Shown: positions 1 to 55,489 of the stretch, one piece after another
Numbering within the stretch: the stretch's first letter is position 1
Layout: the number at the start of each line of letters is the position of its first letter
Assembly (NCBI GenBank): GCA_902780585.1
Contig: CACZGA010000019.1
Span: forward strand, 1-55,489
Reading direction: 5' to 3'
Length of the DNA stretch: 55,489 bases
Source of the DNA: an uncultured Erysipelotrichaceae bacterium
GTDB taxonomy: Bacteria > Bacillota_I > Bacilli_A > RF39 > UBA660
The notes under the pieces: generated by a model
Told to the model about the DNA's origin: nothing
Seen by the model: the letters and a program-made list of their open reading frames with translations, nothing else
Databases searched by the model: none
Position numbers and translations under genes: made by a program

Positions 1-19
1 CCAAGTTATGCATTAAAAT

Positions 20-54
20 ATAAAACCCCAATTGAGTATAGAACTCAATTAGGG
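20..54 (-). terminator. Terminator after nth
   Basis: Inverted repeat AATTGAGT/ACTCAATT, extended by C-G pairs, followed on the minus strand by GGGGTTTTATATTTT. It sits about 50 bases past the nth stop and probably ends the dnaD-nth transcript. Bases 55-101 show nothing else. Confidence 0.6.
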
Positions 55-101
55 TTCAACTAATTCTTTTTAAGTGTCTACTTTTTATTGACTAGTTCAA
101 A

Positions 102-728
102 TTAATAATTCTTCTTTTTTTCTTTACATATATCTTTAAGCTTACATTCACTACATAAAGGTTTAATTGCTTTACAATAATATCTTCCAAATAACACCAA
201 TTGTAAATGCCTCTTACCCCAATCTGCTTTAGGATAACATTTCATAAGTTTCTTCTCAATAGTTAATACATTATCCTTCCGGTTAGCAAGCCCTAACCTC
301 TTACAAACTCTTTCAACATGTGTATCTACAGCTATATAAGGATCATGATAATACTCACTTAAAAACACATTTGCACTCTTTCTACCTACTCCAGGAAAAG
401 TAACTAATGCTTCATGGTTTCTAGGAACTTTACCATCATAATCATTAATTAATATCTTTGCAATCTCTTTTATAAATATAGACTTTTTATGGTAAGAACC
501 AACAGATTTAATAATAACCTCTAAATCATTTAAATCAGCCTCTGCTATAGCCTCTAAAGTTGGATACTTATCAAATAATACCTTAGTAGCCATATTAACC
601 CTTTTATCAGTTGATTGAGCACTTAAAACAATTGCCATTAACAATTCATAATCTGTATGATAAATAAGTTCACATTTAGGATCAGGAATCAACATATCTA
701 AATATTGAGCAACATCATTCTTCGTCAT
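102..728 (-). CDS. nth: Endonuclease III (DNA glycosylase/AP lyase)
   Basis: Base-excision repair enzyme that removes oxidised pyrimidines and cleaves abasic DNA. The helix-hairpin-helix FPGVGRKSANVFL carries the catalytic Lys, and AVDTHVERVCKRLGLA carries the catalytic Asp. The C-terminus has the iron-sulphur pattern C-x6-C-x2-C-x5-C (CKAIKPLCSECKLKDIC). About 208 residues is normal for the family. I chose the ATG at 728, which has a GGAG about 8 bases upstream; a TTG one codon earlier is possible. The start lies inside the end of dnaD (14-base overlap), so the two are probably translationally coupled. The dnaD-nth pairing is common in Firmicutes. Identification is secure. Confidence 0.95.
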   Translation of the reverse strand: MTKNDVAQYLDMLIPDPKCELIYHTDYELLMAIVLSAQSTDKRVNMATKVLFDKYPTLEAIAEADLNDLEVIIKSVGSYHKKSIFIKEIAKILINDYDGKVPRNHEALVTFPGVGRKSANVFLSEYYHDPYIAVDTHVERVCKRLGLANRKDNVLTIEKKLMKCYPKADWGKRHLQLVLFGRYYCKAIKPLCSECKLKDICKEKKKNY

Positions 729-1380
729 CAAACCAACTCCAGTCCATTAATTCCATGTCAATATCAACATCCTTCTCTTCCTTTTTTTCTCTCTTCTTAC
801 GCATCTTATCAACATCTTGAACTGTAGTAATTCCTTTCTTTCCCCACTCATATAAAATCTTATCAATATATCTTAAATTAGATACTCCATTAAAAGTTGC
901 TTCTCTAACTGCTTCTGTAATAAGCTCCTCACTAATATGATTCTCTAACCAAGCCTTAATAATCTCATATTCCATTGGACTAATAGTCCTACCAAACTCT
1001 TTTTCAATTACTTCATATATATTAGAATCCTCTTTTTTCTGATTAGCTTCATCTATAACAATCAACTCTAGTTTCTGAAAAAAAGGCTCTAAGCTAATAT
1101 ATTCTTCCATAATACCCTTATCATTTTTTAACACTTCAACTTGTATAAACTTTTTATCAGTTAAAATACTAATATAATTCATAACAGTAGCTATATCTAA
1201 ATTTAATTCTTTACAATAATGTTCTGGGTCTAATAAAAATCTTTCCCCTAAATGATAAAAATACATAAGGAAAACAAACACTTCCATAGATAAATCAAAT
1301 TTCTTATACTTCTTTAGAAAAAAGAAAGGTATAACCAATTGACCACTTTTAAGTATTTCTTTTAGTTGTCCATTCTTCAT
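715..1380 (-). CDS. dnaD: DnaD-family replication initiation protein
   Basis: Primosome component that helps load the replicative helicase in low-GC Gram-positives. The N-terminal half looks like the DnaD winged helix. Residues about 125-190 match the DnaB_2/DnaD C-terminal domain, including EFGRTISPMEYEIIKAWLE and YIDKILYEWGKKGI. A basic stretch (MRKKREKKEEK) and an acidic end follow. The frame is open further upstream, but the ATG at 1380 has a GGAG 8 bases before it and begins with MKNGQLKEIL, so I start there. It stops with TGA inside nth and is isolated from the upstream gene by a terminator. Confidence 0.9.
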   Translation of the reverse strand: MKNGQLKEILKSGQLVIPFFFLKKYKKFDLSMEVFVFLMYFYHLGERFLLDPEHYCKELNLDIATVMNYISILTDKKFIQVEVLKNDKGIMEEYISLEPFFQKLELIVIDEANQKKEDSNIYEVIEKEFGRTISPMEYEIIKAWLENHISEELITEAVREATFNGVSNLRYIDKILYEWGKKGITTVQDVDKMRKKREKKEEKDVDIDMELMDWSWFDDEE

Positions 1381-1420
1381 AGCATCATCTCCATGATTTA
1401 TATTATAATAACACATTTCA

Positions 1421-1449
1421 TCAAAAAAAAGAATCTTAAAAAGATTCTC
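1421..1449 (-). terminator. Terminator after the 363-residue membrane protein
   Basis: GAATCTT/AAGATTC hairpin followed on the minus strand by a run of eight or more T. It separates the cca/membrane-protein pair from dnaD-nth. Confidence 0.75.
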
Positions 1450-1458
1450 CTTTAAACA

Positions 1459-2550
1459 CTATTCATCATCTGAAGAATAAAAGTCATCATCAAAATCATC
1501 ATGATCAGAATTAATAACATCATCATAAACATCTCTTAAAGGATCATTATTATCAACTTTATTTCCATCATCAATATTTAATCCTTCATCAGAATAACTT
1601 AAATCTAAAGGTGCTTGATTAGTTTGTTCAACCATTAAACTAGGACTAGGCTCTTTAAAAGTCTCCATAGTAGGCTCTAAATAAAATAAATCATATTTCT
1701 TAGTAATAATTTTAATAATAACAACCAGAAAAGCAAGTAAAGTAAATCCTCCCATAATATAAGCAAGTATTGGAATATGGAAATAATATAGTACACCAGC
1801 TGCTACTAAAAGGCCTACATAGATAAATGCTACTATTTTACCAAAAGCCATCTTAACACAAATAAAGAAATTAGCAATTGGTAAATAAACTAATAAAGTA
1901 GCACTTGTATACATTTTAGGATATAAACAATTTAATATTAATCCAAATATACCTAAAAATGTCAATGTAACTATAACTATTAATAAAATAAACATAGCAT
2001 TAGAATTATTTAAAAACGAAAAAGAAAAATTATTTTTCTTAGCCGAAGGCTCTCCAAATATTTCCTCAATAGTTAAACCCTCATATTTATTTTTTAAACT
2101 AATAGAACAAAAATGATTATCATCATAAATTGCAATATAATAAATATCATTTGGTCCTTTACCATCAACAAGATAATTTTCACCAATATATATACTATAA
2201 GGAGCTCCTAATCCACCATTTAATTTAAAACCAAAATTTTCTCCATAATCTTTATCCGAGCAATAAGAAACTAATCCAATATTCTTCTTATCTTTACCAA
2301 ATAATAGTAAATTAATACTTACTGACGATTTTGCAATATTATTATTATGAATTTCTTGAAAAGAAACAACCCCTACTCCATTATCTTCCCCAGAAGAATA
2401 AGAAAAATCAATATAATCAAACTTTTCTGTATGCACAGTAGCAGGTTGTCTAGCTGGAATTAATTCACCTATTTTATATTCTTCAGCTTGAACAGGTAAA
2501 AGCACACCAAAAAACAATAATAACATAAAGCATATTATTTTTCTGCTCAT
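1459..2550 (-). CDS. Secretory-signal membrane protein of unknown function
   Basis: 363 residues. The N-terminus is a clear signal peptide (MSRKIICFMLLLFFGVLLPVQA, cleavage likely after the Ala of VQA). An extracellular domain of about 150 residues follows, then roughly four hydrophobic helices at residues about 185-280, and a very acidic Asp/Asn/Ser cytoplasmic tail (DDVINSDHDDFDDDFYSSDDE region). I do not recognise the family. Its ATG overlaps the cca stop as ATGA, so it is translated with cca, although no functional link is evident. A role in the envelope is inferred only from topology. Confidence 0.75.
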   Translation of the reverse strand: MSRKIICFMLLLFFGVLLPVQAEEYKIGELIPARQPATVHTEKFDYIDFSYSSGEDNGVGVVSFQEIHNNNIAKSSVSINLLLFGKDKKNIGLVSYCSDKDYGENFGFKLNGGLGAPYSIYIGENYLVDGKGPNDIYYIAIYDDNHFCSISLKNKYEGLTIEEIFGEPSAKKNNFSFSFLNNSNAMFILLIVIVTLTFLGIFGLILNCLYPKMYTSATLLVYLPIANFFICVKMAFGKIVAFIYVGLLVAAGVLYYFHIPILAYIMGGFTLLAFLVVIIKIITKKYDLFYLEPTMETFKEPSPSLMVEQTNQAPLDLSYSDEGLNIDDGNKVDNNDPLRDVYDDVINSDHDDFDDDFYSSDDE

Positions 2551-3659
2551 AACACATCTCCTTTGCCAAACTTGCTTACTATATAAGTACTAATAGCATC
2601 TTCATTATTATCTAAACGCCTATATAGTATTTCCCTTTCTATTTCATCATAAATATCTGTTAAATATTTACCTGGCTTTCTTCTTAACAAATTCATTATT
2701 TTCTGAGTAGTAATTTGTATCTCATTTCTTCCTTTAATTGGTAAATTATTATAAGTCTCTGTAATAATACGTATATCTTGCTTTTTAATTTCCCCAGCCA
2801 CACTATTAACATACAATCCATATCTATAAAGTGTCATCGGATCTAAATTATTAAGCGGAATAGTCCTTCTAACATTAGAAATAAGTTCCGTTTCATTCTT
2901 TTGAAAAGGATACTTATCAGGATATTCCAACATACTCCATATACCAATTAAACTAATAGTATCAGAATCTAATACTTTTTCTAGATTAGATATTTCTAAT
3001 TCTTTATCTAAGCCTAACTCTATCAATAATTTTATACCATTTTTGTAATTTGGGCTAGTAAATATTTTATCTAATTCCATTTTTTTTCGATAATAAGATA
3101 AGCCTTTTAATAAATGCTTATTCTTAATAATAGCCTCTCTAACCTCATCACATAAAGAAAAATCAAGAATAGTCGCAAAACGTACAGCTCTTAAAATACG
3201 CAAACTATCTTCAAAAAATTTTTCATCACTATTTCCAACAGTCCTAATAATACGCTTATCTAAATCCTCTTGTCCATTTAAATAATCTACTATTTTACCA
3301 TTTATATCCATACATATAGTATTAATAGTGAAATCTCTTCTTAATAAATCCTCTTTTAAATCACTAATATATTGAATTTCTATAGGTTTACGATTAAATA
3401 CATAGGTAATTTCTTTTCTAAAAGTAGTAATCTCAAATCTAACTCCCGAAAAGATAATTGTAACAGAACCATAATCTTCATTAGGAAGACAACTATCCGC
3501 AAAAATCTCCTTTATCTCTTTAGGCGTAGCATCCGTAGCAATATCTATATCATTAGATTCAATACCTAATAAATGATCCCTTACAAAGCCTCCAACAATA
3601 TAAGCTTTATAAGAATGATTCGCAAATTCTTTCAGTAGTTTTAAAGCAACCTCTAGCAT
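2547..3659 (-). CDS. cca: CCA-adding tRNA nucleotidyltransferase (class II)
   Basis: Adds or repairs the 3' CCA end of tRNAs. The head domain shows the class II motifs: YIVGGFVRDHLLG, the metal-binding ESNDIDIATDATP, the GVRFEITTFRKE strand, and the RRDFTINTICMD motif. DSLRILRAVRFATIL starts the neck. Together these place it in the polyA polymerase/CCA-transferase superfamily. At 370 residues it is typical of a Firmicute CCA enzyme without an HD domain. Poly(A) polymerase activity cannot be excluded from sequence alone, but in this lineage CCA addition is the likely role. A terminator that also serves hup lies upstream. Confidence 0.9.
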   Translation of the reverse strand: MLEVALKLLKEFANHSYKAYIVGGFVRDHLLGIESNDIDIATDATPKEIKEIFADSCLPNEDYGSVTIIFSGVRFEITTFRKEITYVFNRKPIEIQYISDLKEDLLRRDFTINTICMDINGKIVDYLNGQEDLDKRIIRTVGNSDEKFFEDSLRILRAVRFATILDFSLCDEVREAIIKNKHLLKGLSYYRKKMELDKIFTSPNYKNGIKLLIELGLDKELEISNLEKVLDSDTISLIGIWSMLEYPDKYPFQKNETELISNVRRTIPLNNLDPMTLYRYGLYVNSVAGEIKKQDIRIITETYNNLPIKGRNEIQITTQKIMNLLRRKPGKYLTDIYDEIEREILYRRLDNNEDAISTYIVSKFGKGDVL

Positions 3660-3687
3660 GAATCATCACCTAACCACATTATATCAT

Positions 3688-3722
3688 AAAAAAAAGAAAA
3701 GAACCTAAATTAAGGTTCTTTT
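3688..3722 (-). terminator. Terminator after hup
   Basis: Stem AGAACCT/AGGTTCT with a short AT loop. It has a T-run on the minus strand (A-run 3688-3699 on plus) and one on the plus strand, so it could act in both directions. Its main job is probably to end hup. Confidence 0.8.
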
Positions 3723-3734
3723 TTTAATATCTAA

Positions 3735-4019
3735 TTACTTATTTACAGCATCTTTTAAAGCAGTTCCTGGAGTGAATTTAACAGCATTTCTAGCAGAAAT
3801 TTTAACTTTTTCACCAGTTCTAGGGTTACGTCCTTCACGAGCAGATCTCTTTGAAATTCCGAAAGTACCAAATCCTGCGATAGGAACTCTATTTCCCTTT
3901 GCTAATGCTTCTTTAACTACAGAAGCAAATGCATCAAGTGCTCTACTAGAATCAGCTTTAGTTAATCCTGTTTTAGTAGCAATAGCATCAACTATTTCAA
4001 CTTTCTTTAAACTTTTCAT
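3735..4019 (-). CDS. hup: HU-type nucleoid DNA-binding protein
   Basis: 94-residue histone-like protein that bends and compacts DNA. The family signature is intact: GFGTFGISKRSAREGRNPRT, with the RNPRTGE tip of the DNA-embracing arm, then KISARNAVKFTPGTALKDAV. The start is preceded by GGGAGGT about 9 bases away. It has its own terminator and appears monocistronic. Whether it is the sole HU or an IHF-like paralogue cannot be told here. Confidence 0.96.
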   Translation of the reverse strand: MKSLKKVEIVDAIATKTGLTKADSSRALDAFASVVKEALAKGNRVPIAGFGTFGISKRSAREGRNPRTGEKVKISARNAVKFTPGTALKDAVNK

Positions 4020-4102
4020 TTTTATTTACCTCCCTATGTAAATTAAGCATTATATCATGCTTACAAATTAAAATTACCATGTTTTTACATAAAAAGCAAT
4101 AA

Positions 4103-4447
4103 TTAAGCATGAAATTTACCAAGTTTTTTATTGATTTCAGTTAAAAGAGCAATAATATGCCCAACTGCAAATAAAACAATTGATAATAACACTGTAACAA
4201 ACCAAATACAAAGCATTAAAGAGAAATTAAACTCTGTTGCTAAACATAATCCTGGATCTACATAAGAACTAGTCTTACAAGCTGGAAATAAATTGCCAAA
4301 AATAACTCCCAAGAAAAAACCTAATATAAGAATTCCTACCGCAAATATTTGATAAAAATTAAGCGGATAATCCTTTACTTGATTAGTAACAGACCTAACC
4401 TTAGGAAAATCTTTCTTTTCTTTAGTTATTTCATCAAAAAAGTTCAT
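4103..4447 (-). CDS. Small two-helix membrane protein, unknown
   Basis: 114 residues from the ATG at 4447, which follows AGGAG with about 6 bases spacing; the frame is open upstream, but that part overlaps the preceding gene. It has a charged N-terminus (MNFFDEITKEKKDF), two hydrophobic helices (around FAVGILILGFFLGVIFGNLF and LMLCIWFVTVLLSIVLFAVG), and between them a loop with two Cys (CKTSS and GLC) that could form a disulphide outside the cell. The start falls just after the stop of the upstream gene, so the two form an operon. No family recognised. Confidence 0.65.
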   Translation of the reverse strand: MNFFDEITKEKKDFPKVRSVTNQVKDYPLNFYQIFAVGILILGFFLGVIFGNLFPACKTSSYVDPGLCLATEFNFSLMLCIWFVTVLLSIVLFAVGHIIALLTEINKKLGKFHA

Positions 4448-4448
4448 C

Positions 4449-5324
4449 TTACTTATCTCCTTTCTTAGTAGTTTTACTCTTCTTTTTAGTACCACTATCT
4501 TCAGTAAAAATGGCTTGTACTTTATCTTTTACTCCATCTGAAGCATCTTGTATCTTATCTTTTACAGTTTCAACTTTTTCTTTTATTTCATTTTTCTCAA
4601 CAAAGTCATCAACCTTGTCTTTAACTACCTTAACTCCCTCTACTATCTTATCATCAACTTCAGTCTTATCTAAAACAACTTGTATTTTTCCACGAACTTC
4701 ATCAAAATTACCTTTATTTTCAGAATGCATTTTCTTTTTATCTAAATAATCACGATATAAGAATATATAACGTCCAAATAGCATATGATAAACAAAATCT
4801 AAACAAGCAATAACTACTCCACTAAAAGCACTAGTACTAATAAGATCTACAGCTAAAGAGAACAAACTTAAAACAACAACTGCATAATATAACCATTCAT
4901 TAGTTAATTCATTAAAAGGTGAATTAGTAAGTTGAAATTCATCCCAAATTCTAGACCCTCTAAATAATGTATGTACTAAGTAAATAATAAATATAAAACT
5001 AAGTGAAAAATCTAAAACTGTACTAAGCCCAAAAGATTGTACCATAGTTAATATAGATGTTAATGTAACAAAGAAATATACAAAAACTAAAAATAAGTTT
5101 AAATAATTAAAGTACTTCTTTCCAATAGAAAACTGTAATAATATAAAATATACAAATACTAATAAATAAATACTATTATGATTAATTACACTTACAAATA
5201 AATCAAGTGAAAAAACATTACTCGCAAAAGACTGACTACATAATATAATCGCACCAATAACTAGCAATATAAGTCTAGTAATTACTTCTCCATTCATATT
5301 CCACTTTTCTTTTTCTATTTTCAT
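4449..5324 (-). CDS. Polytopic membrane protein with a C-terminal amphipathic coiled coil
   Basis: 291 residues from the ATG at 5324 (AAGGTG about 6 bases upstream, opening MKIEKEKWNMNG). Residues about 15-185 hold six or so hydrophobic segments. The last 85 residues form a highly charged helical stretch with repeated VKDKV/VKDKI units (KVVKDKVDDF, ETVKDKIQDASDGVKDKV), ending in a lysine-rich tail. Such KDK repeats resemble LEA/apolipoprotein-like or YtxH-like amphipathic helices. Function unknown. It is divergent from der and cotranscribed with the next small membrane protein. Confidence 0.65.
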   Translation of the reverse strand: MKIEKEKWNMNGEVITRLILLVIGAIILCSQSFASNVFSLDLFVSVINHNSIYLLVFVYFILLQFSIGKKYFNYLNLFLVFVYFFVTLTSILTMVQSFGLSTVLDFSLSFIFIIYLVHTLFRGSRIWDEFQLTNSPFNELTNEWLYYAVVVLSLFSLAVDLISTSAFSGVVIACLDFVYHMLFGRYIFLYRDYLDKKKMHSENKGNFDEVRGKIQVVLDKTEVDDKIVEGVKVVKDKVDDFVEKNEIKEKVETVKDKIQDASDGVKDKVQAIFTEDSGTKKKSKTTKKGDK

Positions 5325-5431
5325 ATAATCACCTTCTATAATTATTATATCATTAATATTTAAGAAAAGAATAATAAATGTGCTATAATTATTATAATAT
5401 GATATAATAAGATGCAATTGGAGGGGTCAAT

Positions 5432-6745
5432 ATGAAATTACCAAGTGTAGCGCTAGTAGGAAGACCAAATGTTGGCAAAAGCACCTTATTTAATAAGATA
5501 GTGGGAAAACAAGTTTCTATTATTGAAGATTCCCCAGGTATAACAAGAGATAGAATATATCAAGAAGCAACCTACAATAATAAAAGATTCTATTTAATTG
5601 ATACTGGAGGAATAGATGCCTCAAAGATGGACTTCAATAGTGAAATACAAATGCAAGCAGAAATTGCCATTCAAGAAGCTGACATTGTAGTATTTATGGT
5701 AGATGGCAAAGAAGGTTTAACTGCCAATGATTTATTAGTAAGAGATATCCTAAGAAAAACCGAAAAAAAAGTAATAGTCGCTATAAACAAAATAGATGTA
5801 AAAAGTGCTCAAGATAATTTATATGACTTCTATGAACTAGGCTTTGATACTTACATACCAATTAGTAGTATTCATAATACTGGTTTTATTGAATTAATGG
5901 ATAATATCACTATGAATTTTAAAGAACAAGAATTTGAAAATGAAGATACTAGAATAAAATTCTCAATCATTGGAAGACCAAACGTAGGTAAAAGTTCATT
6001 AATGAATGCCCTTCTAAACGAAGAAAGAGTTGTTGTCTCAAATATAGCTGGAACAACAAGAGACTCTATAGATTCCATCTTAAAGTATCATAATGAAGAA
6101 TTTGTAATGATAGATACCGCCGGTATGCGAAAAAAAGGTAAAGTATTTGAGGCAGTAGAAAAATACAGCTTATTTAGATCATTAAAATCAATAGATCGTA
6201 GTGATATATGCTTAGTTGTAATAAACGCTGAAGAAGGTATAAAAGAACATGATAAACATATCGCAGGATACGCTATTGAAAGAGGAAAGGGCCTTATCTT
6301 TGTAGTAAATAAATGGGACACCGTAACAGAAGAAACTATCCAAGATTTTGAAAAAAAGATGCGTGCTGAGTTTCAATTTGCCCCATATGCCCCAATAGTA
6401 TATTTATCAGCTTTAACAAAGAAAAGAATCCACACACTAATGCCTGAAATAATAAAGGTAAAAGAAAACATTAAAAAAGAAATAAAAACTAGTATTTTAA
6501 ACGAAGTAATAAGAGAAGCTTATCAATTAAATATACCACCTTCTTATAAAGGTAAAAGACTAAAAATATACTTTGTCTCCCAAACAGGTATAAATCCTCC
6601 TAAATTTACTTTTAGAGTAAACAATAAAGGCTTAGTACACTTCTCTTATGAAAGATATTTAGAAAATAAAATAAGAGAGAACTTTGATTTTACCGGAACA
6701 CCTATTATATTACAATTCAAAAACAGAAATGGGGATGAAGAATGA
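5432..6745 (+). CDS. der: Ribosome-assembly GTPase Der (EngA)
   Basis: Essential double-GTPase acting late in 50S subunit maturation. There are two complete G domains. G1 has GRPNVGKSTLFNK, DTGGID and NKID. G2 has GRPNVGKSSLMN, DTAGMRKKGKV and NKWD. A C-terminal KH-like domain follows (KIYFVSQTGINPPKFTFRVN). 437 residues is the normal size. The start has an excellent GGAGGGG 5 bases upstream. The AT-rich 100-base gap before it is shared with the divergent membrane-protein operon and contains TATAAT-like hexamers near 5384-5410. The gene overlaps the next small gene by 4 bases. Confidence 0.97.
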   Translation: MKLPSVALVGRPNVGKSTLFNKIVGKQVSIIEDSPGITRDRIYQEATYNNKRFYLIDTGGIDASKMDFNSEIQMQAEIAIQEADIVVFMVDGKEGLTANDLLVRDILRKTEKKVIVAINKIDVKSAQDNLYDFYELGFDTYIPISSIHNTGFIELMDNITMNFKEQEFENEDTRIKFSIIGRPNVGKSSLMNALLNEERVVVSNIAGTTRDSIDSILKYHNEEFVMIDTAGMRKKGKVFEAVEKYSLFRSLKSIDRSDICLVVINAEEGIKEHDKHIAGYAIERGKGLIFVVNKWDTVTEETIQDFEKKMRAEFQFAPYAPIVYLSALTKKRIHTLMPEIIKVKENIKKEIKTSILNEVIREAYQLNIPPSYKGKRLKIYFVSQTGINPPKFTFRVNNKGLVHFSYERYLENKIRENFDFTGTPIILQFKNRNGDEE

Positions 6746-7020
6746 TAATCGGAAATAACAATCCAAATCCAAACAACCAAAATAATTTATTTGAAAAAAG
6801 ATTCAATATGGTAAATGAAGCTGCTAAGAATAATCATAATAAAATAAATCCATTTCAAGAAGATAACCAAGCAAAGTACTATCAAGACCCAACAAACAAA
6901 AGTCAAATGGCTGATAAAGCCTTTGCTATGCTTCAACAAAGATATAATGATGGTTTAATTTCACTAGATGAATTTAACAGAAAATGTCGAAACTTAGATA
7001 AGTTTAGAAATAAACAATAA
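6742..7020 (+). CDS. Small Asn-rich protein with a SHOCT-like C-terminus
   Basis: 92 residues, read from an ATGA overlap with the der stop and therefore coupled to it. The N-terminal half is rich in Asn and Pro (NNNPNPNNQNNLF) and probably disordered. The C-terminal 30 residues (QQRYNDGLISLDEFNRKC) resemble the short SHOCT/oligomerisation helix pair, in which a helix is followed by a G-x-I-x-x-x-E/D-F segment. Function unknown. The link with der is positional only. Confidence 0.6.
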   Translation: MIIGNNNPNPNNQNNLFEKRFNMVNEAAKNNHNKINPFQEDNQAKYYQDPTNKSQMADKAFAMLQQRYNDGLISLDEFNRKCRNLDKFRNKQ

Positions 7021-7046
7021 AAGACTATTAATATTAGTCTTTTTTA
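7019..7046 (+). terminator. Terminator after the der operon
   Basis: AAGACTA/TAGTCTT hairpin followed by TTTTTT on the plus strand, directly after the stop codon of the small gene. Confidence 0.8.
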
Positions 7047-7075
7047 TTTATAATATAATTAACATAGGAGGAAAT

Positions 7076-7963
7076 ATGATTTGTCCAAAATGTAATTCAA
7101 TTATAGATAATAATAGTACTTTCTGTAGTAATTGTGGAAAAAGACTAAACACTACAGATTTATTAAAATCATTTATAGGTAAAAATTACTTAGAAATTAT
7201 AAATAGTACTTTTTCTGTACCCGCAGCCCTATTTGGTTCTTTTTATTTATTAAGTAGAAAGATGTATTTTAAAGGAATAATAATAATTGGACTTATTCTA
7301 TTAATTGGTTACTATAATATAGAAATAGCCTTACTAGCAACTATTATTACTCATCTATCTCTAGGTTTTATATTTAAAAAATTATACTTAAATTTCTCCC
7401 AAAGAAAAATAGATGAAATACAATTAAATAATCCAAATAGTACTACTACAGAACTATTAGAAATATGTAAAAAAGAAGGTGGCTTTGTCCATACATTCGC
7501 AGCTATTCCCATAGGAATAATACTAATTACTTCTTTATTTATAGAAAATAAATTTAATAATGTTGAAAATAGTATAGTAAAACAATTAAATAAATCATCA
7601 AATGATTTGACTTATAATATATCCTCAGAATTTAAAAAAGGAAAATACAACACTAGTAACTATCAACACTACCTTTATTATGACAATAATAATAATTGCA
7701 CTATAACCATTATAATTAATAATACTCCCTTAAATAAATATATCCAAAATTATATAACAAAAAAAGATATTGAAAAAATAGAAACTATACATAACCAAGT
7801 ATGGTACAAAGAAATAACATTTAATAAAGAAATCCAAGTAGATTTAATAACTGAATACAATAACAAACTTTATCATGTAAAATATCAATATGAAGGAGAA
7901 AAATGTAAAGGACTAACTCAAGAATTTTACACATCTCTATCAATGAATATAAATAATAATTAA
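7076..7963 (+). CDS. Zinc-ribbon membrane protein
   Basis: 295 residues with an AGGAGG ribosome site 5 bases before the ATG. The N-terminus is a four-cysteine zinc ribbon (CPKCNSII...FCSNCGKR, two CxxC knuckles). Hydrophobic helices follow at about residues 45-100 and 135-155. A C-terminal domain of about 130 polar residues, rich in Asn and Tyr, is probably outside the membrane. Zinc-ribbon plus membrane-domain proteins of this kind are frequent in Firmicutes and mostly uncharacterised. It is a single-gene unit between two terminators. Confidence 0.65.
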   Translation: MICPKCNSIIDNNSTFCSNCGKRLNTTDLLKSFIGKNYLEIINSTFSVPAALFGSFYLLSRKMYFKGIIIIGLILLIGYYNIEIALLATIITHLSLGFIFKKLYLNFSQRKIDEIQLNNPNSTTTELLEICKKEGGFVHTFAAIPIGIILITSLFIENKFNNVENSIVKQLNKSSNDLTYNISSEFKKGKYNTSNYQHYLYYDNNNNCTITIIINNTPLNKYIQNYITKKDIEKIETIHNQVWYKEITFNKEIQVDLITEYNNKLYHVKYQYEGEKCKGLTQEFYTSLSMNINNN

Positions 7964-7983
7964 CTTAACACTTAAAGTAATAT

Positions 7984-8013
7984 AAAAAAGATAATGAATT
8001 TCATTATCTTTTT
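7984..8013. terminator. Bidirectional terminator
   Basis: Eleven-base perfect stem AAAGATAATGA/TCATTATCTTT with T-runs on both strands. It separates the convergent zinc-ribbon gene and the engB operon. Confidence 0.8.
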
Positions 8014-8707
8014 ATGATTGTATACTCTGAATATAAGCCATATATTGATTATATAACTCATTATTCTGAAATCTTATTTCTCCTTCTTCAAGTACCCAAA
8101 AACCATTCTGCTGAACTAAAAAAGTTAATACTGCACGACTTGTCTCTAATATATTATCTACTTTAGTCTTAGTTCTTTCAAGTAAACTCTTAGTTTCTGA
8201 AAAATCATCTTTCATAGAATTAGTAAACATTAATTCATTATACAATTGTACAAAATACTCATCCTCTGTATATTCATAAATATACTTCTTAATTACTTCT
8301 TCATCTAAATTGTTTAATAAAGTTTCCATATTTTTATCAAAAGAAGACTTCTTTTCATCCAAATATGTAAGTGACTTTGTAAATTCTGGTCCATCATTTT
8401 TATAATTTTCATATGATAAAATTGAAGTTAATTCTGGATCTTTAACTATCTGCAAAGTATCTTGCAGTAACACTGCATATTCATCTAAATATTTCTTAAT
8501 AGCTTTTTCCACAACCCCATATTTACCAGATGTTTTAATCTTTAAATTATATCTATCTTTAGTAACATCTAATTTAGATAAACTATTAACTTCTTTTTTT
8601 AAATTATTTAATCTAGTAGCATCTCTAATAACAAAGAAACTAACTAGTAAAAACATATTTAATAAAACAAATAAAAATATGAAAAAGAATTTTCTTTTAG
8701 TACTCAT
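8012..8707 (-). CDS. Membrane-anchored protein, unknown
   Basis: 231 residues. A single N-terminal transmembrane segment (about residues 7-26, FFFIFLFVLLNMFLLVSFFV) is followed by a long, mostly helical extracellular domain rich in charged residues, Leu and Ser. No motif is recognised and no Cys is evident in the external part. It begins 17 bases after engB, so it is likely the last gene of the ackA2-nrnA-engB operon. A role as a surface or cell-wall-associated helical protein is inferred only from topology. Confidence 0.65.
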   Translation of the reverse strand: MSTKRKFFFIFLFVLLNMFLLVSFFVIRDATRLNNLKKEVNSLSKLDVTKDRYNLKIKTSGKYGVVEKAIKKYLDEYAVLLQDTLQIVKDPELTSILSYENYKNDGPEFTKSLTYLDEKKSSFDKNMETLLNNLDEEVIKKYIYEYTEDEYFVQLYNELMFTNSMKDDFSETKSLLERTKTKVDNILETSRAVLTFLVQQNGFWVLEEGEIRFQNNELYNQYMAYIQSIQS

Positions 8708-8724
8708 AAATACACCCCATTTTA

Positions 8725-9306
8725 TTAAAGAAGACTTTCTATCTTATTAAGCACATCTTTGCAACCTAGCTTAGTAACACTAGAAAATACTACTAAATCA
8801 TCCCCCACTACTAAATCCATTGTATCTAGTAATATTTTTAAATTCTTTTGTTTCTTTACCCCACTTATTTTATCGGCTTTTGTCGCAATAACAGTAACAG
8901 GTAAATTATAGTATTTTAAGAAGTTATACATAAGTAAATCATCCTCTGTAGGCTTATGACGAAAGTCTACCAATAGAAAAACTCTTTTTAAAGTATCTCT
9001 TTTTTCTAAATACTCTTCTATCATCATTCCAAACTTAGCTTGTGTCTTTTTATCAACAGCGGCATAACCATATCCTGGCACATCTATTAAGTAAAAAGCA
9101 TCATTGACACTATAAAAATTAAGAGTTTGTGTTTTACCTGGATTAGAAGAAGTATGAGCTAAATTCTTACGCCCTAAAATACAGTTTATAAAACTACTTT
9201 TTCCTACATTACTTCTACCTACAAGTAAAAACTCTGGTCTCCCATTATCAGGATATTGACTTCTTCTTGTTGCGATTATATCTAAATTTGCATCTTTAAT
9301 AATCAT
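8725..9306 (-). CDS. ysxC: Ribosome biogenesis GTPase YsxC/EngB
   Basis: Single-domain GTPase required for 50S subunit assembly. Motifs: G1 GRSNVGKSSFIN, G2/G3 region GKTQTLNFY and DVPGYGYAA, G4 TKADK, and G5-like VVFSSVTKLG. 193 residues matches the family. The start is an ATGA overlap with the stop of the upstream DHH phosphoesterase, so the two are coupled. With der about 3 kb away, the window carries two of the three essential assembly GTPases of Firmicutes. Confidence 0.95.
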   Translation of the reverse strand: MIIKDANLDIIATRRSQYPDNGRPEFLLVGRSNVGKSSFINCILGRKNLAHTSSNPGKTQTLNFYSVNDAFYLIDVPGYGYAAVDKKTQAKFGMMIEEYLEKRDTLKRVFLLVDFRHKPTEDDLLMYNFLKYYNLPVTVIATKADKISGVKKQKNLKILLDTMDLVVGDDLVVFSSVTKLGCKDVLNKIESLL

Positions 9307-10256
9307 ATTATCTCCCCTTTCTGTTGATAAAATGATAACTCTTTATCCAAATCTTCTATTAACAATAAAGCATCTTCTAAAGACTTAGCCTTAACTCCGG
9401 AAGCATATTTATGACCTCCACCATGATGCCTTTCAGCTACCCTATTTATTTCTGGTCCTCTAGAACGAATAGATACTCTATATTGGTTATTCTTTTTATC
9501 TTCAGTTATTGTTACCCATACTAATAACTCTTTTATATAATTGAAATTATTAATCATATTACCAGCTGAAGCACTATCAACACCAAATTCATTTATAACA
9601 GTGTCATCTATAATAATATAACCTAATTGATTCTCCGTAACTTTCATATTTAAAGCAATATATCCTTCTAATCTTACTTCACTCAATGGTCTATAATATA
9701 ACTTTTCATATGCTTTAGTTAAATCAAATGGATATTTTTCCATAAAATCTGCTACTAAACGAAAAGTATTAGATGTACAAGTATTGAATAAAAAACGATT
9801 AGAATCAGATGCTAAACCTAAATATAATAATTCTGAAATTTCACTATTACATTGTAATCCATTTTCTTCTATTATTCTCATTATTATTTCACAAGTAGAA
9901 GTAGCACTATCATCTATATATTCATACTGACAAAACTTTTCTACAAAAGGATGATGATCAATCTTAATTGTACAACTAAAGTCATCTACAACAGCTGAAT
10001 CAACCCTTTTTAAATCAGGAGTATCACAAACTATAAGCAAAGCATTATCTACCTTTTCATTTTTATCTAGCTTCCCAATAGAAAGGAATTTAGCACTACC
10101 TGTACCAATTGCTAAGACCTTTTTATCAGGATAATTAAGCTTAATAGTATCTCTTAAAGCTAACTGACTACATAAAGCATCGGGATCAACCCCAATATGT
10201 CTAGCAATTACAATTGTTTGATATTCCTTAATTTTATCTATTAAATCTTTATACAT
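9303..10256 (-). CDS. nrnA: DHH-family phosphoesterase, NrnA-like (nanoRNase/pAp phosphatase)
   Basis: Members of this DHH/DHHA1 family degrade short oligoribonucleotides, pAp or linear dinucleotides in the cytoplasm. Seen here: motif I (RHIGVDPDALCSQLAL), motif II Asp (IVCDTPDLKR), motif III (KIDHHPFVEKF), and the DHHA1 nucleotide-binding GGGHKYASG. 317 residues fits NrnA. Given cdaA in this window, an enzyme finishing c-di-AMP breakdown (pApA to AMP) is an attractive but unproven role. It lies between a diverged acetate kinase and engB. Confidence 0.85.
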   Translation of the reverse strand: MYKDLIDKIKEYQTIVIARHIGVDPDALCSQLALRDTIKLNYPDKKVLAIGTGSAKFLSIGKLDKNEKVDNALLIVCDTPDLKRVDSAVVDDFSCTIKIDHHPFVEKFCQYEYIDDSATSTCEIIMRIIEENGLQCNSEISELLYLGLASDSNRFLFNTCTSNTFRLVADFMEKYPFDLTKAYEKLYYRPLSEVRLEGYIALNMKVTENQLGYIIIDDTVINEFGVDSASAGNMINNFNYIKELLVWVTITEDKKNNQYRVSIRSRGPEINRVAERHHGGGHKYASGVKAKSLEDALLLIEDLDKELSFYQQKGEII

Positions 10257-10266
10257 TTTTCATTTC

Positions 10267-11448
10267 CTATCTATTTATTAATTTCATCGTCTCACGAGCA
10301 ATCATTAACTCATCATTAGCTGGGACAACATAAACATCAATACTCGAATCATCTGTACTAATCTTCAATACATCATTCTTTACTTGGTTCTTATCTAAAT
10401 CTATTTTTATACCAAGACAAGATAATTTCTCACATATATCTCTTCTAATTGACACATTTTCTTCTCCAACACTACCAGAAAAAGCAATAGCGTCAACACC
10501 ATCTAATAATACATAGTATTGTGCAATATAATCCACAATTCTTCTAACATATTTATTCTTAGTTAAAATAGCTCTTTCATTTCCTTCATTGCAAGCTTCC
10601 AATAACTCATCTAAATCACTACTATATTCACTTAGTCCTAATACTCCACTAACTTTATTTAAATCATCAAGAACCTCACCAGCATTTTTTCCCTCTCTTT
10701 CCATTATATAAGGAATAATGAAAGGGTCAACGTCGCCACTACGAGTCTCCATAATAATTCCCGTTAATGGTGAGAATCCCATTGAAACATCAACAGACTT
10801 CATATCTTTAATAGCACAAACACTACCACCATTTCCTAAATGACAACTAATAAGTTTAAATGATTCTTTTCCTAATAAATCTTTCATAGTCTCACTAACA
10901 AACTTATGACTAGTTCCATGAAATCCATATTTACGTACTCCATAATCTTTATACCAATAAAAAGGCACAGCGTACAAGAATTCTTCTTCTCTCATAGTTT
11001 GGTGATAAGCTGTATCAAATACTCCTACAGATAAAGTCTCAGGGAAAACCTTTTTAACAGCTCTCATACCAAGTATCTCTCCCGGATTATGCAAAGGAGC
11101 ATATAATTTTAATTCCTCTAAATCATTAATAACATCATCTGTAATAACAACACTATCACGATAACGATCTATTCCTTGTACAATTCTATGTCCTATACCA
11201 GTAATATCATAAGCCGATCTAATTATTTCTAATGATACTAATTTTTCTTGTAATAAATTAACCGCATCATCATGATTTAATAATTCTAACTCTTCTTGAA
11301 TTTTTTGATTGTTATATTGAATTCTACAGTAACTACCATCCAATCCTATTCTATCAAATATTCCTGTTGCAACTACATTTTCACTACTCATTTCAAATAA
11401 TGTAAAATCTAATGAATTATTACCTGAATTAATAGTCATAACAAACAT
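10267..11448 (-). CDS. Diverged acetate-kinase paralogue
   Basis: 393 residues from the ATG at 11448, which has a strong GGAGGGG site 6 bases upstream. It belongs to the acetate/propionate kinase (ASKHA) family. The Asn of INSGNNSLDF, Arg of GHRIVQG, Asp of FDTAYHQTM, His of GFHGTSHKF, Arg of METRSGDVDP and Glu of PANDELMI are present. It departs from the usual sequence at the N-terminal loop (GNNS rather than GSSS) and in METRSG rather than MGTRSG. It may be a second acetate kinase or use another short-chain acyl phosphate. It heads an operon with nrnA and engB, and no phosphotransacetylase is nearby. Confidence 0.85.
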   Translation of the reverse strand: MFVMTINSGNNSLDFTLFEMSSENVVATGIFDRIGLDGSYCRIQYNNQKIQEELELLNHDDAVNLLQEKLVSLEIIRSAYDITGIGHRIVQGIDRYRDSVVITDDVINDLEELKLYAPLHNPGEILGMRAVKKVFPETLSVGVFDTAYHQTMREEEFLYAVPFYWYKDYGVRKYGFHGTSHKFVSETMKDLLGKESFKLISCHLGNGGSVCAIKDMKSVDVSMGFSPLTGIIMETRSGDVDPFIIPYIMEREGKNAGEVLDDLNKVSGVLGLSEYSSDLDELLEACNEGNERAILTKNKYVRRIVDYIAQYYVLLDGVDAIAFSGSVGEENVSIRRDICEKLSCLGIKIDLDKNQVKNDVLKISTDDSSIDVYVVPANDELMIARETMKLINR

Positions 11449-11501
11449 AGTTACCCCTCCTTCAATAAATCTATCATATATATTATACACTAAGAATCCA
11501 A

Positions 11502-11526
11502 TAAAAAAAAGTTCTAATTAGAACCC
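11502..11526 (-). terminator. Terminator overlapping the prsW stop
   Basis: GTTCTAATTAGAAC palindrome containing the TAG stop codon of prsW, followed on the minus strand by TTTTTTTT. Confidence 0.75.
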
Positions 11527-12407
11527 TCTCTATTATAATCAAGATTAAAACCACAATTATTACAGAAATGTCCCCCTCGTACTGGACTTCCACAAATAGG
11601 ACAATAATTAACAGTTTTAGGAACAGTCTCATTATAAACAATCTGCCCCCTACCATTATTCGAAATAACTCCACTTTTAATTTTATTAGTAAGATTTTGT
11701 TGAACTTTTGAAACTTTATTAACTATTAAGAAACAATAAATTACCATACAAATATCAAACACAAAGAATAAAGATAAATAAAAATAATTTTCCTTCTCTA
11801 CAAAAGTAAATATTAAAGCATCAAAAACTGCATGAAAAAAAGTAGGAACAAATATACTTTTAAGCATATTTTTATTACACAATTCTTGATTATTATTCAT
11901 ACTAGCAACCTTAGCTTGAGCAAAATAATAACCCATCAACACTCCAAAGCAAGTATGTCCAGGAATAGATATAAGTGCCCTTGAAATTGGATTTTGATAC
12001 TGCAATACATATAAAATGTTTTCTATACAAGCAAATCCTAGAGAAGCAAAAACTGAATAAACAATAACATCAAAAACTTCATCGAACTCTTCATTATTAT
12101 AACCAAAAAACTTAGTTATTAACCATTTAAAGCCCTCTTCAACGAGTGCAACTGAAATAAAAGTACCAATAAAAATTACTATTAATCCACCTTTATCTGT
12201 GGAAAAAAAGTTTCCCAGCAAAAGTTCCACTTCTACAACAGGATAAGCACTTACAAATCCCAAAATAAATATTTTTGCCAATAAACCCATAGGTTCTTTA
12301 TGAGTATCTTTATTATAAATATAACCACACAATAAAATAATAGGCACTATTGCCGCTCCCACTAAAAATATCATCATAATATAAGCAATCAAAAGATATA
12401 AACTCAT
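11514..12407 (-). CDS. prsW: PrsW-family intramembrane metalloprotease with a C-terminal zinc ribbon
   Basis: 297 residues, about eight hydrophobic helices. The PrsW signature is clear: VEEGFKW (Glu-Glu), GHTCFGVLMGYY (His) and FFHAVFDALIF (His-x3-Asp), the residues that would hold a catalytic zinc in the membrane. In Bacillus subtilis PrsW performs site-1 cleavage of the anti-sigma factor RsiW. A substrate is not visible here. The last 35 residues form an extra CxxC...CxxC zinc ribbon (CPICGSPVRGGHFCNNCG) that the Bacillus protein lacks. Single-gene unit with its own terminator. Confidence 0.85.
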   Translation of the reverse strand: MSLYLLIAYIMMIFLVGAAIVPIILLCGYIYNKDTHKEPMGLLAKIFILGFVSAYPVVEVELLLGNFFSTDKGGLIVIFIGTFISVALVEEGFKWLITKFFGYNNEEFDEVFDVIVYSVFASLGFACIENILYVLQYQNPISRALISIPGHTCFGVLMGYYFAQAKVASMNNNQELCNKNMLKSIFVPTFFHAVFDALIFTFVEKENYFYLSLFFVFDICMVIYCFLIVNKVSKVQQNLTNKIKSGVISNNGRGQIVYNETVPKTVNYCPICGSPVRGGHFCNNCGFNLDYNREGSN

Positions 12408-12445
12408 AAAAACACTCCTATATCTAAATCAATTAAACAATAGCC

Positions 12446-12476
12446 CAAAAAAAAAGTCAAGACTATAAGTCTTGAA
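12446..12476 (-). terminator. Terminator overlapping the ackA stop
   Basis: TCAAGAC/GTCTTGA hairpin that includes the ackA TAG stop, followed on the minus strand by nine T. Confidence 0.8.
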
Positions 12477-13662
12477 CAATTTTATAAGTATCTTTAATAA
12501 TCATTAATTCTTCATTAGTAGGTACAACCCATACTGGAATACTAGAAGATTTATCACTAATTAATCCTTCTTGTTCATCTTTGTAACTAGCAATATTATC
12601 ATTAGCCTTTTTATCAATTTTTACACCAATAGGTGCTAAATGAGCAATAATATCTTCACGCTCTTCAATACCATTTTCTCCAATTCCAGCAGTAAATACT
12701 ATAGCATCTACTTTACCATCTAATTTGAAGTAATATTCAGCAATATATTTAACTACTCTATCATTATACATACGTAAAGCTAAAGAAGCTCTTTCATCTC
12801 CACCAGCTGCAGCTTGCTCAACATCACGGCTATCACTAAATCCAGATACACCTAAAAGACCACTCTTCTTATTCAAATCATCAGTAACATCCACAATAGT
12901 TTTTCCAGATTCTTTACAAATATACTCTAAAATAGAAGGATCTACAGAACCACTACGAGTTCCCATCATCAATCCATCAAGTGGAGTAAGACCCATAGTA
13001 GTATCTAAACATTTACCATCTTTAATTGCACTTATACTTGCCCCACCACCAATATGGCATACTATTAAATTAACATCATCTTTACCAAGTTTTTTCTTCA
13101 TAACAGAAGTAATATACTTATGACTAGTTCCATGGAATCCATATTTACGTACTCCATATTTTAAATACCATTCATAAGGAACTGGATAAAGATAATTTTC
13201 TTTAGGCATAGTTTGATGAAAAGCTGTATCATAAACTGCTACCATAGGAACATTTGGTAATGCTTCTTGCATAGATTTAATTCCTGCTAAATTACCAGGA
13301 TGATGTAATGAAGCAAACTTAGTCATATCAACAATATCTTGAATAACTTCATCAGTAATTAATACCGAATCTTTATATTTTTCTCCGCCATGAACAACTC
13401 TATGTCCTACACCTTTAATTTCATCAAGTGATTTTACTGCTTTATGATCAAGTAACTCATCTATTAAAACTTGTACAGCTTCACTATGATTTTTTAAATG
13501 TTTAGCACCTTTAATCTTCTCTCCATTAATTTTAGTAGTCCAGAAAGTATCTTCCAAACCAATCTTTTCAATATACCCACTAATAATAGTTTTCTCCTCA
13601 GGCATTTCAAATAATGAATACTTTAAAGAACTACTACCAGCATTTACACATAAAAACTTCAT
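12463..13662 (-). CDS. ackA: Acetate kinase
   Basis: Converts acetyl phosphate plus ADP to acetate plus ATP, the energy-yielding last step of mixed-acid fermentation. All family signatures are canonical: VNAGSSSLKYSLFEMP, GVGHRVVHGGEKY, DTAFHQTMP, KYGFHGTSHKY, MMGTRSGSVDP, FTAGIGENG and PTNEELMI. 399 residues is the normal length. The usual HLGNGAS loop reads HIGGGAS here. It is monocistronic or follows the 287-residue gene by a short gap. This is the conventional partner of the diverged paralogue 1 kb away. Confidence 0.96.
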   Translation of the reverse strand: MKFLCVNAGSSSLKYSLFEMPEEKTIISGYIEKIGLEDTFWTTKINGEKIKGAKHLKNHSEAVQVLIDELLDHKAVKSLDEIKGVGHRVVHGGEKYKDSVLITDEVIQDIVDMTKFASLHHPGNLAGIKSMQEALPNVPMVAVYDTAFHQTMPKENYLYPVPYEWYLKYGVRKYGFHGTSHKYITSVMKKKLGKDDVNLIVCHIGGGASISAIKDGKCLDTTMGLTPLDGLMMGTRSGSVDPSILEYICKESGKTIVDVTDDLNKKSGLLGVSGFSDSRDVEQAAAGGDERASLALRMYNDRVVKYIAEYYFKLDGKVDAIVFTAGIGENGIEEREDIIAHLAPIGVKIDKKANDNIASYKDEQEGLISDKSSSIPVWVVPTNEELMIIKDTYKIVQDL

Positions 13663-13686
13663 AAATACCTCTCTTTCTTATCACCA

Positions 13687-14541
13687 TTATATTATCAAAT
13701 GAATATCCATAATTGTATCGCAAGGTAAACAAAGGTATTTCTCATATATACCCATCGCATCAACCGCTTGCTTTAAAATACCCTTTGGAAATTTTTCCAT
13801 CTCCAATCTACACTTTCCAGTGGATAATAATTTTTTTTCAATAAGTGGACAAATGGTCTGTTTAAACACCAATATTTGTTCTTCAGTAACAGTTTCAATA
13901 GGCCCCTGAAAAAGACTAGTAACAGTAGTCATAATATTATTTAATCCATCATCACCTAAATTAGGCTTCACAAAATCCCCAAATTTATTAGCCCACCAAT
14001 CAGCCGCAACTTCAGCCACTTCATGATAATTAACAACATGATTAATAAAATAATTGTTGTATAACCCAACAACAGTCTCTAACAAGGCTTGTCCTTCAGG
14101 CAAAAAGACAATAGCCTCAAGCCTACCTTGCAATCCGGCCATATCAACCCTTGCTTTAAAAGGAGCCATTTTATCTCTTAAATCCCAAATATTAATATCA
14201 AAAGTTTTAAAGTATTTTTCCAAAACTGAATTACCCAATTGTATTCCAGCAATAATATCTACCAAATAAGTTTTTTCTTTTTCAAATTTATTATGACCAT
14301 TATAATATTCAATGATAGCATTTGCCACTTCTAAACCTCTTTCAGTCTTACCCCATTCTTTATAATAATACTCAATATCTTCTATAATGTTCTGACCTAC
14401 CCACCCAGATTTGTAATTAAAAAAATTAAAAAGCGTACCATCAACATCAATTTGTTCTTTAAAATGAGGATACAATAAACCTATTATTAAATAATTATCA
14501 GCATAATAGTTATTACTAATATCCAATAATTCTTTTGTCAC
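13687..14541 (-). CDS. Conserved-looking cytoplasmic protein, unknown
   Basis: About 284 residues, soluble, mostly helical, rich in Tyr, Asn and Ile. No signal peptide or membrane helix. Recognisable features are only a Tyr/Asn-rich start (ISNNYYADNYLIIG), the segment NYHEVAEVAADWWANKFGDF and two Cys near the end (CLPC). I do not recognise a family. The start is uncertain: the ribosome site AAAGGAG is followed by GTG (14550, too close), TTG (14547) and GTG (14541, about 10 bases); I prefer 14541. It ends 25 bases before ackA. Confidence 0.6.
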   Translation of the reverse strand: MTKELLDISNNYYADNYLIIGLLYPHFKEQIDVDGTLFNFFNYKSGWVGQNIIEDIEYYYKEWGKTERGLEVANAIIEYYNGHNKFEKEKTYLVDIIAGIQLGNSVLEKYFKTFDINIWDLRDKMAPFKARVDMAGLQGRLEAIVFLPEGQALLETVVGLYNNYFINHVVNYHEVAEVAADWWANKFGDFVKPNLGDDGLNNIMTTVTSLFQGPIETVTEEQILVFKQTICPLIEKKLLSTGKCRLEMEKFPKGILKQAVDAMGIYEKYLCLPCDTIMDIHLII

Positions 14542-14613
14542 AACCAACACACTCCTTTAATTAATACTGCATATTATAACATAATAATCTAAAAAAAACA
14601 ATGATAACTAGTC

Positions 14614-14649
14614 ATAAAAAAAAGAACAATAATATATTGTCCTTTTTTT
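14614..14649 (-). terminator. Terminator after thiI
   Basis: AAAGAACAAT/ATTGTCCTTT hairpin (one G-U pair) with T-runs on both flanks, located between the thiI remnant and the 287-residue gene. Confidence 0.75.
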
Positions 14650-14663
14650 CATTTTGTTTCAAT

Positions 14664-15784
14664 CTATAATAAATCACTAAATAATTCTTCCTTATCACTA
14701 GTAATTTCCATATCTATAACAGACTCTACTGCATTATCTATTAAACTATCATAATCAAACTTCTCTTCTTCTGAAATTGCCACCTCAAGTTTAGGATTAA
14801 TAACTGGATGTCTTGGTACAAATACTGTACAGCAATCTTCATAAGGACTAAAGGTCTAATTACTGGAACAGAAGTAACCTGATTAATAACACTCATACTA
14901 GTTAATGTTTGTGAAGCAACTTGTCCAATACTTTCCCCATTAACAATAACAAGGCCATTATATTTAACAATAAGTTTTTCCATAATTCGATACATCATAC
15001 GCCTCATAATTGTAATAACATAGTCCTCTCTACAATTTTTATATATTTCTTCTTGAATAGGCGTAAAATTAACAATATGAAGTACAATAGAAGGACAATA
15101 TTTAGCTAATTTTTTAGACAACTTTATAACTTTATTTCTAGCCTCTATACTAGTATGAGGCATAGCCTCAAAATAAACAGCTTCTAACTTCATGCCTCTT
15201 TTTAAAGCCATATAACCTGCTACTGGTGAATCAATTCCTCCAGAAAGCATTAATAATCCTTTAGGTTGTGTCCCAACAGGATATCCTCCACTACCAGCAT
15301 AAGAATGATAATAAATAAAAGTCTCTTTTTCTCTAATCTCCACCTTAATCCATAACTCAGGATTATGAACATCTACTTTAATATTAGGAATATTTTTTAA
15401 CAGTAATCCACCTAACACTCTATTATAATCCTGACTATGTATAGGAAAAGTCTTATCACTTCTCTTAGTCTCTATTTTAAAAGTAGAAAACTTCTCTTTA
15501 CTAATACAATCTAATAAAGTACTTTGAATAACACTATCATCACTCTCTACAATATAAGCAATATGATAAGAATGAATCCCAAAAGTACTATCAACAATAC
15601 TCTTTATATCCTCTAAATCATCTTCTAAAAACTCTATATACATCCTAGCTCTATCTTTATTAATTTTAACTTCATAACCCCTTAACTTACCCATAATATT
15701 ATTATACAAAGTATTTATAAAAAAATTACGATTAGCTTTTTTAGTAGATAATTCTCCATATTTAATTAAAATAACACGTCTCAT
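14664..15784 (-). pseudogene. thiI: tRNA 4-thiouridine synthase ThiI, broken by an internal deletion
   Basis: ThiI adenylates U8 of tRNA for thiolation. The ferredoxin-like/THUMP N-terminus and the PP-loop (LMLSGGIDSPVAGYMALKRG) are intact, and the frame reads well to SVPVIRPL near 14850. There the frame shifts: the typical C-terminal sequence resumes in another frame as PYEDCCTVFVPRHPV and runs to a TAG at 14664. The block expected between RPL and PYEDCC (roughly 23 residues in homologues) is missing, which suggests a deletion of about 67 bases. Read naively, the frame ends at 14741 with a nonsense tail. The start chosen (15784) has GGAGG 5 bases upstream. A genome-assembly error remains possible. 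Confidence 0.85.
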
Positions 15785-15833
15785 ATATTCCTCCACCACC
15801 TATATTTTACCATAAAAAAACAAGTCATAAGAC

Positions 15834-16466
15834 TTATTTTTTATTAACATCTTTACGTGTACGATAAAAAGTATTAGAAACAACGTTACATACGTCATTA
15901 GGAACATGTTGCATTGTAAAGAAGGATCTACCATATTTTTTATAATAACCATATAAGAAAGAACCTTCTTCACGATATTCAGAAAAGAGAAAACTACCAT
16001 CTTCTTTTTGGCAATTATATAAAATTGCTTCATCATATTCTTCCCCCTCAGGTTTAGTCAAACTCCAATCTGATACTTCATATACGGTTACATTCTTAAA
16101 ATTCGTAGCTCTTTGATGCATAATTAAATAATTATCACATTTTAATGTTACATATCTTTCAGAAGAACCAACAGTTTCAACTTTAGACTCATCTAAATCA
16201 CAAGAATTCTCTGAGAATGGGCTCTTAATATTATCAACTATATGATGATCTAATATTTCTTCTAGATAAACTAAACTAGAATTTCTATACTCATCCAAAT
16301 TAGAATAAACAGCTTTATTTAATGACACTGCTTGTGACTTCATTTTATTAATTTTTTTATCATTAGCGCCACCTAAAATAGAATACATATAAAAAGCAGC
16401 AATTCCTAATAATAAAACAATAACAGTTAAAACTTCAAATTTACCAAATCCATAATTATTTTTCAT
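15834..16466 (-). CDS. Type IV prepilin-like membrane protein
   Basis: 210 residues from the ATG at 16466, opening MKNNYGFGKFEVLTV. The N-terminus fits a class III signal: a short basic leader ending in Gly, then Phe at +1 and Glu at +5 (G / FGKFE), then a hydrophobic helix (VLTVIVLLLGIAAFYMY). The rest is an extracellular domain with five or so Cys (SCDLDES, LKCDNY, YNCQKED, DVCNVV). No prepilin peptidase or pilus ATPase gene is in the window. It overlaps the ezrA end by 11 bases. It may instead be a simple single-pass protein; the motif is suggestive, not proof. Confidence 0.6.
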   Translation of the reverse strand: MKNNYGFGKFEVLTVIVLLLGIAAFYMYSILGGANDKKINKMKSQAVSLNKAVYSNLDEYRNSSLVYLEEILDHHIVDNIKSPFSENSCDLDESKVETVGSSERYVTLKCDNYLIMHQRATNFKNVTVYEVSDWSLTKPEGEEYDEAILYNCQKEDGSFLFSEYREEGSFLYGYYKKYGRSFFTMQHVPNDVCNVVSNTFYRTRKDVNKK

Positions 16467-18168
16467 AAATACTAACCAACTTTCTATAAATATTATCATC
16501 TACTACTGAAATAGATTTAATTGAAATATCCAAAGCTTCTTTATATTTTCCTTTATAAAATGCTTTCTCAGCATCTTGTAATGCTTTATCAACTTCTTCA
16601 TATTTATTACGATACCTATTTACATAAACAATAGCTCTTTCTGCTAATTGTGCAGTCTTAATCATATCCATTGTTGTACTATAAAGTTTTAAAACCAAAT
16701 CACGAGCTGTATCTACTCTTGTATTAAGTGTCTTAATAACAATAGGTTTTTTATCTAATTCTTTTTCCACTTCTACAATAGCTTCACGTGCTTCATCTAG
16801 TTGTACATAATATTGATCAGTAACAATAGGTAATTTATAATGACGCATCTTATCTTTACATATTTTTAAGAAACCTTGAATTTCTTGTAATTGTTCACGT
16901 GCTCTTACTTCATCATCATACATATTACCTAAAGATTTTAAAGCACTATCAAAATCTTCTTCCATAGTAATTAAACGATCAGATAAACTCTCAATCTCTT
17001 CATGTAATACAGAATAAGGTGTAGACTTATTCTCTTCTTTAGATTTCATCTTTTTGTAATCATCATTAATCATAATCAATGTACGATTAACTTCATCAAT
17101 TATTTGAACATCTCCATCATCTAAATCATACATATTCTTAATATCATCTAATTGATTATAAACATCTTTAACTAAACTATTAGTCTTTTCAAGTCTCTTT
17201 TGAAAATCCCCTACAGAATCTTCATATACTTTTCTAGATAAACGTTCTTTCTCAAAATCCACAAATAAAGAATCATAGTACTCAAGCATTGTCTTTAAAT
17301 CAAACATAGAGTTTTCTAAATTTAGTATTTTTACTTTATCTATTATCTTTTCAATATTCTTTTTAGATTCCTCAATATTATAATCAATATTTAAGTAATC
17401 TAATACATATCCTTCAGAAGTCATTTCTTTATGAAGTTGATTTACTTCATTCATACGATTAGGTATTACTTTATTAGCCATTAATAAAACATCAGGTAAT
17501 TCATTAATAACTATTTCCATATGATCAATCATTGCATCTAAAGCTTTACATATTTGAACAACCTCATTATATTCATTAGATTCCATTACTTTTTCAAAAT
17601 CTAAGAAACGCTTCTCAATATTTTCAAGTTGCAACTCAACAGCATCTTGCATAAAATCATATAATTCACGATGTTCTTGAAACTCTCTATTTAAAGTACG
17701 ATATTTAGTCTTCAACTTAGTAACAATAGCTCTATACTTTTCTTCACTTAAAGTAATATCTTTAATCTCATCTAGTAAATGTTCTGCAGCTTCCCTTACT
17801 TTATATATTTCTATTTCTGCACTTGCAATACGATAACCACAATTTTTATAATCTCTTTTCTCAACATAAATATCTAAGTCAATTAACATATCATCAATAA
17901 TAGTTAATCTTCTTTCTTTAATATCTGTAAAACGATCTTGCCATTTATTGTACTTTTCTTCCATCTTATCATTCTTAATAATTGGTTCAATCTTAGATAA
18001 TTCAACAAGTACTGGTGTAGAAGCCACCATATTTCTTTGTATCTCTAAATTCTTAACTTTATTACGGTAATATTTCATTTCCGCTTTTTTAACAAAATGA
18101 AGTATAACAATCACAATAATAATCGCAATAATAAAACTAGAACCTAAGATTAAAAACTGTTCATGCAT
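16456..18168 (-). CDS. ezrA: Septation ring formation regulator EzrA
   Basis: Membrane-anchored spectrin-like protein that binds FtsZ and limits or organises Z-ring assembly in Firmicutes. There is a single N-terminal transmembrane helix (LGSSFIIAIIIVIVILHFV) followed by about 530 residues of almost continuous coiled coil. 570 residues equals the family's usual length. I start at the ATG at 18168 (MHEQFLIL), preceded by GAGGTGA; the open frame extends 33 bases further. It is divergent from rpsD, with about 285 bases between the two start codons. Confidence 0.88.
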   Translation of the reverse strand: MHEQFLILGSSFIIAIIIVIVILHFVKKAEMKYYRNKVKNLEIQRNMVASTPVLVELSKIEPIIKNDKMEEKYNKWQDRFTDIKERRLTIIDDMLIDLDIYVEKRDYKNCGYRIASAEIEIYKVREAAEHLLDEIKDITLSEEKYRAIVTKLKTKYRTLNREFQEHRELYDFMQDAVELQLENIEKRFLDFEKVMESNEYNEVVQICKALDAMIDHMEIVINELPDVLLMANKVIPNRMNEVNQLHKEMTSEGYVLDYLNIDYNIEESKKNIEKIIDKVKILNLENSMFDLKTMLEYYDSLFVDFEKERLSRKVYEDSVGDFQKRLEKTNSLVKDVYNQLDDIKNMYDLDDGDVQIIDEVNRTLIMINDDYKKMKSKEENKSTPYSVLHEEIESLSDRLITMEEDFDSALKSLGNMYDDEVRAREQLQEIQGFLKICKDKMRHYKLPIVTDQYYVQLDEAREAIVEVEKELDKKPIVIKTLNTRVDTARDLVLKLYSTTMDMIKTAQLAERAIVYVNRYRNKYEEVDKALQDAEKAFYKGKYKEALDISIKSISVVDDNIYRKLVSIYEK

Positions 18169-18270
18169 AACTTCACCTCTATTCTTAACTAATTTTATCA
18201 CACAAAGCCTATTAATATCTACAAAATAATATAAAATAATAAATGTTTTTTATTACAAATAAACAATTCC

Positions 18271-18299
18271 TTGACATATAAGCAATAATAATCTATAAT
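18271..18299 (+). promoter_or_regulatory. Sigma-A-type promoter of rpsD
   Basis: A perfect TTGACA (18271-18276), a 17-base spacer, and a perfect TATAAT (18294-18299). It predicts transcription starting near 18306 and a leader of about 145 bases. Confidence 0.9.
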
Positions 18300-18305
18300 T
18301 AATAG

Positions 18306-18452
18306 TGCAAATTTCTTGAAACAGCAGGTTTAGAATAGATTAATGTGTTTTTCATTAAAAGTAGCGATATTAGGCTGTTTAGTGAAAGAAAAACTCCCTA
18401 GTCTATGGCTAAATCATTCAAGACTTTGTAATACAAAGAAAGGAGAATGAAT
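18306..18452 (+). promoter_or_regulatory. Structured 5' leader of rpsD (probable S4 autoregulatory element)
   Basis: A long untranslated leader for a single ribosomal protein gene. AAACAGC (18319-18325) can pair with GCTGTTT (18374-18380). A hairpin CTTTGT-AAT-ACAAAG (18424-18438) sits directly before the AAAGGAG ribosome site. In Bacillus, S4 represses its own mRNA by binding the rpsD leader; the position and folding here fit such control. The assignment as an S4 leader is inferred. Confidence 0.6.
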
Positions 18453-19055
18453 ATGGCAAGATATACAGGTCCAAGTTACAAACAAGCTCGTCGTGTTGGA
18501 TTCTCTATTGGAGAAACAGGTAAAGAAATCGCACGTCGTCCATATGGTCCAGGTCAACATGGTCAAGACAGAAAAGGAAAATTATCTGATTATGGTTCTC
18601 AATTAAAAGAAAAACAAAAAGTACGTTTCATGTATGGTCTAAACGAAAGACAATTTAGAAAGACTTTCGAAGAAGCTGCTAAAATGAAAGGTATTCAAGG
18701 TACTAATTTCTTAAGATTACTAGAGTCTAGATTAGATAACTTAGCTTTCCGTATTGGTTTTGCCGCTACTCGTCGTGGTGCTAGACAATTAGTAAACCAT
18801 GGACATGTAACTGTAAATGGCAAGAAAGTAGATATTCCATCATACAGATGTAAACCAGGAGATGTTATCTCACTAAAAGAAGATGACAAAAATCTAAAAG
18901 TAGTTGAAGAAGCTTTATCAAAAGTAACTAAAAGAGTTGAATTCATTACTTATGATGAAGGCAAGAAAGAAGCTACTTATGTACGTTTACCAGAAAGAAA
19001 TGAATTAAATGCTGATATTGATGAAGCACTAATCGTTGAATTCTATAACAAATAA
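18453..19055 (+). CDS. rpsD: 30S ribosomal protein S4
   Basis: Primary 16S rRNA-binding protein and assembly initiator of the small subunit. It begins [18 protein letters not shown] and contains [10 protein letters not shown] and the S4 RNA-binding domain ([37 protein letters not shown]). 200 residues is typical. I use the second ATG (18453), 7 bases after GGAG, because S4 proteins start with MARY; an ATG two codons earlier is less well placed. Monocistronic, far from the S10/alpha operons, as in Bacillus. The Cys-containing zinc-binding N-terminus of some S4 proteins is absent. Confidence 0.97.
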
Positions 19056-19079
19056 AAAACTCTTAAAGAGTTTTTTTTA
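19054..19079 (+). terminator. Terminator after rpsD
   Basis: AAACTCTT/AAGAGTTT hairpin immediately after the stop codon, followed by eight T. Confidence 0.85.
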
Positions 19080-19082
19080 TTG

Positions 19083-19613
19083 TCAAACAAGTGATAAAAA
19101 ATGTTCCCATTTAAGAGAAAAGCCATTCTCATCTAAATCACTGAAAAATAATAATTCATAAGGTACATTTACCTTTACTTTCTTTTTAGAATTCTGATAA
19201 GCAATTTTAACAGTAACATATCCATTAGGTTTTAAAGAAGAATAAGAAACAACATCTTCCTTTGTTATAGATGTAATAGACTGGGCTTTTTTATTTTTCA
19301 ATTCTGAAGCAATATGTTTATCAATAATTTCAATAGTATCTATGTCATCAATACACTCAACAACATATTGCCTCCATTCATCTTGATGTCCCTCCAAAAA
19401 GTCCCTATAAGTCATGTCATTTTTCTCCAGTAAAACACCAAACAAAAAAACAACCATCTCAAAAATAACAATAACAGATAAAAAAGCTCCCGTATATTGT
19501 AAAAACTTCCCAACTTTTTTATTAATATTTAATATTTCAAATAATAATCCTATAAAAGCAAGTGGCAAACACAAAATAAAAGGAACAGCAATAAGAATAT
19601 TTATAAAATTCAC
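19083..19613 (-). CDS. Membrane protein with a C-terminal extracellular domain, unknown
   Basis: 176 residues. Two hydrophobic helices (residues about 4-28 and 38-63) are followed by a polar domain of about 110 residues with a Lys-rich beta-strand stretch (YQNSKKKVKVNVPY). No recognised motif. It follows the phosphatase gene by about 17 bases and is probably the last gene of that three-gene operon (propeller-like protein, phosphatase, this gene). Its stop lies close to the rpsD terminator, whose stem may also end this transcript. Confidence 0.6.
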   Translation of the reverse strand: MNFINILIAVPFILCLPLAFIGLLFEILNINKKVGKFLQYTGAFLSVIVIFEMVVFLFGVLLEKNDMTYRDFLEGHQDEWRQYVVECIDDIDTIEIIDKHIASELKNKKAQSITSITKEDVVSYSSLKPNGYVTVKIAYQNSKKKVKVNVPYELLFFSDLDENGFSLKWEHFLSLV

Positions 19614-19630
19614 ACTAATTCCTCCTATTA

Positions 19631-20167
19631 TTAATTAATCTCAAATTCTTCATACTGACAATTATTAATAATCCCATCTAACATAGGCCCTTTCAAAGGC
19701 CTTTTTTTAATTAAATGACGCAATGCTCGATAAGGTGAAGAATGAGTAACAATTAAAATAGTCCCATCAGGATGTTTAGAAATAATATAGTCTAAAAATT
19801 CCTCACATCTTTTAAAAACATCATGAATTGGCTCAATCCCAAAATCACTTCGATTTAAAGTATAATTCCAAAATTGATATTCATTATACTCTTCACCAGG
19901 ATGATTTTCTAACTCTCCAAAATCCCTTTCAATTAATCTTTTATCAGGAATCATTTCACAAGAATCACCTACTAGAATAAAAGCTGTTTCTACACATCTA
20001 ATTAAAGGTGACATATAACAATAATCAAAATGCTTACCATTAAGCCTCATTCTAAGAGCTTGACATTGTCTTCTTCCCGTATCATTCATTAAATTATTAC
20101 TTAATCCCTGCATTTTTCGCAAAAAATTTTCTTCTGTTTCACCATGTCTAACTAAACAAATTTTCAC
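19631..20167 (-). CDS. Histidine phosphatase (phosphoglycerate-mutase-like) family protein
   Basis: 178 residues. The RHG motif with the phospho-accepting His is at the start (CLVRHGETEENF). Other catalytic elements are seen: Arg in SPLIRCVETAFI, Glu in LIERDFGELE, and the second His in ILIVTHSSPYRAL. Such enzymes dephosphorylate small metabolites or proteins. Glycolytic cofactor-dependent mutase is unlikely because the protein is too short. The substrate is unknown. It starts by a 4-base overlap with the upstream membrane-anchored protein gene. Confidence 0.85.
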   Translation of the reverse strand: MKICLVRHGETEENFLRKMQGLSNNLMNDTGRRQCQALRMRLNGKHFDYCYMSPLIRCVETAFILVGDSCEMIPDKRLIERDFGELENHPGEEYNEYQFWNYTLNRSDFGIEPIHDVFKRCEEFLDYIISKHPDGTILIVTHSSPYRALRHLIKKRPLKGPMLDGIINNCQYEEFEIN

Positions 20168-21303
20168 TTTTCTACCCCCAATACTTTTAAAGCCTCACTA
20201 TAACGAACAAATTTACTTAAATAATTCTTATCTTCATAAACAGAATACCCTGCGACTAAATAATTACCATTATCATAAATTATATCAGTTAAATAATCAT
20301 TTTTATCATCACCATAAGTAACAGCTGATAACTCTTCCAAATCCATCCCATATTTAACAATAATACCATCATAATTCTTATTAAAACTAGAACCAATAAC
20401 TATCAAACTATCATCATAAATAATTCTATTAAATTTAGCATTACTAACTTTATCGTAATACGAAGAAGTAATTATATCTCCCTCCAAAGACATCTTTAAT
20501 AATAAAGCCCTTTCATCACTAGAGCCACAAATATAAAGATGATCATCTACCAAATAAACACCATTAAAATTATTATTATCAAATTCCTTTTGATATATTA
20601 ATTCACCATCTAACTTATATTTGCAAAGTACTCCTACATTATCATTTAATTGTCCTACTACATAAATAAAATCATCAGAAAGATAAAAATCATTAAAAAT
20701 CCCTTCCTTGGAACTACCTAATGACTTATACCAATCCACATTACCTTTTTTATCATATTTTACAAGTATTCCTCCACCTTGTTCATTACCAAAATCTGTA
20801 CTTTTATAAATACTTTGTCCAATTACATAATAACCATCTTCTACCGAAATAACATTTGTAAATTTAGTATTATCTAACAATTTAAATTCACTTGAAAAAA
20901 CAATACTACCATCATAATCATATCTTACAATTAGACCCCTACGAACAAGAGAATTATGATCTTTCTTAGTCTTTTCATAACTACCTACTGCAATTAAACC
21001 ATCATCTTCTACACAAGCTCCAAAATAAGCACTATTAAAGCCAACATTATATAACTTTTCAAATAACTTATCTCTTTTTTCATCATATACTGATACCTTT
21101 GCTTTTTCATAATGCTTATCATTATCATTATTACTACCTACCGCAAAATAATAATTATCATTTTTCCTAATTGCATTAATTCCATCAAAATAAATTGATT
21201 CTTTACTTTGAAAAAAGAATGAATAAAACAAAAAAACTCCCTGAACTACTATAATAAAAATACAAATACTAATTATTTTTTTCAAATGTTTTTCCTTTTT
21301 CAT
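20164..21303 (-). CDS. Membrane-anchored beta-propeller-like surface protein
   Basis: 379 residues. One N-terminal signal-anchor helix (IISICIFIIVVQGVFLFYSF) precedes about 340 residues made of repeated beta-rich units. Each contains a short I/V-x-G motif after a hydrophobic strand (YFAVGS, GLIAVGSY, GYYVIGQ, FIYVVGQ, HLYICGSS, SLIVIGSS, YLVAGYS), spaced about 40-50 residues apart. This is the look of a seven-bladed propeller facing outward. The ligand or activity is unknown. It is the first gene of an operon with the histidine phosphatase. Confidence 0.7.
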   Translation of the reverse strand: MKKEKHLKKIISICIFIIVVQGVFLFYSFFFQSKESIYFDGINAIRKNDNYYFAVGSNNDNDKHYEKAKVSVYDEKRDKLFEKLYNVGFNSAYFGACVEDDGLIAVGSYEKTKKDHNSLVRRGLIVRYDYDGSIVFSSEFKLLDNTKFTNVISVEDGYYVIGQSIYKSTDFGNEQGGGILVKYDKKGNVDWYKSLGSSKEGIFNDFYLSDDFIYVVGQLNDNVGVLCKYKLDGELIYQKEFDNNNFNGVYLVDDHLYICGSSDERALLLKMSLEGDIITSSYYDKVSNAKFNRIIYDDSLIVIGSSFNKNYDGIIVKYGMDLEELSAVTYGDDKNDYLTDIIYDNGNYLVAGYSVYEDKNYLSKFVRYSEALKVLGVEK

Positions 21304-21366
21304 TGGACCTCCTATACTTTAATTGTAACAGATTTTAAGGCAAAGAAAAAGGAAATAAATGATTTC

Positions 21367-22599
21367 CTATTCATAAATACCAATATGATACTTTTTCTTT
21401 CCTCTACGTACAACAATAAATTTATTTTCAATACAAGAGTCTTTAGTAACTACATGTTCTAAATCTGTAATCTTTTCTCCATTAACAGTAATAGAACCAT
21501 TTGTAATAAACTCTCTTGCTTCTCTCTTACTTGTACAAATACCACCTTGGATAAGTAAATCAACAAGTAATAAATCCTCTGCTACTTTAAATGGACTTAA
21601 TCCCTTAAAAGCCACTTCTACGTCTTTAGCAGTAAATGATTTAATATCTCCACTAAATAAAGATTCACTAATTTTAACAGCTTCTAAATAACTTTCTTCT
21701 CCATGTAAATCAGTAATAATCTCACGAGCTAATGCTTTATGAGCTTCTCTAAGTTCAGGATGTTCATGATTCTTTTTATCTAATTCTTCTATTTCCTCTA
21801 CACTTAAGAATGTAAATATTTTTAAATAATCTATAACCATCTCATCATCAACATTAATTAAGTATTGATATAATTCATATGAAGAAGTCTTGTTTTCATC
21901 TAACCATAAAGCATTTCCTTCACTCTTACCAAATTTATTTCCATATTTGTCAAGTACTAAAGGCATTGTAAAAGCATAAGCATCTTTACCTATTTTTTTC
22001 TTAATTAAATCAATACCTGTAGTAATATTACCCCATTGATCAGAGCCTTCTACTTGCATAATACAATTTTTATTTTCATATAACCATAAAAAGTCATATC
22101 CTTGAATAAGCATATAAGCAAATTCTGCAAAAGTAATACCCGTTTCTAATCTTCTTCTAATTATATCTTTATCAAGCATATAGTTTACAGTAATATACTT
22201 ACCAATATCACGTAAAACATCTGTAAACTCATAACCTCTAAACCAATCATAATTATTAACAACTTCTGCTTTACCTTCAAATATTTTACTTACTTGAGCT
22301 TTAATACCCTCTAAATTTTTATTTAATTGTTCTTTACTAATAATTTCACGTTCAGCCGTAGGTCTAGGATCTCCAATTAACCCTGTAGCCCCTCCACATA
22401 ACAAAATAGGATGATGTCCAGCTCTAGCAAGTCTCTTAGCCGTAATTAAACTTGAATAATGACCTAAATGTAAACTATCAGCTGTAGGATCAGTTCCCCA
22501 ATAAAATGTAATACTCTCATTATTAAGTTTATCGGCAATATCTTCCCCCGCAACATCTTTTATTAATCCTCTCCATACTAATTCATCATATAATTTCAT
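21367..22599 (-). CDS. tyrS: Tyrosyl-tRNA synthetase
   Basis: Class I synthetase charging tRNA-Tyr. The HIGH-type motif HLGHYSSLITAKRL, the tyrosine-pocket region (VNYMLDKDIIRRR, YMLIQGYDF, VEGSDQWGNITTG), the KMSKS-type loop KFGKSEGNALWLDE and a C-terminal S4 RNA-binding domain (QGGICTSKREAREFI) are all present. 410 residues is usual. It starts with a 4-base ATGA overlap on the CYTH gene. The operon is controlled by the tyrosine T-box upstream. A weak hairpin (GGAAAT/ATTTCC) just past the stop may terminate it. Confidence 0.97.
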   Translation of the reverse strand: MKLYDELVWRGLIKDVAGEDIADKLNNESITFYWGTDPTADSLHLGHYSSLITAKRLARAGHHPILLCGGATGLIGDPRPTAEREIISKEQLNKNLEGIKAQVSKIFEGKAEVVNNYDWFRGYEFTDVLRDIGKYITVNYMLDKDIIRRRLETGITFAEFAYMLIQGYDFLWLYENKNCIMQVEGSDQWGNITTGIDLIKKKIGKDAYAFTMPLVLDKYGNKFGKSEGNALWLDENKTSSYELYQYLINVDDEMVIDYLKIFTFLSVEEIEELDKKNHEHPELREAHKALAREIITDLHGEESYLEAVKISESLFSGDIKSFTAKDVEVAFKGLSPFKVAEDLLLVDLLIQGGICTSKREAREFITNGSITVNGEKITDLEHVVTKDSCIENKFIVVRRGKKKYHIGIYE

Positions 22600-23141
22600 T
22601 TTCTTTCCTCCTCTAATTTTAATTCAAACATTTTATTAATATCATAGCCATAATCTAAATAGATACCCTCTACATCTTTATTAGTAGCGTCTTTCTTCTT
22701 AAACCCAAGTAAAGATAGTACTTCATATACAGCCTCTTCACTTAATCCTTCAATCTCTAAATAAGTAGGTATCATAGGCCAATAATCAATATCAATTTCT
22801 ACTCCATTTAAAGAATATTGAACCCTGCGATTCTCTTGATATCCTTTAGCTTCAAAACCAAGTTCCTCTAATATTTGATGACATCTTTCAAAATCTCCTA
22901 CTTCTACTTCTAATTCTCGTGTCCCATCAATTGTTGAAGAAACTATATTTTTAATAGTTAAAGTAGTCTTTTCCCCATTAGTTCTAAGACGGATCCATTT
23001 ATTATCAACCTTAGGAATTAAATCATATACATATCTTCTCTGTAATAAATCCCATTCCTTTTTAGCCCCTGCTTTCTCTAATTTTTTAACTACTTTAGAA
23101 ACATCAATTTCTAATACTCTAACTTCATATTCAGTATGCAT
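22596..23141 (-). CDS. CYTH-domain protein (class IV adenylate cyclase/triphosphatase fold)
   Basis: 181 residues from the ATG at 23141 (GGAGG 5 bases upstream). The N-terminal signature is HTEYEVRV, the CYTH ExExK pattern with Arg in place of Lys. Other tunnel residues are evident: WIRLRT, TLTIKN, TRELEVEVGD, RRVQYSLNGVEIDIDYWP and YLEIEG. CYTH proteins act on triphosphate-containing substrates (thiamine triphosphate, inorganic triphosphate) or make cAMP. The substrate here is unknown. It is placed first behind a Tyr T-box and coupled to tyrS, an unexpected association. Confidence 0.82.
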   Translation of the reverse strand: MHTEYEVRVLEIDVSKVVKKLEKAGAKKEWDLLQRRYVYDLIPKVDNKWIRLRTNGEKTTLTIKNIVSSTIDGTRELEVEVGDFERCHQILEELGFEAKGYQENRRVQYSLNGVEIDIDYWPMIPTYLEIEGLSEEAVYEVLSLLGFKKKDATNKDVEGIYLDYGYDINKMFELKLEEERK

Positions 23142-23147
23142 AAAAAC

Positions 23148-23345
23148 CTCCAAAAAAAAGCGAATATCTAATCCTAAGGACGAAATATTCGCGGTACCAC
23201 CTTAATTCATGTAAACATGCACTTAATCTCTTAACGCGAGTAACGATTTTTCTCCAAGTATGTATTTCAGCATATTAACTATCTTAGTTTTCACCAACCA
23301 CTAAGTCTCTAAAAGTAATTAAATACCTACTAAAAACTCTTCTTC
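23148..23345 (-). promoter_or_regulatory. T-box riboswitch, tyrosine-specific
   Basis: Leader sensing uncharged tRNA-Tyr. The T-box core AAGGTGGTACCGCG is at 23190-23203 (minus strand). The UGGU would pair with the tRNA ACCA end. The specifier is TAC at 23262-23264, in the context CTGAAATACATACTTGGAG. The competing terminator is CGAATAT.../ATATTCG (23161-23191) followed by CTTTTTTTT (23152-23160). Stem I contains the AGAGA and GGTTGGTGAAAA elements typical of the class. It controls CYTH-tyrS. Confidence 0.93.
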
Positions 23346-23408
23346 AAAAATTAAATAAATCTTACCACAAAATTATTATAAACACAACCCCTATAATCTT
23401 TTAATTAA

Positions 23409-23434
23409 CTAAAAAAGGACGCTATTGCATCCTA
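23409..23434 (-). terminator. Terminator after the ytxGH-like operon
   Basis: AGGATGC-AAT-AGCGTCCT hairpin on the minus strand followed by TTTTTT, six bases beyond the YtxH-like gene stop. Confidence 0.8.
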
Positions 23435-23439
23435 ATAAA

Positions 23440-23838
23440 CTACTTTTCTAATTTCTTTAAAGCATCCCTAGATACTTTAACAACACTATTTAAAACATCT
23501 TCAGCAGTTTTCTTTAAAACAGGAGTTCCTTTCTCTTTAGCAAGAGCAACTAACTCTTCAGCTTTTTCTACTAAGTCATTACCTTTCTCTTTAGCAAAAC
23601 TAACTACCTTTTCTTTATCTAAGTCTTCTAATTCTGCTTTAATATCTTTTACTTTATTAGAAAACTCCTTTTTTACTTCATCTAAATCAATATCTTTAAT
23701 TTGATTTGCCATTTCATCAAGTTTTGCTTTCAATTCTTTTCTAGTTTCTTCTCCTGACTTAGGTGCAAATAATAAACCAACTCCAGCACCTACAAGAGCT
23801 CCAGCTAAAAATCCTCCTAATCTTCTCTTTTTTTTCAT
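23440..23838 (-). CDS. YtxH-domain protein
   Basis: 132 residues. The family hallmark is a basic start, a Gly/Ala-rich membrane-inserting helix and a P-x-S-G-x-E-T-R motif (GALVGAGVGLLFAPKSGEETR). A long amphipathic helical tail rich in Lys and Glu follows. YtxH proteins are small general-stress or envelope-associated proteins of unknown mechanism. It follows the YtxG-like gene by three bases, matching the ytxG-ytxH order in Bacillus, and is the last gene of a four-gene envelope operon. Confidence 0.82.
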   Translation of the reverse strand: MKKKRRLGGFLAGALVGAGVGLLFAPKSGEETRKELKAKLDEMANQIKDIDLDEVKKEFSNKVKDIKAELEDLDKEKVVSFAKEKGNDLVEKAEELVALAKEKGTPVLKKTAEDVLNSVVKVSRDALKKLEK

Positions 23839-23841
23839 AAA

Positions 23842-24117
23842 CTAATCCTCCTCCTTAGTTTTTTTATTAATTATTTTTGATATTGCTGACGATACACCAA
23901 ATACTACAGAATTACTAATATTCGCAATTCCATTCGCAGCCTTACTAAACGTTGTAATCGCACCGTTGAAAGAATTTACTTTTTCAGAAACATCATCAGT
24001 AATTTTATCTACTTTATCTAAAATAGTAATCAACTTAATACCTACAATAATAAATACAATCAATAATACAATAGCTGATACATAAAGTAGAATTGATAAA
24101 AAAGCATGAATATCCAT
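23842..24117 (-). CDS. DUF948/YtxG-like membrane protein
   Basis: 91 residues from the ATG at 24117 (AAAGGAG 6 bases upstream). One N-terminal transmembrane helix (LLYVSAIVLLIVFIIVGIKL) is followed by a helical region with regularly spaced hydrophobics (ILDKVDKITDDVSEKVNSF). This is the pattern of the DUF948 family, to which Bacillus YtxG belongs. Function unknown; probably membrane- or division-associated. It is placed between the acidic 349-residue protein and YtxH. Confidence 0.72.
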   Translation of the reverse strand: MDIHAFLSILLYVSAIVLLIVFIIVGIKLITILDKVDKITDDVSEKVNSFNGAITTFSKAANGIANISNSVVFGVSSAISKIINKKTKEED

Positions 24118-24130
24118 AAGCATCTCCTTT

Positions 24131-25180
24131 CTATTCGCTTTCTTGGTACATAGAATCAATTAAATCGAATAAATTATCATCATCTGTCTCAGGTTTCTTC
24201 TCTTCAGTAAGTTTTTCTATTACAGGCTCTTCCTTAACAGCATTCGATTCTACAACATTTTCAATATCTTGTACAACAGGATTTACTTCTTCCTTAACTT
24301 CTTCTTTTTTTAAAGTACTTTTATCTTTACTAGCGTCAACATAATCAACATTATATTCTAATCCTAAATCTTGAAAATATTCTAAAGCATCTCCCATAGT
24401 TATTTCTTTTACTTCAGGTTTAGAACGATCACTTAAATCAACTAATAAGTTTTCATCTTCTTCATCCACTTCAAATCTTGTTTCTCTAGTCTCTGCAGGT
24501 TCTCTATCAAGTCTCTTTTTTTCTCCATAAGCTTTATTACGAATATCATCTACACTTACATTAGATCTACTATAAGAAGAAATATGAACATCTTTCTTTT
24601 CTCTTACATCTTCCTTTTTATAATTCTTATCTAATATTCCATAAATAGGAGAAATAATAGGACTAGGTTTAAAATAGGCCTTTTCTTCTTTTTTCTCATA
24701 AGTACCATAACCATGAACAGGTACATTATATGATTGGTCTACCCCATAAGGTTTACTTTCTCTTTGAATTTGTGGAGTAGAATAAACTTTCTCTTCCACC
24801 TCTTCTACCTTAACTTCAGGATAAGCATGATTAACAACCCTCTCTTCTATAACCGGTTCAGGTTGCTCTTGTTGGTATAAAGTAGACTCTTCTGAATTAG
24901 AATCATCTTCAATTTTAAAATCCTCATCATCCATGAATTTGAAATCCTCTTTTAAAGGTTCTTTTTCTTCATGTTTAGGTCTGATTTCAAAATCTTCATC
25001 TTTTAATTCTTCTTCTTGTAAATCTTCTACTTTATCCTCTCTTTTACCCGGCAAAACAATCTTTTTAGCAATTGGTTTTTCAGCTTTTTCTTTAACTTTT
25101 TTCTCTTTTTTAGGAGGTTCCTCTACCTCTACATATTCTACTTCAAAAAGAGCATTTTTTAACTTATCCAATAAACCCAT
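24131..25180 (-). CDS. Long acidic, largely disordered protein with an N-terminal amphipathic helix
   Basis: 349 residues, dominated by Glu, Lys, Val and Pro in low-complexity charged blocks. The first 15 residues (MGLLDKLKNALFEVEY) form an amphipathic helix like the membrane-binding tip of SepF, followed by an acidic stretch. No SepF core domain is seen. A short ordered segment near residue 255 (EITMGDALEYFQDLGLEYNV) and a C-terminal DLIDSMYQES peptide could be interaction sites. A division or cytoskeletal scaffold role is inferred only. It lies between a lipoprotein and YtxG/YtxH-like genes. Confidence 0.6.
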   Translation of the reverse strand: MGLLDKLKNALFEVEYVEVEEPPKKEKKVKEKAEKPIAKKIVLPGKREDKVEDLQEEELKDEDFEIRPKHEEKEPLKEDFKFMDDEDFKIEDDSNSEESTLYQQEQPEPVIEERVVNHAYPEVKVEEVEEKVYSTPQIQRESKPYGVDQSYNVPVHGYGTYEKKEEKAYFKPSPIISPIYGILDKNYKKEDVREKKDVHISSYSRSNVSVDDIRNKAYGEKKRLDREPAETRETRFEVDEEDENLLVDLSDRSKPEVKEITMGDALEYFQDLGLEYNVDYVDASKDKSTLKKEEVKEEVNPVVQDIENVVESNAVKEEPVIEKLTEEKKPETDDDNLFDLIDSMYQESE

Positions 25181-25197
25181 GAGTCCACCTCTTTTAT

Positions 25198-25857
25198 TTA
25201 ATAGTCTAAATCAATCTTTTCATCTTCCAAATCTTTCTTATATAAATCTGTTTCTTCTCTTTCTACAACATCCAAGAAATTCTCTTTAGAAGAATCTGCT
25301 TTAAACAATGAATAATCTTCCTCTTTATAATCTAAAACATTTTCTCCAATTAAGCTTGCTAAAACTTCATTATTAAATTTAACACTTCTTAGTACACAAC
25401 TCATATTAGTAATAACATCTACTAATTCATCATGAGATACATAAGCTTCCATTTTTCCATAATGAAAAACATACTGAACAAAATATTTTGAATCTACTTC
25501 ATCTATTTGAAGATATCCAGTCTTCTTACGATAATCTAATCTTTTAGATATATAAGAACCATCTTTTTCTTCATAATCATTCTTAATTTTATGATAATAA
25601 CTAATCGCATCAATATATAAGTAATAACGATTATTATTACGATCTTGCAATATTGCATTATATTCATCTTTATCAATAAACTTAAGAGTCTTAGGTAAAT
25701 AATACTTATACCCTTCATAAAACTCATTATACATAGATACTTTTACTGATAATAGATTATCTACATTCTTCAAGAGATCATTACTATCTAACCTAGTAAC
25801 ACTACATCCTGTTATGAATAGTACAGAAATAGAAAGTAAAATCAATAGTTTTTTCAT
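25198..25857 (-). CDS. Lipoprotein of unknown function
   Basis: 219 residues. The signal peptide ends in a lipobox (VLFITGCS), so Cys18 is expected to be lipid-modified after cleavage. The mature part is charged, rich in Asp, Tyr and Lys, with several YYL/YIDAISYY strands. No domain recognised. It is the first gene of the operon leading to the acidic protein and the YtxG/YtxH-like pair (gaps 17, 13 and 3 bases), which makes the whole unit look like an envelope module. Confidence 0.75.
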   Translation of the reverse strand: MKKLLILLSISVLFITGCSVTRLDSNDLLKNVDNLLSVKVSMYNEFYEGYKYYLPKTLKFIDKDEYNAILQDRNNNRYYLYIDAISYYHKIKNDYEEKDGSYISKRLDYRKKTGYLQIDEVDSKYFVQYVFHYGKMEAYVSHDELVDVITNMSCVLRSVKFNNEVLASLIGENVLDYKEEDYSLFKADSSKENFLDVVEREETDLYKKDLEDEKIDLDY

Positions 25858-25929
25858 ATTTCACCTACTCTAAATACATTATAACATTATTTTATTAAAT
25901 CGTAAATTTTTTTCAATAGATTGACGTTT

Positions 25930-26562
25930 TTAATGACAATCTTTTTCACAACGAACATAATAAATTGGCATTCCATTCCCCGCAAACTTATCCTCATACT
26001 CCGTAGTAATAGAAGGCATATTATCTTGATGATAATCTAAATATACTTCTTTCAAAGTATAACCAGCCTCACTAAAAGAAACTAATGAATATTGAAAAAG
26101 TAAACGATTATCAGTTCTCATTTCTATTCTTTTTTTCTTAACAAATATAGATTCATACTTTTCTAAAAAAACACTACTAGATAAACGTCTTAAATGATGT
26201 CTATTTTTAGGCCAAGGATCAGAAAAATTTAAATAAATACAAGTTACTTCATAATCAAATATATCTTGAATAATATTCGCATCAGCCCTAACCATTACTA
26301 AATTATCTAATTTCTTATCAATCTTTTGTAATGCTTTTGCTACAACGCTATCATACTTTTCAATTCCAATATAATTAATGTCTGGATTATTTAAAGCATT
26401 TTCTACAATAAATTTTCCTTTTCCCATCCCAATCTCTACATAAATGGGATTATCATTATTAAAATACTCTTTCCACTTACCTTTATAATTAGTAGGATTA
26501 ACAATAAGAGAATCTGATTCTCTCATAATTTCTTCTTTATTTTTAACATTTCTTAAACGCAT
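25930..26562 (-). CDS. trmB: tRNA (guanine-N7-)-methyltransferase
   Basis: Methylates G46 in the variable loop of tRNAs using S-adenosylmethionine. Motifs seen: the SAM-binding VEIGMGKGKFI, the acidic residue of YIGIEKYDSV, and the family signature NFSDPWPKNRHHLRRLSS. The C-terminal TEYEDKFAGNGMPIYYVRC is typical. 210 residues is normal. It is monocistronic and divergent from the FemAB pair. A promoter for trmB presumably lies in the 117 bases between the divergent starts. Confidence 0.94.
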   Translation of the reverse strand: MRLRNVKNKEEIMRESDSLIVNPTNYKGKWKEYFNNDNPIYVEIGMGKGKFIVENALNNPDINYIGIEKYDSVVAKALQKIDKKLDNLVMVRADANIIQDIFDYEVTCIYLNFSDPWPKNRHHLRRLSSSVFLEKYESIFVKKKRIEMRTDNRLLFQYSLVSFSEAGYTLKEVYLDYHQDNMPSITTEYEDKFAGNGMPIYYVRCEKDCH

Positions 26563-26679
26563 AGTATCACCTAATTTCTTATTCTAACATAATTTAAAGA
26601 ATTCTGCATTTTTTAATAAAATACTACTTATTTAAAAAAGCTATGATATACTAATAATATAAGAAAGTGAGGAAGTAAA

Positions 26680-27993
26680 ATGTTAAAACTAAATCTAGTT
26701 GAAAAAGAAAAATATGATGAATTTGTAAAAAGTCACCCAACAAAATCACATTTCCTACAATCCTTAGCTTGGGGAGAATTTTCTAAAGCCAAAAAAAATC
26801 TAACCCCCCACTATTTAGGTCTAGTAAATGAAAATGATGAAATAGTTGCGGCAACTTTATTATTAGAAAAAAAACTTCCAATGAATCTTTGTTATTTCTA
26901 TGCCCCAAGAGGCTTTGTATTAGACTTTAAAAATAAAGAATTAGTACGTACAATGACTAAAAAAGTAATAGAATATATAAAAGGCAAAAAAGCTATATTT
27001 TTAAAAATAGATCCTGATATTATAAAAACATCTATTAATTATCTAGGAGAAGAAACAGAAAACAAAGATTTTGAATCAATCTTTGACACCTTAAAAGAAT
27101 GTGGCTTTAAACATCAAGGCTTTACAAAAAACTTTGAAACAATGCAACCAAGATATACCTTTAGAATAGATTTAAATAAACCCTTAGAAGAAATAGAAAA
27201 TCACTTTTCTAAAACAACCAGACAAAGAATTGCCAAAAGTTTAAAATTAGATACTGAAGTCGTAATAGGAAATCAATCTAATATTGAAGACTTTTATTAT
27301 TTAATGACTTTAACAGAAAATAGAAAAGACTTTATTTCTTACAATAAAGATTATTACGAAACTCTTTATGAAGTATTTAATGGTAATAAAAATAGTAAAG
27401 CAACTTTATTTTTAGGGAAAGTATATATACATAAAACTATAAAAGCCCTAGAAAAAAATCTAAAAGAAATAAACAATCAAATATCTATTTTACCAATAGA
27501 TAATCTAAGTAAAAGTGCTAAAACAAAGTTAACAGAATTAACAAAACAAAAAGATAATATATTAAAAGAAATAGAAAAATATAAAGATTATAAAAAAGAG
27601 TATGGTGATGAATTAACATTAAGTGCTCATATGATTATTGAGTACGGAGATAAAGCCTGGGTACTATATGCAGGAAATCACAACATCCTGCAAGAAACAT
27701 ACGTAAACTATAATACTTATTTTGAGCATTTAAAATACTGTAAAGAAAAAGGTATTAAAATATATGATCAATTTGGTACTATAGGAGATTTAAGTGAAAA
27801 TAATCCAAGACTAGGACTTCATGAATTTAAAAAGAAATTTGGTGGAGACTACATAGAATTTATAGGAGAATGGGACTATGTCACAAATAAATTTATGTAC
27901 TTTGTATTTACAAAATTAGTTCCTTTCTATAGAAAATTAGTAAGACAAAAAAGTAAGAAGGCGTTAAAAGATGAAATTAATAAAACTGAGTAA
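26680..27993 (+). CDS. FemAB-family aminoacyl-tRNA-dependent peptidoglycan transferase (first copy)
   Basis: 437 residues. FemX/FemA/MurM proteins use charged tRNA to add amino acids to the lipid II stem peptide. Family marks: SHFLQSLAWGEF near the start, FYAPRGFVLDFKN, KIDPDI, FSKTTRQRIAKSLK, and YDQFGTIGDLSENNPRLGLHEFKKKFGGDYIEFIGEWD at the C-terminal GNAT fold. A helical coiled-coil arm lies at about 255-310, as in FemA. The amino acid transferred cannot be read from sequence. It overlaps the second copy by 23 bases; the two are tandem paralogues. Confidence 0.88.
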   Translation: MLKLNLVEKEKYDEFVKSHPTKSHFLQSLAWGEFSKAKKNLTPHYLGLVNENDEIVAATLLLEKKLPMNLCYFYAPRGFVLDFKNKELVRTMTKKVIEYIKGKKAIFLKIDPDIIKTSINYLGEETENKDFESIFDTLKECGFKHQGFTKNFETMQPRYTFRIDLNKPLEEIENHFSKTTRQRIAKSLKLDTEVVIGNQSNIEDFYYLMTLTENRKDFISYNKDYYETLYEVFNGNKNSKATLFLGKVYIHKTIKALEKNLKEINNQISILPIDNLSKSAKTKLTELTKQKDNILKEIEKYKDYKKEYGDELTLSAHMIIEYGDKAWVLYAGNHNILQETYVNYNTYFEHLKYCKEKGIKIYDQFGTIGDLSENNPRLGLHEFKKKFGGDYIEFIGEWDYVTNKFMYFVFTKLVPFYRKLVRQKSKKALKDEINKTE

Positions 27994-29272
27994 AGAAGAA
28001 TTTAAAGAGTTTGCCGACAAACATGAACAAATAACATTCCATCAAACAGAAGAATGGGCCAATTTAAAAAAAGAAAATGGTTGGGAAGCTCATTATGTAG
28101 GTTTAAAAGATGATAAAAAAATAGTTGCTGGAGCCTTAATACTTTCAAAAACTCTACCTATTATTAAAAAGAAAATGTTTTATTCCCCAAGAGGCTTCTT
28201 ATTAGACTATAAAAATAAAGAGCTTTTAAAAACATTTACAGAAGAAATAAAAAAATATGCTAAAAAAGAAAAAGCAATATTTATAAAAATAGACCCCTAT
28301 GTAGAATATCAAGAACGAGATAATAATGGAGAAATAGTAAAAGACGGGTATGAAAACAAAGAAGTAGTAGATAATCTAAAAGAATTAGGTTATAAATTCT
28401 TTGGTTTTAATTTAATGCAAGATACTCTTCAACCTAGATGGATGCATGTAATAGAAATAAATGACAGAAGCGAAGAAGAAGTTCAAAAAGACATGGAATC
28501 TAAAACTAGACAAATACTAAGAAAAAATGAAAAATCCAGTATCAAGACCCATGAAATTACAAGAGAAGAATTACCACTATTTAAAAGTATTATGGAGCAT
28601 ACTGGTGAAAGAAGAGACTTTATAGATAGACCTCTATCATACTATGAAGCTATGTGGGATAATCTACATGAATCTGGTATTTTAAAAATATTAATAGCCG
28701 ACATAGATTTTAAAGAGTATTATGAAAATACAGAAAAAGAAAAAGAAGAAATAGAAAAAAACTTAAAAGACAGAATATATAAGCACGATAATCAAATACT
28801 AAAAATGAATGAAAAAAAATATTTGTCTACTAATAAACAAGATGAAGAATCTATTGAAAGATTAACAAAACAACTTGATAAAATAAAAGAATATCAAAGT
28901 GAATATGGAGATAAAAAAACATTAGGAACTATTCTATTCCTAATATATGGCAATGAAGTATTATCATTATTTGGTGGTACAGATGATAATTTAATGCAAT
29001 TCCAATCTGCTTATACTGTACATTATGCTGGAATTAAATATGCCATAGATAATCATTATAAAAGATATAATTTCTACGGCATCACTGGAGACTTTAATAA
29101 AGATAACCCTTTATATGGACTATATCTATTTAAAAAAAGCTTTGGTGGTCATGTAGTAGAATTAGTTGGTGAATATGACTTAGTTGTTTCCTCATTCTGG
29201 TATAACACTTACAAAATAGCATTTAAACTATATCACACATTAAAGCATATAAAAAACAAGGTATTTAAATAA
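27971..29272 (+). CDS. FemAB-family aminoacyl-tRNA-dependent peptidoglycan transferase (second copy)
   Basis: 433 residues, with the same architecture as the preceding gene: ITFHQTEEWANLKK, FYSPRGFLLDYKN, KIDPYVEY, SKTRQILRKNEK, a coiled-coil arm (about residues 255-310), then YNFYGITGDFNKDNPLYGLY and KKSFGGHVVELVGEYD. Two Fem-like transferases usually act in sequence to build a two-step interpeptide bridge (FemX then FemA/B, or MurM then MurN); that is the likely arrangement here. It starts inside the first gene, so the two are coupled. A shared bidirectional terminator separates it from WXG locus 1. Confidence 0.88.
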   Translation: MKLIKLSKEEFKEFADKHEQITFHQTEEWANLKKENGWEAHYVGLKDDKKIVAGALILSKTLPIIKKKMFYSPRGFLLDYKNKELLKTFTEEIKKYAKKEKAIFIKIDPYVEYQERDNNGEIVKDGYENKEVVDNLKELGYKFFGFNLMQDTLQPRWMHVIEINDRSEEEVQKDMESKTRQILRKNEKSSIKTHEITREELPLFKSIMEHTGERRDFIDRPLSYYEAMWDNLHESGILKILIADIDFKEYYENTEKEKEEIEKNLKDRIYKHDNQILKMNEKKYLSTNKQDEESIERLTKQLDKIKEYQSEYGDKKTLGTILFLIYGNEVLSLFGGTDDNLMQFQSAYTVHYAGIKYAIDNHYKRYNFYGITGDFNKDNPLYGLYLFKKSFGGHVVELVGEYDLVVSSFWYNTYKIAFKLYHTLKHIKNKVFK

Positions 29273-29287
29273 CACCTTGTTTTTTTA
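29251..29287. terminator. Bidirectional terminator
   Basis: ACAAGGT/ACCTTGT hairpin with T-runs on both strands, overlapping the end of the second FemAB gene and the end of WXG locus 1. Confidence 0.75.
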
Positions 29288-29596
29288 ACTTGGAATTTGT
29301 TTTGATGCTTTAGCATCTGAAGCTTTATAATTAGCAACAGTTCTTTGAATTAAATCATCCATTTCCTCCATTTTAGCAACAAACCCATCATATTGAGCAG
29401 AAATATTTTTATACTCAGCATGAGCATCTTCAGAACCAGAACTTACCCAATGTTCCTTAAATAGAGCATTAGCCTCTTTTTCAATTGCATCAAATATATC
29501 CCTAATTGCATGTGCACATTCTCTTATTTTAGCACCATCACTACTAGCTTGATCATAATTTCCAATTTCACCTGGTTTAATAGTATTCACACCCAC
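29285..29596 (-). CDS. WXG100-like small helical protein (locus 1)
   Basis: 103 residues, starting at a GTG 7 bases after AGGAGG. Mostly alpha-helical, with a central turn HWVSSGSEDAH that resembles the W-x-G bend of ESAT-6/WXG100 proteins. It lacks the exact W-x-G triplet and has a hydrophilic helix on each side. WXG100-type proteins are substrates or adaptors of type VII secretion. It is the last gene of locus 1 and pairs with the preceding small gene. Confidence 0.65.
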   Translation of the reverse strand: MGVNTIKPGEIGNYDQASSDGAKIRECAHAIRDIFDAIEKEANALFKEHWVSSGSEDAHAEYKNISAQYDGFVAKMEEMDDLIQRTVANYKASDAKASKQIPS

Positions 29597-29607
29597 ATTA
29601 ACACCTC

Positions 29608-29922
29608 CTAACCCCAGTTTCCAAGATTACGCGCAGCGGCAGCGCTATCCTCTTCGTTATTAGCCATAATTGTACCTGCATTGCCAACCCCTATACCTAA
29701 ATCATCCAATAATCTTTGGAACCTATCAAAAACACTTTTAATTTCATCATAAGATGTATTATATTCAGTTGCAGAATCACCAGTCCAATTAGATCTTAAC
29801 GAGCTCATCAAACTTTCTAAAACATTTAAATTATGCAAAAAACCTTCAGCATTTTCTACTATTGAATCACTAGCATGATAGATTTCACCATAATCCCCAT
29901 GAAAACCAACGCCTGAACCCAT
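29608..29922 (-). CDS. WXG100-family protein (locus 1)
   Basis: 104 residues from the ATG at 29922. A GTG two codons earlier is possible; GGAG sits 10 bases before the ATG. It has a helix-turn-helix hairpin with the turn SNWTGDSATEYN (W-T-G), followed by a hydrophobic/charged heptad helix (YDEIKSVFDRFQRLLDDL). This matches the WXG100 fold of type VII secreted proteins. The first 12 residues are Gly-rich. A promoter-like sequence lies upstream in the gap before this gene, so the last two genes may be expressed separately. Confidence 0.72.
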   Translation of the reverse strand: MGSGVGFHGDYGEIYHASDSIVENAEGFLHNLNVLESLMSSLRSNWTGDSATEYNTSYDEIKSVFDRFQRLLDDLGIGVGNAGTIMANNEEDSAAAARNLGNWG

Positions 29923-29972
29923 AATCACTCATCTCCTATCCTAATAAAAATTTCTAATATCATTACAAATCA

Positions 29973-30001
29973 AGTATAATATGCTAGAGTCAAATTTACA
30001 A
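29973..30001 (-). promoter_or_regulatory. Putative internal promoter in WXG locus 1
   Basis: On the minus strand, TTGTAA (29996-30001), a 17-base spacer and TATACT (29973-29978), about 50 bases before the ATG of the 104-residue WXG100 gene. Confidence 0.45.
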
Positions 30002-30024
30002 TAGAGTTGTCAAAAGTTTACACA

Positions 30025-30315
30025 CTAAATATCCATGCTAGCAAACTCTTCCTCTAATTTTTGAATAGCATTAGCCGATTCAACTACATAATCCCCAATA
30101 GCTTTTAAATACTCAGCATCAGACTGAGACTGAACAGCTTGAGAATTTAAAGAACTACTAAAACTAGATTTTGCAGTTCCCTGAGACCAACCAGATAGAG
30201 TTGATTCAGCATCCTGAGCATAAGATGAAATCGTTTTAGTCATACTATCGGCATTTTGACGAATTTTTTCACCTGCATCTACTACTTTTTCATAATCACA
30301 AACAAACTTTGCCAT
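30025..30315 (-). CDS. WXG100-family protein (locus 1)
   Basis: 96 residues. The turn is LSGWSQGTAKSSF (W-S-Q-G, one residue longer than W-x-G), between a Lys/Ser-rich helix and a helix ending EEFASMDI. It is the size and fold expected of an ESAT-6/WXG100 protein, and the ending resembles the C-terminal YxxxD/E-type signal only loosely. The start codon overlaps the stop of the 411-residue gene (TAATG), so they are coupled. It is the third gene of locus 1. Confidence 0.75.
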   Translation of the reverse strand: MAKFVCDYEKVVDAGEKIRQNADSMTKTISSYAQDAESTLSGWSQGTAKSSFSSSLNSQAVQSQSDAEYLKAIGDYVVESANAIQKLEEEFASMDI

Positions 30316-31550
30316 TATATAATGGTACCCCCTTCATCCAATTTTTCTATACGATCATCAACAAAACTTGCATTTGAATTATCTGAAGCAGTTTCGTTTG
30401 ATGTATTTCCAACCACTTCACCAGTAGTTCCACTAGCATTCTGATTTAAAGATTCCTTTATAGTATCTGTCATACTAGCCACAGTACTTTTTTCAGTATT
30501 TGCAGTACCAGTAGATTCTCCATCCGTAGAAGTTTTTTCACCATTAGCATTATCTGTTGTATTTCCTTCCTGAGCAGAAGCATCAATTGTAGTACCAATT
30601 GTTCCATCAGTGCTTTTTTCTTCACCAGTTTCTTTTGAGACAGTACCTTTTTGAGGAGTAGTTCCATCACTAGTTTTTTCAACAGTACTCTTATCAGTAG
30701 ATGTCTCAGTACCAGATACTAATGCATCAGTCTTACTTACTTCTGCTATATTACCTCTATTTTTAACTTCTTTAACATTATTATATAAATTTTTATAATC
30801 ATCAATTGCTACTGGAGTTTTATTATTAGGATCCATAATAAACGTAATTGTATTCTTAGAATCTTTACTAGTTGTAGTTGTTGCAACAACAAATTCAACT
30901 ACACTACCATCTTCTTTAACAAACGATAAAACATCTCCAACATTAGCAATAGATTTATCACATGCAATTAAATAACGTGAACCGATCTTCAAGTACCCTT
31001 CTGAAGTGGCTTTACTTTCATTTAATAATTGAATCGTTGGTAAAGTCACTTGATCAGTAGCTAAATATGCACAAGCAGCTGTGCTAAGAAGAACAGATTC
31101 CCGATCTTTTGTAGGGTCAGTAACAAGGCCATCTGCAATAACAAAGTTATCAGCATTATAAGAGCCTCCGCCTCCGTAACTTCCGCCTCCGTAACTTCCG
31201 CCACCGCCGTAGCCACCTCCGCCATAACTTTCAAGACCTTTTCCACCAGACGCTTGACTTTGCATACGTGCTTTTTCAGCTGGAGACATAAACTCATTCT
31301 GTTGTAAAGCTGTATGTGAAGTTACTACTGCTTCCATATAACCAGAAGAATTACTAACTTTTGTTGCACAAGCCTCAATATTTTGAGCAATAACATCTCT
31401 TGCCCCAGCAAAATTAAAAGACTCCTCAGTATCAGTATCTACAACATAACTAGCTACTGCACCAGCTATATCATTTAATTGGGAACTAATAGATTTTGTA
31501 GAACCAGAACCTGTAGTTACTATCTCAGTATCTAAAACAAATAAAGCCAT
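30315..31550 (-). CDS. Large secreted-type protein with a Gly/Tyr repeat (locus 1)
   Basis: 411 residues, no signal peptide or membrane helix, starting MALFVLDTEIVTTG. Residues 1-95 are helical. Residues 109-131 are a Gly/Ser/Tyr repeat. Residues about 150-245 form a beta-rich domain (LKIGSRYLIACDKSI, NVGDVLSFVKEDGSVVEF) that reminds me of the double-psi beta-barrel domains found beside NlpC/P60 enzymes. The last 140 residues are a Ser/Thr/Asn/Glu-rich tail. It is placed between an NlpC/P60-type protein and a WXG100 protein, so export by the same WXG-dependent route is likely. Function unknown. Confidence 0.68.
   Translation of the reverse strand: MALFVLDTEIVTTGSGSTKSISSQLNDIAGAVASYVVDTDTEESFNFAGARDVIAQNIEACATKVSNSSGYMEAVVTSHTALQQNEFMSPAEKARMQSQASGGKGLESYGGGGYGGGGSYGGGSYGGGGSYNADNFVIADGLVTDPTKDRESVLLSTAACAYLATDQVTLPTIQLLNESKATSEGYLKIGSRYLIACDKSIANVGDVLSFVKEDGSVVEFVVATTTTSKDSKNTITFIMDPNNKTPVAIDDYKNLYNNVKEVKNRGNIAEVSKTDALVSGTETSTDKSTVEKTSDGTTPQKGTVSKETGEEKSTDGTIGTTIDASAQEGNTTDNANGEKTSTDGESTGTANTEKSTVASMTDTIKESLNQNASGTTGEVVGNTSNETASDNSNASFVDDRIEKLDEGGTII
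31158..31226 (-). repeat. Gly-Gly-Ser-Tyr coding repeat
   Basis: Encodes residues 109-131 of the 411-residue protein as repeats of GGGSYGGG type. The DNA repeats TCCGCCTCCGTAAC on the plus strand and is conspicuously GC-rich against the AT-rich surroundings. Confidence 0.8.
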
Positions 31551-31561
31551 AAACTCCCCTC

Positions 31562-32524
31562 CTAACCGCCAGTACTTTCTGAGTTAACATTTTTGTTGCC
31601 AACATAATGTAAAACACCATCCCAATGGTGACCAGAAGTCTTAATATTAATCTCTCTACCACTAGGATCTCCTACAGAACCACTATAATCAGAATGTGCC
31701 CCAACATTTAAATACTCTCCATTTGAACCCTTACCATAATACATCTCAGTATGAGAATCTTCATCCAAAAAAATATCCCCTGGATATATATACCTAACTT
31801 CACTCATAGGAATCCATTCAAACTGGCCTGACGCTAAAAAAGCCTTTTTCATATTATAAGTTGTATTAGCACCATACTTAGATCTAACAGGTACACCTGC
31901 AGCTTCATATGCTGCAATAACTAATGAAGAACAATCAAAGTCAGTTCCCCCAACAAATGAACGTCTAGGTTGTGAATAACCATGGCTATCATCATTAGCA
32001 ATATCTACTGCCCATGCCAATGCCGCTTTATTAGCATCCCCAGAAACAGCTGATCTAACAGCACTATTAATACTTTCAGCCAATCCATTTGGTATCTCAC
32101 TAGAAGCAGCATAAGAAATTGTAGAAGCAGATAATTTAGGAGAACTTGCTTCCTCTAAATAAGATTTTATTGAAGACCGCAAAGAATCAACTTGACTACT
32201 AAATGTTTCTACATGCTTATGATACATATTAGCCTTACTTGTATCATTACACCTAATTGCCTCTTGTTCATTAGACTTAGCATTTTTTAAATTATCCTTA
32301 GCAACTACAAAATTTGCATATGCATCTACTGCTGAGGCAAAAGCAGCCATTTGTTTTTTTATAGTTCCACCATATTCAGATGCAAAAGTCTCACCTTTAT
32401 TAACTAAATTATCATGAGAAAGACCTTTCCAACCACCAGAAGTATTACCAATTTCAGACTGATAGTTATTTAAACATTCCTGAAAAGAACTTAAATGTCC
32501 ATTTACCGTACCACTAGTTACCAT
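31562..32524 (-). CDS. WXG-type secreted peptidoglycan hydrolase (NlpC/P60-like)
   Basis: 320 residues. The N-terminus is a WXG hairpin (turn SGGWKGLSHDN, W32-K-G34), a long helical linker covers residues about 55-125, and the C-terminal 140 residues form a cysteine peptidase domain. Its catalytic Cys is in DFDCSSLVIAAYEAAG (Cys198). The His is in DSHTEMYYGKG (His258), with a further HHW near the end. It lacks a Sec signal, so export through the type VII pathway using the WXG head is likely. It probably cleaves muropeptides. It is the first gene of locus 1, with AAGGAAGG before its ATG. Confidence 0.82.
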   Translation of the reverse strand: MVTSGTVNGHLSSFQECLNNYQSEIGNTSGGWKGLSHDNLVNKGETFASEYGGTIKKQMAAFASAVDAYANFVVAKDNLKNAKSNEQEAIRCNDTSKANMYHKHVETFSSQVDSLRSSIKSYLEEASSPKLSASTISYAASSEIPNGLAESINSAVRSAVSGDANKAALAWAVDIANDDSHGYSQPRRSFVGGTDFDCSSLVIAAYEAAGVPVRSKYGANTTYNMKKAFLASGQFEWIPMSEVRYIYPGDIFLDEDSHTEMYYGKGSNGEYLNVGAHSDYSGSVGDPSGREINIKTSGHHWDGVLHYVGNKNVNSESTGG

Positions 32525-32603
32525 TTTTTCGACCTTCCTTCACTATAATACAATTTTATCATTGATTAATAAAGAATTCATTATTTTTTTTAAATTTTAC
32601 ATA

Positions 32604-34256
32604 TTATTTATGAATAATAATTCTTTTTAAAGTCCTATAAAAATCTCTTCCTAAAACTCTCTTAGTAAGGCCACTTACTTTTCCATAAGAAAAGTAAATA
32701 ACCATTCCAATAACTCCATACAATAAAACAATAAATAAATTTATAATTCTACTTGTAGAATATATAGGAATTATATATTTAATTATAAATAAACAAAACA
32801 CCATAATAATAGTCGCAATCATAATATCAATAAAATCACGAACCATATCCTCAAATAAAATACCATATTTACGATTTAAAACTATAATACAAATAATCGA
32901 AGAAATAAAATAACCTATAATACTAGCTGTAATAAAACCATAATAAGGAGGTAACCCCATCTGATAAAAAGCCTTCATTAAATTCATATTTAATAACACT
33001 TTAAATAAAACTCCAACTACTAGACTAATTAAAACAGACTTATTATCTTTCAATGTTTGTAAAATAATAATCATAGATGTAAAAAAGCCAATAAAGAAAC
33101 CTACAAATATAAAATAACTTAATACATTAGCTCCATATATACTATTACCATAAAATAAATTCCAAATTGGTTTAGATAAAAAACTAATACCCATTGTCAA
33201 AGGAATAGTAAAAAAAAGTAACATACTAAATGCTTGATGAATCTTATTCTGAACATCAACACTATCTTTTTTTACTAAAGATTCTGTCAAAGAAGGAATT
33301 AAACTAACAATAATTCCTGTCGAAATAGCTAAAACCATCATATTAAATTTAGCTCCCCAAGTTGACATTATTGAATAAATGTATTCTGCATCAAGTGCCT
33401 CAAAAGAAGCATAATGAACAAGGCTCTTAACTACCGTTACCATATCTACATAATTATAAATTGCTTTAAAAACATCAATCAAAATAAATGGAATAGCATA
33501 CATAAATATTTTTTTAATTATTACTTTATCAGTAACAAGTGGTTCATTAACTGGCCTAATCTTTTCATTAAACTTACTAGCATGCTTTTTCTTCTTATAA
33601 AATAAGTATAAATAAGAAAATAAAGCTCCTACAGTAGCGCCCATTAAAGCAATGCTAACTGAAATTGTTAAAGAAGCATGAAAAACATTTAATGCCAAAA
33701 AACAACCAATTATAATGATAAGCACTCTAACAATTTGTTCTAAAACTTGTGAAATAGAAGGAGGGCTCATAAATCTATGTCCTTCAAAATACCCCCTATA
33801 AACACTTAAAACAGGTACAATTAAAATAGCCGTTCCAATAACCCGAATAACAAATGTAACATCTTCTAATGTATTACCACCAACAACATCACCAAGTACG
33901 AATTTAGCTAAATATGGTGCAAATAACAAAACAACCAAAAAACATACTAACCCTAAAATTAAAGAAAATTTCTTACCTAAATAAAATACTCTTTTTTTCG
34001 TCTGATAATAACCTAATGTTTGATACTCTGAAACAACTTTACTTATTGCTAAAGGGATACCAGCTGTAGCCAAAGACATAAATACTGCATAAATAGTATA
34101 TGCATAGCCATATAAAGCTCCACCCTTCTCACCAATCATCGCATGAAAAGGAATAACATATATAATACCCAATATCTTAGATAAAATAATTCCTAAAGTA
34201 GTAATAAAAGCCCCCTTTACAAAAGTTGCTTTACGCATAGTTATATCCTTCTTCAT
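32604..34256 (-). CDS. MurJ/SpoVB-type polysaccharide flippase (MOP superfamily)
   Basis: 550 residues from the ATG at 34256 (GGAGG 5 bases upstream). Fourteen hydrophobic helices. The N-terminus (FVKGAFITTLGIILSKILG) and the segment TAGIPLAISKVVSEYQTLG are typical of the SpoVB/MurJ branch that flips lipid II or related lipid-linked sugars across the membrane. Whether it is the essential lipid II flippase or a spore/wall paralogue cannot be settled, although a wall-building role agrees with the nearby FemAB and VanY genes. It sits upstream of WXG locus 1 on the same strand, with no clear terminator between them. Confidence 0.85.
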   Translation of the reverse strand: MKKDITMRKATFVKGAFITTLGIILSKILGIIYVIPFHAMIGEKGGALYGYAYTIYAVFMSLATAGIPLAISKVVSEYQTLGYYQTKKRVFYLGKKFSLILGLVCFLVVLLFAPYLAKFVLGDVVGGNTLEDVTFVIRVIGTAILIVPVLSVYRGYFEGHRFMSPPSISQVLEQIVRVLIIIIGCFLALNVFHASLTISVSIALMGATVGALFSYLYLFYKKKKHASKFNEKIRPVNEPLVTDKVIIKKIFMYAIPFILIDVFKAIYNYVDMVTVVKSLVHYASFEALDAEYIYSIMSTWGAKFNMMVLAISTGIIVSLIPSLTESLVKKDSVDVQNKIHQAFSMLLFFTIPLTMGISFLSKPIWNLFYGNSIYGANVLSYFIFVGFFIGFFTSMIIILQTLKDNKSVLISLVVGVLFKVLLNMNLMKAFYQMGLPPYYGFITASIIGYFISSIICIIVLNRKYGILFEDMVRDFIDIMIATIIMVFCLFIIKYIIPIYSTSRIINLFIVLLYGVIGMVIYFSYGKVSGLTKRVLGRDFYRTLKRIIIHK

Positions 34257-34284
34257 ATATACCTCCATATAATATTATAGCATA

Positions 34285-34314
34285 TAAAAAAAGCTTTCAA
34301 AAGAAAGCCTTTTA
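34285..34314 (-). terminator. Terminator after the transglutaminase-like pair
   Basis: GGCTTTC-TTTT-GAAAGC hairpin on the minus strand followed by TTTTTTT. Confidence 0.75.
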
Positions 34315-34333
34315 ATTAACAACCAAATACCTA

Positions 34334-34783
34334 TTAATATCTAAACGTACTACTTTTTTTAGCATCAGATGCCCACTTTTGAAAATAGTAGAAAACACTT
34401 GAATTAGTATATTTTTCTAATTTTTCATCAAGTTTATCAAAAGGCAAGCTTTTTATTTGATAATGACCATCAACATTTTCCATAATATAGCATGAATGTA
34501 ATCCATTAAAATCAACTAAAATAATATTAATTATATCCCTCATCTCTGGGTCCTTCTCTTCATCAGCCACATAAAACACTGCCGGACGAATAAATACTTC
34601 TTCTTTATTAAAACGATAGTTATAATTCATATTAAACTTTTTTATTAAATAACCTAAATAATAATCAATATCATCGTATGATACAAAATCATATCTAGTA
34701 TTAACTAAGTTAATAATAGTATTTAACCTTAGATAAAAGGAATCTTCCGGTGAAACGGAACCACTTTTAACATCGTTTATCAT
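34334..34783 (-). CDS. Protein of unknown function, downstream half of a transglutaminase-like pair
   Basis: 149 residues from the ATG at 34783 (GAGG about 12 bases upstream), opening MINDVKSGSVSPED. Mixed alpha/beta. It contains LNTIINLVNTRYDFVSYDDID, FYVADEEKDPEMRD and NIILVDFNGLHSCYI. It overlaps the preceding gene by 17 bases in another frame. It may be the C-terminal half of a protein split by a frameshift, or a separately translated partner. No family recognised. Confidence 0.5.
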   Translation of the reverse strand: MINDVKSGSVSPEDSFYLRLNTIINLVNTRYDFVSYDDIDYYLGYLIKKFNMNYNYRFNKEEVFIRPAVFYVADEEKDPEMRDIINIILVDFNGLHSCYIMENVDGHYQIKSLPFDKLDEKLEKYTNSSVFYYFQKWASDAKKSSTFRY

Positions 34784-35234
34784 AATTACTATCAGCCTCT
34801 TCCACATTATCAGAAAAGGAAGAATCATCAACTTCCGTAGTAAAATCATAAGTAGGTAAACCCATTTTTACTCTAGTAGTATCGTGTTTCTTTGTAGGGT
34901 CTAACTTTAGCACCATTCCTTTATGATTAACAATAACATAAGCATGCGGAAACTGACCACGAACTTCTCTAACAATCTCCGCACGAATGTCAAAAATACT
35001 CAAGAGATCAACAATTATACGACAATATGTATAACATGCAATTTCAAATTCTTTAACATTTGTTAAATCAATTTTTTTATTATACACTTCTCTTTTTAAA
35101 TCAAAATTTCCAATTGTCATTCTAACATCGTAAGAAAACTTTGCACAAACAGCCCTATAAATATATCTTATTTTTGTAAAATCATCAAAATTATTATCTT
35201 GTATAACGCGTACTACTTCAGCTTCAAAATTCAT
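34767..35234 (-). CDS. Transglutaminase-like (Cys-His-Asp) protein
   Basis: 155 residues. An early Cys-rich helix (EIACYTYCRIIVDLL), a His (FPHAYVIVNHKG) and an Asp (VLKLDPTKKHD) lie in the order and spacing of the transglutaminase/protease Cys-His-Asp triad. No signal peptide, so it is cytoplasmic. The terminal 25 residues are acidic and run into the overlap with the next gene. Members of this superfamily can be peptidases or cross-linkers; the substrate is unknown. Upstream is leuS with its terminator, so this pair has its own promoter or none is visible. Confidence 0.6.
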   Translation of the reverse strand: MNFEAEVVRVIQDNNFDDFTKIRYIYRAVCAKFSYDVRMTIGNFDLKREVYNKKIDLTNVKEFEIACYTYCRIIVDLLSIFDIRAEIVREVRGQFPHAYVIVNHKGMVLKLDPTKKHDTTRVKMGLPTYDFTTEVDDSSFSDNVEEADSNYDKRC

Positions 35235-35330
35235 ACATACCAGCCTTTTTAAAAAAAATCCTAATAATAGTATAATCTAAGAAAACAAATATGAAAATAA
35301 TATTTTACTAATTTTTACTATTAACACTCA

Positions 35331-35362
35331 AGAAAAAGGGAATTATTTTACATTCCCTTATT
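35331..35362 (-). terminator. Terminator after leuS
   Basis: AAGGGAAT/ATTCCCTT hairpin overlapping the leuS stop codon, followed on the minus strand by TTTTT. Confidence 0.75.
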
Positions 35363-38165
35363 TTACCACAATATTAACTATTTTTCCTTTAATAACAATA
35401 ACTTTAACTATTTCTTTACCATCTATATGTTTAATAACATTTTCACATTCCATTGCTTTTTCTTTAATAGCTTGTTCATCATCATCAACATGAATTGTAA
35501 TTGTACCACGTACTTTACCATTAACTTGAACAGCAATTTCCTTAGTATCTTCAATAGTCTTTGCCTCATCATAGCTTGGCCAAGTACCCTCACAAATTGG
35601 AGAATATCCAATTTCTTCATTTAGCTCTTCAGTAATATGAGGTGCTATTGGATTTAATAATGTTAACAACAAACGGTAATCTTCTTTAGTAATAGAATCT
35701 AATTCATCATAAGCATTAGCTAAAATCATTAAACTTGATATTGCCGTATTATAACCCATATGAGTCATATCATACTCAATCTTCTTAATAGTTTTATTTT
35801 GAATTAACTCTAATGATTGCGTAAATCCTTCATTATTATTTACCTTATCTTTTAATCTTTCAACCTTTTCTAGGAATCTCTTACATCCCCTTAAAGTATC
35901 AATACTCCATGCAACATCCATTTGATAGTCACCCATGAACATTTCATATGTACGTAAAGTATCTGCTCCATATTCTTTAACTATATCATCTGGATTAATA
36001 ACATTTCCTTTAGATTTACTCATCTTTTGGCCATCTGGGCCTAAAACCATACCATGAGATACTCTAGTCCAAATCATTTCTTTATTTGGCACTAAACCAA
36101 TATTATATAAGAATTGTACCCAGAAACGAGCATATAACAAGTGTCTAGCTGTATGTTCCATACCACCATTGTACCAATCTACTCTATTCCAATACTTCAT
36201 AGCATCCATAGAAGCAAATTCGTTTGTATTATGAGGATCCATAAAACGTAAGAAATACCAAGAAGATCCAGCCCAGTTAGGCATTGTATCAGTTTCTCTT
36301 CTAGCATGTCCCCCACATTTAGGACAAGTAGTATTTACCCAATCCTCAATCTTAGCTAATGGACTTTCTCCTGTATCAGTAGGTTCATATTCCGCAACAT
36401 CTGGTAACAATAATGGCAAATCTTCTTCCTTCATAGGTTGCCATCCACACTTTTCACAATAAATCATTGGAATAGGCTCTCCCCAGAATCTTTGGCGTGA
36501 GAAAATCCAATCTCTCATTTTATAATTAACTTTTTCGCCGCCACAATTATGCTCTTTTAAATAATTAATCATATAATTAATAGCTTCTTCTTTATTCATA
36601 CCATTAAGTGGCCCTGAATTAATATGAATACCATCTCCTACCATAGCACCAGGATTCATAGCATATTCATAAGTTCTATGATGAAGAGCATCTTTAACTT
36701 CATCAATTTGTTTACGAGATACCCATTCTACATCAAATATTTCATCATCATCCAAATGTTGAGGATTACGTTTATCAGACTTTAACTTGAAATAGAAACC
36801 AGTAGATTCAGTATTATAATACTTATCCTTAGAAAATGCATAATAATGATGGAAAATCTTAGGTAATTCACTAACAAACTCTAAGTCATAGTAACCAGTT
36901 TCTTCTTCTATTTCTCTTTTAGCACATTCAAGTGGATCTTCACCATCATGAATAGTACCACCAATAAAGCATCTGCCACCCTTATCATGCCAGTTAAGTG
37001 TTAAGAACTTATCTTCTTTTTCATCATATACAACTGCCACAATAGAAGTCTTATTTAACTCATTTTCATGAGGTTCACCAGAAACCTCTTCCAACACTTG
37101 AACAATTGGAATATTATACTTAACCGCAAAATCATAATCTCTTTGGTCATGTGCAGGTACAGCCATAATAGCACCAGTGCCATAAGTTGCTAAAACATAA
37201 TCACTTATATAAATAGGTATTTTTTCATTATTAACAGGATTAATTGCATAAGCTCCAGTAAACACACCAGTCTTATCTTTATTTAACTCTGTACGTTCCA
37301 TATCATTCTTAAATGAACATTCTTTTTGATATGCTTCTACTTCTGCTTTATGTTCTTCAGTAGTAATTTCATTAACATAAGGGTGTTCAGGTGACATTAC
37401 ACAATAAGTTGCTCCAAAAAGAGTATCACAACGCGTAGTAAATACTGTAAATTTCTTATCATGACCATCTATTTTAAAATCAACATGAGCTCCAGTAGAT
37501 TTACCAATCCAATTTATTTGTCCTAATTTTACTCTTTCAGCAAAATTAGTATCATCAAGTCCTTTTAATAAATCCTCAGAATAATCACTCATTCTAAGCA
37601 TCCATTGACTCTTTTCTTTTTGTTCTACTTGACTACCACATCTTTCACAAACCCCACCAGCAGCATCTTCATTAGATAAAACACTTTTACAAGTAGGGCA
37701 CCAGTTTACTGGAATAGTATCTTTATAAGCCATACCATGCTTATAAAATTGTAAAAATTGCCATTGTGTCCACTTATAATACTCTGGATCAGTAGTTGAA
37801 AACTCACGAGACCAATCAAATGAAAAACCTAATGTTTTCATTTGAGCTTTAAAAGTCTTAATATTTTCTTCAACAGCCTCTTTTGGATGAATATGATTCT
37901 TAATAGCATATTGCTCAGCAGGAGCCCCAAAAGCATCCCAACCCATTGGATATAAAATATTATATCCTTGCATTCTCATCATTCTAGCAATTGCATCTTG
38001 TGCTGTATAACTTCTTACATGCCCAACATGTAATCCGGATCCACTTGGATAAGGAAATTCTACCAAGATATAGTAAGGGTCCTTTTCTCCCCCATTCTTT
38101 GCCACAAAAGTCTTGTGTTTATCCCAATACTTTTGCCATTTCTTTTCTATTTCTTTATGATTCAT
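35358..38165 (-). CDS. leuS: Leucyl-tRNA synthetase with an inserted Nudix domain
   Basis: 935 residues, class I synthetase. HIGH motif PYPSGSGLHVGHV (residues 38-50), zinc-type knuckles (CPTC...CERC), CP1 editing elements (TTRCDTLFGATY, GTGAIMAVPAHDQRDYDFA), and KMSKSKGNVINP (714-725). Between the editing block ending near residue 358 and GDGIHINSGPLNGM (about 511-524) lies an extra block with a perfect Nudix box: Gly403, Glu409, Arg417-Glu418, Glu421-Glu422 and Gly424 (GGTIHDGEDPL, REIEEETGYYD). LeuRS normally has no such hydrolase. The gene is 4 bases downstream-overlapping a small membrane protein gene, in a Leu T-box operon. Confidence 0.96.
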   Translation of the reverse strand: MNHKEIEKKWQKYWDKHKTFVAKNGGEKDPYYILVEFPYPSGSGLHVGHVRSYTAQDAIARMMRMQGYNILYPMGWDAFGAPAEQYAIKNHIHPKEAVEENIKTFKAQMKTLGFSFDWSREFSTTDPEYYKWTQWQFLQFYKHGMAYKDTIPVNWCPTCKSVLSNEDAAGGVCERCGSQVEQKEKSQWMLRMSDYSEDLLKGLDDTNFAERVKLGQINWIGKSTGAHVDFKIDGHDKKFTVFTTRCDTLFGATYCVMSPEHPYVNEITTEEHKAEVEAYQKECSFKNDMERTELNKDKTGVFTGAYAINPVNNEKIPIYISDYVLATYGTGAIMAVPAHDQRDYDFAVKYNIPIVQVLEEVSGEPHENELNKTSIVAVVYDEKEDKFLTLNWHDKGGRCFIGGTIHDGEDPLECAKREIEEETGYYDLEFVSELPKIFHHYYAFSKDKYYNTESTGFYFKLKSDKRNPQHLDDDEIFDVEWVSRKQIDEVKDALHHRTYEYAMNPGAMVGDGIHINSGPLNGMNKEEAINYMINYLKEHNCGGEKVNYKMRDWIFSRQRFWGEPIPMIYCEKCGWQPMKEEDLPLLLPDVAEYEPTDTGESPLAKIEDWVNTTCPKCGGHARRETDTMPNWAGSSWYFLRFMDPHNTNEFASMDAMKYWNRVDWYNGGMEHTARHLLYARFWVQFLYNIGLVPNKEMIWTRVSHGMVLGPDGQKMSKSKGNVINPDDIVKEYGADTLRTYEMFMGDYQMDVAWSIDTLRGCKRFLEKVERLKDKVNNNEGFTQSLELIQNKTIKKIEYDMTHMGYNTAISSLMILANAYDELDSITKEDYRLLLTLLNPIAPHITEELNEEIGYSPICEGTWPSYDEAKTIEDTKEIAVQVNGKVRGTITIHVDDDEQAIKEKAMECENVIKHIDGKEIVKVIVIKGKIVNIVVK

Positions 38166-38530
38166 TTTTTAATCATTCCTTTCTTCTTATAAAATAAATA
38201 TATTAAATGATAACTCACTACAATTAAACAAATAGTACAAATAAAACCGCTTAACATTTTAACAAAAAAAGATTCAATTCTAACAATAATACTAACAATA
38301 ATCGCAATATCTAAAGATGATGTAAGTGCCACTAATTGTAATAACTGATTATATGGTACTTTATCCATATCTAAACGATATTTTCTCTCTAAATACACAA
38401 TCTCAAAAGGATCATTTATTTTTTTCTTCTTATTCTTAGAATCATCTTTTCTATGTCTTCTAACAATAAATATTTCATACAAACACAGCACTAATAAAAA
38501 TGTCATGAAAAATAATAATAACTCTTCCAT
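38162..38530 (-). CDS. Small membrane protein in the leucine T-box operon
   Basis: 122 residues from the ATG at 38530 (GGAGG 5 bases upstream); the frame is open upstream only through the T-box terminator sequence. An N-terminal helix (LLLFFMTFLLVLCLYEIFIV), a basic stretch (RRHRKDDSKNKKKK), an amphipathic central region (VYLERKYRLDMDKVPYNQLL) and two C-terminal helices (IAIIVSIIVRIESFF, ICTICLIVVSYHLIYLF). Unknown family. Its stop overlaps the leuS start (ATGA), so expression follows leucine tRNA charging. The conserved-looking centre suggests a real protein rather than a leader peptide. Confidence 0.72.
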   Translation of the reverse strand: MEELLLFFMTFLLVLCLYEIFIVRRHRKDDSKNKKKKINDPFEIVYLERKYRLDMDKVPYNQLLQLVALTSSLDIAIIVSIIVRIESFFVKMLSGFICTICLIVVSYHLIYLFYKKKGMIKK

Positions 38531-38539
38531 ATTACCTCC

Positions 38540-38745
38540 AAAAAAAACAACCCATCCATAAGGACGAATTGTTCGCGGTACCACCTTAATTTATAAGCAT
38601 ATTTATACTCTCAAAATTGATAACGGAATTACCCATCTGCTCCCAAGATAAGTTCATAAAAATCAAATATCTATTTTCACCAACCATAGACTCTCTAAAA
38701 ATTAATATTCTATTACTACTTCTTGTTCATCACAAAATACATCAT
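38540..38745 (-). promoter_or_regulatory. T-box riboswitch, leucine-specific
   Basis: T-box core AAGGTGGTACCGCG at 38574-38587 (minus strand). The specifier is CTT (38650-38652) in ATGAACTTATCTTGGGAG, matching Leu and aligned with the Tyr specifier of the other T-box in this window. The terminator AACAA...TTGTT (38546-38573) ends in TTTTTTTT. The leader has AGAGA and TGGTTGGTGAAAA elements. It controls the small membrane protein gene and leuS. Confidence 0.92.
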
Positions 38746-38746
38746 T

Positions 38747-38774
38747 ATTATAACATATATAAATAAAATGTAAA
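38747..38774 (-). promoter_or_regulatory. Promoter of the leucine T-box operon
   Basis: On the minus strand, TTTACA (38769-38774), a 16-base spacer and TATAAT (38747-38752), just upstream of the T-box leader. Confidence 0.7.
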
Positions 38775-38803
38775 GAAAAAGAATAGATATAAATCTATTC
38801 TAA
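38774..38803 (-). terminator. Terminator after the 237-residue gene
   Basis: AGAATAGAT/ATCTATTCT hairpin overlapping the stop codon, followed on the minus strand by TTTTTC. Confidence 0.65.
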
Positions 38804-39513
38804 TTATTTCTTAAATAAACTCTTTTAATTACTTCTTCAAACTGATTAACACTAGAAATTAACCTATGTAAATCCTCAAAAGAAATAATATCATTTTTAC
38901 CTATAACTATCCCAATATTTTTAAGCAACTCATCTGCTGTAATACCATTATTATCCTTAACCAAAACATTATTTGGATAAATAAATAATACTATTTTTTC
39001 TTCATCAGTTAAACCTTTATAAGTACTATTATCATTAATCATATCTAACAACTTACTCTTAAGCAAATCATCATTATTAAAATGTATTCTTAAATACTCA
39101 ATAACCGAATTATCTGGAATTTTAGATATAAATTTAGATAAAAACTCTAATACCTTTTCTCCACCATCTCTTATTAAACTTAATAAAAAGTCATAATTAT
39201 CAAATAAACAAATACATATTAATTCATAATCATCAGGTAAAACCCCACTAACAGAATCAGCCCAAAAACCAAATATACCTGAATAAAATAATAAGTTTTT
39301 ATATTTTCTAGCAAGTTCAAATAATTTTCTTTTATCAGCATCTCCCAAATCTTTTATAGTTTGAGCAGAATATAAATAATCAAGTTCCCCATCAAATAAT
39401 TTATTTAATAAAGCATCATAGATATCTTTCTCTTGATTAAAATCTATTAATTCAGAATCATTAACAATAGTAGCTTGTTTTAATAATTCTAATCTATCTA
39501 ATTTTTCTTTCAT
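38800..39513 (-). CDS. Unknown cytoplasmic helical protein, downstream of GH31
   Basis: 237 residues, no signal peptide or membrane helix. Leu/Asp/Ile-rich and probably all alpha (ELLKQATIVNDSELIDFNQE, LLFYSGIFGFWADSV, LIRDGGEKVLEFLSKFISK). No motif recognised. It lies 12 bases after the GH31 gene and is likely cotranscribed, so a role alongside carbohydrate breakdown is possible but not supported by sequence. Confidence 0.55.
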   Translation of the reverse strand: MKEKLDRLELLKQATIVNDSELIDFNQEKDIYDALLNKLFDGELDYLYSAQTIKDLGDADKRKLFELARKYKNLLFYSGIFGFWADSVSGVLPDDYELICICLFDNYDFLLSLIRDGGEKVLEFLSKFISKIPDNSVIEYLRIHFNNDDLLKSKLLDMINDNSTYKGLTDEEKIVLFIYPNNVLVKDNNGITADELLKNIGIVIGKNDIISFEDLHRLISSVNQFEEVIKRVYLRNN

Positions 39514-39525
39514 CTACTAAACCTC

Positions 39526-41946
39526 CTAAAATTCACCAAGATAATCTAATAGTTTTAAGAACAGCTTAATGTTTTCATTAGATAAACCTTTTTTCTTTAA
39601 TTTTCTAAGTTCAATTCTTTTCTTATTAAGTGGTAAATCTCCAAAAATAACCCCACCTATTTCTTCTTTTAAATAAGTATTAATCTTTAAGTCCATTAAG
39701 ATACTATCTAAATCATCATTAATCAAACGAACTGCATCTATTTCAATATCTTTACCTTTACAATTGATAGTCAATTGTCCAATAGTTGGTACATTACGAA
39801 CCTCTACTACGAAGTCATTACCATCTACATAATTTTCACTTTCTAATTTATCAGCATTAAAATAAACAGTAACATTTTCTGCTTCCTTAGTATTTCTAAA
39901 CACCATTTTGTAATTTCTTTTCTCAGGCGCAATACCACTCTTACCATCAATAGAACGTATAATAACCGTATAGTTATTTCGTAAATAGTTATAGTCAATA
40001 GAAGTTTTTAAGAAATAACCTTCTCTATATAATGACGTAATACCATCATCTTCGTATAAAGTATATGTATTACTAGCACCTGGGAATATTTGAATCTCTA
40101 AATCAGTTGGAAGTCCAATGTTATTGTAATCACTTCTATTAGAGAACGGAATAATAGAACCCGAATGAGCAAATACTGGATAATCATCTTCTTTAAAGAA
40201 TGACACATACTTTTTATTTCCAGGAAATTTCTTACCAGTAACAAAGTCATACCAAGTACCATCAGGTACAAAGAATCGATGAATTGTACGGTTCATTATT
40301 GGATCTTTAGGTTCAAGAATTGGACAAACCAATAATTGCGAACCCAAATAGTATTGGTTTCTATATAAATCATCATCATAAACCCACATATAATTGTAAT
40401 AGAACGGTTGAATAAGTGGTGTTCCAGACTTAGTATAATTGTAAGCTTCTGTATATAAATAAGGTATTAAGCGATGACGCAATCTTAAATAATCTGCCGC
40501 AATATTTTCAGTTTTAGCATCCCATAACCAAGGCTCTTTTTTATAATATTTTCCTCTAGCACCATGGAATCTTAAAATAGGTCCAAATGTACTTAATTGA
40601 ACATAGCGAAGATATAATTCTCCATCTTCCATACCACCATGGTTACCACCAACGTCATGGCTCCACCAACTAACACCTATATTAGCGGCATTTAAATACA
40701 AGAAAGGTAATTCCTTTAAATGTTGCCAACTAATCTCACTAGACCCACCATATAAAATAGGATAACGATGAGGAGCATACATACTACCTCTACCTAAAAT
40801 TAATCCTCTCTTATTACTATTTCTTCCTGAATCTAGATACATATAATGATTTAAAGCCCACAAACGTATTATATCCATATTAGCAGTAGAATCATTCCAA
40901 AAGAAATCTACCCCTAATGCTTCTAGAGGATGCAAAAACATTTTAAATAACACATCCATTACTTTAGGATTTAATGGATCAAATTGAATAATAGCCGGAG
41001 CTTGAACCTTCAAATAATCACTAGCTTGTTTATAATACTGTTCATGCGGATAAATTCCATTTGTTGGATTAACACACAAACCAACACGAATACCTCTTTT
41101 ATGAAATTCCTCAATTGCTTCTTTAGGATGAGGGAATAACTCTGGATTAAAAGTAAATCCAGTCTTTAAATTCTGATACTCTCCAACATTTCTTAAATGC
41201 CAATCATGATCAAAAAGCATAACAGAAAGAGGAATCTTTTTACGTTCAAAATGACGAATTAATTCCATAACACTTTTTTCACTATACTCTGTATTTCTAC
41301 TCCACCAATTACCAAGAGCATATCTTGGTATTAAAGGTGGTGTTCCTGTCATTTTAAAATAATCAAACAAGACTTGTTTAAAATCTCTATCATACATAAA
41401 TACATATATATCCAAATGATTTGGTAAAGGATCTCCTATAGTACCATCTTCTAGTATAACCTTACCATAAGAATCATCTAATGATACAAACCCATCTAAA
41501 GAATATAAACCTTTTTGTAATACCTCAGGAATAGGAAAATCTACTCCTACCATATTACCTCTCATATTTCTTGCTTCTGGATGTCCAACATACCAATCTT
41601 TACTACGATCTCTTTCTCTTGATAAAAGAGTAATTTTTAAGTTCTTCATTGGATCAACTTTTGTTCCAACAAAAGGTTGTCCCTTAATATAATTTAAAGA
41701 AAAATATTTAGTAGTAACTTCCACAAAATTAGCATCTTGGCGCACAGAAAAATCCGGTAGCCCAACATTACGCTTCCGAATTAGTTGCGTAGGTCTATCG
41801 TTAAATTGCCCATTAGGAGAAAATTCAAGTCGTACTACCCTTTCTGTAATAACAGAAATTCGATAGTTTTCGCCTTGAACAATCACTTTTTTATCACTTT
41901 GAGCTTTGCTGTAATCAACTTCAAATTGTTTACCAAGCGGATACAT
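39526..41946 (-). CDS. Glycoside hydrolase family 31 (alpha-glucosidase-like), unusual active site
   Basis: 806 residues from the ATG at 41946 (GAAGG about 8 bases upstream). GH31 layout: N-terminal beta-domain, catalytic barrel and C-terminal beta-domains. Motifs: ALGNWWSRNTEYSEKSVME, LFDHDWHL, the nucleophile region GVDFFWNDSTANMD (Asp about 352), and SWWSHDVGGNHGGMEDGE. The typical acid/base region WSGD...SW reads YGGSSEISW here, so Ser stands where Asp is expected (about residue 402). No signal peptide, so it is intracellular. Substrate probably an alpha-glucoside or xyloside; low certainty. Confidence 0.87.
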   Translation of the reverse strand: MYPLGKQFEVDYSKAQSDKKVIVQGENYRISVITERVVRLEFSPNGQFNDRPTQLIRKRNVGLPDFSVRQDANFVEVTTKYFSLNYIKGQPFVGTKVDPMKNLKITLLSRERDRSKDWYVGHPEARNMRGNMVGVDFPIPEVLQKGLYSLDGFVSLDDSYGKVILEDGTIGDPLPNHLDIYVFMYDRDFKQVLFDYFKMTGTPPLIPRYALGNWWSRNTEYSEKSVMELIRHFERKKIPLSVMLFDHDWHLRNVGEYQNLKTGFTFNPELFPHPKEAIEEFHKRGIRVGLCVNPTNGIYPHEQYYKQASDYLKVQAPAIIQFDPLNPKVMDVLFKMFLHPLEALGVDFFWNDSTANMDIIRLWALNHYMYLDSGRNSNKRGLILGRGSMYAPHRYPILYGGSSEISWQHLKELPFLYLNAANIGVSWWSHDVGGNHGGMEDGELYLRYVQLSTFGPILRFHGARGKYYKKEPWLWDAKTENIAADYLRLRHRLIPYLYTEAYNYTKSGTPLIQPFYYNYMWVYDDDLYRNQYYLGSQLLVCPILEPKDPIMNRTIHRFFVPDGTWYDFVTGKKFPGNKKYVSFFKEDDYPVFAHSGSIIPFSNRSDYNNIGLPTDLEIQIFPGASNTYTLYEDDGITSLYREGYFLKTSIDYNYLRNNYTVIIRSIDGKSGIAPEKRNYKMVFRNTKEAENVTVYFNADKLESENYVDGNDFVVEVRNVPTIGQLTINCKGKDIEIDAVRLINDDLDSILMDLKINTYLKEEIGGVIFGDLPLNKKRIELRKLKKKGLSNENIKLFLKLLDYLGEF

Positions 41947-42036
41947 ACCAAACACCTTCTTATTACTCTAATAACATAATATCACACAAAAATTTATTTT
42001 AAAAGAGAAAAAAATTCCTAAAAAACCAACTATACA

Positions 42037-43164
42037 CTATTTATCAATAAATAAAGCCCAATACTCTTCTAAAGACATATTGTTTTCATGTATATAAGTT
42101 GCTGCTTCCACCCCAACATAACGATAATGCCACGCTTCACTTCTAAAACCTGTAATAAACTCAAATTTAGGTGTAAAGCGATGTATAAACCCATATTCAT
42201 GAGCATGTTCCTGCATCCATTGATATTCTTTACTATTTGCAAACACATTTACCTTTCTACTTCCAATATCAAAGGCAAGTCCTGTTTGATGTTCAGAGTA
42301 ACCCGGTTTCGCAACATATTTATCAACATAGGCTTGCCCATAAGCCGATAGATAAAAATCACTTAATTCCTCTTGATCAGCATAACTACGATAAGCAGAA
42401 TTAATAACTAATTGATAACCATCATTACTAGCCGCATCACTCATCTTTTTAAAAGCATTAAACGCAACACGACTACATTGCAAATCATCTTCTGAAGCAT
42501 AATTAGAATCAATTGTAATTAAATCATCTGGCTCAAAACTATCCTCAAGTCTATGATGTTTATTAACTAACATATCAACAGAATAATTATCTACTACTTT
42601 TGCATCAACATAATCTTCTAAATCCATATCTAAATTAACAAACAAAACAGTAATATCTTCATCTTCCCCAGTATCATCTGAGTATTTTACATAACGATCA
42701 TACAAATCAAGTTTTGCATAATCATAACTAAAAAACTCTTCTAAATAACGAACCTTTTCTCTCTTACTAAATCTAGTAACCGCCTCATCATCACCATGAG
42801 CAAATATAATATTCATATCAGAAGGATTATATCCAACTTTTATTAATTTATTAATATTTTTAATAAAATGCTTTTGGGGAACATAATCTACTTTCTTATA
42901 AATATCTAAGTTTTTTTCAATATAATCATCACTTTCAAAAGCTGCATTTAAAGAAGCATTTTTCCCAACAGACATTACATAGTCTTTTTTAAAAGAAAAC
43001 AATATCTCATTAGAAGCTTCCTTACTATAACCCAACTTTTCTAAATCATTTATTTGCTTAGAATAAAAAAGATAGATTCCTAAAAGAATACACCCTATTA
43101 CACCTACTATTTTTAAAAACAAGCCAAATTTAGGTTTAACCTTTATTTTCTTAACCTTTTTCAA
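42037..43164 (-). CDS. VanY-type D-alanyl-D-alanine carboxypeptidase, membrane-anchored
   Basis: 375 residues. A basic start and one membrane helix (LFLKIVGVIGCILLGIYLFY) precede an extracellular domain. The C-terminal part carries the M15B zinc site: NSAYRSYADQEEL, SEHQTGLAFDIGSRKVN (His and Asp ligands) and SEAWHYRYVGVEAA (Glu and His). Such enzymes remove the terminal D-Ala from peptidoglycan stems or free pentapeptides. I prefer the TTG at 43164, 5 bases after AGGTGG; a GTG three codons earlier overlaps that ribosome site. Not evidence of vancomycin resistance, since no vanHAX genes are nearby. Confidence 0.87.
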   Translation of the reverse strand: MKKVKKIKVKPKFGLFLKIVGVIGCILLGIYLFYSKQINDLEKLGYSKEASNEILFSFKKDYVMSVGKNASLNAAFESDDYIEKNLDIYKKVDYVPQKHFIKNINKLIKVGYNPSDMNIIFAHGDDEAVTRFSKREKVRYLEEFFSYDYAKLDLYDRYVKYSDDTGEDEDITVLFVNLDMDLEDYVDAKVVDNYSVDMLVNKHHRLEDSFEPDDLITIDSNYASEDDLQCSRVAFNAFKKMSDAASNDGYQLVINSAYRSYADQEELSDFYLSAYGQAYVDKYVAKPGYSEHQTGLAFDIGSRKVNVFANSKEYQWMQEHAHEYGFIHRFTPKFEFITGFRSEAWHYRYVGVEAATYIHENNMSLEEYWALFIDK

Positions 43165-43256
43165 GCATACCACCTAGTCTAATAATACCACAAATAATTG
43201 CAAAAAAAAACCACCTATGATACAATGAAAACGATTTTTAAAGGAAATAAGATAAT

Positions 43257-44183
43257 ATGTTTAAATACTCAAATACCAACAAAAGATATCATACTCTAGA
43301 TTATTATTATAAAAATAAGTATGGTAAAAAAATAATGAAAATAAGCCTAAATGGTAATTTTACTTGTCCTAATTTAGATGGTACAGTAGGTTATGGTGGT
43401 TGTATATATTGTTCTAAAACCGGTAGTGGCGAATTTGCTGGTAATATAACCGATTCTATCGAAGAACAATTCGAAAAAATAAAAAATAAAATGCATGAAA
43501 AATGGAAGGAAGGTAGTTATATTGCCTATTTCCAAGCCAGAACAAACACCTATGCTCCAATAGAAAAATTAAAAAAGTTATATGAAACAGCTATATCTCA
43601 AGATAACGTAGTAGGTATAAATATTGCTACTAGACCAGATTCTATCACCAATGAATGTTTAGACTATCTAGAGGAATTAAACACCAGAACAGATGTAACT
43701 ATAGAGTTAGGTCTTCAAACAATAAAGGAAGAAACTTCTAAATTAATTAATAGATGTCATACTCTAGAATGTTTCGAAGAAATGGTAAAGCGCCTACGTA
43801 AAAGAAAAATACCAGTTGTAGTGCATATTATAAATGGTCTTCCCTATGAAACAAAAGAAGATATGCTAAACACTATAAAATATTTAAATACCCTAGATAT
43901 CCAAGGAATAAAAATACATATGCTAAGTATTATCAAAGATACTCCCTTAGAAAAACTTTATAAAAAAGAAAAATTCCACATCTTAACAAAAGAAGAATAC
44001 ATTGATATAGTAACAACCCAATTAGAATACTTAAGACCAGAAATAGTTATCCACAGAATAACCGGAGATCCTGATAAAGATGAATTAATAGAACCCAAAT
44101 GGTTAATAAAGAAATTCTGTGTTCTAAATGATATTGATAAAGAAATGGTAAAAAAAGATACTTACCAAGGTAAATTATTATAA
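43257..44183 (+). CDS. YhcC-like radical SAM protein (TIGR01212 family)
   Basis: 308 residues. The cysteine cluster NFTCPNLDGTVGYGGCIYCS is the unusual radical-SAM motif of this family, in place of plain CxxxCxxC. HVHIINGLP-like strands (IPVVVHIINGLPYETKED) and ELGLQTIKEETSKLINR follow. The protein is widespread in bacteria; Escherichia coli YhcC is the reference member. The reaction is unknown, with roles in tRNA or protein modification only suggested. It stands alone on the plus strand, between the divergent vanY-like gene and a terminator. Ribosome site AAGGAAATAAGATA is weak. Confidence 0.87.
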   Translation: MFKYSNTNKRYHTLDYYYKNKYGKKIMKISLNGNFTCPNLDGTVGYGGCIYCSKTGSGEFAGNITDSIEEQFEKIKNKMHEKWKEGSYIAYFQARTNTYAPIEKLKKLYETAISQDNVVGINIATRPDSITNECLDYLEELNTRTDVTIELGLQTIKEETSKLINRCHTLECFEEMVKRLRKRKIPVVVHIINGLPYETKEDMLNTIKYLNTLDIQGIKIHMLSIIKDTPLEKLYKKEKFHILTKEEYIDIVTTQLEYLRPEIVIHRITGDPDKDELIEPKWLIKKFCVLNDIDKEMVKKDTYQGKLL

Positions 44184-44198
44184 TTATTATTTAATAAT

Positions 44199-44225
44199 AC
44201 TACTCAAACTAGAGTAGTTTTTTTA
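44199..44225 (+). terminator. Terminator after the YhcC-like gene
   Basis: ACTACTC-AAACTA-GAGTAGT hairpin followed by TTTTTTT on the plus strand. Confidence 0.8.
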
Positions 44226-44287
44226 TAGTTCTCTTGCACAACCCATAAATATAGTTTATAATTAGAAATAAGATAGGAGTCTCGCTT

Positions 44288-45073
44288 ATGTTGAAATTCA
44301 ATAATAAAGAAAAAAGAATTCTTTCTGTTATATTAGCCAGTTGGGGCATTTTTTTAGTAATAAGTGGTCTTATTATGAATAATCAACACAAAACAATTAT
44401 AAACACCAAGTATAAAGTTAATATAAATAAAAAGAAAATAGCCGAGCAACAAGCTAAAACAAATGAAATTAAACTAAAAGATCTTGAAATAGAAATTAAT
44501 ACTCCTCTAAGCGTAAACGTCAAAGACTACTTAGATGATATTGATAAAATTAGTGAAAGCACTCTAAAAAGTTTAAAATTAGATACATCTCTAGTTAATA
44601 TTAATCAAGCAGGATCTTATCAATATAGAATAACCTATAAAAAGAAAATATATGTAGGAAGTATAAAAGTAAAAGAAAAAGAGTTACCAAATGTAACCTT
44701 TACATTAAAAACAATAGAGATTACAACCTTTAAAGAAGGAGAAGCTCTATCTGCAAATCCAAGAGATTATATAGAAGAAGACATACCTGATGAAGTATAC
44801 AATAACTTAACATTAGATATTTCACAGGTAACACCTACTATTCAAGGCGACTATACATATTATATTATTTATAAAGGTATTACCTACCAAGGGAAAATAG
44901 AAGTAAGGAATCCCGGTCCAACAATAAAAACACCAAATAGTGATACAACCCAGAACGACAACACAACAGCAGAAACAACTTGTCCAAAAGATTCAACCAA
45001 AAAAGATAACACTTGTGTATGTCAAAATAATAAAACATATGACCCAATTACAAATACTTGTATAGAACAATAA
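44288..45073 (+). CDS. Membrane-anchored surface protein with two Ig-like repeats and a Cys tail
   Basis: 261 residues. N-terminal signal anchor (SVILASWGIFLVISGLIM). Two tandem repeats of about 80 residues each end in a similar strand pattern (YRITYKKKIYVGSIKV and YYIIYKGITYQGKIEV), as in bacterial Ig-like or MucBP-type modules. A Thr/Asn/Pro linker leads to a 30-residue tail with four Cys (CPKDSTKKDNTCVC, then a last C near the end), suggesting one or two disulphides outside the cell. Unknown binding role. Single-gene unit between two terminators. Confidence 0.7.
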   Translation: MLKFNNKEKRILSVILASWGIFLVISGLIMNNQHKTIINTKYKVNINKKKIAEQQAKTNEIKLKDLEIEINTPLSVNVKDYLDDIDKISESTLKSLKLDTSLVNINQAGSYQYRITYKKKIYVGSIKVKEKELPNVTFTLKTIEITTFKEGEALSANPRDYIEEDIPDEVYNNLTLDISQVTPTIQGDYTYYIIYKGITYQGKIEVRNPGPTIKTPNSDTTQNDNTTAETTCPKDSTKKDNTCVCQNNKTYDPITNTCIEQ

Positions 45074-45099
45074 AGAGCATTACAAAATGCTCTTTTTTA
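45071..45099. terminator. Bidirectional terminator
   Basis: AAAGAGCAT/ATGCTCTTT hairpin with a plus-strand T-run after the 261-residue gene; the reverse direction would end WXG locus 2. Confidence 0.75.
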
Positions 45100-45126
45100 A
45101 TACTTAATAAACTTTAAAACAGTCTT

Positions 45127-45438
45127 CTAAGGAATGTTAGTTGATAAAGTATCTGCTAATTCTTCTTGGTATGTTGAGATAGTTTGCTCACTATCAGAAA
45201 CCTTTGAATTTAAATCCCTCATAAGGTCTGTAATTTCCTTATTACGAGTCTCTACTGCAGTCGCACGTAACTTCAATGCTCTACTTAAAACATCGTTAAC
45301 TACACTATAATTAGAAATCTCTACCAACAAATCATGAACTTCTGTTCCTGAAGAAACTAAAGGTTTTAAAAAAACATCTTCCACATACTTAACAGTGCTG
45401 TTCATGGTTTGTGTTGATACATTTTTATTTTCAGCCAT
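45127..45438 (-). CDS. WXG-like small helical protein (locus 2)
   Basis: 103 residues from the ATG at 45438 (AAAGGG about 9 bases upstream), opening MAENKNVSTQTM. Two long helices predicted from heptads (VEDVFLKPLVSSGTEVHDLL and RALKLRATAVETRNKEITDL). No W-x-G bend is obvious, so the type VII assignment rests on size, helical hairpin character and position as the last gene of locus 2. It lies 15 bases after the WXG-like gene upstream and is coupled to it. Confidence 0.55.
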   Translation of the reverse strand: MAENKNVSTQTMNSTVKYVEDVFLKPLVSSGTEVHDLLVEISNYSVVNDVLSRALKLRATAVETRNKEITDLMRDLNSKVSDSEQTISTYQEELADTLSTNIP

Positions 45439-45453
45439 ACAAATCACCCTTTC

Positions 45454-45777
45454 CTATGCTTGATCAATTTTTTCTAATATGTCAATTGCATCATACAAAG
45501 CTTGAATATTACTATCAATTGCCATAATATAATCATTATAATTATTATTTGCGTAATCAGTTAGTTGTCTTACAGCATCCTTTCCATTAGTAGTAGTCCA
45601 CCTTGGTTTTAAAACTGTAGTAATATGATTTAATAGATCTTCTTGTCCTCTTATGTTTGCCTTTTTTTCATCTTCAATTTGCCTTACTTGTTCTCTTAAC
45701 CTAGCAGTATCAAAAGATAATCCACCATCGACATCAACATTTGAACTTCCTGGTATATTAAAAGCCATATTTCCCAT
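45454..45777 (-). CDS. WXG100-like protein (locus 2)
   Basis: 107 residues from the ATG at 45777 (GGAGG 7 bases upstream). A helix with DTARLREQVRQIEDEKKANI precedes a turn KPRWTTTNGKDAVRQL, which carries the Trp of a W-x-G-type bend, and a second helix ends DAIDILEKIDQA. The size and hairpin layout match WXG100 proteins. It follows a 98-base gap containing a promoter-like element, as in locus 1. Confidence 0.65.
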   Translation of the reverse strand: MGNMAFNIPGSSNVDVDGGLSFDTARLREQVRQIEDEKKANIRGQEDLLNHITTVLKPRWTTTNGKDAVRQLTDYANNNYNDYIMAIDSNIQALYDAIDILEKIDQA

Positions 45778-45804
45778 AATCAATCCTCCTTATAGTACAA
45801 AATA

Positions 45805-45834
45805 ATTATACAATAACAATTATTTGTGAAACAA
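45805..45834 (-). promoter_or_regulatory. Putative internal promoter in WXG locus 2
   Basis: On the minus strand, TTGTTT (45829-45834), an 18-base spacer and TATAAT (45805-45810), about 27 bases before the ATG of the WXG100-like gene. Confidence 0.5.
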
Positions 45835-45875
45835 TATAATTCATTATATTTGACATTATTTTACAAATTGGAAGT

Positions 45876-47108
45876 TTAACCTTCCCATTCTTTCTCTTCT
45901 TTTTCCTCTTTATCTCTATCATGTTTTTCTTTAACAGAAACACCAACGCCAGTTAATACAGCTGCCCCCACTGCAGGAATTGTATAATTAGCAATTTTTT
46001 CTTTAGTCACAGTATTTGCAACCTCACGAGACTCTGCATACGCAACATTAGCAAAAGGTACTTCTGTAAATTCTTCATTATCAAAGCTAGCAATAACTGC
46101 CGGAGCCCCAGAAATTGGACCATTATTATTACTTTGACTATTATTACTACTAGCCTTCCCAGAATTTAAAGACAAGATTTCAATCTGTTCACTATCAGAT
46201 TTATCATCTGATAATGTTTCAATCCTATTGGCCTTTTTACTATCACGATTGACATCTTTATAAACAGAATCTTCTTTAAAATTACTTTCAATCTCCGTAG
46301 TTGGAACTTCTTTAATCTCAGTTCTAACACTCTTATTTTCATTCTCTTTAGATGGTTTCTTAGAAATATCAGATGCCAAAGGCTTAGTGACACTAAGATT
46401 CGTCATAACAGAACTATCAGTTTCCTTCACATGTTTTTTTTCATCTTCATCCCCCGAACCATTTTCTAGGGGCTTATTCCAAACAACAGGTATTTCATCA
46501 TTTTCTTGCGCAACAGCATCCTCATTTTTTTCTAAATCAATCTTAGTAGGATTCTCCCAATCAGGAATAAGTTTTTCAACAGGAGCATCCAAATCTGGGG
46601 GAGGGAGTATAGGAATAGGGGTCTGTTTTTCAACAGACGTGTCATTATCTGCTGGTGGAAGTAAAGGTGCATTATCTACAGTAAGCGAACCATCCTCCAA
46701 AATATCAATTATTTCATCATAATAATTTTCAATGTTGTCTAATTTCCCCAAGGCATAATCTAACGCTCTATTCAAATATCCTAATTCTGCAACATAGTTA
46801 TTATATACATATTTAATGCCACTTGAAACATCATTATTATAATAGTGATTCATAAAATCAGGCTTACAAGTTATATTAACTTTATATATAGTAGTAACTG
46901 TAGATTTTGTGTTGTCACCATTTACAACTATTTCCTCTGTTCTACCTATTTCTGTATTATTATATTGCTTCAATTCTTCACACTCATTATACAAAACACC
47001 ACAATTACTCTCAAAAGACTTTAATGCTTCTGCAAGAGGTTTCACACACTCTTTAATCATTCCAACTGTACTTCTAATACCATCAGTATCTATTTTCTTT
47101 TCAGCCAT
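45876..47108 (-). CDS. Large WXG-type protein with proline-rich linker and C-terminal hydrophobic segment (locus 2)
   Basis: 410 residues starting MAEKKIDTDGIRSTVG, with GAGGTG 7 bases before the ATG. An N-terminal helical region (about 1-150, with Cys at CVKPL, NCGV, NECEEL) is followed by a Pro/Asp-rich linker (APLLPPADND, PILPPPDLDAP), then a long Ser/Asn/Glu-rich charged stretch. The C-terminus has a hydrophobic helix (IPAVGAAVLTGVGVSV) followed by an acidic/basic tail (DRDKEEKEEKEWEG). Probably a membrane-anchored or pore-forming type VII-linked protein. Function unknown. It overlaps the upstream gene by 8 bases. Confidence 0.6.
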   Translation of the reverse strand: MAEKKIDTDGIRSTVGMIKECVKPLAEALKSFESNCGVLYNECEELKQYNNTEIGRTEEIVVNGDNTKSTVTTIYKVNITCKPDFMNHYYNNDVSSGIKYVYNNYVAELGYLNRALDYALGKLDNIENYYDEIIDILEDGSLTVDNAPLLPPADNDTSVEKQTPIPILPPPDLDAPVEKLIPDWENPTKIDLEKNEDAVAQENDEIPVVWNKPLENGSGDEDEKKHVKETDSSVMTNLSVTKPLASDISKKPSKENENKSVRTEIKEVPTTEIESNFKEDSVYKDVNRDSKKANRIETLSDDKSDSEQIEILSLNSGKASSNNSQSNNNGPISGAPAVIASFDNEEFTEVPFANVAYAESREVANTVTKEKIANYTIPAVGAAVLTGVGVSVKEKHDRDKEEKEEKEWEG

Positions 47109-47445
47109 TTTTATTCACCTCATGCGTTTCTGTAGTACCATATTTTAATCTCGATCTATTATAATTATACAAATTATTTTTCATAGCAGTCTCAAATCTC
47201 TGTAACTCTTTATAGCAAGATAAAAGTTTATTATACACTTCTACACCACCATCAGTATCCCAATGATTTTTCAAAGAATCAATTGCAGCTTTCAAATCTT
47301 TCCCACTGGCACAAGTAAACTTATCTATCTCAGCACCATAAGAAAGATTACTCATATTCGTATTAAATGTTTCCACTCTTTTTTTTAATTCATTTTCCAA
47401 TTCTTTATTGTATTCCTCATATGTTATATTATGAAATATAGACAA
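47101..47445 (-). CDS. WXG100-like protein (locus 2)
   Basis: 114 residues from the TTG at 47445 (GGAG 7 bases upstream); a GTG three codons earlier is less well placed. It opens MSIFHNITYEEYN. The central turn SLKNHWDTDGGVEVYN carries W-x3-G. Helices flank the turn, and two Cys are in the protein (FTCASG and LLSCYKE). It is the first gene of locus 2 and is coupled to the 410-residue gene by an 8-base overlap. Confidence 0.62.
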   Translation of the reverse strand: MSIFHNITYEEYNKELENELKKRVETFNTNMSNLSYGAEIDKFTCASGKDLKAAIDSLKNHWDTDGGVEVYNKLLSCYKELQRFETAMKNNLYNYNRSRLKYGTTETHEVNKNG

Positions 47446-47611
47446 AAAAATCACTCCTAACCAAAATAAATAATACCCTCTAGCAATATAACCACTACTA
47501 TAATAAATATTTACAAATACAATATATCAAAAGAAAAGGGAAAAAGCCATATCTATTAATAAACATGATAGATTCTAAATTAGATATACCACAAATTTTA
47601 CTATTTCCAAC

Positions 47612-47640
47612 AAAAAAATTTGACAGCTATGGCTGTCAAA
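47612..47640 (-). terminator. Terminator after fhs
   Basis: Perfect TTTGACAGC-CATA-GCTGTCAAA type stem on the minus strand, followed by TTTTTTTG. The remaining 150 bases up to locus 2 are AT-rich with no other clear element. Confidence 0.85.
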
Positions 47641-47675
47641 TAACAGAAACAAATTACAAATAGTTGTAGATTTAT

Positions 47676-49286
47676 TTAACTTAAATTTACTATTTCCCCG
47701 TCAACTACATCTATAATTTCAAAATTAGGTTTACGGGATAATCCAGGCATTACCATAATATCACCAAGTAAAACAGTAATGAAATTAGCCCCTCCATATA
47801 AACGAATATCTTTAACAGTAACCTCAAAATTTTCAGGAGCACCTAATTTCTTAGCGTCATCAGAGAATGAATATTGTGTTTTCGCAACACAAACTGGAAG
47901 ATTAGCTTTACCATTCTTTTCAAATACTCTAATTTTCTCTTTAATTTCCTCACTAATATGAACTTTACTTGCTCTATATATTTCAGAACAAATGCATTTA
48001 ATTTTATCTTCAATAGAATTATCTAAAGAATATAAAGCATGATAATCACTTTTATCTAAGGATAATACTTTATTAGCTAAATCCATAGCCCCTTCACTAC
48101 CATCAACATAAGCTGTACTAACCGCTGACACATATCCTTTTTCTTCACAATACTTTTTAAAGTATTCAACTTCCTCTTCTGTATCAGTATTATAACGGTT
48201 TAAACAAACAACTACAGAAACTCCAAATTTCTTTAAGTTTTCATAATGTCTATCTAAATTAGCAAACCCTTCTTTAAAAGCTTCCATATTCTCATCAAAT
48301 ATATTATCTTTTGGAACTCCACCATGATACTTTAAAGCTTTTACCGTACAAACAAGTACCACAGCTTCTGGCGAAAGATTACCTACTCTACATTTTATAT
48401 TTAAAAACTTCTCAGCTCCTAAATCAGCTCCAAATCCAGCTTCAGTAACAACATAATCAGCTAAAGATAAAGCCGTTTTAGTTCCCACTATACTATTACA
48501 ACCATGTGCAATATTCGCAAAAGGTCCTCCATGTATAATTGCTGGAGTATTTTCAAGTGTTTGAACTAAATTAGGATAAAAAGCATCTTTTAATAAAGCC
48601 ACCAATGAACCCTCTACTTTTAAATCACGAACAGTAACAAACTCTTTCTTACTATTAATTCCCACAATAATATTACCAAGTCTCTCTCTTAAATCTTCAA
48701 GAGAATTTGCTAAACAAAATAAAGCCATTATTTCACTTGCTGAACTAATAGAGAAAGAATCATGTCTAGTACCTAAATCTACATCTCTTAAAGCCCTATC
48801 ATTAACATCTAAACAACGATGAAAAGTAACTTCTTGAATATCTAGTTCATTTCCAAAGTAAATATGATTATCAATAGCCGCACATATCAAATTATTAGCT
48901 GATGTAATTGCATGGAAATCCCCCGTAAAATGCAAGTTAATATCTTCCATAGGTACTACTTGTGAATATCCTCCTCCAGTAGCGCCACCTTTCATACCAA
49001 AAACAGGCCCCATAGAAGGTTCTCTTAAAGCCACAATAGTTTTCTTATTCATTTTAGCCAAAGCATCTGCTAAACCAATACTAACAGTAGTTTTTCCTTC
49101 TCCAAAAGGAGTAGGACTAATTGCCGTAACTAAAACTAATTTTCCACGTCCAGTATCTTTAATAGTTTTTATTTTTGCTTTATATTTACCATATAATTCT
49201 AATTCATCTTCCGTAAGATCTAATTTCTTCGCAATCTCCCTAATATCTAATTTATTACTATTTCTAGAAATCTCTATATCTGTCAT
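47676..49286 (-). CDS. fhs: Formate-tetrahydrofolate ligase
   Basis: ATP-dependent formation of 10-formyl-tetrahydrofolate, feeding purine and formyl-Met synthesis. Residues about 57-72 hold the P-loop TPFGEGKTTVSIGLADAL. Other marks: REPSMGPVFGMKGGATGGG, DINLHFTGDFHAITSANN, GGPFANIAHGCNSI, EAGFGADLGAEKFLNIK. 536 residues is slightly shorter than the usual 555 or so but complete. It is monocistronic with its own terminator. It fits a fermentative lifestyle with one-carbon metabolism based on free formate. Confidence 0.97.
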   Translation of the reverse strand: MTDIEISRNSNKLDIREIAKKLDLTEDELELYGKYKAKIKTIKDTGRGKLVLVTAISPTPFGEGKTTVSIGLADALAKMNKKTIVALREPSMGPVFGMKGGATGGGYSQVVPMEDINLHFTGDFHAITSANNLICAAIDNHIYFGNELDIQEVTFHRCLDVNDRALRDVDLGTRHDSFSISSASEIMALFCLANSLEDLRERLGNIIVGINSKKEFVTVRDLKVEGSLVALLKDAFYPNLVQTLENTPAIIHGGPFANIAHGCNSIVGTKTALSLADYVVTEAGFGADLGAEKFLNIKCRVGNLSPEAVVLVCTVKALKYHGGVPKDNIFDENMEAFKEGFANLDRHYENLKKFGVSVVVCLNRYNTDTEEEVEYFKKYCEEKGYVSAVSTAYVDGSEGAMDLANKVLSLDKSDYHALYSLDNSIEDKIKCICSEIYRASKVHISEEIKEKIRVFEKNGKANLPVCVAKTQYSFSDDAKKLGAPENFEVTVKDIRLYGGANFITVLLGDIMVMPGLSRKPNFEIIDVVDGEIVNLS

Positions 49287-49430
49287 AATCTCACCTCTCC
49301 CATATTATATCATTAATATGATTATAAAACTATTTATTTAAACAATAATTAACTATTAAAAACAAATAATCTAATAAAAAGAAAATAATAATTCTCCTTA
49401 AATAACTATTAAAATCTCAAAAACCTCAAT

Positions 49431-49459
49431 TTGTCATAACAAATAAACCATGATAGTAT
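49431..49459 (+). promoter_or_regulatory. Putative promoter of the adhesin-sortase pair
   Basis: TTGTCA (49431-49436), a 17-base spacer and TAGTAT (49454-49459). The -10 box overlaps the first in-frame ATG (49458-49460) of the adhesin gene, so that ATG is probably not in the mRNA. Confidence 0.55.
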
Positions 49460-50900
49460 GAGTCCCATTAAGAAAAAAGGAGGGATTATTATAAAAAACA
49501 AAATATTTTTCTTAATACTATTATCTTGCTTATTACTACCAACAATAAAAGTAAAAGCAGAAACCACAACATTTTATGAAGCAGAGTATATTGATAATAT
49601 TTATATGACTAAGTATAACTTTAACACCACAGCTAAATATTATCAAAAAGCTAGATTCTTTAGAAAAACAGGTACTAATGAATTTGCTTACTGTATAGAG
49701 CCATTCAAATTCTTCGAGGAAACATCACCATATCAATCAACAGATAGACCCAATTTAACCCAATCACAATTAGAAAGAATAACTAAACTAGCCTATTTTG
49801 GCTATGGTTACCAGAATCATACAGACCCAAAATGGTACGCTATAACTCAATTAATGATATGGCAAGCATCAGATTATTCAGGAAACTACTATTTTACAGA
49901 TACATTAAATGGTCAAGCTGTAAATAGATTCCTAGAAGAAATGAATGAAATAAACATCTTAGTAGAAAACTCAAATAAAATACCCAGTTTTTCTAATCAA
50001 AAATTCCTAATAATTGAAAATAGCTCCCTATTATTACAAGATCAAAATCAAGTATTAAATAATTTTCAATCTAATAATTTAATAATTAATAATAATACAA
50101 TTAATATAGAAAATCTAAAAGAAGGAGAATACTCATTTAACTTAACAAAAAAATTAGATAACTATCATAAACCTTTATTATTTTATCAATCAAATAATAG
50201 TCAAGATTTAGTAATAACTGGAGACTTAAAAGAAATAAACACTTCATTCCAAGTAAAAGTAATAAAAACAAAAATACAAGTAACTAAAATAGATAAAGAT
50301 ACTCAATCTATTATACCTTCAGGTAATGCCATCTTAGATGGTGCCATATATGAACTATATGATAGTAATAATAATAAAATTAAAGAATTAGAAATAAAAG
50401 GCAATCAATTCTCCATAGAAAATATACCTCTAGGAACATATTATTTAAAAGAAATAAAAGCGGGAACTGGCTATACTATAGATAATACTATTCATAAAGT
50501 AGAAATCACTGAAGAAAAACCTATAATAGATATAATATTAGAAAATGAAGTAATAAAGAAAAAACTAATCATTCAAAAAAAATATGGTGAAGAAAACAAT
50601 CTATTAAATGAACAAGATATTACATTTCAAATAATTAATATAAACAATAATGAAATAAAAAGAATAACTACAAATGAATTAGGTATTGCTGAAATTATAC
50701 TACCCTATGGAGAATATTCAATTATCCAAGAAAACTCAACAGAAGGCTACCAAAAGATAGATTCTATAACACTAAAAATAGAAAACTCTGAAGAAGAATT
50801 AATAGAATTAAAAGATTTAAAAATTCCTGTTCCTAATACTCATATAAATAAACATAGCCTATTAGATATAATTATATTAATATTATGTATACTATTATAA
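49458..50900 (+). CDS. Thioester-domain surface adhesin with SpaA-type repeats and a sorting signal
   Basis: Up to 480 residues. A signal peptide (KIFFLILLSCLLLPTIKVKA) precedes a thioester domain: Cys79 in FAYCIEPFK and Gln131 in YAITQLMIWQASDY should form the internal Cys-Gln bond used to attach covalently to host or surface targets. Two SpaA/Cna-B-like domains follow (LGTYYLKEIKAGTGY in the first). The end reads VPNTH, a hydrophobic stretch (LLDIIILILCILL) and no basic tail. The annotated ATG at 49458 lacks a ribosome site. A GGAGGG at 49479 lies 6 bases before ATA (49491), which may be the true start. Confidence 0.85.
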   Translation: MSPIKKKGGIIIKNKIFFLILLSCLLLPTIKVKAETTTFYEAEYIDNIYMTKYNFNTTAKYYQKARFFRKTGTNEFAYCIEPFKFFEETSPYQSTDRPNLTQSQLERITKLAYFGYGYQNHTDPKWYAITQLMIWQASDYSGNYYFTDTLNGQAVNRFLEEMNEINILVENSNKIPSFSNQKFLIIENSSLLLQDQNQVLNNFQSNNLIINNNTINIENLKEGEYSFNLTKKLDNYHKPLLFYQSNNSQDLVITGDLKEINTSFQVKVIKTKIQVTKIDKDTQSIIPSGNAILDGAIYELYDSNNNKIKELEIKGNQFSIENIPLGTYYLKEIKAGTGYTIDNTIHKVEITEEKPIIDIILENEVIKKKLIIQKKYGEENNLLNEQDITFQIININNNEIKRITTNELGIAEIILPYGEYSIIQENSTEGYQKIDSITLKIENSEEELIELKDLKIPVPNTHINKHSLLDIIILILCILL

Positions 50901-51376
50901 AAAAAGTATTAATACTAATAGTTACAATAATTCTATTATTAAACACCTCAGATCAAATAAAAGACTATTCTAACGAAACAAATAATATTGGTACTATTAT
51001 TATTAAAAAGATTAATTTAAACAGACATTTTTATCCTATAGATAGCGAAGAAAACACTATAGATAAGAATATAATGGTTTTAAAAGAATCAACAATGCCC
51101 GATATAGATAACAGTCTATTAATACTAGCGGCCCATTCTGGCACCGGAGATATAGCTTTCTTTGAAGAATTAGACAACTTATCAATTAATGACGAAGTAA
51201 TAATTATATATCAAAACAAAAAATATATCTATATAGTAAAAGATATATGGGAAGAGAAGAAAAATGGCTATATAAATTTAAACAAAGAAAAGAAAAAACA
51301 ACTAATATTAACAACTTGTAGTCCAAATAAAGATAATACTCAGCTCATAATTAATTGTATATTAAAAGAGTCCTAA
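50885..51376 (+). CDS. Sortase, dedicated to the upstream adhesin
   Basis: 163 residues. Signal anchor (LILIVTIILLLN), then the sortase barrel with the catalytic His in LILAAHSGTGDI (His84) and the Cys in LILTTCSPNKD (Cys145). The Arg that follows the Cys in sortases is missing: the tail reads NTQLIINCILKES. It is small for the family. It starts 16 bases inside the adhesin gene, without a separate ribosome site, so translation is coupled. It probably links the adhesin's VPNTH-type motif to the wall. Its stop overlaps the ctpA stop on the other strand by 4 bases. Confidence 0.8.
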   Translation: MYTIIKKVLILIVTIILLLNTSDQIKDYSNETNNIGTIIIKKINLNRHFYPIDSEENTIDKNIMVLKESTMPDIDNSLLILAAHSGTGDIAFFEELDNLSINDEVIIIYQNKKYIYIVKDIWEEKKNGYINLNKEKKKQLILTTCSPNKDNTQLIINCILKES

Positions 51377-51386
51377 GACTCTTTTA
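51362..51386. terminator. Shared bidirectional terminator over two stop codons
   Basis: AAAAGAGTC/GACTCTTTT hairpin with T-runs on both strands, sitting on the convergent stop codons of the sortase and ctpA. Confidence 0.75.
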
Positions 51387-52653
51387 TTTGTTTAAATGCT
51401 TCCTGTAATTGTACATCATTCTCATATACTGGATTCTGTAAATACTCATTACTTTGTGTTACTTCAATATCTGGAACTACTCCTTTTCCATCAATCCACT
51501 CACCTTTAGCCGTTAACCATTTCTGGGTAGTATATTTAAAACTATTACCCGAACGCAAAGACACTGACTTTTGTACCGTACCTTTACCATAAGAAGTTAT
51601 ACCAATTACTTTAGCATTAGGATAATTATCTTTAAAACAAGATGCTAATATTTCCGAAGCAGAAGCACTACCTCTGTTAATTAAAACCATTACTGGATAA
51701 TTCCTAGACTCCTTAGTAAGAGAAGTAACTTTATCCTTCTTTTCTTTTGATTCAATTTGATATAAAACTTTTCCCTTAGAGAAGAAAACACTAAGTATAT
51801 CTGTAACTTGCTGCAAATGTCCTCCTGGATTATCACGAACATCTATCACCAAAGAATCAATAGACTCTTCAATCTTACCCAAAGCCCCAGAAAACTGTTT
51901 AGAAGTATTATCCGCAAATGAAGAAATTTTAATATATCCAATATTTCTATTTTCATAATTAATAACATCTGAAGAAACACTTTGTAATTCAACTACCCCA
52001 CGTTTTACTTTAATAACTTTTTCTTTTTCATCTCGCATCACAGCAATTTCAACCATTGTATCAGATTTACCTCTAACTAAAGAAGCCACTTTATCACCAT
52101 ACACCCCTTTAATATCTTGGCCATCTACTTTTAATAAAACATCCCCTACTTTAATACCAGCCTTTTCTGCTGGCCCATTTTCGTAAACTTCAACAACCTC
52201 ATTATAGTCATCCTTATATTGAATCATAACCCCAATACCAACAAAAGACCCATCAACAGTCTCATTAAAAGTATTAGTAACTTCCTGATCCATATAGTTA
52301 GAATTAGCATCATTTAAAGACTGAATCATACCTTTAATAGCACCTTCAGAAAGAGCAGTCTCACTCATACCACCATAGTAATAATTAGCAATTTCTTGAT
52401 AAGTTTCTACAACTTCTCTTAAAGCTTTATTATTACCAACTTGATTAGCAGGATATCTACTATACATTATTACATATCCCACAACAACACCAAAAAGAAT
52501 AGAAATAACAATAATTCCAATTACTTCATAAATAGAAAAAGATGTTCTCTCTTCTTCATCTAAATCACCAATAACAGCGTCTTTTATTTTAAGAAAACGT
52601 TTCTTAATACGATATAATAAAGAACTTTTCTTTTTATTGTTTTTCTTCTTCAT
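51373..52653 (-). CDS. C-terminal processing peptidase (S41, CtpA/CtpB-type)
   Basis: 426 residues. A basic N-terminus, one membrane helix (YEVIGIIVISILFGVVVGYV), a PDZ domain (VVEVYENGPAEKAGIKVGDVLL... around residues 155-215), then the S41 protease core. The catalytic Ser is in RGSASASEILA and the Lys in TSYGKGTVQKS. A C-terminal peptidoglycan-binding-like segment is not obvious. In Bacillus, CtpB cleaves SpoIVFA-type regulators. Here the substrate is unknown. AGGAG lies about 12 bases before the ATG. Confidence 0.92.
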   Translation of the reverse strand: MKKKNNKKKSSLLYRIKKRFLKIKDAVIGDLDEEERTSFSIYEVIGIIVISILFGVVVGYVIMYSRYPANQVGNNKALREVVETYQEIANYYYGGMSETALSEGAIKGMIQSLNDANSNYMDQEVTNTFNETVDGSFVGIGVMIQYKDDYNEVVEVYENGPAEKAGIKVGDVLLKVDGQDIKGVYGDKVASLVRGKSDTMVEIAVMRDEKEKVIKVKRGVVELQSVSSDVINYENRNIGYIKISSFADNTSKQFSGALGKIEESIDSLVIDVRDNPGGHLQQVTDILSVFFSKGKVLYQIESKEKKDKVTSLTKESRNYPVMVLINRGSASASEILASCFKDNYPNAKVIGITSYGKGTVQKSVSLRSGNSFKYTTQKWLTAKGEWIDGKGVVPDIEVTQSNEYLQNPVYENDVQLQEAFKQIKES

Positions 52654-52689
52654 ATTAATACCTACTCTCCTTATAATAATATCATAAAA

Positions 52690-52716
52690 AAAGAAAAAAA
52701 AGACAGAAAACTGTCT
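52690..52716 (-). terminator. Terminator after the 174-residue gene
   Basis: AGACAG-TTTT-CTGTCT hairpin followed on the minus strand by a long T-run. It separates this gene from ctpA. Confidence 0.75.
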
Positions 52717-53239
52717 AACTTAAAGTATTAGTAATATCTTCTTCTCCTTCAACATATTGAACTACTCCATGATTACTAATCTTCATTAAAGTAATACCAT
52801 TAATTAAAAATTCTTCAACTGTAGAAGGATTCTTATTAGATTCTTCTTCTGTTACATACTTCTTATTAAATCCACTACCTATATCAACCCTATATATAGG
52901 CATAGCATTTTCTTTATTTTTATAATCTAAAAATAAATTATAATATTTTGAACTATTATCTTCATCACTAAAGTCATAGAATAAAACATAATAATCATCA
53001 TCTCTTACAGATAAACTTTGTCCAAGTAAAATAGTATCATCAGATATTTCTACTTCTCCAGTATCTTCTGTAGAAGAATTAGATTTACTATCTTTAGTCA
53101 TATTTAAAGTAAATAAATAAAAGCCCATAAATACAACTATTACACATAATATTAGTACTATAGTATTCTTTAGGCTAACATCACTAGTAACAACCTCTTC
53201 TTTTTTTATTTCTTTTTTCTTATTCTTTTTATTTGCCAT
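52715..53239 (-). CDS. Membrane-anchored protein, unknown, near cdaA-ybbR
   Basis: 174 residues. A lysine-rich N-terminus (MANKKNKKKEIKKEE), one membrane helix (TIVLILCVIVVFMGFYLFTL) and an extracellular beta-rich domain of about 120 residues (DYYVLFYDFSD, GITLMKISNHGVV). No recognised family. It sits about 65 bases after the ybbR end, beyond a terminator, so it is probably a separate unit. Placed where glmM is often found in Firmicutes after cdaA-ybbR. Confidence 0.65.
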   Translation of the reverse strand: MANKKNKKKEIKKEEVVTSDVSLKNTIVLILCVIVVFMGFYLFTLNMTKDSKSNSSTEDTGEVEISDDTILLGQSLSVRDDDYYVLFYDFSDEDNSSKYYNLFLDYKNKENAMPIYRVDIGSGFNKKYVTEEESNKNPSTVEEFLINGITLMKISNHGVVQYVEGEEDITNTLS

Positions 53240-53275
53240 TTAACCTCACCAAAGAAATTATATCATATTCAAATA

Positions 53276-53307
53276 TCAAAAAAAAGACATAACTTTGTTA
53301 TGTCTAT
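53276..53307 (-). terminator. Terminator after ybbR
   Basis: AGACATAAC-AAA-GTTATGTCT hairpin followed on the minus strand by TTTTTTTT. Confidence 0.85.
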
Positions 53308-54659
53308 TTTTCACTAATTCTAACTTTTATCTTTTTAGTCTTTGACTCATAAGATAATTTCAAATCAGTACCTGTTACTTGTACTTCTACTTCATGTTCT
53401 CCAACCCCATAGTTCTTCAAGTCTACGAAAGCTGTAATATCAGCTGGCGTAATATTATTAATAGATTCTTCACTACCCTTAACTACTACTGTAACTTGTC
53501 TATCAGCATCAGATAATGCTTGAACCTTTAAATTATTATCAAGGTTTTGAGTTTGAACAGAAACATTATCAAATTCTTTACTTGAAGAATTATCAAGAAC
53601 AACTTTAACAATTAAAGTCTTAGAACTTAATTCTGTAATACCATTAGGTCTCTTTAATGTAACATTATATTCTTTATCTTTATCTAGTCCGTTAACATCT
53701 ATTGGCACTTCTAATTGTTGAATAGCATCTACTGCTTCTTGAGAACCATATACGGTTATCTTAGAAATGCTAGTTTCCATTGTCTTAATAGATTTACCAA
53801 ATGCTAAATCTCCTTCAGGAACTATTTTAATAGGTATTTCCTTACTTGGTGAAATAATTGATACATTAGCACTAACAGACTTAGGAACTATTTCTACATC
53901 AATAATATTTCCATTATTATCATAAGCAACTAAAGGAATATCTTTAACTAAAATCTCTTCAGCTTTAGGATTTGGAATATTCTTAACATCTAATAATGCC
54001 TTAACAGTAGCCACTTGATCTAACTTATATTGTGCTCCTTTAACAATAACATCACTACGATCAATTTCAATATTTTGAATATACAATTTTGAATCCAAAC
54101 TATCTTGATTTAGAACATCATATGTTAAAGCTCTATTTTCACTAATTTTCTCATAAATTGTAACTGTAATTTGTGAAGGATCCAATTTATAATCCAAAGA
54201 TTTTAATCTTTGTGCATACTTTAAAGTAACTTTATGATTACCAGGTTTTAACCCAGTCAAATCAACACTAACTCCTTTAGAAGGAGACTGTTTAGCTAAG
54301 AAAATATGTCTTCTTTGACCAATCAATGTAATATCAACAGTCTCAGGTAAACCTTCAACTACATAACTTTCTTCATTATAAACAGCTGTAACTGGCTGAT
54401 CATATAAAATCTCTGCATATTGATTAATCATTACATTAGACTCTTGATCAATTAAAACAAACACTAAGAAAGCAAGTACTAAACTAATTACTAATAAAGA
54501 TGACTTACGACTAGAAATCTTATCAAAAGATTGAACAAAATTCTTTCCAACTTCCATCAAACGAAGAATTAACTTCGTAATAGGAGTAATTAACCATTTA
54601 TCAAAGAACAATCCCAAATGGCGAAATAATCGTACTATTAATCTACCTATCTTCTTCAT
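53304..54659 (-). CDS. cdaR: YbbR-domain regulator of CdaA (CdaR)
   Basis: 451 residues. One membrane helix (SSLLVISLVLAFLVFVLI) after a basic/amphipathic N-terminal stretch, then four or so YbbR repeats facing outward, each with a Y/V-x-V-x-L pattern (VDVTLIGQRRHI-like, SVDLTGLKPGNHKVTL, PIDVNGLDKDKEYNVTL, FVDLKNYGVGEHEVEV). YbbR/CdaR binds and modulates the diadenylate cyclase CdaA. The gene overlaps cdaA by 17 bases, the standard Firmicute pairing. Identification is good, but the number of repeats is approximate. Confidence 0.93.
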   Translation of the reverse strand: MKKIGRLIVRLFRHLGLFFDKWLITPITKLILRLMEVGKNFVQSFDKISSRKSSLLVISLVLAFLVFVLIDQESNVMINQYAEILYDQPVTAVYNEESYVVEGLPETVDITLIGQRRHIFLAKQSPSKGVSVDLTGLKPGNHKVTLKYAQRLKSLDYKLDPSQITVTIYEKISENRALTYDVLNQDSLDSKLYIQNIEIDRSDVIVKGAQYKLDQVATVKALLDVKNIPNPKAEEILVKDIPLVAYDNNGNIIDVEIVPKSVSANVSIISPSKEIPIKIVPEGDLAFGKSIKTMETSISKITVYGSQEAVDAIQQLEVPIDVNGLDKDKEYNVTLKRPNGITELSSKTLIVKVVLDNSSSKEFDNVSVQTQNLDNNLKVQALSDADRQVTVVVKGSEESINNITPADITAFVDLKNYGVGEHEVEVQVTGTDLKLSYESKTKKIKVRISEK

Positions 54660-55476
54660 ATATCTCTTCCTCGTTTATCTCATCTTCTTCATAGTCTGCA
54701 TCTTGTTTAGGTTTTAATTCATCAATCAACATCATACGAACATCATCTAATGTTAAGTTATATAACATTTCGCCTTTTAGAGCAATAGATACTCTACCAG
54801 TTTCTTCAGAAACTACAATACATATCGCATCAGTTTCCTCAGCTAACCCTAAAGCAGCTCTATGCCTAGTACCCAATCTTCTATTAATCTTAGAACTATT
54901 ACTAGTAGGGAATACAGCTCCAGCACAAGTAATTCTATCTCCTTGAATAATTACTCCTCCATCATGTAGAGGATTTCCTTCATAAAATATTGCGATTAAC
55001 AAATCACTTGATAAATCAGCATATAATTTCTTAGCTTTATCAATATAATTACCTAAACTGATATCTCTTTCAATAACAATTAATGCCCCAATTCTTTCTT
55101 TTCTTAAATAATCAATCGCATTAATCATTTCGTATACCATATGTTCTCTTTCATCTACTGTTAAAACTTTATGTCTTCCAAGTAATTGGCTTCTTCCTAA
55201 TTGCTCCAATATAGTACGAATTTCCGGTTGAAAAATAATGATTAGAGCTACAGGTCCCCATTGAATAATATAATCAAGTAAATATCCAACAGTAATAAAA
55301 CCTAACCAATCACTAATAACTTTCAATATAACAACAATAAATACACCCTTAAAAATCAATGATAATTTAACATTATTCTTAATGTTTTTAAGGATATAAT
55401 AAAATATAAACCAAACTAATGAAATATCCACTAGTTTACGAATTACATTAATAACATCTGTAAATGTAATAAACAT
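54643..55476 (-). CDS. cdaA: Diadenylate cyclase CdaA
   Basis: 277 residues. Three N-terminal membrane helices precede the DAC domain. The catalytic motifs are intact: LHDGGVII (DGG) and LGTRHRAALG (RHR). The central segment AIDYLRKERIGALIVIERD is typical. It makes c-di-AMP, a signal for potassium and wall homeostasis. The start ATG at 55476 has AGGAG 8 bases upstream, the last bases of the window. The C-terminus is an acidic tail. The usual downstream glmM is not present after ybbR in this window. Confidence 0.96.
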   Translation of the reverse strand: MFITFTDVINVIRKLVDISLVWFIFYYILKNIKNNVKLSLIFKGVFIVVILKVISDWLGFITVGYLLDYIIQWGPVALIIIFQPEIRTILEQLGRSQLLGRHKVLTVDEREHMVYEMINAIDYLRKERIGALIVIERDISLGNYIDKAKKLYADLSSDLLIAIFYEGNPLHDGGVIIQGDRITCAGAVFPTSNSSKINRRLGTRHRAALGLAEETDAICIVVSEETGRVSIALKGEMLYNLTLDDVRMMLIDELKPKQDADYEEDEINEEEIYEEDR

Positions 55477-55489
55477 CACGTCATCTCCT

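What the first reader, a model, noticed from the sequence alone, without database searches (positions are those of the whole stretch)
45127..47454. WXG100 locus 2 with a layout parallel to locus 1
Locus 2 also contains a protein of about 410 residues and ends in a pair of small helical genes after a gap of about 98 bases, like locus 1 (411 residues, gap of about 100 bases, then two small genes). Sequence similarity between the loci is low by eye. Two separate substrate modules sharing one logic suggest paralogous or exchangeable secretion cassettes.
Basis: seen in the sequence. Interest (0 to 1): 0.6.

Follow-up and report, generated by a model that had tools for sequence, protein, structure and literature searches.

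The report
Transplantable four-gene type VII secretion cassette
A self-contained four-gene unit in a gut Bacilli genome appears to encode two related pairs of helical secretion-partner proteins, one of them fused to a long cargo protein; it recurs as a unit in related genomes but sits here at a gene junction where relatives have nothing, so it looks like a movable cargo module for a type VII secretion system.

Summary
The four genes exist as described. They form one unit on the minus strand: C (114 aa), D (410 aa), a 98-base gap, A (107 aa), B (103 aa), bounded by two terminator-like hairpins. No gene passes a Pfam or NCBIfam WXG100 or LXG model. Family building shows that A, B, C and D are a conserved cassette, found at ten places including a likely second copy in this genome, elsewhere always in the order A-B-C-D. 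Profile comparison shows that A resembles C (93%) and B resembles the N-terminus of D (94%). The cassette is therefore two duplicated Esx-like pairs, one fused to a variable passenger; here the pair order is swapped. In three relatives it lies directly downstream of essC-yukD. In this genome it fills a junction that is 9-33 bases long in most relatives. Locus 1 is a different conserved five-gene module; the 410/411 match and equal gaps are coincidence. 'Exchangeable cassettes' holds; 'gene-for-gene parallel' does not. Most likely it is a type VII substrate module in which C escorts D and A-B act as an Esx pair. New variant of a known kind.

The parts
47101..47445 (-). gene C, 114 aa (TTG start), small helical protein with a central W-D-T-x-G-G turn; predicted dedicated partner of D
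   Evidence: family of 10; profile match to A (93%) and to WXG100 proteins (91%)
45876..47108 (-). gene D, 410 aa, overlaps C by 8 bases: helical N-terminal domain (about 1-145), 217-residue low-complexity linker, hydrophobic segment 372-390 rich in small residues, charged tail; predicted exported cargo
   Evidence: N-terminus matches B (94%) and WXG100 proteins (92%); relatives carry NlpC/P60 or CHAP domains instead of the linker and hydrophobic segment
45778..45875 (-). 98-base gap between the C-D pair and the A-B pair; no promoter-like site beyond chance
45454..45777 (-). gene A, 107 aa, small helical protein with conserved W-T-T-x-x-G turn
   Evidence: invariant W60 and near-invariant G65 in 10 relatives; profile match to C (93%) and to WXG100 proteins (66%)
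45127..45438 (-). gene B, 103 aa, small helical protein without the Trp turn; predicted partner of A
   Evidence: family of 10; profile match to D N-terminus over its whole length (94%)
47618..47641 (-). terminator-like hairpin between the upstream FTHFS gene and gene C
   Evidence: 3 found in region, 0.6 expected
45072..45095 (-). terminator-like hairpin after gene B; sits where relatives have the hairpin between the two flanking genes
45074..47675 (.). extent of the insertion: 2602 bases between the stop codons of two convergent genes that are 9-33 bases apart in most relatives
29285..32524 (-). locus 1, for comparison: five-gene module 320-411-96-gap-104-103, conserved in the same order in four other genomes

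Best explanation
Locus 2 is a type VII secretion substrate module. It consists of two homologous Esx-like pairs, C+D and A+B. In each pair one member is a ~100-residue helical protein with a Trp turn (C, A) and the other is a partner helical domain without it (B, and the N-terminus of D). In D the partner domain has gained an insert and a C-terminal passenger. Proposed working: C binds the N-terminal domain of D in the cytoplasm and the pair forms a composite export signal; A-B is a dedicated EsxA/EsxB-like pair exported with it or priming the ATPase; an EssC-type ATPase (most likely the genus core EssC) pushes D out. In this genus D then stays attached to the membrane by its C-terminal hydrophobic segment, with the low-complexity linker crossing the wall. 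Shown: four conserved families, duplication of a pair, swapped pair order here, adjacency to essC-yukD in three relatives, insertion at a junction that is empty in most relatives, variable passenger. Inferred: pair formation, export, the identity of the ATPase, and surface anchoring.
For: Cassette A-B-C-D at nine other places including G000:C88. A~C 93% (E 2.5e-7) and B~D N-terminus 94% (E 1e-7), no shuffled profile scoring as high (0 of 25 each); A, C and D match a broad WXG100 profile. The cassette lies directly downstream of essC and yukD in G615, G750 and G128, in the place where G664 has a canonical WXG100 pair. The EssC proteins next to cassettes form a clade (support 100) that groups with the core EssC of this genus (support 97). 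D passengers in G128 are NlpC/P60 and CHAP peptidoglycan hydrolases, typical exported enzymes, and D has no N-terminal signal-like hydrophobic stretch. Published precedent: cargo with helical N-termini is exported together with small helical partners (PMC9600955; PMC11217815). Terminators at both ends; empty junction in relatives.
Against: No locus 2 protein passes a WXG100, LXG or Lap model. B itself does not match the WXG100 profile (2.4%). The [FY]xxx[DE] export-type motif is in helix 2 of 6 of 10 A proteins but is YANNN in this copy. In this genome the cassette is not next to an essC. The genome is a draft MAG (6.5% contamination estimate).
Confidence: 0.62

Rival explanations
1. D is a membrane-inserting antibacterial toxin of the glycine-zipper kind (as reported for TelE and EsxX), exported by the type VII system; A, B and C are its targeting partners.
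For: C-terminal hydrophobic segments of D relatives are rich in small residues with GxxxGxxxG-like spacing (e.g. GVIGGAGIG in G029, GAALGAGLG in G035). Glycine-zipper LXG toxins are established (PMC10434224; PMC12744356 abstract).
Against: The unit ends in a terminator right after B with no candidate immunity gene. The segment is a single stretch followed by a highly charged tail, as in an anchor. The window copy has only a weak small-residue ladder.
Confidence: 0.12
2. D is a type VII exported protein that a sortase attaches to the cell wall.
For: D relatives carry IPNTG (G029) or IPNTD (G035), and a cassette-like C-terminus in G499 has IPNTG, about 10 residues before the hydrophobic segment. 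Other surface proteins of these genomes end in VPDT or VPNT plus a hydrophobic tail. The genome encodes several sortases, one in the window.
Against: The window copy has VPFAN at that place, G026 IPTSD, the G499:C28 D protein IPTSP, and passengers in other genera lack the segment.
Confidence: 0.12
3. A and B are core secreted components of a second type VII machine, and D is part of that machine and not cargo.
For: A-B sit right after essC-yukD in three genomes, where core Esx pairs are found.
Against: 37 of 38 other genomes of the genus have an EssC while only three have the cassette. D has interchangeable enzymatic ends. The core EssC has its own short pair downstream.
Confidence: 0.1
4. The genes are unrelated coiled-coil proteins with no role in secretion; similarity reflects shared helical composition.
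For: The B profile hits amphipathic helical proteins such as apolipoprotein A-IV; single-sequence Pfam hits are all weak.
Against: Column-shuffled profiles of the same composition never reach the A-C or B-D scores; conserved gene order and essC adjacency; peptidoglycan hydrolase passengers.
Confidence: 0.04

Closest known systems
LXG effectors with Lap1/Lap2 partners (T7SSb; PMC9600955)
   Same: Variable C-terminal passenger on a helical N-terminal domain, encoded with two small helical partner genes that resemble WXG100 proteins
   Different: D does not match the LXG model and A-C do not match DUF3130/DUF3958-type models; here the partners form a duplicated pair and the effector domain itself is homologous to one of them (B)
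EsxA/EsxB (ESAT-6/CFP-10) heterodimers
   Same: Two adjacent ~100-aa helical genes, one with a Trp turn and one without; position next to essC-yukD in three relatives
   Different: No PF06013 match above cut-off; export motif not conserved in this copy; pair duplicated, with one member enlarged into a cargo protein
T7SSc-T7SSj variants (PMC11217815)
   Same: EssC with FHA domain plus YukD-like protein without EssB; substrates encoded beside small WXG100-related genes
   Different: Not matched to one subtype here; the published survey used RefSeq genomes, whereas this host group is known here from gut MAGs
Locus 1 of the same window
   Same: Compact module of long proteins with helical WXG100-superfamily N-termini and small partners, ending in a pair after a gap
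   Different: Five genes of different families; canonical WXG100 pair; an NlpC/P60-type protein in the module; no direct profile similarity gene for gene

Membership tests
WXG100 family (PF06013 / TIGR03930) | match to the curated model above cut-off | tested here: not met
   none of A, B, C, D nor their relatives
WXG100 family (PF06013 / TIGR03930) | about 100 residues with a W-x-G turn in the middle | tested here: inconclusive
   A and C have a central W-[TD]-[TS]-x-x-G or similar (A: W invariant, G near-invariant in 10); spacing differs from W-x-G; B lacks it
WXG100 superfamily | homology by profile-profile comparison | tested here: met
   C 91%, D N-terminus 92%, A 66% (suggestive) to a 41-sequence WXG100 profile, shuffled controls far lower; B 2.4%, not met
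WXG100 superfamily | C-terminal pattern HxxxD/ExxhxxxH (PMC3935865) | tested here: inconclusive
   not above chance in A, C, D, but also not above chance in 41 WXG100 proteins of these genomes (13 vs 12.7 expected)
WXG100 superfamily | helical hairpin fold | not testable with these tools
LXG effectors (PF04740) | N-terminal LXG domain | tested here: not met
   no LXG match in 12 D proteins
LXG effectors (PF04740) | polymorphic C-terminal domain | tested here: met
   NlpC/P60, CHAP, other or low-complexity ends on one N-terminal family
Lap1/Lap2 partners (DUF3130/TIGR04197, DUF3958) | family match and FxxxD motif in Lap1 | tested here: not met
   no family match for locus 2 proteins; [FY]xxx[DE] in 6 of 10 A proteins but not in this copy
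T7SSb machinery | EssC with FHA and FtsK domains, EsaB/YukD | tested here: met
   core EssC on C26 with FHA and two FtsK/SpoIIIE stretches; the 85-aa neighbour is called YukD-like by size and position only, Pfam gave no YukD match
T7SSb machinery | EssB/YukC | tested here: not met
   PF10140 absent from 11 genomes of this family, found in the B. subtilis control
Locus 1-type module | gene-for-gene homology to locus 1 | tested here: not met
   D vs 411 0.5%, A vs 104 0.4%, B vs 103 0.4%

The most novel reading that the evidence does not exclude
D is displayed on the cell surface by a type VII system: exported N-terminus first together with partner C, stopped by its C-terminal hydrophobic segment (and in some relatives handed to a sortase), so that a type VII machine without EssB installs anchored surface proteins and not only released toxins. 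The cassette evolved by duplicating an Esx pair and turning one copy into a cargo carrier.
Probability: 0.25. Interest if true: 0.68.

Novelty: new variant of a known kind. Interest (0 to 1): 0.5.

Why it matters
The N-terminal domain of the cargo is homologous to one member of the small pair, and its partner to the other member. This gives a concrete sequence case for how helical-pair secretion signals can turn into cargo-carrying proteins: duplicate an Esx pair, then fuse a passenger to one partner. It also adds a family of probable type VII cargo that current models miss, in EssB-lacking systems of gut Bacilli, so counts of type VII effectors in such genomes are likely too low. The insertion at a junction that is empty in most relatives shows that such modules can sit away from the machine genes, so looking only beside essC will overlook them.

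Tried and rejected
Single-sequence Pfam/NCBIfam searches gave nothing usable; only families built from relatives worked. A one-protein search of 59 relatives with D gave two weak hits; the one in G035 is the end of a D-like protein cut by a contig edge, the other (G028, E 0.009) lies in a polyprenyl synthase-like gene (by eye) and was dropped. Hits in G004, G741, G656, G612, G326 and G126 were part-length or in long unrelated frames, and those in G635 and G664 are ordinary WXG100 proteins; none was counted as a cassette. PDB profile search found only generic helical proteins. A promoter in the 98-base gap was considered and dropped: sites are at chance level. The idea that the second EssC (C14 type) serves locus 2 was suggested by co-occurrence, but the EssC tree places cassette-adjacent ATPases nearer the core EssC, so it is left open. 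The plasmid collection holds no relative of A and the phage collection none of D. A named-genome scan with A found no relative.

Full report
What is there. Locus 2 is four genes on the minus strand: C (47445-47101, 114 aa), D (47108-45876, 410 aa), a 98-base gap, A (45777-45454, 107 aa), B (45438-45127, 103 aa). C and D overlap by 8 bases and A and B are 15 bases apart. Terminator-like hairpins stand before C and after B (3 found in the region, 0.6 expected). No promoter-like site in the gap exceeds chance. No protein of the locus reaches a Pfam or NCBIfam cut-off, unlike locus 1, where two proteins pass the WXG100 model.

Relatives. The window lies in a 1.75-Mb draft genome (145 contigs). Named relatives of its core EssC come from uncultured gut Bacilli, largely rumen and other ruminant MAGs. 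Searches of 39 genomes of the genus with A and C found both genes together on G000:C88 and G035:C90, and A on G026:C3 and G029:C50. A family-wide profile search (386 genomes) added G495, G499, G615, G750 and G128. At all nine of these places the order is A-B-C-D, and HMMs from ten members recover each gene with E below 1e-14 (these are the training members, so the value measures family coherence and not discovery). Weak part-length hits in other genomes were not counted.

Two duplicated pairs. Profile-profile comparison gives A-C 93% and B-D(N-terminus) 94%, against 25 column-shuffled controls each that never come near (maximum score 13.1 vs 43.0; 11.6 vs 45.9). The crossed comparisons A-B, C-D, A-D and B-C are at or near noise level. 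Against a 41-sequence WXG100 profile: C 91%, D 92%, A 66%, B 2.4%. So the cassette is a duplicated pair: a small Trp-turn protein plus a partner, where in one copy the partner has become the front end of a long protein. The window differs from all others in having the pairs in the order C-D then A-B. One caveat on calibration: one reversed-profile control (D against reversed 103) reached 54%, so values near 50-60% should not be trusted; the 411-aa (62%) and A (66%) matches are therefore only suggestive.

Comparison with locus 1. Locus 1 is 320-411-96-gap-104-103 and is conserved in the same order in G004:C5, G029:C4, G035:C4 and G007:C7, in the last with an extra gene and directly beside an essC. 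Direct comparisons with locus 2 genes are at noise level. The 410/411 sizes and ~98/100 gaps do not hold in relatives of either module. The shared logic is real but general: long proteins with helical front ends plus small helical partners.

D. After its helical domain the window D has a 217-residue low-complexity linker, a hydrophobic segment at 372-390 and a charged tail. Most relatives in the genus, and G499, share this kind of end; three such ends have IPNTG or IPNTD before the segment. In G128 two D proteins carry NlpC/P60 or CHAP domains instead. The window D has no N-terminal signal-like stretch.

Machine. The genome has a core EssC (C26, with FHA and FtsK domains), an EssC whose counterparts are at 72-85% identity in nearly all genomes of the genus, and a second EssC (C14). 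EssB is absent from 11 genomes tested. In G615, G750 and G128 the cassette follows essC-yukD directly (G128 with two further genes between); these EssCs form a clade that groups with the core EssC (97 SH-aLRT, quick tree). G495 has an EssC of that clade as well. This favours the core EssC as the machine for locus 2, but linkage is missing in this genome. A locus 1-type gene 1.8 kb from a core essC in CAMZHD010000001 suggests both modules may use it.

Insertion. The genes on either side of locus 2 (FTHFS and a 261-aa convergent gene) are adjacent in relatives: of 19 genomes measured, 18 have 9-33 bases between the stop codons and G035 has 81, against 2602 in the window; three more (G003, G008, G060) appear adjacent in the gene lists. 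G026, whose FTHFS is 88% identical, has 23 bases there and its own cassette elsewhere. Gain here is simpler than loss in all others, but no repeats or integrase were found to mark the event, and a dedicated search for them was not made, so the means of movement is unknown.

Mechanism and limits. The steps shown are gene families, duplication, order swap, essC linkage in relatives, insertion and passenger variation. Partner binding, export and surface anchoring are inferred, by analogy with published partner-assisted export (PMC9600955, PMC11217815) and EsxA/EsxB. C88 belongs to a draft with an estimated 6.5% contamination, so the second copy in this genome is likely but not certain.

Noticed in passing
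L020 1-4451 (G000:C14): The second EssC gene is split by a frame change near position 540 (1303 aa plus a 179-aa continuation that reaches the contig end); intact relatives of 1516-1525 aa exist in other genomes.
   Followed up: partly
L019 8844-9533 and L132-L202: Downstream of the core essC and its YukD-like gene lies a conserved pair of very short genes (about 70 and 72 aa), one with a Trp turn, that weakly match the WXG100 profile: a miniature Esx pair.
   Followed up: partly
11 genomes of this family: No EssB/YukC gene was found although EssC and YukD-like genes are present, so these type VII systems are not standard T7SSb.
   Followed up: partly
window 29285-32524: Locus 1 is a five-gene module conserved in order in four other genomes; the 320-aa protein carries an NlpC/P60-like domain and the 411-type proteins have changing C-terminal parts.
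   Followed up: partly
window 35358-38165: Leucyl-tRNA synthetase seems to carry a NUDIX-like box (GGTIHDGEDPLECAKREIEEETGY) inside its middle region; read by eye only.
   Followed up: no
window 49458-51376: A surface protein with thioester and SpaA domains ending in VPNT plus a hydrophobic tail is followed by a sortase gene.
   Followed up: no
L021 5413-5995 (G000:C29): Another adjacent pair of small helical genes (98 and 94 aa), the second a weak WXG100 match, beside a VPDT-tailed surface protein.
   Followed up: no
L036 5943-7291 and L113 259-1423: A different gene pair (about 168 aa plus a longer protein with a small-residue hydrophobic segment) sits beside the cassette in G026 and near an essC in G028; maybe a second anchored cargo type.
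   Followed up: no
L216 (G018:C29): The same FTHFS junction that holds locus 2 in the window holds a transposase pair in G018.
   Followed up: no
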